Below, in pieces: positions 1-16,352 of a DNA stretch of 16,352 nt. The notes beneath the pieces are model-generated. The model did not search any database. It saw only the letters and a list, made by a program, of their open reading frames with translations, and was not told the origin of the DNA. The translations under genes and the position numbers were made by a program. This DNA comes from an uncultured Collinsella sp. (lineage in GTDB: Bacteria > Actinomycetota > Coriobacteriia > Coriobacteriales > Coriobacteriaceae): contig USJQ01000002.1 of assembly GCA_900554985.1 (NCBI GenBank), positions 1-16,352 of the forward strand. The letters run 5' to 3'. The stretch's first letter is position 1. Each line of letters opens with the position of its first letter.

Positions 1-934
1 ACACAGACCTGACCGCAGCTTCGATGCCGTCGGCGTCCAAACCGTACTTGTGCAGCAAATCGACCGCAGGGCCGGACTCGCCATACACATCGCGCACGCC
101 GACGCGACGCATCGGCACCGGATACTGCTCCGCTAGCACCGAGGCAACGGCCTCGCCAAGACCGCCGATAATCGAATGCTCCTCGGCAGTGACCACGCGA
201 CCGGTCTTCTTGGCGCTGGCAACCACCAGGCGCTCATCAAGCGGCTTGATCGTGTGCATATTGATGCCCTCGGCATCGATACCATCGGCAGCGAGCGCCT
301 CGGCAGCCTCAAGCGCCTCGGCGACCATAAGGCCACAAGCGATGATGGTCACATCGGACCCCTCGCGCACGACCACGCCGCGACCAATCTTGAACTCATA
401 GTCCTCGCAGTCGTTGATGACCGGTGTTGCCAGGCGGCCGAAGCGCATGTAAACCGGGCCCTCAAACTCATAGGCGGCGCGCACACAGGCACGAGCCTCG
501 ACGTCGTCGGCGGGAACGACCACCGTCATACCCGGAATCGTGCGCATGAGTGCGATATCCTCGCAGCACTGGTGCGTGGCGCCGTCCTCGCCCACCGAAA
601 TGCCGGCATGAGTAGCGCCAATCTTGACGTTGAGGTGCGGGTAGCCGATGGAATTGCGGACCTGCTCGTAGGCGCGACCGGCGGCAAACATCGCAAAGGT
701 GCTCGCAAAAGCAACGCGGCCCGTGGTCGCGATGCCGGCGGCAAGACCCATCAGGTTGCTCTCGGCAATGCCGGCGTCGTAGAAGCGCTCAGGGTGCGCA
801 GCCTTAAACTTACCGGTCTGCGTGGCGACGGCCAGGTCGGCATCGAGAACCACAAAGTCATCGCGCTCATTGCCCAGCTCGACAAGTGCCTCGCCATAGC
901 TAACGCGCGTGGCGACTTTCTTGACGTCTGCCAT
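1..934 (-). CDS. tkt: Transketolase C-terminal subunit (3' end cut by window edge)
   Basis: This is the pyrimidine-binding and C-terminal half of a split transketolase. With the N-half it moves two-carbon ketol units between sugar phosphates in the cytoplasm, using thiamine diphosphate. I translated it from the ATG at 934. It begins MADVKKVATRVSYGEAL and contains DADLAVATQTGKF, FYDAGIAESNLMGLAAGIA (the catalytic Glu region that activates the cofactor) and GATHAGISVGEDGATHQ, all typical of the family. About 311 codons are present, close to the usual 305-315, so only the last few residues are missing. Its start overlaps the stop of the N-half in a TAATG junction, which suggests translational coupling and equal amounts of the two subunits. 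Confidence 0.93.
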   Translation of the reverse strand, partial: MADVKKVATRVSYGEALVELGNERDDFVVLDADLAVATQTGKFKAAHPERFYDAGIAESNLMGLAAGIATTGRVAFASTFAMFAAGRAYEQVRNSIGYPHLNVKIGATHAGISVGEDGATHQCCEDIALMRTIPGMTVVVPADDVEARACVRAAYEFEGPVYMRFGRLATPVINDCEDYEFKIGRGVVVREGSDVTIIACGLMVAEALEAAEALAADGIDAEGINMHTIKPLDERLVVASAKKTGRVVTAEEHSIIGGLGEAVASVLAEQYPVPMRRVGVRDVYGESGPAVDLLHKYGLDADGIEAAVRSV

Positions 935-1764
935 TAGAGCTCCTCCCCTGCTGCTGCGAGCTCGGCCATGGCCTGCTCAAACTGTTCATCGTTGGGTGCC
1001 TTGCCGTGCCAGCCCACCTGGTTTTCCATAAAGGAGACGCCCTTGCCCTTCACCGTCTCGGCGATAATGGCCACGGGCGAGTCGCTCACTTTGCGGGCCT
1101 CGGCAAAGGCGGCGGCAATCTGCGCCATGTCGTTACCGTCGGCGAGCTCGATCACATGCCACTTAAAGGCGCGGAACTTGTCAGCGAGCGGCATGGCCGA
1201 GTTGACTTCATCGATCGTGCCGTCAATCTGCAAGCCGTTGTGGTCGACGACGGCAACAAGATTGTCGAGCGCATGGTTGCCGGCGAACATGGCCGCCTCC
1301 CACACCTGGCCTTCCTCGCACTCACCGTCGCCCAGCAACGTGTAGACACGGTAGCCGTCGCCCCAGTGCTTAGCGGCAAGCGCCATTCCAACTGCAGCAG
1401 AGATGCCCTGACCGAGCGATCCGGTGGACATATCGATGCCAGGGGCGTCGTTCATGTTGGGATGGCCCTGCAGTCGGCTGCCAATATGACGGAGCGTCTC
1501 GAGCTCTTCGACGGGAAAATAGCCGCGATTTGCCAACACCGAATACAGGCCCGGCGCCGCGTGACCCTTGGAGAGCACAAAGCGATCGCGATCGGCCTTG
1601 TGAGGGTCGGCAGGATCGATATTCATTTCCTCAAAGTACAGATACGTCATGATGTCGGCAGCACCGAGCGATCCACCCGGGTGTCCCGACTTGGCCGCGT
1701 GAACCGCAGTCACGACACCCTTCCTGACCTCATTGGCGACCTTCGCCAGCTCCTGGTTGGTCAT
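934..1764 (-). CDS. tkt: Transketolase N-terminal (TPP-binding) subunit
   Basis: This is the diphosphate-binding half of the split transketolase, 276 aa, as expected for the family. Visible motifs are SGHPGGSLG (residues 26-34), LSKGHAAPGLYS (64-75), STGSLGQG (113-120) and the TPP/metal motif GDGECEEGQVWE (145-156), followed by VVDHNGLQIDG. I chose the ATG at 1764 (MTNQELAK) because AGAGAGG lies a good distance upstream. The frame stays open further upstream, but that stretch has no ribosome-binding site and is not family-like. It lies 63 bp after the transaldolase gene and overlaps the C-half by one base, so all three are probably one transcript. It accepts F6P, xylulose-5-P and similar donors in the non-oxidative pentose phosphate pathway. 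Confidence 0.94.
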   Translation of the reverse strand: MTNQELAKVANEVRKGVVTAVHAAKSGHPGGSLGAADIMTYLYFEEMNIDPADPHKADRDRFVLSKGHAAPGLYSVLANRGYFPVEELETLRHIGSRLQGHPNMNDAPGIDMSTGSLGQGISAAVGMALAAKHWGDGYRVYTLLGDGECEEGQVWEAAMFAGNHALDNLVAVVDHNGLQIDGTIDEVNSAMPLADKFRAFKWHVIELADGNDMAQIAAAFAEARKVSDSPVAIIAETVKGKGVSFMENQVGWHGKAPNDEQFEQAMAELAAAGEEL

Positions 1765-1827
1765 ACGAATTCCTCTCTTGAGAACAACCCCGGCACCGGA
1801 TGACGCGATGCCGGGGCAATCCACTCG

Positions 1828-2511
1828 TTAAGCCTGAGCGACGACCTTCTGCCAGTCAGCCTCAAAAGAGGCGAGGCCCTGGTCGGTCAGCGGATGATGC
1901 AGGCACTTCTTGAGAGCGGCCATGGGCACGGTCGCAATATCGGCACCGAGTAGCGCGGCCTGGGTCACGTGGTTGGGCGTACGAACCGAGGCGGTGATGA
2001 TCTCGACGGTGTCGTCGACGTTCTTGCCCGTCCAGTCGTAGTTCTTAATGCAGGTCACGACGTTGTCGAGCTGCGAGATACCGTCCTCGGCGATGTCATC
2101 GAAACGACCGACAAACGGGCTGATGTAGCGAGCACCGGCATTGGCGGCCATAAGGGCCTGCGTCGGCGAGAAGACGAGCGTCATGTTGACGCGCACGCCA
2201 GCATCGGCCAGTGCACGGCAGGCGGCAAGGCCGGCCTCGCACACGGGAAGCTTGACCACGATGTTGGGGGCGAGGGCGGCAAGGCGCTTGCCCTCCTCGA
2301 TCATACCCTCGGCAGTGGTAGCGGTAGACTCGGCGGAAACGGGCAGGCCCTCGCAGAGCTCGGCAATCTTGAGCATATGCGGCTCAAAGTCGGCAAGCTT
2401 GCCGCCGGTCTTGGCGTACAGGGACGGGTTGGTGGTAACACCGGCCAGGCAGCCCCAGCTCTTGGCCTCGGCGATCTCGTCCAGATTGGCAGTATCGATA
2501 AAGAACTTCAT
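1828..2511 (-). CDS. tal: Short (TalC/FSA-type) transaldolase
   Basis: This 227-aa cytoplasmic class I (Schiff-base) TIM barrel transfers a dihydroxyacetone unit between sugar phosphates. The Schiff-base lysine is Lys87 in NIVVKLPV. The protein begins MKFFIDTANLDEI and has VTTNPS (25-30), the signature that opens this family. Two positions that separate true transaldolases from fructose-6-P aldolase favour transaldolase: Glu61 in VSAES, where E. coli FSA has Gln, and Phe133 in SPFVGR, where FSA has Tyr. I compared these from memory of the family. The start at 2511 is supported by GAAGGAG upstream. The gene lies between the GatZ-like gene and the split transketolase, so pentose-pathway capacity is dedicated to this sugar locus. 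Confidence 0.93.
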   Translation of the reverse strand: MKFFIDTANLDEIAEAKSWGCLAGVTTNPSLYAKTGGKLADFEPHMLKIAELCEGLPVSAESTATTAEGMIEEGKRLAALAPNIVVKLPVCEAGLAACRALADAGVRVNMTLVFSPTQALMAANAGARYISPFVGRFDDIAEDGISQLDNVVTCIKNYDWTGKNVDDTVEIITASVRTPNHVTQAALLGADIATVPMAALKKCLHHPLTDQGLASFEADWQKVVAQA

Positions 2512-2543
2512 GGTGCAAACTCCTTCGAAGGAATCCAAAACTC

Positions 2544-2579
2544 AAAAAATAGGACAAAGGGGATGTCCCTTTGTCCTAT
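2544..2579 (-). terminator. Hairpin with T-tract between gatZ-like gene and tal
   Basis: A perfect 13-bp stem (2549-2561 with 2567-2579) closes a 5-nt loop. On the minus strand it runs into six T residues (A2544-2549 on the plus strand), the form of an intrinsic terminator. Only about 32 bp lie between it and the tal start, and I see no promoter there. It may therefore act as a partial terminator or attenuator inside one transcript. The stem sequence (GGACAAAGGG and its complement) also resembles multi-copy intergenic hairpins, so it could be a dispersed repeat. Confidence 0.7.
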
Positions 2580-2581
2580 GT

Positions 2582-2617
2582 GCCGGGCCTGCGGCTGGGA
2601 CATGCCCCAGGCCCGGC
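2582..2617 (-). repeat. Second inverted repeat after gatZ-like gene
   Basis: A perfect 10-bp GC-rich stem, GCCGGGCCTG (2582-2591) with CAGGCCCGGC (2608-2617), encloses 16 nt that can pair further. It lies between the gatZ-like stop (2637) and the T-tract hairpin, giving tandem hairpins on the minus-strand transcript. It has no T-tract of its own. It may stabilise the 3' end or block exonucleases. Confidence 0.6.
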
Positions 2618-2636
2618 GTCGTGTAGGAAAAGCTAC

Positions 2637-3911
2637 TTAGTCCTCGAGAGCCTTCTCGATGCGGCTCGTGACGCCCTTGAGGTTAAGACCGACGACGTAC
2701 TGCTTGATCGGGCGCTTGATGTGCTCGATCACAAAGCGCTTGCCGTCGATGTCCTGGGCAGCGAGGTTGCGATAGAGCTTCTCGACCTGCTCCTTGACCT
2801 CGGGATCGTTGAACGCATAGTGGCCGGAGACATCCAGGATCTTCAGGCTGAGCTCATCGTCGGCAAGGATGTCATCGACCTGCAGGTTGACGTCGTCGCC
2901 AGTCATCCACTTGCGCCAGCGCTCGGTCTTGATAGCCTTGACCAGCGGCGTGTGATACAGGTCGGAGGGGTCATTGCACAGACCGTTGTCGACCAGGATC
3001 TGCTCGGTGGCGCAGAGCTTGAGGTAGGCGCGGGTCTCCTCGGTGCCATACTGCGGAGCGACGTTGGAGGCGGTCACGTGTGCCGGGATGTGCTCGAGCA
3101 GCGTCGCGTCGTCCAGATAGTCGGCATTGTGCTCCTTCAGGCCCACGCCATAGCGCTTGGCCATATCGGCAAGCTCGCGGGCGTTCTTGAAGTTGTAGTG
3201 ACCGACCTGCTCCGTCCAGCGGGTAAGGGTGCCGGTCTGGCCGACGATAAAGGTGGGCATGGGGCAGCCGCGCTTCTCGAGCTCGGGCTGCAGCTGAGAA
3301 ATGAACTCCTCGTACTTATCGGTAGAGGTCAAGCCGCCATTGGTCTCCTCGGTACCGACCTCATAGGCGACCTCGGGCAGGTTATGCTCGCGACGGTACT
3401 GCTCAAGGTAGTCGATAAGACCGATCGTGCGGCGAAGCACCACGTCGAGCGGAATAACCTTGCCGATCTGATAGGGGTCCTTGGTGGGGTCGACCATCAG
3501 CAGGTCAAAGCCCGCCTCCATGTCGGCGACGAAGGACTTGCGGGCGAGCTCCATGGCCTCGTCCTCGGGCAGGTGGGCGTTACGCTCCTCGTCGCGCTGC
3601 CACGGACCGCCGTGATCGCGGCACAGGTAGTACGGACCGGTGTAACCCACCTCGTCGGCAACCTTCTTGATGTCGGCGGCAAAGCGCGTCTGGTCCCAAC
3701 CGTTGACGTAGCCGGCGCCCATCTCGTCCATATCGACCTGGTTGCGGCTGGCGATAAACATGGGCGGGAAATCCTCGTCCTTGGCAAGCTCGAACACGGC
3801 CTGAATCAGGTTGGGGCTCATGGGGCCAATGCCGACCATGGTTGCGTGATCGCCGCTATCCTGCAGCTTGAGCATGCCCTGAACGGCCTGACGGATGGTG
3901 AGGTTGGACAT
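2637..3911 (-). CDS. gatZ: GatZ/KbaZ-like protein, stand-alone (possible ketose-phosphate 4-epimerase)
   Basis: This 424-aa TIM-barrel protein belongs to the GatZ/KbaZ family (D-tagatose-1,6-bisphosphate aldolase accessory subunit). Motifs aligning with E. coli GatZ by eye are ASRNQVD (54-60), CRDHGGPW (97-104), EVGTEETNGG (184-193), VGQTGT (223-228) and KEHNADYL (259-266). Asp99, His100, Glu184/Glu188 and His261 are plausible metal or catalytic residues, so it looks enzyme-competent, not merely structural. The sequence is clearly diverged from the E. coli protein. The start has a strong GGAGAAGGAG site. No catalytic partner (GatY) or tagatose-6-P kinase is present in the window. I recall reports that some GatZ homologues interconvert fructose-6-P and tagatose-6-P; if so here, the product would be F6P for the neighbouring transaldolase and transketolase. 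The family is secure; the substrate is inference. Confidence 0.85.
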   Translation of the reverse strand: MSNLTIRQAVQGMLKLQDSGDHATMVGIGPMSPNLIQAVFELAKDEDFPPMFIASRNQVDMDEMGAGYVNGWDQTRFAADIKKVADEVGYTGPYYLCRDHGGPWQRDEERNAHLPEDEAMELARKSFVADMEAGFDLLMVDPTKDPYQIGKVIPLDVVLRRTIGLIDYLEQYRREHNLPEVAYEVGTEETNGGLTSTDKYEEFISQLQPELEKRGCPMPTFIVGQTGTLTRWTEQVGHYNFKNARELADMAKRYGVGLKEHNADYLDDATLLEHIPAHVTASNVAPQYGTEETRAYLKLCATEQILVDNGLCNDPSDLYHTPLVKAIKTERWRKWMTGDDVNLQVDDILADDELSLKILDVSGHYAFNDPEVKEQVEKLYRNLAAQDIDGKRFVIEHIKRPIKQYVVGLNLKGVTSRIEKALED

Positions 3912-3980
3912 TTTGTTCTCCTTCTCCAGAGGATTTTTGACAAAAGTTCCCTGGGACCCAGATGTGGGCCCTATCAGTAC

Positions 3981-4041
3981 GGATGGATTTTGTTGTGTAG
4001 GGGCGGTTGTGCGGAGTCAAATCCATCCCTCCGCACAACCG
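3981..4041 (-). other. Intercistronic RNA element with two interlocked perfect stems
   Basis: In the 144-bp gap between the PTS gene and the gatZ-like gene, two perfect inverted repeats interlock. GGATGGATTT (3981-3990) pairs with AAATCCATCC (4019-4028). CGGTTGTGCGGAG (4004-4016) pairs with CTCCGCACAACCG (4029-4041). The order 1-2-1'-2' is an H-type pseudoknot, or a switch between two exclusive hairpins. Arms 4028 and 4029 abut, which would allow stacking but leaves no linker, so the full stems may not form together. No T-tract follows on the minus strand. Further toward gatZ, an imperfect hairpin around 3950-3971 is also visible. Confidence 0.6.
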
Positions 4042-4055
4042 GAGTCCTTAAAGGT

Positions 4056-5528
4056 TTACTTGGCCTGCTTATCGAGCGTGGGCTTCATGGCAATCAGGAT
4101 TGCAGCGGCGACCACGGCGCCAATCACGATGTCCAGGCAGAACAGCGCGACGTTGTTGGTGGCAAGGGCGACGATAAAGCCACCGTGCGGGACGTAGCAG
4201 TCGATGCCCTGGAAGGCGGCAAGTGCCGCACCCACGGCAGAGCCGATGCAAATGCCGGGCAGGGTGTGACCGAGGTCCTTGACCGCGAAGGGGATAGCGC
4301 CCTCGGTAATACCGATGCAGCCCATGAACAGCGCGGAGATGCCCATCTGGCGGTCAGCGTCATCGAACTTGTTCTTGGCGATGAGCGCAGCGAGGCCACA
4401 GGCGATCGGGGGAACGGCGACGGCGACGCGGAACATACCGTTAGGACCGTAGATACCGGAGGCCATGATGGCCATGGTGAAGGTCGAGGCGGTCTTGTTG
4501 ATGGGGCCGCCCATATCGAAGGCGGTCATAACGCCAATGACCAGACCCAGGACAACTGCGGAACCGCCCTGCAGGCTGCCGAGCACGCCGGTGAGCCAGT
4601 CCATCACAAAGCCAAGCGGCGTGGCCAGGATGTAGATATAGGCCATGCCCAGGACAAGCGAGGTCAGAATCGGGATGATCAGGATGGGCATGATGGTCTG
4701 GATGGTGTTGTTGACCTTCCAGGTCTTCATCCAGCGGACAAAGTAGCCGCAGATGACCGCCATGATCATGGCGCCCAAGAAGCCGGTCGAAACGCTGTTG
4801 CCGTTAGGGGTAACGACTGCGTTATTGACCAGGTAGCCCAGGACAAAACCGGGGGCGAGCGCGGGCTTGCCGGCCATCGAGTAGGAGATGTATGCCGCAA
4901 GCACCGGGATCATCATGGAGATGCCGGCCATGCCGATGGTGTTAAGGCTCACCATCAGCGGGTTCGTAACCTCCATGCCGTTGGCGCCGGCGGTACCGGA
5001 TGCCAGCGAGAAGGCAAGAAACACGCCGCCGATAACGACGATGGGGATAAAATAGGAAACGCCGGTATTGAATGCATTGAGCAGCGTCTTGCCAGGATCG
5101 GCAAAGATAGACTGCTTGGACGCCGGTGTCGGGGCCTGCGGGGCAGCGGAGACGGCCTTCTTCTCTGCCTTGGCCTCGGCCTTGGGCGCGTCAACGGCGC
5201 CACCCGTCGCCTTGATGATCTCAATGGCCTGGTCGATGATCTTTACCGGATCGGCGATTACATCAGAGGTGCCGACCTTCAGGAACTTGCCCTCGGCCAT
5301 CTTCTGCTCAAAACGGTCCTCGTTCTCGACACCCACGTCGACGGACTCCAGGACCAGGTCGGCGGAGTCCACGTCTTCCTGCGTGAGCTCATTCTCGATA
5401 CCCAGGCCACCCTGAGCCTCGACCTTGCACTCGATGCCACGGGCGGCGCATTCATCCTGAATCGCCTTCTGGGCCATATACGTGTGGGCGATACCCACAG
5501 TACAGGCGGCAACGCCTACGATCTTCAT
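4056..5528 (-). CDS. PTS fructose-family EIIBC permease
   Basis: This 490-aa membrane protein imports and phosphorylates a sugar. Residues 1-108 are the EIIB domain, with phosphocysteine Cys9 in AACTVGIAHTYMAQ. Residues 110-140 are an Ala/Pro/Lys linker. Residues 145-485 are the EIIC domain with many hydrophobic helices and the family signatures FDMGGPINKTAS (337-348) and GITEGAIPFA (406-415). The start at 5528 follows AGAGGGA; upstream in-frame codons are not family-like. The usual loop is C-P-T-G, while here it is C-T-V-G. No EIIA domain is fused or encoded nearby, so EIIA must come from elsewhere. The divergent LacI regulator and the downstream GatZ, Tal and transketolase genes suggest a ketose or related sugar; the exact sugar cannot be read from the sequence. 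Confidence 0.92.
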   Translation of the reverse strand: MKIVGVAACTVGIAHTYMAQKAIQDECAARGIECKVEAQGGLGIENELTQEDVDSADLVLESVDVGVENEDRFEQKMAEGKFLKVGTSDVIADPVKIIDQAIEIIKATGGAVDAPKAEAKAEKKAVSAAPQAPTPASKQSIFADPGKTLLNAFNTGVSYFIPIVVIGGVFLAFSLASGTAGANGMEVTNPLMVSLNTIGMAGISMMIPVLAAYISYSMAGKPALAPGFVLGYLVNNAVVTPNGNSVSTGFLGAMIMAVICGYFVRWMKTWKVNNTIQTIMPILIIPILTSLVLGMAYIYILATPLGFVMDWLTGVLGSLQGGSAVVLGLVIGVMTAFDMGGPINKTASTFTMAIMASGIYGPNGMFRVAVAVPPIACGLAALIAKNKFDDADRQMGISALFMGCIGITEGAIPFAVKDLGHTLPGICIGSAVGAALAAFQGIDCYVPHGGFIVALATNNVALFCLDIVIGAVVAAAILIAMKPTLDKQAK

Positions 5529-5628
5529 TGCTTCCCTCTTTTCATAGAGTTGCGTGCGCAAGACACCGTTTGCGGAGGCCTCCGGAGCATCCCCTGCCGT
5601 TTGGACTTGCTGTCTTTTCGACAAGAAC

Positions 5629-5657
5629 AATATAGGTGCTCGTTTTTCTTAATGCCA
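5629..5657 (-). promoter_or_regulatory. Candidate promoter of the PTS-gatZ-tal-tkt genes
   Basis: On the minus strand a TATATT -10 box (5634-5629) lies 17 bp after a poor -35 (TGGCAT, 5657-5652), about 100 bp before the PTS start. The weak -35 would fit an activated promoter. An alternative promoter overlapping the operator near 5700-5723 cannot be excluded. Confidence 0.35.
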
Positions 5658-5701
5658 GCTTATTTCGGTAAACGCGCAGGTCAGAGCGTTGGTTATGCGA
5701 T

Positions 5702-5721
5702 TTAGTTATGCGTTTAACCAA
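5702..5721. promoter_or_regulatory. LacI-family operator dyad
   Basis: The 20-bp site TTAGTTATGCGTTTAACCAA is an imperfect palindrome centred on CG (5711/5712); 14 of 20 positions agree with its own reverse complement. The central CG and the TTA/TAA flanks are the layout used by LacI/PurR-type regulators. A second left half-site, TTGGTTATGCG (5689-5699), sits 13 bp upstream in the same phase, making a direct repeat of GTTATGCG. The divergent LacI protein is the natural ligand. Confidence 0.55.
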
Positions 5722-5943
5722 AAATGAATCCTGCGATTTTGCCCTCGATTTCAAAAGTCAAGAAGTATTTGATTTTCTCGGTAGACGGCAGATGCGCATG
5801 CCGGTCACAAATTTCGACCCCACCCGTATGCCGCATTTGTTGCATACTCATATGAAAGGAAAAAGCCGCTCACCGAAGCGTATCCTTCACCAAGACTCAA
5901 AGTCATCATGTTGGAAAATGCTCATCTGTCGGAAGGAGTCGCT

Positions 5944-6954
5944 GTGGCAAAACAGCGCGTTACGATCGCAGACGTCGCTCGAGAGGCGGGAACCTCGACG
6001 GCAAGCGTCTCGTATTACCTCAACGACAAACGAGAAAAGCTTAGCGAGAAGACGCAGAACAAAATCGCGCGCGTCATTAAGGAACTCGGATACGTTCCCA
6101 ACGCCCAAGCGCAGACGCTCACCGGCAAGCAAACCCACGTCATTGCCATCATCATTTTGGATAACACCAACAAATGGGCGGGGCTCGTTCTCAATGGCAT
6201 GGAGCAGGTCATGCTCCCCGCGGGCTACCAGACGGTCGTTTGCACGAGCAACTTTAACCCCGAGACCGAGCTCATGTACGTCGACAAGATGCTCTCGCTG
6301 GGCGTCGATGGCTTTATCATCCAGCCCACGGCAAACTTCAAAGCCGTGCATGACCGCATTAGACGCGCCGGCAAGCCGGTCGTCTTTTTCGATGCGGCCA
6401 TCTATAGCCCAGGTACCAGCTGGATCAAAACCAACCTTTACGACGGCGTGTACAACGCCACACAGGCACTCCTCGACGCCGGCTACGAAGATTTCTTTTC
6501 CATTGCCGCCAACATGACCGAAATGCGCACCCGCATGGAGCGTTTTCAGGGGTATGCCGAGGCGCTGGCAGCGAACGGGCAGCTCTACAAAGCGATTCCC
6601 ATCGATCACAACAAGCCGTCAATCAACGAGCTCACTGAATACTTTAAATTCAAGTTCAATCCCGCCAAGCGAACCCTTATCTTCGTGCAAAATCAGTGGG
6701 CACTTCCCCGTGTCTACAAGGCCCTCCAGCCAATGGCCCATCTGCTTCCGCAGCAAATCGGCCTTTTGGGACTCAACTGCGAAGACTGGACTAATCTCAC
6801 CACACCGACCGTCTCCACCATCATCGAGCCCGTCGACCAAGAAGGTCGCGAAGCAGCCGAGATGCTGCTCGCCCTACTTGACGGAAGCAGCGAACCCGGC
6901 GAGCAGCGCATTCTCGAGTGCAAGCTCAACTGGCTCGACTCCACCTCGATCTAG
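5944..6954 (+). CDS. LacI-family transcriptional regulator
   Basis: This 336-aa DNA-binding sugar sensor has an N-terminal helix-turn-helix, VTIADVAREAGTSTASVSYYL (residues 6-26, typical recognition-helix spacing). The hinge region YVPNAQAQTLTG (50-61) follows, then a periplasmic-binding-like sensor domain to the C-terminus. I chose the GTG at 5944 because GGAAGGAG lies 5 nt upstream and the product then begins MAKQRVTIADVA, as in the family. An ATG 12 codons earlier (5908) has no such site. It is divergent from the PTS gene and probably controls the whole sugar set in response to the imported sugar or its phosphate. Confidence 0.92.
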   Translation: MAKQRVTIADVAREAGTSTASVSYYLNDKREKLSEKTQNKIARVIKELGYVPNAQAQTLTGKQTHVIAIIILDNTNKWAGLVLNGMEQVMLPAGYQTVVCTSNFNPETELMYVDKMLSLGVDGFIIQPTANFKAVHDRIRRAGKPVVFFDAAIYSPGTSWIKTNLYDGVYNATQALLDAGYEDFFSIAANMTEMRTRMERFQGYAEALAANGQLYKAIPIDHNKPSINELTEYFKFKFNPAKRTLIFVQNQWALPRVYKALQPMAHLLPQQIGLLGLNCEDWTNLTTPTVSTIIEPVDQEGREAAEMLLALLDGSSEPGEQRILECKLNWLDSTSI

Positions 6955-7020
6955 ACCGCGGGACAAATGAATCAGTAGCGTTTGTCTCAAATCTTAAGTA
7001 TTTGTTCGACAGAACGGCCC

Positions 7021-7048
7021 TTGCCGGCTCCTGCTAGACTGGTAGATT
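7021..7048 (+). promoter_or_regulatory. Candidate promoter of the nuclease gene
   Basis: TTGCCG (7021-7026) and TAGATT (7043-7048) are separated by 16 bp, 25 bp before the nuclease start. The ribosome-binding site AGGAG (7064-7068) follows. Confidence 0.4.
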
Positions 7049-7073
7049 CCCAACCGTCCATCCAGGAGCCTCA

Positions 7074-8057
7074 ATGTCGCGCAAGCCCGCCTACAAGCAA
7101 GCACTTTCCATCGGCACCGCCGTGGTGCTGGGGTTTGCGCTGTTTACGGGATCGCTCGACGGAGCGCCCAAGTTGCTGTCGCCGCAAGGCGATGAGCAGG
7201 CGGCGGCTCTGGCCGAAAAACAAAACGAGAGTCCCAGCCGCACCGACGACGAGGCAGACCTGGTCGCTCGGCTCGAATCGGGAACGGCGAGCGCGGCGGA
7301 CCCTCAAAACAGCCAGGACTCTGGCGATGGCTCCGATTCCGCCGCGACCGACACCGATGACGACGTTTCCGCGGGCAGTGCCGCCACCCCCATCGACGAG
7401 GTCGAAAACCCCGACCTCAACCGCGCCCGCGGCGTTTATCTCAGCAGCATTCCCGACTACGCCGGCAACCCCTACGTTGCCCTTCGCGCCGACAGCACGC
7501 ACCCGCTCGGCACGCCGTCATTCACACTCGATGAATACGGTCGCGCCACCGAAGAGGGCTGCTTTAAGAAATTCTCCAAGCTCGACAGCCTGGGTCGCAC
7601 TCGCAAGGCGCTCGCCTGTGTAGGCCCCGAGTCGCTCGGACAGGGAAAGCGCGGCGATATCTCGCGCATCCATCCTGCCGGTTGGCACCAGCAGCGCTAC
7701 GACTTTATTCCGGGCCAGAGCCTCTACAACCGCTGCCACCTTATCGCCTGGTCGCTCTGCGGCGAAAACGCCAACCGCAAGAATCTCCTCACCGGCACGC
7801 GCTATCTCAACGAGACGGGCATGCTGCCGTTTGAAGAGCAGATTCTCAACTATATTCGCGATACGGGCAACCATGTGCTCTACCGCGTCACGCCTATGTA
7901 TAACGAAGAGGAACTTGTCTGCCGTGGCATGCGCCTTGAGGCGCAATCGGTCGAGGACCACGGCAAGACCCTCTGCTTCCACGTATATTGCTACAACCTG
8001 CAGCCGCACGTGCAGATCGACTACACCACCGGCCGCAATCAGGCCTCGGGAGACTAG
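7074..8057 (+). CDS. Secreted or membrane-anchored DNA/RNA non-specific endonuclease
   Basis: This 327-aa protein has three parts. Residues 1-27 form a basic then hydrophobic signal or anchor segment. Residues about 40-110 are a low-complexity linker rich in Asp, Ser, Ala and Gln. The rest is a nuclease domain resembling the EndA/streptodornase group of beta-beta-alpha-metal nucleases. The active-site region reads YNRCHLIAWSLCG (218-230) with likely catalytic His222, then NRKNLLTGTRYLN (234-246) with likely metal-ligand Asn246. Many relatives have R-G-H where this has R-C-H. Other conserved-looking parts are YRVTPMY and a C-terminal FHVYCYNLQPHVQIDYTTG. Probable roles are extracellular nucleic-acid degradation, nutrient recovery or DNA uptake. 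It is an isolated gene ending at a bidirectional terminator. Confidence 0.88.
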   Translation: MSRKPAYKQALSIGTAVVLGFALFTGSLDGAPKLLSPQGDEQAAALAEKQNESPSRTDDEADLVARLESGTASAADPQNSQDSGDGSDSAATDTDDDVSAGSAATPIDEVENPDLNRARGVYLSSIPDYAGNPYVALRADSTHPLGTPSFTLDEYGRATEEGCFKKFSKLDSLGRTRKALACVGPESLGQGKRGDISRIHPAGWHQQRYDFIPGQSLYNRCHLIAWSLCGENANRKNLLTGTRYLNETGMLPFEEQILNYIRDTGNHVLYRVTPMYNEEELVCRGMRLEAQSVEDHGKTLCFHVYCYNLQPHVQIDYTTGRNQASGD

Positions 8058-8116
8058 GACCGACCGCACCGCCCGTAACCCAAAAATGATTCGTTTTCCT
8101 CCGTCCCCATGGGATC

Positions 8117-8154
8117 AAAAAAGGCCGCCCTGGATTACCCAGGGCGGCCTTTTC
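8117..8154. terminator. Bidirectional terminator between nuclease and EF-G-like genes
   Basis: A perfect 13-bp stem, AAGGCCGCCCTGG (8121-8133) with CCAGGGCGGCCTT (8139-8151), has a 5-nt loop. A-tract and T-tract flanks serve both convergent transcripts. Confidence 0.92.
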
Positions 8155-8186
8155 GTCAGCGTCCACATTGCAGGCAACGCCACACG

Positions 8187-10262
8187 CTACTTGGCGCGGC
8201 CCTCCTCATAGCGCTCGACCAGCTTGGCCTGAACGTCATAAGGCACCTGCTCGTAGCCGGCGGGCTTCATGGTAAAGTCACCCGTGCCGCGCGTGATAGA
8301 GCGCAGGCGCGTCGAGTAATCCGTCAGCTCGGCGAGAGGTGCCTGGGCGATGACCACGGTGTCGCCGCGTTCATCGGTCTCCATGCCCGTCACGCGACCG
8401 CGCGATGCCGAGATGTCACCCATCACGGCGCCGGCGTAGCTCTCGGGAATAGTCACCGTGATTTCCTCGATGGGCTCCAGCACCACCGGGTCGGCATCGG
8501 CGCATGCCTTGCGCAGGCCGATGCGAGCCGCCGCGCGGAACGCCATCTCGTTGGAGTCGACGCTGTGATACGAGCCGTCGTACACAGCCACGCGAATGCC
8601 CGTGAGCGGGTAGCCGGCAATGATGCCGTCCTTCATGGTCTCCTGGACACCCTTGTCCACGGCGGGGATCAGCGAGCGCGGAATGCGGCCGCCCACGACC
8701 TCATCCACAAACTCGTAGCCGTCGCTCGTGCCGTCGGGCCCAATAAGCGGCTCCACGCGCAGCCAGCAGTCGCCGTACTGACCGGCGCCACCGGTCTGCT
8801 TCTTGTGGCGACCCTGGGCGCTCGCCGTGCGGCGGATGGTCTCGCGATACGGAATGCGGATCGGCACGCTCTTGGCCACGACCTTGGTGCGATCCTCCAA
8901 ACGGTTGAGCAGCACCGAAACCTGCGCCTCACCAACGGCGGAGATGATAGTCTGGCCCGTCTCCTCGTCACGATCGATGCTCATGGTCGGATCAGCCTTG
9001 CACGCCTTCTCGATAAACGTATAGAGCTTCTCTTCGTCGCCACGGTTCTCGGCCTCGATGGCAATGCGGTACTGCGAGTTGGGGAACTTAAACGCCGCAG
9101 CCTCGACCTTACCGGTAATGGAGAGCGTATCGCCCGTCTCGGCCGCCAGCTTGGGCGCCACGATGATGTCGCCGGCATAGGCGTGACCGACCTCGGTCAT
9201 GTCGCGGCCGCACATCACATACAGGTGGGCCAGACGATCGCTCTTGCGGGTACGCGCGTTGATCAGCTCAAGACCCGGCTCAAGCGTACCCGTCAGCACC
9301 TTGATAAAGCTGATGCGACCCTGCTGCGGATCGGCCAGCGTCTTAAACACAAACGCCACCGGACGGTCATCGTCGCTCGAAATCTTGAGCGAATCACCGT
9401 CGATGAGCGGCATCTCGCCGTAGTCCGTCGGCGCCGGGAAGTACGTGGCGATGTCGTCCATCAGCGAGTTGACGCCCTGCTCCTTAATGCAATCGCCCGC
9501 AAAGACCGGCACAAAGATGCGCTCGGCAATCGCCTTCGACAGCAAGCCCTCAAGCTCCTCCTGCGTCAGCGTCTCCTCGCCTTCCAAGTACTTCATCATC
9601 AGTTCGTCGTCAGCCTCGGCCACCAGCTCGCACAGATGGTCATGGGCCTCCTCGGCCTGGGCACGATACTCCTCGGGAATCTCCGACTCAACGGCTTCGG
9701 CGCCGTTGCAATGGCGCGCCTTCATGCGCACCAGGTCGATGATGCCATCAAAGTCCTCGCCCTCGCCCCAGGGAAGGGTCGCGGCGCCCAGTCGCGTGCC
9801 AAAGCGCTCCTGCAGCAGGTCCATCGTGGTCGCAAAGCTGGCCTCGGAGCGCGACAGGCGGTTTACGAACACCGCACGCGCCAGACGCAGGTCCTCGGCG
9901 GCATACCAGAGCTTAACCGTCGTAGGCTGTGGGCCGGCCTCGGCGTCGACCACAAACAGAGCCGTCTCGCAGACGCTCATCGCGGCAAAGGCGTCGCCGA
10001 TAAAATCGGGGTAGCACGGGGCATCGAGCACATTGATGCGCGCGCCCTTCCAGTCGATCGGCGCGATGGTCGTCGAGATGGAAAATGCACGCTTGACCTC
10101 TTCGGGGTCATAGTCGAGCGTGGGCTTGGTGCCGTCGTGGCCGCCCAGGCGGGCGGTCTTGCCGGAAAGGTGGAGCATGGCCTCGGCGAGTGAAGTCTTG
10201 CCCACCCCGCCTTGGCCTACGAGCACCACGTTCCTTACGTTACCGGTCTTGGGAGCACCCAT
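8187..10262 (-). CDS. EF-G2-like (FusA2-type) translational GTPase with altered G motifs
   Basis: This 691-aa cytoplasmic protein has the full EF-G domain order: G domain (about 1-280), domain II (RPVAFVFKTLADPQQGRISF), domain III, domain IV (HKKQTGGAGQYGDCW, SVDSNEMAF) and domain V (AGAVMGDISASRGRVTG). The P-loop GQGGVGKTS (16-24) is intact. G3 reads DAPCY (80-84), not DTPGH. G4 reads NRLS (134-137), not NKxD. M. tuberculosis FusA2, as I recall it, also has Tyr at the G3 position but keeps TKLD at G4. It is therefore an EF-G paralogue and not the main EF-G; its role (recycling, stress translation or ribosome protection) is unknown. The start at 10262 is fixed by AAGGAGG upstream and the family-like MGAPKTGNVRNVVLVG. 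Confidence 0.9.
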   Translation of the reverse strand: MGAPKTGNVRNVVLVGQGGVGKTSLAEAMLHLSGKTARLGGHDGTKPTLDYDPEEVKRAFSISTTIAPIDWKGARINVLDAPCYPDFIGDAFAAMSVCETALFVVDAEAGPQPTTVKLWYAAEDLRLARAVFVNRLSRSEASFATTMDLLQERFGTRLGAATLPWGEGEDFDGIIDLVRMKARHCNGAEAVESEIPEEYRAQAEEAHDHLCELVAEADDELMMKYLEGEETLTQEELEGLLSKAIAERIFVPVFAGDCIKEQGVNSLMDDIATYFPAPTDYGEMPLIDGDSLKISSDDDRPVAFVFKTLADPQQGRISFIKVLTGTLEPGLELINARTRKSDRLAHLYVMCGRDMTEVGHAYAGDIIVAPKLAAETGDTLSITGKVEAAAFKFPNSQYRIAIEAENRGDEEKLYTFIEKACKADPTMSIDRDEETGQTIISAVGEAQVSVLLNRLEDRTKVVAKSVPIRIPYRETIRRTASAQGRHKKQTGGAGQYGDCWLRVEPLIGPDGTSDGYEFVDEVVGGRIPRSLIPAVDKGVQETMKDGIIAGYPLTGIRVAVYDGSYHSVDSNEMAFRAAARIGLRKACADADPVVLEPIEEITVTIPESYAGAVMGDISASRGRVTGMETDERGDTVVIAQAPLAELTDYSTRLRSITRGTGDFTMKPAGYEQVPYDVQAKLVERYEEGRAK

Positions 10263-10436
10263 GATGACCTCCTTGCAGGGCCGCGCGCAATGCGCGACGC
10301 CAACGGGGAGAGTTCGCGGTCGGTGCCATCCCGGGAGCAGCATGGTCGGCAGCCGAGCCGACTCACCCTCCAAATGTCCTATGCCACCACCCTACCCTCA
10401 CGGGCGACCGTCCATGCATACCTTTCGGCGCACGTA
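10263..10436 (-). other. Long leader of the EF-G-like gene
   Basis: With the rest of the 310-bp gap up to 10572, this stretch holds no gene I can support. The inferred leader of roughly 170 nt contains a 6-bp hairpin (GTCGGC 10345-10350 with GCCGAC 10357-10362). A tight hairpin (CGCGC 10284-10288 with GCGCG 10292-10296) lies just before the strong AAGGAGG ribosome site (10274-10268). Such structures could modulate translation, but no known riboswitch class is recognisable. Confidence 0.4.
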
Positions 10437-10465
10437 TGAATACAGGCGGCGAGAGGAAGAGACAA
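10437..10465 (-). promoter_or_regulatory. Candidate promoter of the EF-G-like gene
   Basis: On the minus strand TTGTCT (10465-10460) and TATTCA (10442-10437) are 17 bp apart, in the gap between the ABC operon terminator and the EF-G-like start. Confidence 0.4.
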
Positions 10466-10502
10466 GCTTGTGAGGCGATTATTGAACCCCGTCGATGCAA
10501 AC

Positions 10503-10539
10503 AAAAAGCCGCCACAGACCGTAAGACCTGCGGCGGCTT
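10503..10539 (-). terminator. Terminator of the amino-acid ABC operon
   Basis: The stem AAGCCGCC (10506-10513) with GGCGGCTT (10532-10539), extendable past one mismatch, is followed on the minus strand by a T-tract (A10503-10507 on the plus strand). It lies 34 bp after the ATPase stop. Confidence 0.85.
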
Positions 10540-10572
10540 CGCCTTAATTAATAGTTGAGTAAATACCTGAGC

Positions 10573-11337
10573 CTATCCCTCGATACGGCTCAAGAACTCA
10601 CGGGTGCGCTGCTCACGCGGATGGTCGATGACCTGCTCGGCAGGACCCTCCTCGACAATGCGGCCGCCATCCATAAAGACCACGCGGTCGGCAACATCGC
10701 GCGCAAACTGCATTGCGTGGGTCACAATCACCATCGTCATATTCTGCGCGGCAAGGTCTTTAATGACACGCAGCACCTCGGCCGTCAGCTCGGGATCGAG
10801 CGCCGAGGTCGGCTCGTCAAAGAACAGGATCTCCGGGTCGAGCGCCAAGGCGCGGGCGATACTCACACGCTGTTGCTGACCGCCCGAAAGCTCACACGGA
10901 ACCTTGTTCTCGTTGCCCGTAAGCCCCATCTGCGCGATCAACTCGCGCGCACGAGCTTCCGCCTGTTCGCGCGGGCGCTTAAGCACGCGGATCGGCGCGT
11001 CGATGATGTTTTTCATCACGGTATAGTGCGGGAACAGGTTGTAATTCTGGAACACCAGGCCGAATCGCGAGCGTGCCCGCTTGGGCACATCGCCCTTCGC
11101 ATAGACTGCGCCCGAACCCGCATCCGTCGCAACGGCAAGGTCACCAAACGAGAGCGAGCCTCCGCCGAGTGTCTCGAGCAGCGTGGCACACCGCAGCAGC
11201 GTGGACTTGCCGCCACCCGAAGGCCCGATAATCGCCACGACCTCGCCACGCTTGACCTCGAGCGAGATATCCTTGAGCACCTCATTGCCGCCAAACGCCT
11301 TGCGAGCGCTTTCGATTTTCATCACCGAGTTAGTCAT
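10573..11337 (-). CDS. Polar amino-acid ABC transporter ATP-binding protein (GlnQ/HisP type)
   Basis: This 254-aa cytoplasmic ATPase powers uptake. It has Walker A GPSGGGKST (38-46), Q-loop Gln97, signature LSGGQQQR (150-157), Walker B ILFFDEPTSALDP (170-182) and switch His207 in VTHAMQ. Length and motifs match the amino-acid (PAAT) family. The chosen ATG at 11337 overlaps the permease end by 8 bp and has no clear ribosome site, so translation is probably coupled; a second ATG at 11322 is possible. Residues about 70-90 (TDAGSGAVYAKGDVPKRARS) are a small insertion region before the Q-loop, common in this group. Confidence 0.95.
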   Translation of the reverse strand: MTNSVMKIESARKAFGGNEVLKDISLEVKRGEVVAIIGPSGGGKSTLLRCATLLETLGGGSLSFGDLAVATDAGSGAVYAKGDVPKRARSRFGLVFQNYNLFPHYTVMKNIIDAPIRVLKRPREQAEARARELIAQMGLTGNENKVPCELSGGQQQRVSIARALALDPEILFFDEPTSALDPELTAEVLRVIKDLAAQNMTMVIVTHAMQFARDVADRVVFMDGGRIVEEGPAEQVIDHPREQRTREFLSRIEG

Positions 11338-11983
11338 GATAATAGTCCAGCTTCTTTTCGGCGGCGCCCAACAGCATCTCGACCACGAAGTTGAAAACCC
11401 AGTAGATCAGCGCCGCAATCGCAAACGGTACCATGCTCACCTGCGAGGCGACCAGCGCCTTGGCCGTCGAGAACATCTCACCCACGCCAATGGCAAACGC
11501 CAGCGACGTGTCCTTGACCAGCGTGATGATCTCGTTGCCCATCGCCGGCAAAATACGCTTAGCGACCTGCGGCATCACGATATACAGAAACGTCTGTATG
11601 CGCGAATAGCCCAGCACCTCGGCTGCCTCGTATTGACCGCGCGGAATGGACTGCAGGCCCGAGCGATAGATCTCGGCAAAGTAACCGGCGTAGTTGATGA
11701 TGAACGCCACGACGCACGCCGTCCACTTGGAATCGGGCGTGAGCGAAATGCCAAACACGTAGTACGGGGCAAAGTAGATGGCAAACATCTGCAGCATGAG
11801 CGGCGTACCGCGCATTACCGAAATGTAGATGCGCGCAATCCAGCGGAGCGGCACAATTTTACTCATGCGCATAAACGCTACGGGGATTCCCAGCGGAATC
11901 GATCCGAGCAGCGTCAGCACAAACAGCTGCAAACTAACCAAGAACCCCTGGCCAAGCATCTGCATCATGACCTGAATAGACAT
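11330..11983 (-). CDS. Polar amino-acid ABC transporter permease
   Basis: This 217-aa inner-membrane protein has about five hydrophobic helices. The EAA loop that docks the ATPase is YEAAEVLGYSRIQTFLYIVMPQ (about 118-139, with the usual E-A-A and G). The N-terminal half carries VMRGTPLMLQMF, typical of the HisM/GlnP group. I chose the ATG at 11983, which overlaps the lipoprotein stop in a TAATG junction; a TTG at 11998 is the alternative. The codon use is the GC-rich type of the left part of the window. Confidence 0.94.
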   Translation of the reverse strand: MSIQVMMQMLGQGFLVSLQLFVLTLLGSIPLGIPVAFMRMSKIVPLRWIARIYISVMRGTPLMLQMFAIYFAPYYVFGISLTPDSKWTACVVAFIINYAGYFAEIYRSGLQSIPRGQYEAAEVLGYSRIQTFLYIVMPQVAKRILPAMGNEIITLVKDTSLAFAIGVGEMFSTAKALVASQVSMVPFAIAALIYWVFNFVVEMLLGAAEKKLDYYHD

Positions 11984-12768
11984 TACTTGAGCACCCAATT
12001 ATCGAAAGATAGACCATAGCTTGAATACTTATCGCACAGGTCCTTGACCGTGCCGTCCTCGTAGAGCGCCTTGAGCGACTCGGTCACAGCGTCGGCCGAC
12101 TTGGTGTCGCCCTTCTTAAAGCCGACGGCGTAGTGCTCGCTGGATAGCGGCTCATCAAGCTGCGTATAAGCATCGGGCTTGGCGGCAAGCTGATACTGGG
12201 CAATCGAAAGGTCGCAAGCCACGGCATCGACCGCGCCGCTCTCGAGCTGCATAAAGGCCGTGTTGTACTCGCCGATCGTGTCGAGTGTGGCAAACGTCGC
12301 CGCCAGATCCTTCTGGTCACCCTCGAGTACATCCTGCGCAGCGGAATCGGTCTGGGTAATCACGGTCTTGCCGGCAAGATCGTCCCAGCTCTTGATGCCC
12401 GCATCCTTCTTTACCACCAGCACCTGCTCGTTGAGCATGTACGGCTCGGAGAACGTGTAGTCGTCCTCACGACCCTCCATGGTAAAGCCGTTCCAGATGC
12501 AGTTGATGGCACCCGAGTTGAGCAGCGTATCCTTGGCATCCCAGTCGATAGGCTGCTTTACCAGCTCCCAGCCCTGTCTCTTGCATACTTCTGCTACCAG
12601 ATCCAGGTCAAAGCCTACATATTCTCCACTGTCATCACGATATCCGTAAGGGGGAAATTCCGCATCGAAACCTACGGTAAATGTTTTCTCAGATCCTTTA
12701 GAACCACAGCCGGTAAGAGCACCTGCTGCCATGCTGATTGCCAGTAATGCCACTAATACTCTTTTCAT
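11983..12768 (-). CDS. Amino-acid ABC transporter substrate-binding lipoprotein (compositionally chimeric)
   Basis: This 261-aa solute-binding lipoprotein delivers a polar amino acid to the permease. It has a lipoprotein signal peptide ending LTGC, with lipidated Cys21. The PBPb fold follows, with FTVGFDAEFPPYGY and YVGFDLDLVAEVC near the N-terminus and SIAQYQLA and YAVGFKKGDT later. The start at 12768 follows GGAGG. The first roughly 65-70 codons use AGA, GTA, GAA and CAG like the right part of the window. The rest uses CTC, AAC, TCG and GAG like the left part. The frame is unbroken across the switch, so the product would be a full-length hybrid of two homologues. Which amino acid is bound cannot be told. 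Confidence 0.9.
   Translation of the reverse strand: MKRVLVALLAISMAAGALTGCGSKGSEKTFTVGFDAEFPPYGYRDDSGEYVGFDLDLVAEVCKRQGWELVKQPIDWDAKDTLLNSGAINCIWNGFTMEGREDDYTFSEPYMLNEQVLVVKKDAGIKSWDDLAGKTVITQTDSAAQDVLEGDQKDLAATFATLDTIGEYNTAFMQLESGAVDAVACDLSIAQYQLAAKPDAYTQLDEPLSSEHYAVGFKKGDTKSADAVTESLKALYEDGTVKDLCDKYSSYGLSFDNWVLK
12520..12580. other. Composition and codon-use junction
   Basis: Within the lipoprotein gene, AT-leaning codons on the right (AAG AGA CAG, GTA, CCT) give way to GC-rich ones on the left (CTC AAC TCG, GAG GAC GAC TAC ACG). The break lies across a stretch encoding KQPIDWDAKD, probably shared by both parents. Everything left looks Coriobacteriia-like and everything right Lachnospiraceae-like. 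Either an assembly joined two genomes at a conserved segment, or homologous recombination did. Confidence 0.75.
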
Positions 12769-12815
12769 AATACATCCTCCCGTTCTGCCACTCACTGTTG
12801 GCCGCGTCGTATACT

Positions 12816-12835
12816 TTAGCATGGTAAATTGCTAA
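12816..12835. promoter_or_regulatory. Small dyad at the predicted transcription start
   Basis: TTAGCA (12816-12821) and TGCTAA (12830-12835) form a 6-bp inverted repeat with an 8-bp spacer. It begins just downstream of the -10 box of the lipoprotein promoter, where a repressor would bind. It could also be chance. Confidence 0.3.
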
Positions 12836-12844
12836 CACGGTGTC

Positions 12845-12874
12845 ATAGTAACACAACGAGAGGTGTCTTGTCAA
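12845..12874 (-). promoter_or_regulatory. Strong sigma-70/sigma-A promoter of the lipoprotein gene
   Basis: On the minus strand a perfect -35 TTGACA (12874-12869) is followed after 18 bp by -10 TACTAT (12850-12845). It starts 5 bp beyond the stop of the upstream coiled-coil gene, and no terminator lies between, so read-through from that operon is likely. Confidence 0.75.
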
Positions 12875-12878
12875 TTCT

Positions 12879-14039
12879 TTATCGGTCGTACCGCTCCACC
12901 ATGGCCAGGATCTCCTGGGCATATTTCGGATAGGTGGCTGCGATGTCTTTTACTTCGTTTCTTGCACTCTCCGCTACTTCCTGATTGTAGTCCATCTGTT
13001 TACGGAGCACCTGTCTTCTCTGGATCAGTTCGTGACGGATCTCCACCATTTCCCGCTTGTCCAAAAGCGCAGCTGTCTGGCTGATCCAGCGCTCCGGCAT
13101 CTGCACACGATAACCGGCCAGCTGCTGTACCAGCTGCTTCTGGTAGTACTCGATCTTAGCTTCCGCCTCTGCGAACTGCTTCCGCTCTTCCTTTTCGTCC
13201 TGATACATTTTCCACTGTTTTTCCAGCTTTGCTGCACTGTCCGTATTGTACTTCAGATACAGATATTCCATCAGCTGACAGTTGTTCACATAGCGGATCT
13301 TGACTTTATTCTGCAGCTGGATGATCTTGTTGATGGTCTTCTCCACCCGCTGCAGTTCCCGTCCTGCATCCATGTACCGGATGCAGACATAGGAGATGGC
13401 TACAGCTCCTGCACCTACTGCCAGAAAAAGTCCCACATAGACATCCATTTCAAAAACATACTGCAGGATCACCAGCATGATCACACAGACGATCAATGCC
13501 GTAAGGAAAATGACAGCCATGCCCCGTTGGTTGTTCATCAGATTCTCCAGCTCATTTCTCCGGTATTCGTAGGCATGTCGTTCTCCGTCCAGTCTGTGCA
13601 GATCCTGCCTTATCAGATTGCCGTATTTCTCGCCGTCCCGAATCTTCTGAATGCCTTCTTCAATCTCGTTCTCTCTTTTGCGGATCGCATAGAAGTCCGC
13701 ATCACGCATACGGTTCTTCTTTTCCCGGTATCTGCTGCGTTCCTGTTCCAGCCCGGCCAGCTTGCCGGCCACCCGGTTGACCTCTTCTCTCTGCTCTGCT
13801 GGCAGGGCCTCAATCTCATCCGTATCCGTCAGATAAGAAGTCACCAGCGTATACTCTCCCGTCAGGAGGTCGATCTCCTTGGAAGCCTCTGCGATCTGCT
13901 CCAGGCAATTTACAATGTAACGTTTTCTCTGGTCTTCCTCATCAAAATTCACACCGTTGCGGGTATAGACCAGCTGTTCCCAGTCCTCTTCCTGCTGTAT
14001 CGGTTCTTTTTTCTTAAATAAACGGTTCCACCACGCCAT
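12879..14039 (-). CDS. Two-helix membrane protein flanked by long coiled coils, unknown function
   Basis: I do not recognise a named family for this 386-aa protein. It begins with a basic, tryptophan-containing MAWWNRLFKKK. A charged, heptad-rich coiled-coil region runs from about 36 to 165. Two closely spaced hydrophobic helices (about 174-194 and 201-221) are joined by a very short turn around EMDVY. A second coiled-coil region runs from about 228 to 360. No signal peptide is seen. A membrane hairpin with both long arms in the cytoplasm is the simplest topology. The ribosome site GGAGAGAA precedes the ATG at 14039. It lies 21 bp after the TPR-like gene and is last in the operon with the Hsp70-like gene, so it may be the membrane anchor or scaffold of that set. 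Confidence 0.85.
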   Translation of the reverse strand: MAWWNRLFKKKEPIQQEEDWEQLVYTRNGVNFDEEDQRKRYIVNCLEQIAEASKEIDLLTGEYTLVTSYLTDTDEIEALPAEQREEVNRVAGKLAGLEQERSRYREKKNRMRDADFYAIRKRENEIEEGIQKIRDGEKYGNLIRQDLHRLDGERHAYEYRRNELENLMNNQRGMAVIFLTALIVCVIMLVILQYVFEMDVYVGLFLAVGAGAVAISYVCIRYMDAGRELQRVEKTINKIIQLQNKVKIRYVNNCQLMEYLYLKYNTDSAAKLEKQWKMYQDEKEERKQFAEAEAKIEYYQKQLVQQLAGYRVQMPERWISQTAALLDKREMVEIRHELIQRRQVLRKQMDYNQEVAESARNEVKDIAATYPKYAQEILAMVERYDR

Positions 14040-14060
14040 AATTCTCTCCTGCTGTCTTCT

Positions 14061-14912
14061 CTATACGCTGACACTTGTCCGGTAACTGTTTTTCAGTGCC
14101 TGAGTCAGTCTCTCATTTTCCGCATCGTATCTCACTCTGTCGTTCACCCGCCAGTCACCACGCAGCCGTAGCTGTCGGTACTCCGGCTGCTGTTCCCATT
14201 CCCATTCAAATTGCTCGATCCGCTTTTCCAGTTCCAGGGACTCCGTATAATTTTCCGGATTCTGCGCTGCAAATGCCACATAGGCATCCTCCGTCAGTTC
14301 CATTCTCTTTGCCGCCAGATAGGCATCCAGGTGTTCTCTGTCCGGATCGGTCTTCCAGGCTTCGTTAAAGTAATATGCCGCCTTGCCATAAAACATCAGC
14401 CCTGTCAGCGCCACACCCTTATTGTGCAGGATCGCCGCCCGGACTTTTCCCGCCGGAAGTTCCTTGCCTTCCTGTTCCAGATGGTTCCAGGTCTCCAGCA
14501 GCATATCATATCCGCGGATGGCTGCCGCATATTTTCTTTTTTCCACCATATAGTCGATCTGGCTCTTGCGTTTCTCCAGATTGCTGAGTCCGGCTCCCTG
14601 CTTCAGTACCTGCTCCACCTGCAGGATTTCTTCCGGATCGTACATCCCCACATATTGCAGGATCGTCACCACGAACACACTTAAAGATCCCTGCTTATGT
14701 ACCATGGGGTAGAGCTGTTTTGCCAGTTCCCACACTTTACATTCTTCTCCGATCCAGTCCACCAGCTTATCGTTCATGATGGACAGGTCTAACAGGAATG
14801 CATTCTCCTTTAGGCAATAGCACAACTCTTCCATACTATAGACCCGGATATCCAGGCCTTCCACATTATAGGCATTCTCGCAATATTCTCCTACACACAG
14901 ACTTGCCTTCAT
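14061..14912 (-). CDS. TPR-like protein of unknown function
   Basis: This 283-aa predicted cytoplasmic protein has no signal peptide or membrane helix. Residues about 122-150 (KRKYAAAIRGYDMLLETW) and 158-190 (AILHNKGVALTGLMFYGKAA and following) match the helix-turn-helix pattern of tetratricopeptide repeats, including the Gly/Ala/Tyr/Ala/Pro positions. The N-terminal 110 residues are helical and Cys-rich at the start (Cys6, Cys11, Cys31, Cys33). The C-terminal part is highly charged, with EQFEWEWEQQPEYRQLRLRG. The ribosome site GAGGAT precedes the ATG at 14912. TPR proteins often bind chaperones or assemble complexes; lying directly after an Hsp70-like gene, a co-chaperone or adaptor role is possible but unproven. 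Confidence 0.85.
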   Translation of the reverse strand: MKASLCVGEYCENAYNVEGLDIRVYSMEELCYCLKENAFLLDLSIMNDKLVDWIGEECKVWELAKQLYPMVHKQGSLSVFVVTILQYVGMYDPEEILQVEQVLKQGAGLSNLEKRKSQIDYMVEKRKYAAAIRGYDMLLETWNHLEQEGKELPAGKVRAAILHNKGVALTGLMFYGKAAYYFNEAWKTDPDREHLDAYLAAKRMELTEDAYVAFAAQNPENYTESLELEKRIEQFEWEWEQQPEYRQLRLRGDWRVNDRVRYDAENERLTQALKNSYRTSVSV

Positions 14913-14945
14913 TTTTCATCCTCATTTTCTCTGCCCCGGGCAGAT

Positions 14946-16184
14946 CTACAACTCTATTTCTTCCTTCCAGATATGATGCGTAGCTGTTCGGAAGCTGCCA
15001 AAACCAAGATCCTCCAGTTCCACCTGCAGATGTGTTTCATCCTTCATCTCCACCTGAATCCGCAGTCTGGTGATTCCTTCCTGCAATTCTTCCGGCACGA
15101 TTCTGGCGATCCGGCTGCCCTTTCCCGTCAGGGACGTGATCAGGATCTCCACCGCTCTTCCTTCCAGCAGGTAAAACTCCATGGTATTCTGCGCCTCATA
15201 CCAGTTGATTCCGGCGTCTAACAGTGCCTGATAGGATTCCTCTCCCTGTCTGCGCACTTTCATACCGATATTGGATTTCAATTTATCCTGTCCCAGATAG
15301 ACATGATTTTGTCCGTTTTCACTGGGATGCAGTCGCTCCATCATGCTGTAGCAGGCACCCTTGCTGAACAGGTTGTTCCCCTGAAAGACTCTCCGTCCAC
15401 GGCACAGATAGCGTAGCGATTCTTTCATCCATTCTTGAGAAAACTCTTCCCCGATCAGATATACCGAGGACACCATCCGGTTCTCACATAGCTGTGTGGC
15501 GATCTCCAGGAACTTTTCATCCGATTTTTCCACCGGAAAAGGGAATTCCCGCTCTTCGATGTACGTTACCACCGGCGTCGTATGGCGGTTGCATTCCATA
15601 TAATAAGTCTGGATGGAACTGTCCCTATACTCGCACAGCACGCTCCCCTGCTTCCACAGATTTTCCGGCTGATACAGATTGTAATAATAAAAGCTCTCCC
15701 GATGGCTCTGAAAACAGACAGCATCCGTCTTCAGGTGTAATGCCTCCACTGCCTGCGTCAGCACCTCCAGCATTCCTGCATCCAGTTCCTCGCAGGTGAT
15801 CATCAGGGCCCCGATCCGCTCTGTGGAAGTCATCTGGGACAGCATTCCCAGACTACGCTTGAGAAAAAGAGTCAGTAGTGCCACCGGATCCAGAGTCGTT
15901 CCATCGATCTGCACCGGTTCCCCATCTTTTGCCAGCTTCAGAAGATGCTCCACCAGGATTCCCTCTTCTTCCTCCGCATGCCGGAGGGCTTCACTTCCAT
16001 AGAACCACTGGTTGACTCCCTGTCTCTTGCTCAGGACCAGGGGAATCGTATAGACCTGTGAGCCTGCAACGGAAGACAATGTGGTGATCTCTTCTTCCTT
16101 GCCTGTGACATAGCAGCTGATCTGCGCATAATCCTTCCCCAGGTCATAACCCACTATAACTTTATCACTTCCCGGCAGTCGCAT
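14946..16184 (-). CDS. Short divergent Hsp70/actin-fold protein (DUF5716-like)
   Basis: This 412-aa protein resembles an abbreviated Hsp70. The phosphate-1 loop is VGYDLGKDYAQIS (11-23, compare IGIDLGTTNS). IPLVLS and FYGSEALRHA (61-70) match the start of the Hsp70 nucleotide domain. The adenosine-site region is VYLIGEEFSQEWMKE (241-255) then NNLFSKGACYSM (270-281), but with G-E-E where Hsp70 has G-G-S. The phosphate-2 region around CEYRDSSIQTYY (184-195) lacks the double glycine. The end, with LLEGRAVEILITSLTG (339-354) and HLQVELEDLGFGSF (385-398), resembles the beta-sandwich substrate domain of DnaK, with no helical lid. I believe it matches DUF5716, from memory. The start follows AGGAGG. 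Nucleotide hydrolysis is doubtful. Confidence 0.82.
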   Translation of the reverse strand: MRLPGSDKVIVGYDLGKDYAQISCYVTGKEEEITTLSSVAGSQVYTIPLVLSKRQGVNQWFYGSEALRHAEEEEGILVEHLLKLAKDGEPVQIDGTTLDPVALLTLFLKRSLGMLSQMTSTERIGALMITCEELDAGMLEVLTQAVEALHLKTDAVCFQSHRESFYYYNLYQPENLWKQGSVLCEYRDSSIQTYYMECNRHTTPVVTYIEEREFPFPVEKSDEKFLEIATQLCENRMVSSVYLIGEEFSQEWMKESLRYLCRGRRVFQGNNLFSKGACYSMMERLHPSENGQNHVYLGQDKLKSNIGMKVRRQGEESYQALLDAGINWYEAQNTMEFYLLEGRAVEILITSLTGKGSRIARIVPEELQEGITRLRIQVEMKDETHLQVELEDLGFGSFRTATHHIWKEEIEL

Positions 16185-16221
16185 GTTCTTCCGCCTCCTC
16201 TCCTGCTGTCTTTTTTTATTT

Positions 16222-16352
16222 TTACTGCAATGTGAACAATCTGTGATCCAGATATTCCCTGCGGTAATATTCCTCGATCAGATGATCCAGTGTCGTATCG
16301 TCCTGCAGTGTCATGCTGATCATCATATCATTGATGATCTCGTATTTGCTGT
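16222..16352 (-). CDS. C-terminal end of an unidentified protein (5' part beyond window)
   Basis: The minus-strand frame reads in from the window edge and ends at TAA (16224-16222). The last 42 residues include SKYEIINDMMISMTLQDD and HLIEEYYRREYLDHRLFTLQ, helical and charged, with codon use like the adjoining genes. The stop is 37 bp before the Hsp70-like start and no terminator intervenes, so it belongs to the same operon. In related genomes I recall a large DUF5717 protein beside DUF5716; whether this is its end cannot be told. Confidence 0.65.
   Translation of the reverse strand, partial: SKYEIINDMMISMTLQDDTTLDHLIEEYYRREYLDHRLFTLQ

Follow-up and report, generated by a model that had tools for sequence, protein, structure and literature searches.

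The closest described relatives of the operon reported here are built around Hsp70. In the DnaK/Hsp70 system, the exchange factor GrpE contacts subdomain IIB, while the atypical Hsp70s Ssz1 and Hsp110 act as scaffolds rather than cycling and keep ATP binding. In bacteria, GAP1-N2 systems contain HSP70, GrpE, a second HSP70 without a peptide-binding domain and a TPR-bearing protein, according to PMC7159879. Similarly, PMC11090510 describes CnuD of the CoCoNuTs, which are bacterial systems of several genes, as an Hsp70-like NBD/SBD protein whose motifs are degenerate. The present operon shares the NBD plus SBD-beta fold with DnaK, and its expanded form encodes three Hsp70s with complete motifs as well as a GrpE domain, but its own Hsp70 relative, DUF5716, is devoid of lid, subdomain IIB and nucleotide motifs, and no J-domain was found among the seven L069 operon proteins scanned. 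As in Ssz1 and Hsp110, the Hsp70 body is proposed to serve as a partner-binding scaffold, but DUF5716 has lost the entire ATP site and is encoded in bacteria, sharing its operon with TPR and DUF5717 proteins. As compared to GAP1-N2 systems (PMC7159879), the degenerate Hsp70 here has retained SBD-beta but not the ATP site, and VWA is fused to an Hsp70. With CnuD (PMC11090510), DUF5716 shares a degenerate-motif Hsp70 NBD/SBD within a multi-gene bacterial system, but no McrB/McrC or nuclease family occurred among the operon proteins scanned here. We propose, with a probability of about 0.6, that the operon encodes a scaffold whose core is a dead Hsp70 derived from a dedicated chaperone machine, and which is membrane-associated in most cases.

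The window, i.e. the whole stretch of 16,352 nucleotides analysed, is a chimera, Collinsella-like from its first base up to about 12,540 and from Lachnospiraceae thereafter (98.7% to GAM79). Genome G001 matches the left part at 97% up to 12576, and from about 12530 onwards the right part is almost continuously identical to locus L001. The junction falls within a gene (11983-12822) neighbouring the four-gene operon, which is itself untouched by it. The chimerism had been missed by the first-pass annotation. The features of the window are as follows:

16222..16352, minus strand: C-terminus of DUF5717 protein, stop at 16222 (PF18983, E 8.5e-8)
14946..16184, minus strand: DUF5716 protein, degenerate lidless Hsp70, 412 aa (PF18980, DUF5716_C, E 1.6e-96)
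approx. 14949..15284, minus strand: SBD-beta half of DUF5716, residues about 301-412 (alignment to Hsp70-C, thence DnaK 2v7y)
14061..14912, minus strand: TPR protein with conserved N-terminal domain, 283 aa (hhalign to the expanded-operon TPR protein)
12879..14039, minus strand: coiled-coil protein with predicted two-TM hairpin, accessory, 386 aa (homologues in 17 loci)
13377..13520, minus strand: hydrophobic hairpin, residues about 174-221 (hydropathy of the near-identical L001 protein and relatives)
12525..12555, no strand: chimera junction, a short common stretch in an amino-acid ABC binding-protein gene

The four genes are tightly spaced and co-directional, with gaps of 37, 33 and 21 bp, as the first-pass annotation had noted. 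In Pfam, the DUF5716 and DUF5717 proteins scored over cut-off, while the TPR and coiled-coil proteins reached no family cut-off; none of the four did so in NCBIfam. Conserved synteny, proposed earlier as a check, was borne out, the DUF5717-DUF5716-TPR order being present in all 22 compact loci read. The arrangement is therefore not due to chance, and these three genes form the constant unit. DUF5716 and TPR were further found as a single ORF in five genomes, with at least two origins. A divergent CobD-like gene lies one or two genes upstream of 6/22 compact and 5/20 expanded loci, and valS lies downstream of compact loci L047 and L058 and of the intermediate L060. The literature searched yielded no paper describing DUF5716 or DUF5717 and no published function, in agreement with the initial remark that none is established; PMC8115291 names DUF5716 once.

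The claim that the second gene encodes an Hsp70-fold protein without a lid was upheld by a chain of profiles leading to DnaK. Profiles were built from 22 compact, 15 of 21 Hsp70-B and 15 of 18 Hsp70-C sequences. By hhalign, DUF5716 matched Hsp70-B at 100% (E 4e-55) and Hsp70-C at 99.7%, which in turn matched DnaK in PDB profile searches at E 4e-22 and 5e-57, respectively. The compact DUF5716 profile alone reached DnaK in PDB at E 0.003 only. The AlphaFold model obtained from a shallow alignment was poor (pLDDT 53), and its Foldseek matches, with DnaK as the best and Hsp70 TM-scores of about 0.25, were used as local support only. The NBD plus SBD-beta layout of the Hsp70 superfamily was thus detected by hhalign and PDB profiles, and locally by Foldseek. 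On these profile comparisons, DUF5716 is an Hsp70 relative in which an actin-like NBD is followed by SBD-beta. The alpha-helical lid was looked for and was absent, as DUF5716 proteins end at the last SBD-beta strand, soon after a D-L-G-F-G motif of which D392, G394 and G396 are invariant in 22/22.

The ATPase features have been lost. The GxDxGTT, DxGGGT and GG[ST] motifs were found in 17/17 Hsp70-A, 18/18 Hsp70-C and 15/16 Hsp70-D sequences, as compared to 0/22 compact and 0/21 Hsp70-B sequences, and the phosphate-1, phosphate-2 and adenosine motifs were missing from DUF5716 in 22/22 compact sequences. The second and third motif positions are separated by 48-65 residues in the compact proteins (22/22) as against 115-166 in Hsp70-A to Hsp70-D, a count that omits expanded-locus members of up to 440 aa (pieces in L060, L064 and L071, and in L049 an additional match of 331 aa). 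The stretch corresponding to subdomain IIB, by the usual limits of this subdomain some 70 residues, is gone at all 22 loci. DUF5716 is very likely a pseudo-ATPase by its sequence, and ATP binding would have been lost. With both the motifs and subdomain IIB lost, a classical Hsp70 cycle by DUF5716 alone is unlikely; thus, of the chaperone/co-chaperone pairing initially suggested, the lidless Hsp70 fold and the TPR partner stand, but the classical mode of action probably does not. G12 near the N-terminus and the pair G276-A277 are invariant in 22/22, as might be expected of a switch with a remodelled site for nucleotide or some other ligand. Such a switch is, however, very improbable given the missing phosphate and adenosine motifs and subdomain IIB stretch.

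The third protein was suggested earlier to be TPR-like, and this held. It aligned with the expanded-operon TPR protein by hhalign (99.8%, E 1.7e-28), its model had a pLDDT of 87 with TPRs as the best Foldseek matches (E 0.035 and above), and Pfam TPR matched weakly in 4/28 close homologues and not in the window's own protein. The helix-turn-helix repeats of the TPR family were thus found by profile, by fold and, weakly, by Pfam in homologues. The model resembles, among many other TPRs, those domains of Hop/Sti1 and FKBP whose structures were determined with Hsp90 peptides. The operon could therefore be an adaptor for housekeeping chaperones, in which TPR would bind DnaK or HtpG and DUF5716 would present clients, with ATP cycling in trans, comparable to Ssz1 in the ribosome-associated complex. 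Ssz1 was among the Foldseek matches of the poor DUF5716 model, and an htpG gene over cut-off lies directly upstream on the same strand in 4/22 compact loci; in another two it is 4-5 genes upstream. However, these six loci all belong to a single subclade of the tree, and the stretches fetched for the remaining 16 showed no htpG. We regard the adaptor as unlikely.

The gene at the edge of the window had been left without a family; it is indeed a C-terminal fragment, but one identifiable as DUF5717. The full protein has 1191 aa in GAM79 (gene at 6389-9964 in L001), and that of L001 matched PF18984 at 2e-298 and PF18983 at 5.7e-98. A DUF5717 profile of 16 relatives touched designed PPR solenoids at about 1e-4, and the sequence suggests a helical-repeat solenoid; the N-terminal part has, judged by eye, what we take to be an Ig-like look. 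In a class-wide search, 17/391 genomes matched DUF5717, 16 of them over cut-off. Apart from the weak G410, all of the 17 (16 genomes) already belonged to our order sample, and no match came from any genome known to hold the expanded operon. When 20 genomes were tested directly, some 17 of which were of the expanded or weak type, 18 scored over cut-off, so the 17/391 sets no outer limit for the expanded form.

The last protein had been described as a two-helix coiled-coil membrane scaffold. Across homologues, a hydrophobic hairpin is flanked by coiled coils, with two hydrophobic segments of KD at or above 1.6 in 14/17 and one in L001, L056 and L060, the second segment of L001 falling under the threshold. 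The protein profile resembles keratin coiled coil at 0.0014. The hairpin protein is thus retained, but not as a constant member: its gene is present in 16/22 compact loci and missing from 6/22, and is therefore accessory. Derivation of this protein from the GrpE-fusion protein was considered and dropped (hhalign probability 0.2%). Membrane attachment of the operon products may be predicted from the hairpin. The membrane gene in 16/22 loci would also suit the sporulation or envelope-development device proposed by the first-pass annotation. However, Spo0A_C had no match in 25/50 strong DUF5716 carriers and was present in 119/153 genomes without DUF5716; the sporulation link was dropped on these counts, and a device of this kind is extremely improbable.

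In other genomes of the order, an expanded operon encodes DUF5717, Hsp70-A, a GrpE-fusion, Hsp70-B, Hsp70-C, Hsp70-VWA (Hsp70-D) and TPR. This seven-gene order was present in 12/20 expanded loci, 9 of them without extra internal ORFs. Hsp70-B is DUF5716-like and motif-degenerate, the other three Hsp70s are motif-complete, and, of the 21 fusion proteins found, 16 were scanned and 15 contained GrpE. The Hsp70, GrpE, VWA and TPR parts are common to the expanded operon and, according to PMC7159879 and PMC11090510, to GAP1-N2 systems (Kaur et al. 2020) or CoCoNuTs, and could indicate a kindred defence or conflict module. Weak partial PADLOC matches were obtained for Hsp70-C, Hsp70-D and the expanded TPR protein, and two expanded operons (L067 and L080) have Cas genes nearby. 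However, the four compact proteins gave no match in PADLOC, the operon proteins scanned included no member of a GTPase, McrB or effector family, and neither TRAFAC GTPase nor GAP1 was found in the window's proteins or those of the L069 operon (flanks judged by eye). Moreover, DUF5716 is carried by 145/150 sampled genomes of Lachnospiraceae, a major gut family, with purB, valS and htpG among the neighbours of compact loci, unlike patchy defence islands. We therefore consider a defence role highly improbable, and return to the chaperone-derived scaffold.

In the tree, compact sequences formed one clade (99) adjoining the Hsp70-B of L060 (100), the one intermediate found between expanded and compact operons. 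The compact operon looks like a reduction of the expanded one, and the direction of change would be from expanded to compact; this descent is not secure, since compact sequences are long-branched and the trees unrooted and quick. We give an even chance to a dedicated four-Hsp70 machine, with a GrpE-fusion exchange factor and Hsp70-VWA, having arisen in GAM79's order and having shed all its ATP-using parts and the exchange factor within GAM79's family, leaving a near-universal, ATP-free and mostly membrane-bound scaffold of degenerate Hsp70, TPR and DUF5717. The ancestor would have been a larger chaperone operon of three motif-complete Hsp70s, a degenerate one ancestral to DUF5716, the GrpE-fusion and the same TPR and DUF5717. 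DUF5716 would keep the Hsp70 layout (NBD core, linker and SBD-beta) and, with ATP site, subdomain IIB and lid gone, would hold partners without a nucleotide cycle. The operon products may form a complex, in which DUF5716 would bind the TPR protein, to which it is fused in some genomes, the pair would sit on the long DUF5717 solenoid, and the coiled-coil hairpin protein would anchor the assembly to the membrane in most loci read.

If this is true, a chaperone has turned into a structural or sorting platform, based on a protein near-universal in a gut family yet undescribed in the literature searched. The expanded operon provides a natural gradation from a machine of four Hsp70s down to an ATP-dead remnant, and so makes two questions testable: what purpose a pseudo-Hsp70 serves in bacteria, and by what route a chaperone parts with its exchange factor together with the lobe touched by that factor.

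The window is chimeric, with G+C content dropping from about 0.58 to 0.50 near 12,500. Window bases up to 12576 matched genome G001 at 97%, and this left part carries genes of what we take to be Collinsella; window 12437-16352 matched Lachnospiraceae bacterium GAM79 (locus L001) at 98.7%. The junction (about 12,525-12,555) is a short common stretch of about 22 bases inside homologous amino-acid ABC binding-protein genes, and GAM79 has its own intact ABC binding-protein gene at that site. It most likely arose as an assembly join rather than by true recombination. The entire operon lies on the Lachnospiraceae side. In the high-GC part, two very long open frames on the plus strand (2571-5705, 1044 aa; 8109-10193, 694 aa) lie antisense to probable genes and are probably a codon-usage artefact. 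The Collinsella-like part also encodes a 728-aa paralogue in the elongation factor G family (8187-10373, minus strand; NF009381 over cut-off). The protein at 7074-8057 (plus strand) begins with a signal-like sequence and contains a region that on visual inspection resembles an endonuclease; it had no NCBIfam match.

ORF reading of 12879-16352 gave four minus-strand genes with intergenic gaps of 37, 33 and 21 bp, confirming the tightly spaced, co-directional set described in the first-pass annotation. An NCBIfam scan placed 0/4 of their proteins over cut-off. The genes, in order, and their Pfam matches were:

Stop at 16222, running to 16352, minus strand: DUF5717 protein, C-terminus only (DUF5717, 8.5e-8)
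Second of four, minus strand: DUF5716 protein, 412 aa (DUF5716_C, 1.6e-96)
Third of four, minus strand: TPR protein, 283 aa (no family over cut-off)
Last of four, minus strand: coiled-coil protein, 386 aa (no family over cut-off)

Of 150 genomes in the family of GAM79 (G002), 145 carried DUF5716_C; order-wide it occurred in 142 of 295 genomes (134 over cut-off), and these 142 were divided by E-value into 50 strong and 92 weak. We read 22 loci of this compact operon (L001-L003, L042-L059, L061). Gene order was conserved, with DUF5717, DUF5716 and TPR genes adjacent and in the same direction in 22/22; the coiled-coil gene came next in 16, and was missing there in L047, L048, L054, L055, L058 and L061. 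One assembly (G790) held two differing compact operons (L091, L092), reflecting duplication or contamination.

A larger, expanded operon was read in 20 of the 92 weak genomes (L062-L081), hand-picked mostly for room on the contig, and in the strong but odd genome G007 (L060). When complete, it runs DUF5717, Hsp70-A, a helical protein carrying a GrpE domain at its C-terminus, Hsp70-B, Hsp70-C, Hsp70-D fused to VWA, and TPR. All seven genes stood in this order in 12/20 loci (L062, L063, L065, L067, L068, L069, L070, L074, L075, L077, L078, L080), with one to three extra ORFs within the operons of L062, L065 and L074; the remaining eight were partial, interrupted or ran off the stretch, L073 and L076 showing only Hsp70-A, GrpE-fusion and Hsp70-B. 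In L069, Pfam HSP70 matched A (5e-76), C (7e-63) and D (5e-96, plus VWA 2e-10), GrpE matched the fusion protein (3e-13), and Hsp70-B matched both DUF5716_C (1.5e-26) and HSP70 (1.4e-17). The GrpE domain was present in 15 of 16 fusion proteins scanned (21 found). CRISPR-associated genes (Cas3-type, Cas8b-type) lie just outside the expanded operon at L067 260-2704 and L080 16272-17948.

On profile comparison, DUF5716 is a degenerate Hsp70. A profile of 22 compact DUF5716 proteins matched those of Hsp70-B (15 of 21 sequences; 100%, E 4e-55) and Hsp70-C (15 of 18; 99.7%, E 3e-25), which in turn reached DnaK in PDB at 4e-22 and 5e-57, respectively; alone, the compact profile reached DnaK at only 0.003. 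The AlphaFold model was poor (pLDDT 53), and the best 50 of its 73 Foldseek matches at E <=0.001 were all, by title, Hsp70s or Hsp70-holding complexes (best 1.8e-7, TM-scores about 0.25). The protein stops at the last SBD-beta strand; this end and the profile chain to DnaK bear out the Hsp70 fold without a lid proposed earlier. The phosphate-1, phosphate-2 and adenosine motifs (GxDxGTT, DxGGGT, GG[ST]) were present in A (17/17), C (18/18) and D (15/16, the exception being the cut D of L060), and were kept in neither Hsp70-B (0/21) nor compact DUF5716 (0/22). From the second to the third motif there are 48-65 residues in compact DUF5716, as against 163-166 in A, 125-138 in B, 130-132 in C and 115-139 in D; the missing stretch falls at the position of Hsp70 subdomain IIB. 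A DUF5716 protein of 519 aa (L094 895-2454) has about 100 additional residues within the nucleotide-binding region.

The TPR-like assignment stood as well: the compact TPR protein aligned with the expanded TPR protein over the N-terminal domain and first repeats (99.8%, E 1.7e-28), and its model (pLDDT 87) had TPRs as top PDB matches, though at a Foldseek E of only 0.035. Pfam TPR matched 4 of 28 close homologues and not the window's own protein. DUF5716 and TPR protein form a single ORF of 684-723 aa in five genomes (L086-L090), being the rows with frames >600 aa in the DUF5716_C survey of 150 family genomes; a rapidly built tree gave at least two origins, with one of these five ORFs on a long branch. 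The predicted two-helix membrane protein was likewise recovered: 14 of 17 coiled-coil homologues have two hydrophobic segments, and three have one. On comparison, this protein is unrelated to the GrpE-fusion.

In an unrooted tree with long branches, the compact proteins formed a single clade (99) adjoining Hsp70-B of L060 (100), which suggests descent from the Hsp70-B side. L060 contains DUF5717, A, a short GrpE-like protein, B, C, D, TPR pieces and a coiled-coil homologue; several of these genes look broken and were used as they stand. Having the expanded set together with the coiled-coil homologue, L060 is therefore intermediate. A divergent CobD-like gene, whose top NCBIfam match was CobD but under the cut-off, lies one or two genes upstream in 6/22 compact and 5/20 expanded loci, and valS is present downstream in L060 and in the compact loci L047 and L058; neither marker was found in the fetched stretches of other loci. 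Thus, from the common flanks, the tree and the intermediate, both operons probably share one ancestral place, the compact form being a reduction.

A literature search on DUF5716, DUF5717 and their Pfam accessions returned, in the accessible text, one paper (PMC8115291, with a single mention of DUF5716) and no account of either family. The nearest printed analogue found, in the portions available, is the GAP1-N2 theme with HSP70 and GrpE (Kaur et al. 2020, PMC7159879), to which broader searches combining Hsp70, GrpE and VWA led. CoCoNuT systems, as far as the available text goes, hold Hsp70-like proteins (PMC11090510). The accessible parts of these two papers held no description of this operon.

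The chief competing reading of function is an adaptor serving the housekeeping chaperones DnaK or HtpG; in 4/22 compact loci (L042, L052, L056, L057) the gene immediately upstream of DUF5717 is htpG (over cut-off), and in two more it is nearby. A defence role is a weaker reading, as is sporulation, raised in the first-pass annotation and now ranked below a scaffold. The joint loss of IIB and the GrpE-fusion is consistent with an Hsp70 that has stopped cycling. Most likely, the compact operon encodes a nucleotide-independent scaffold, in which DUF5716 and the TPR protein would be held together on a DUF5717 solenoid and, in most cases, anchored to the membrane.
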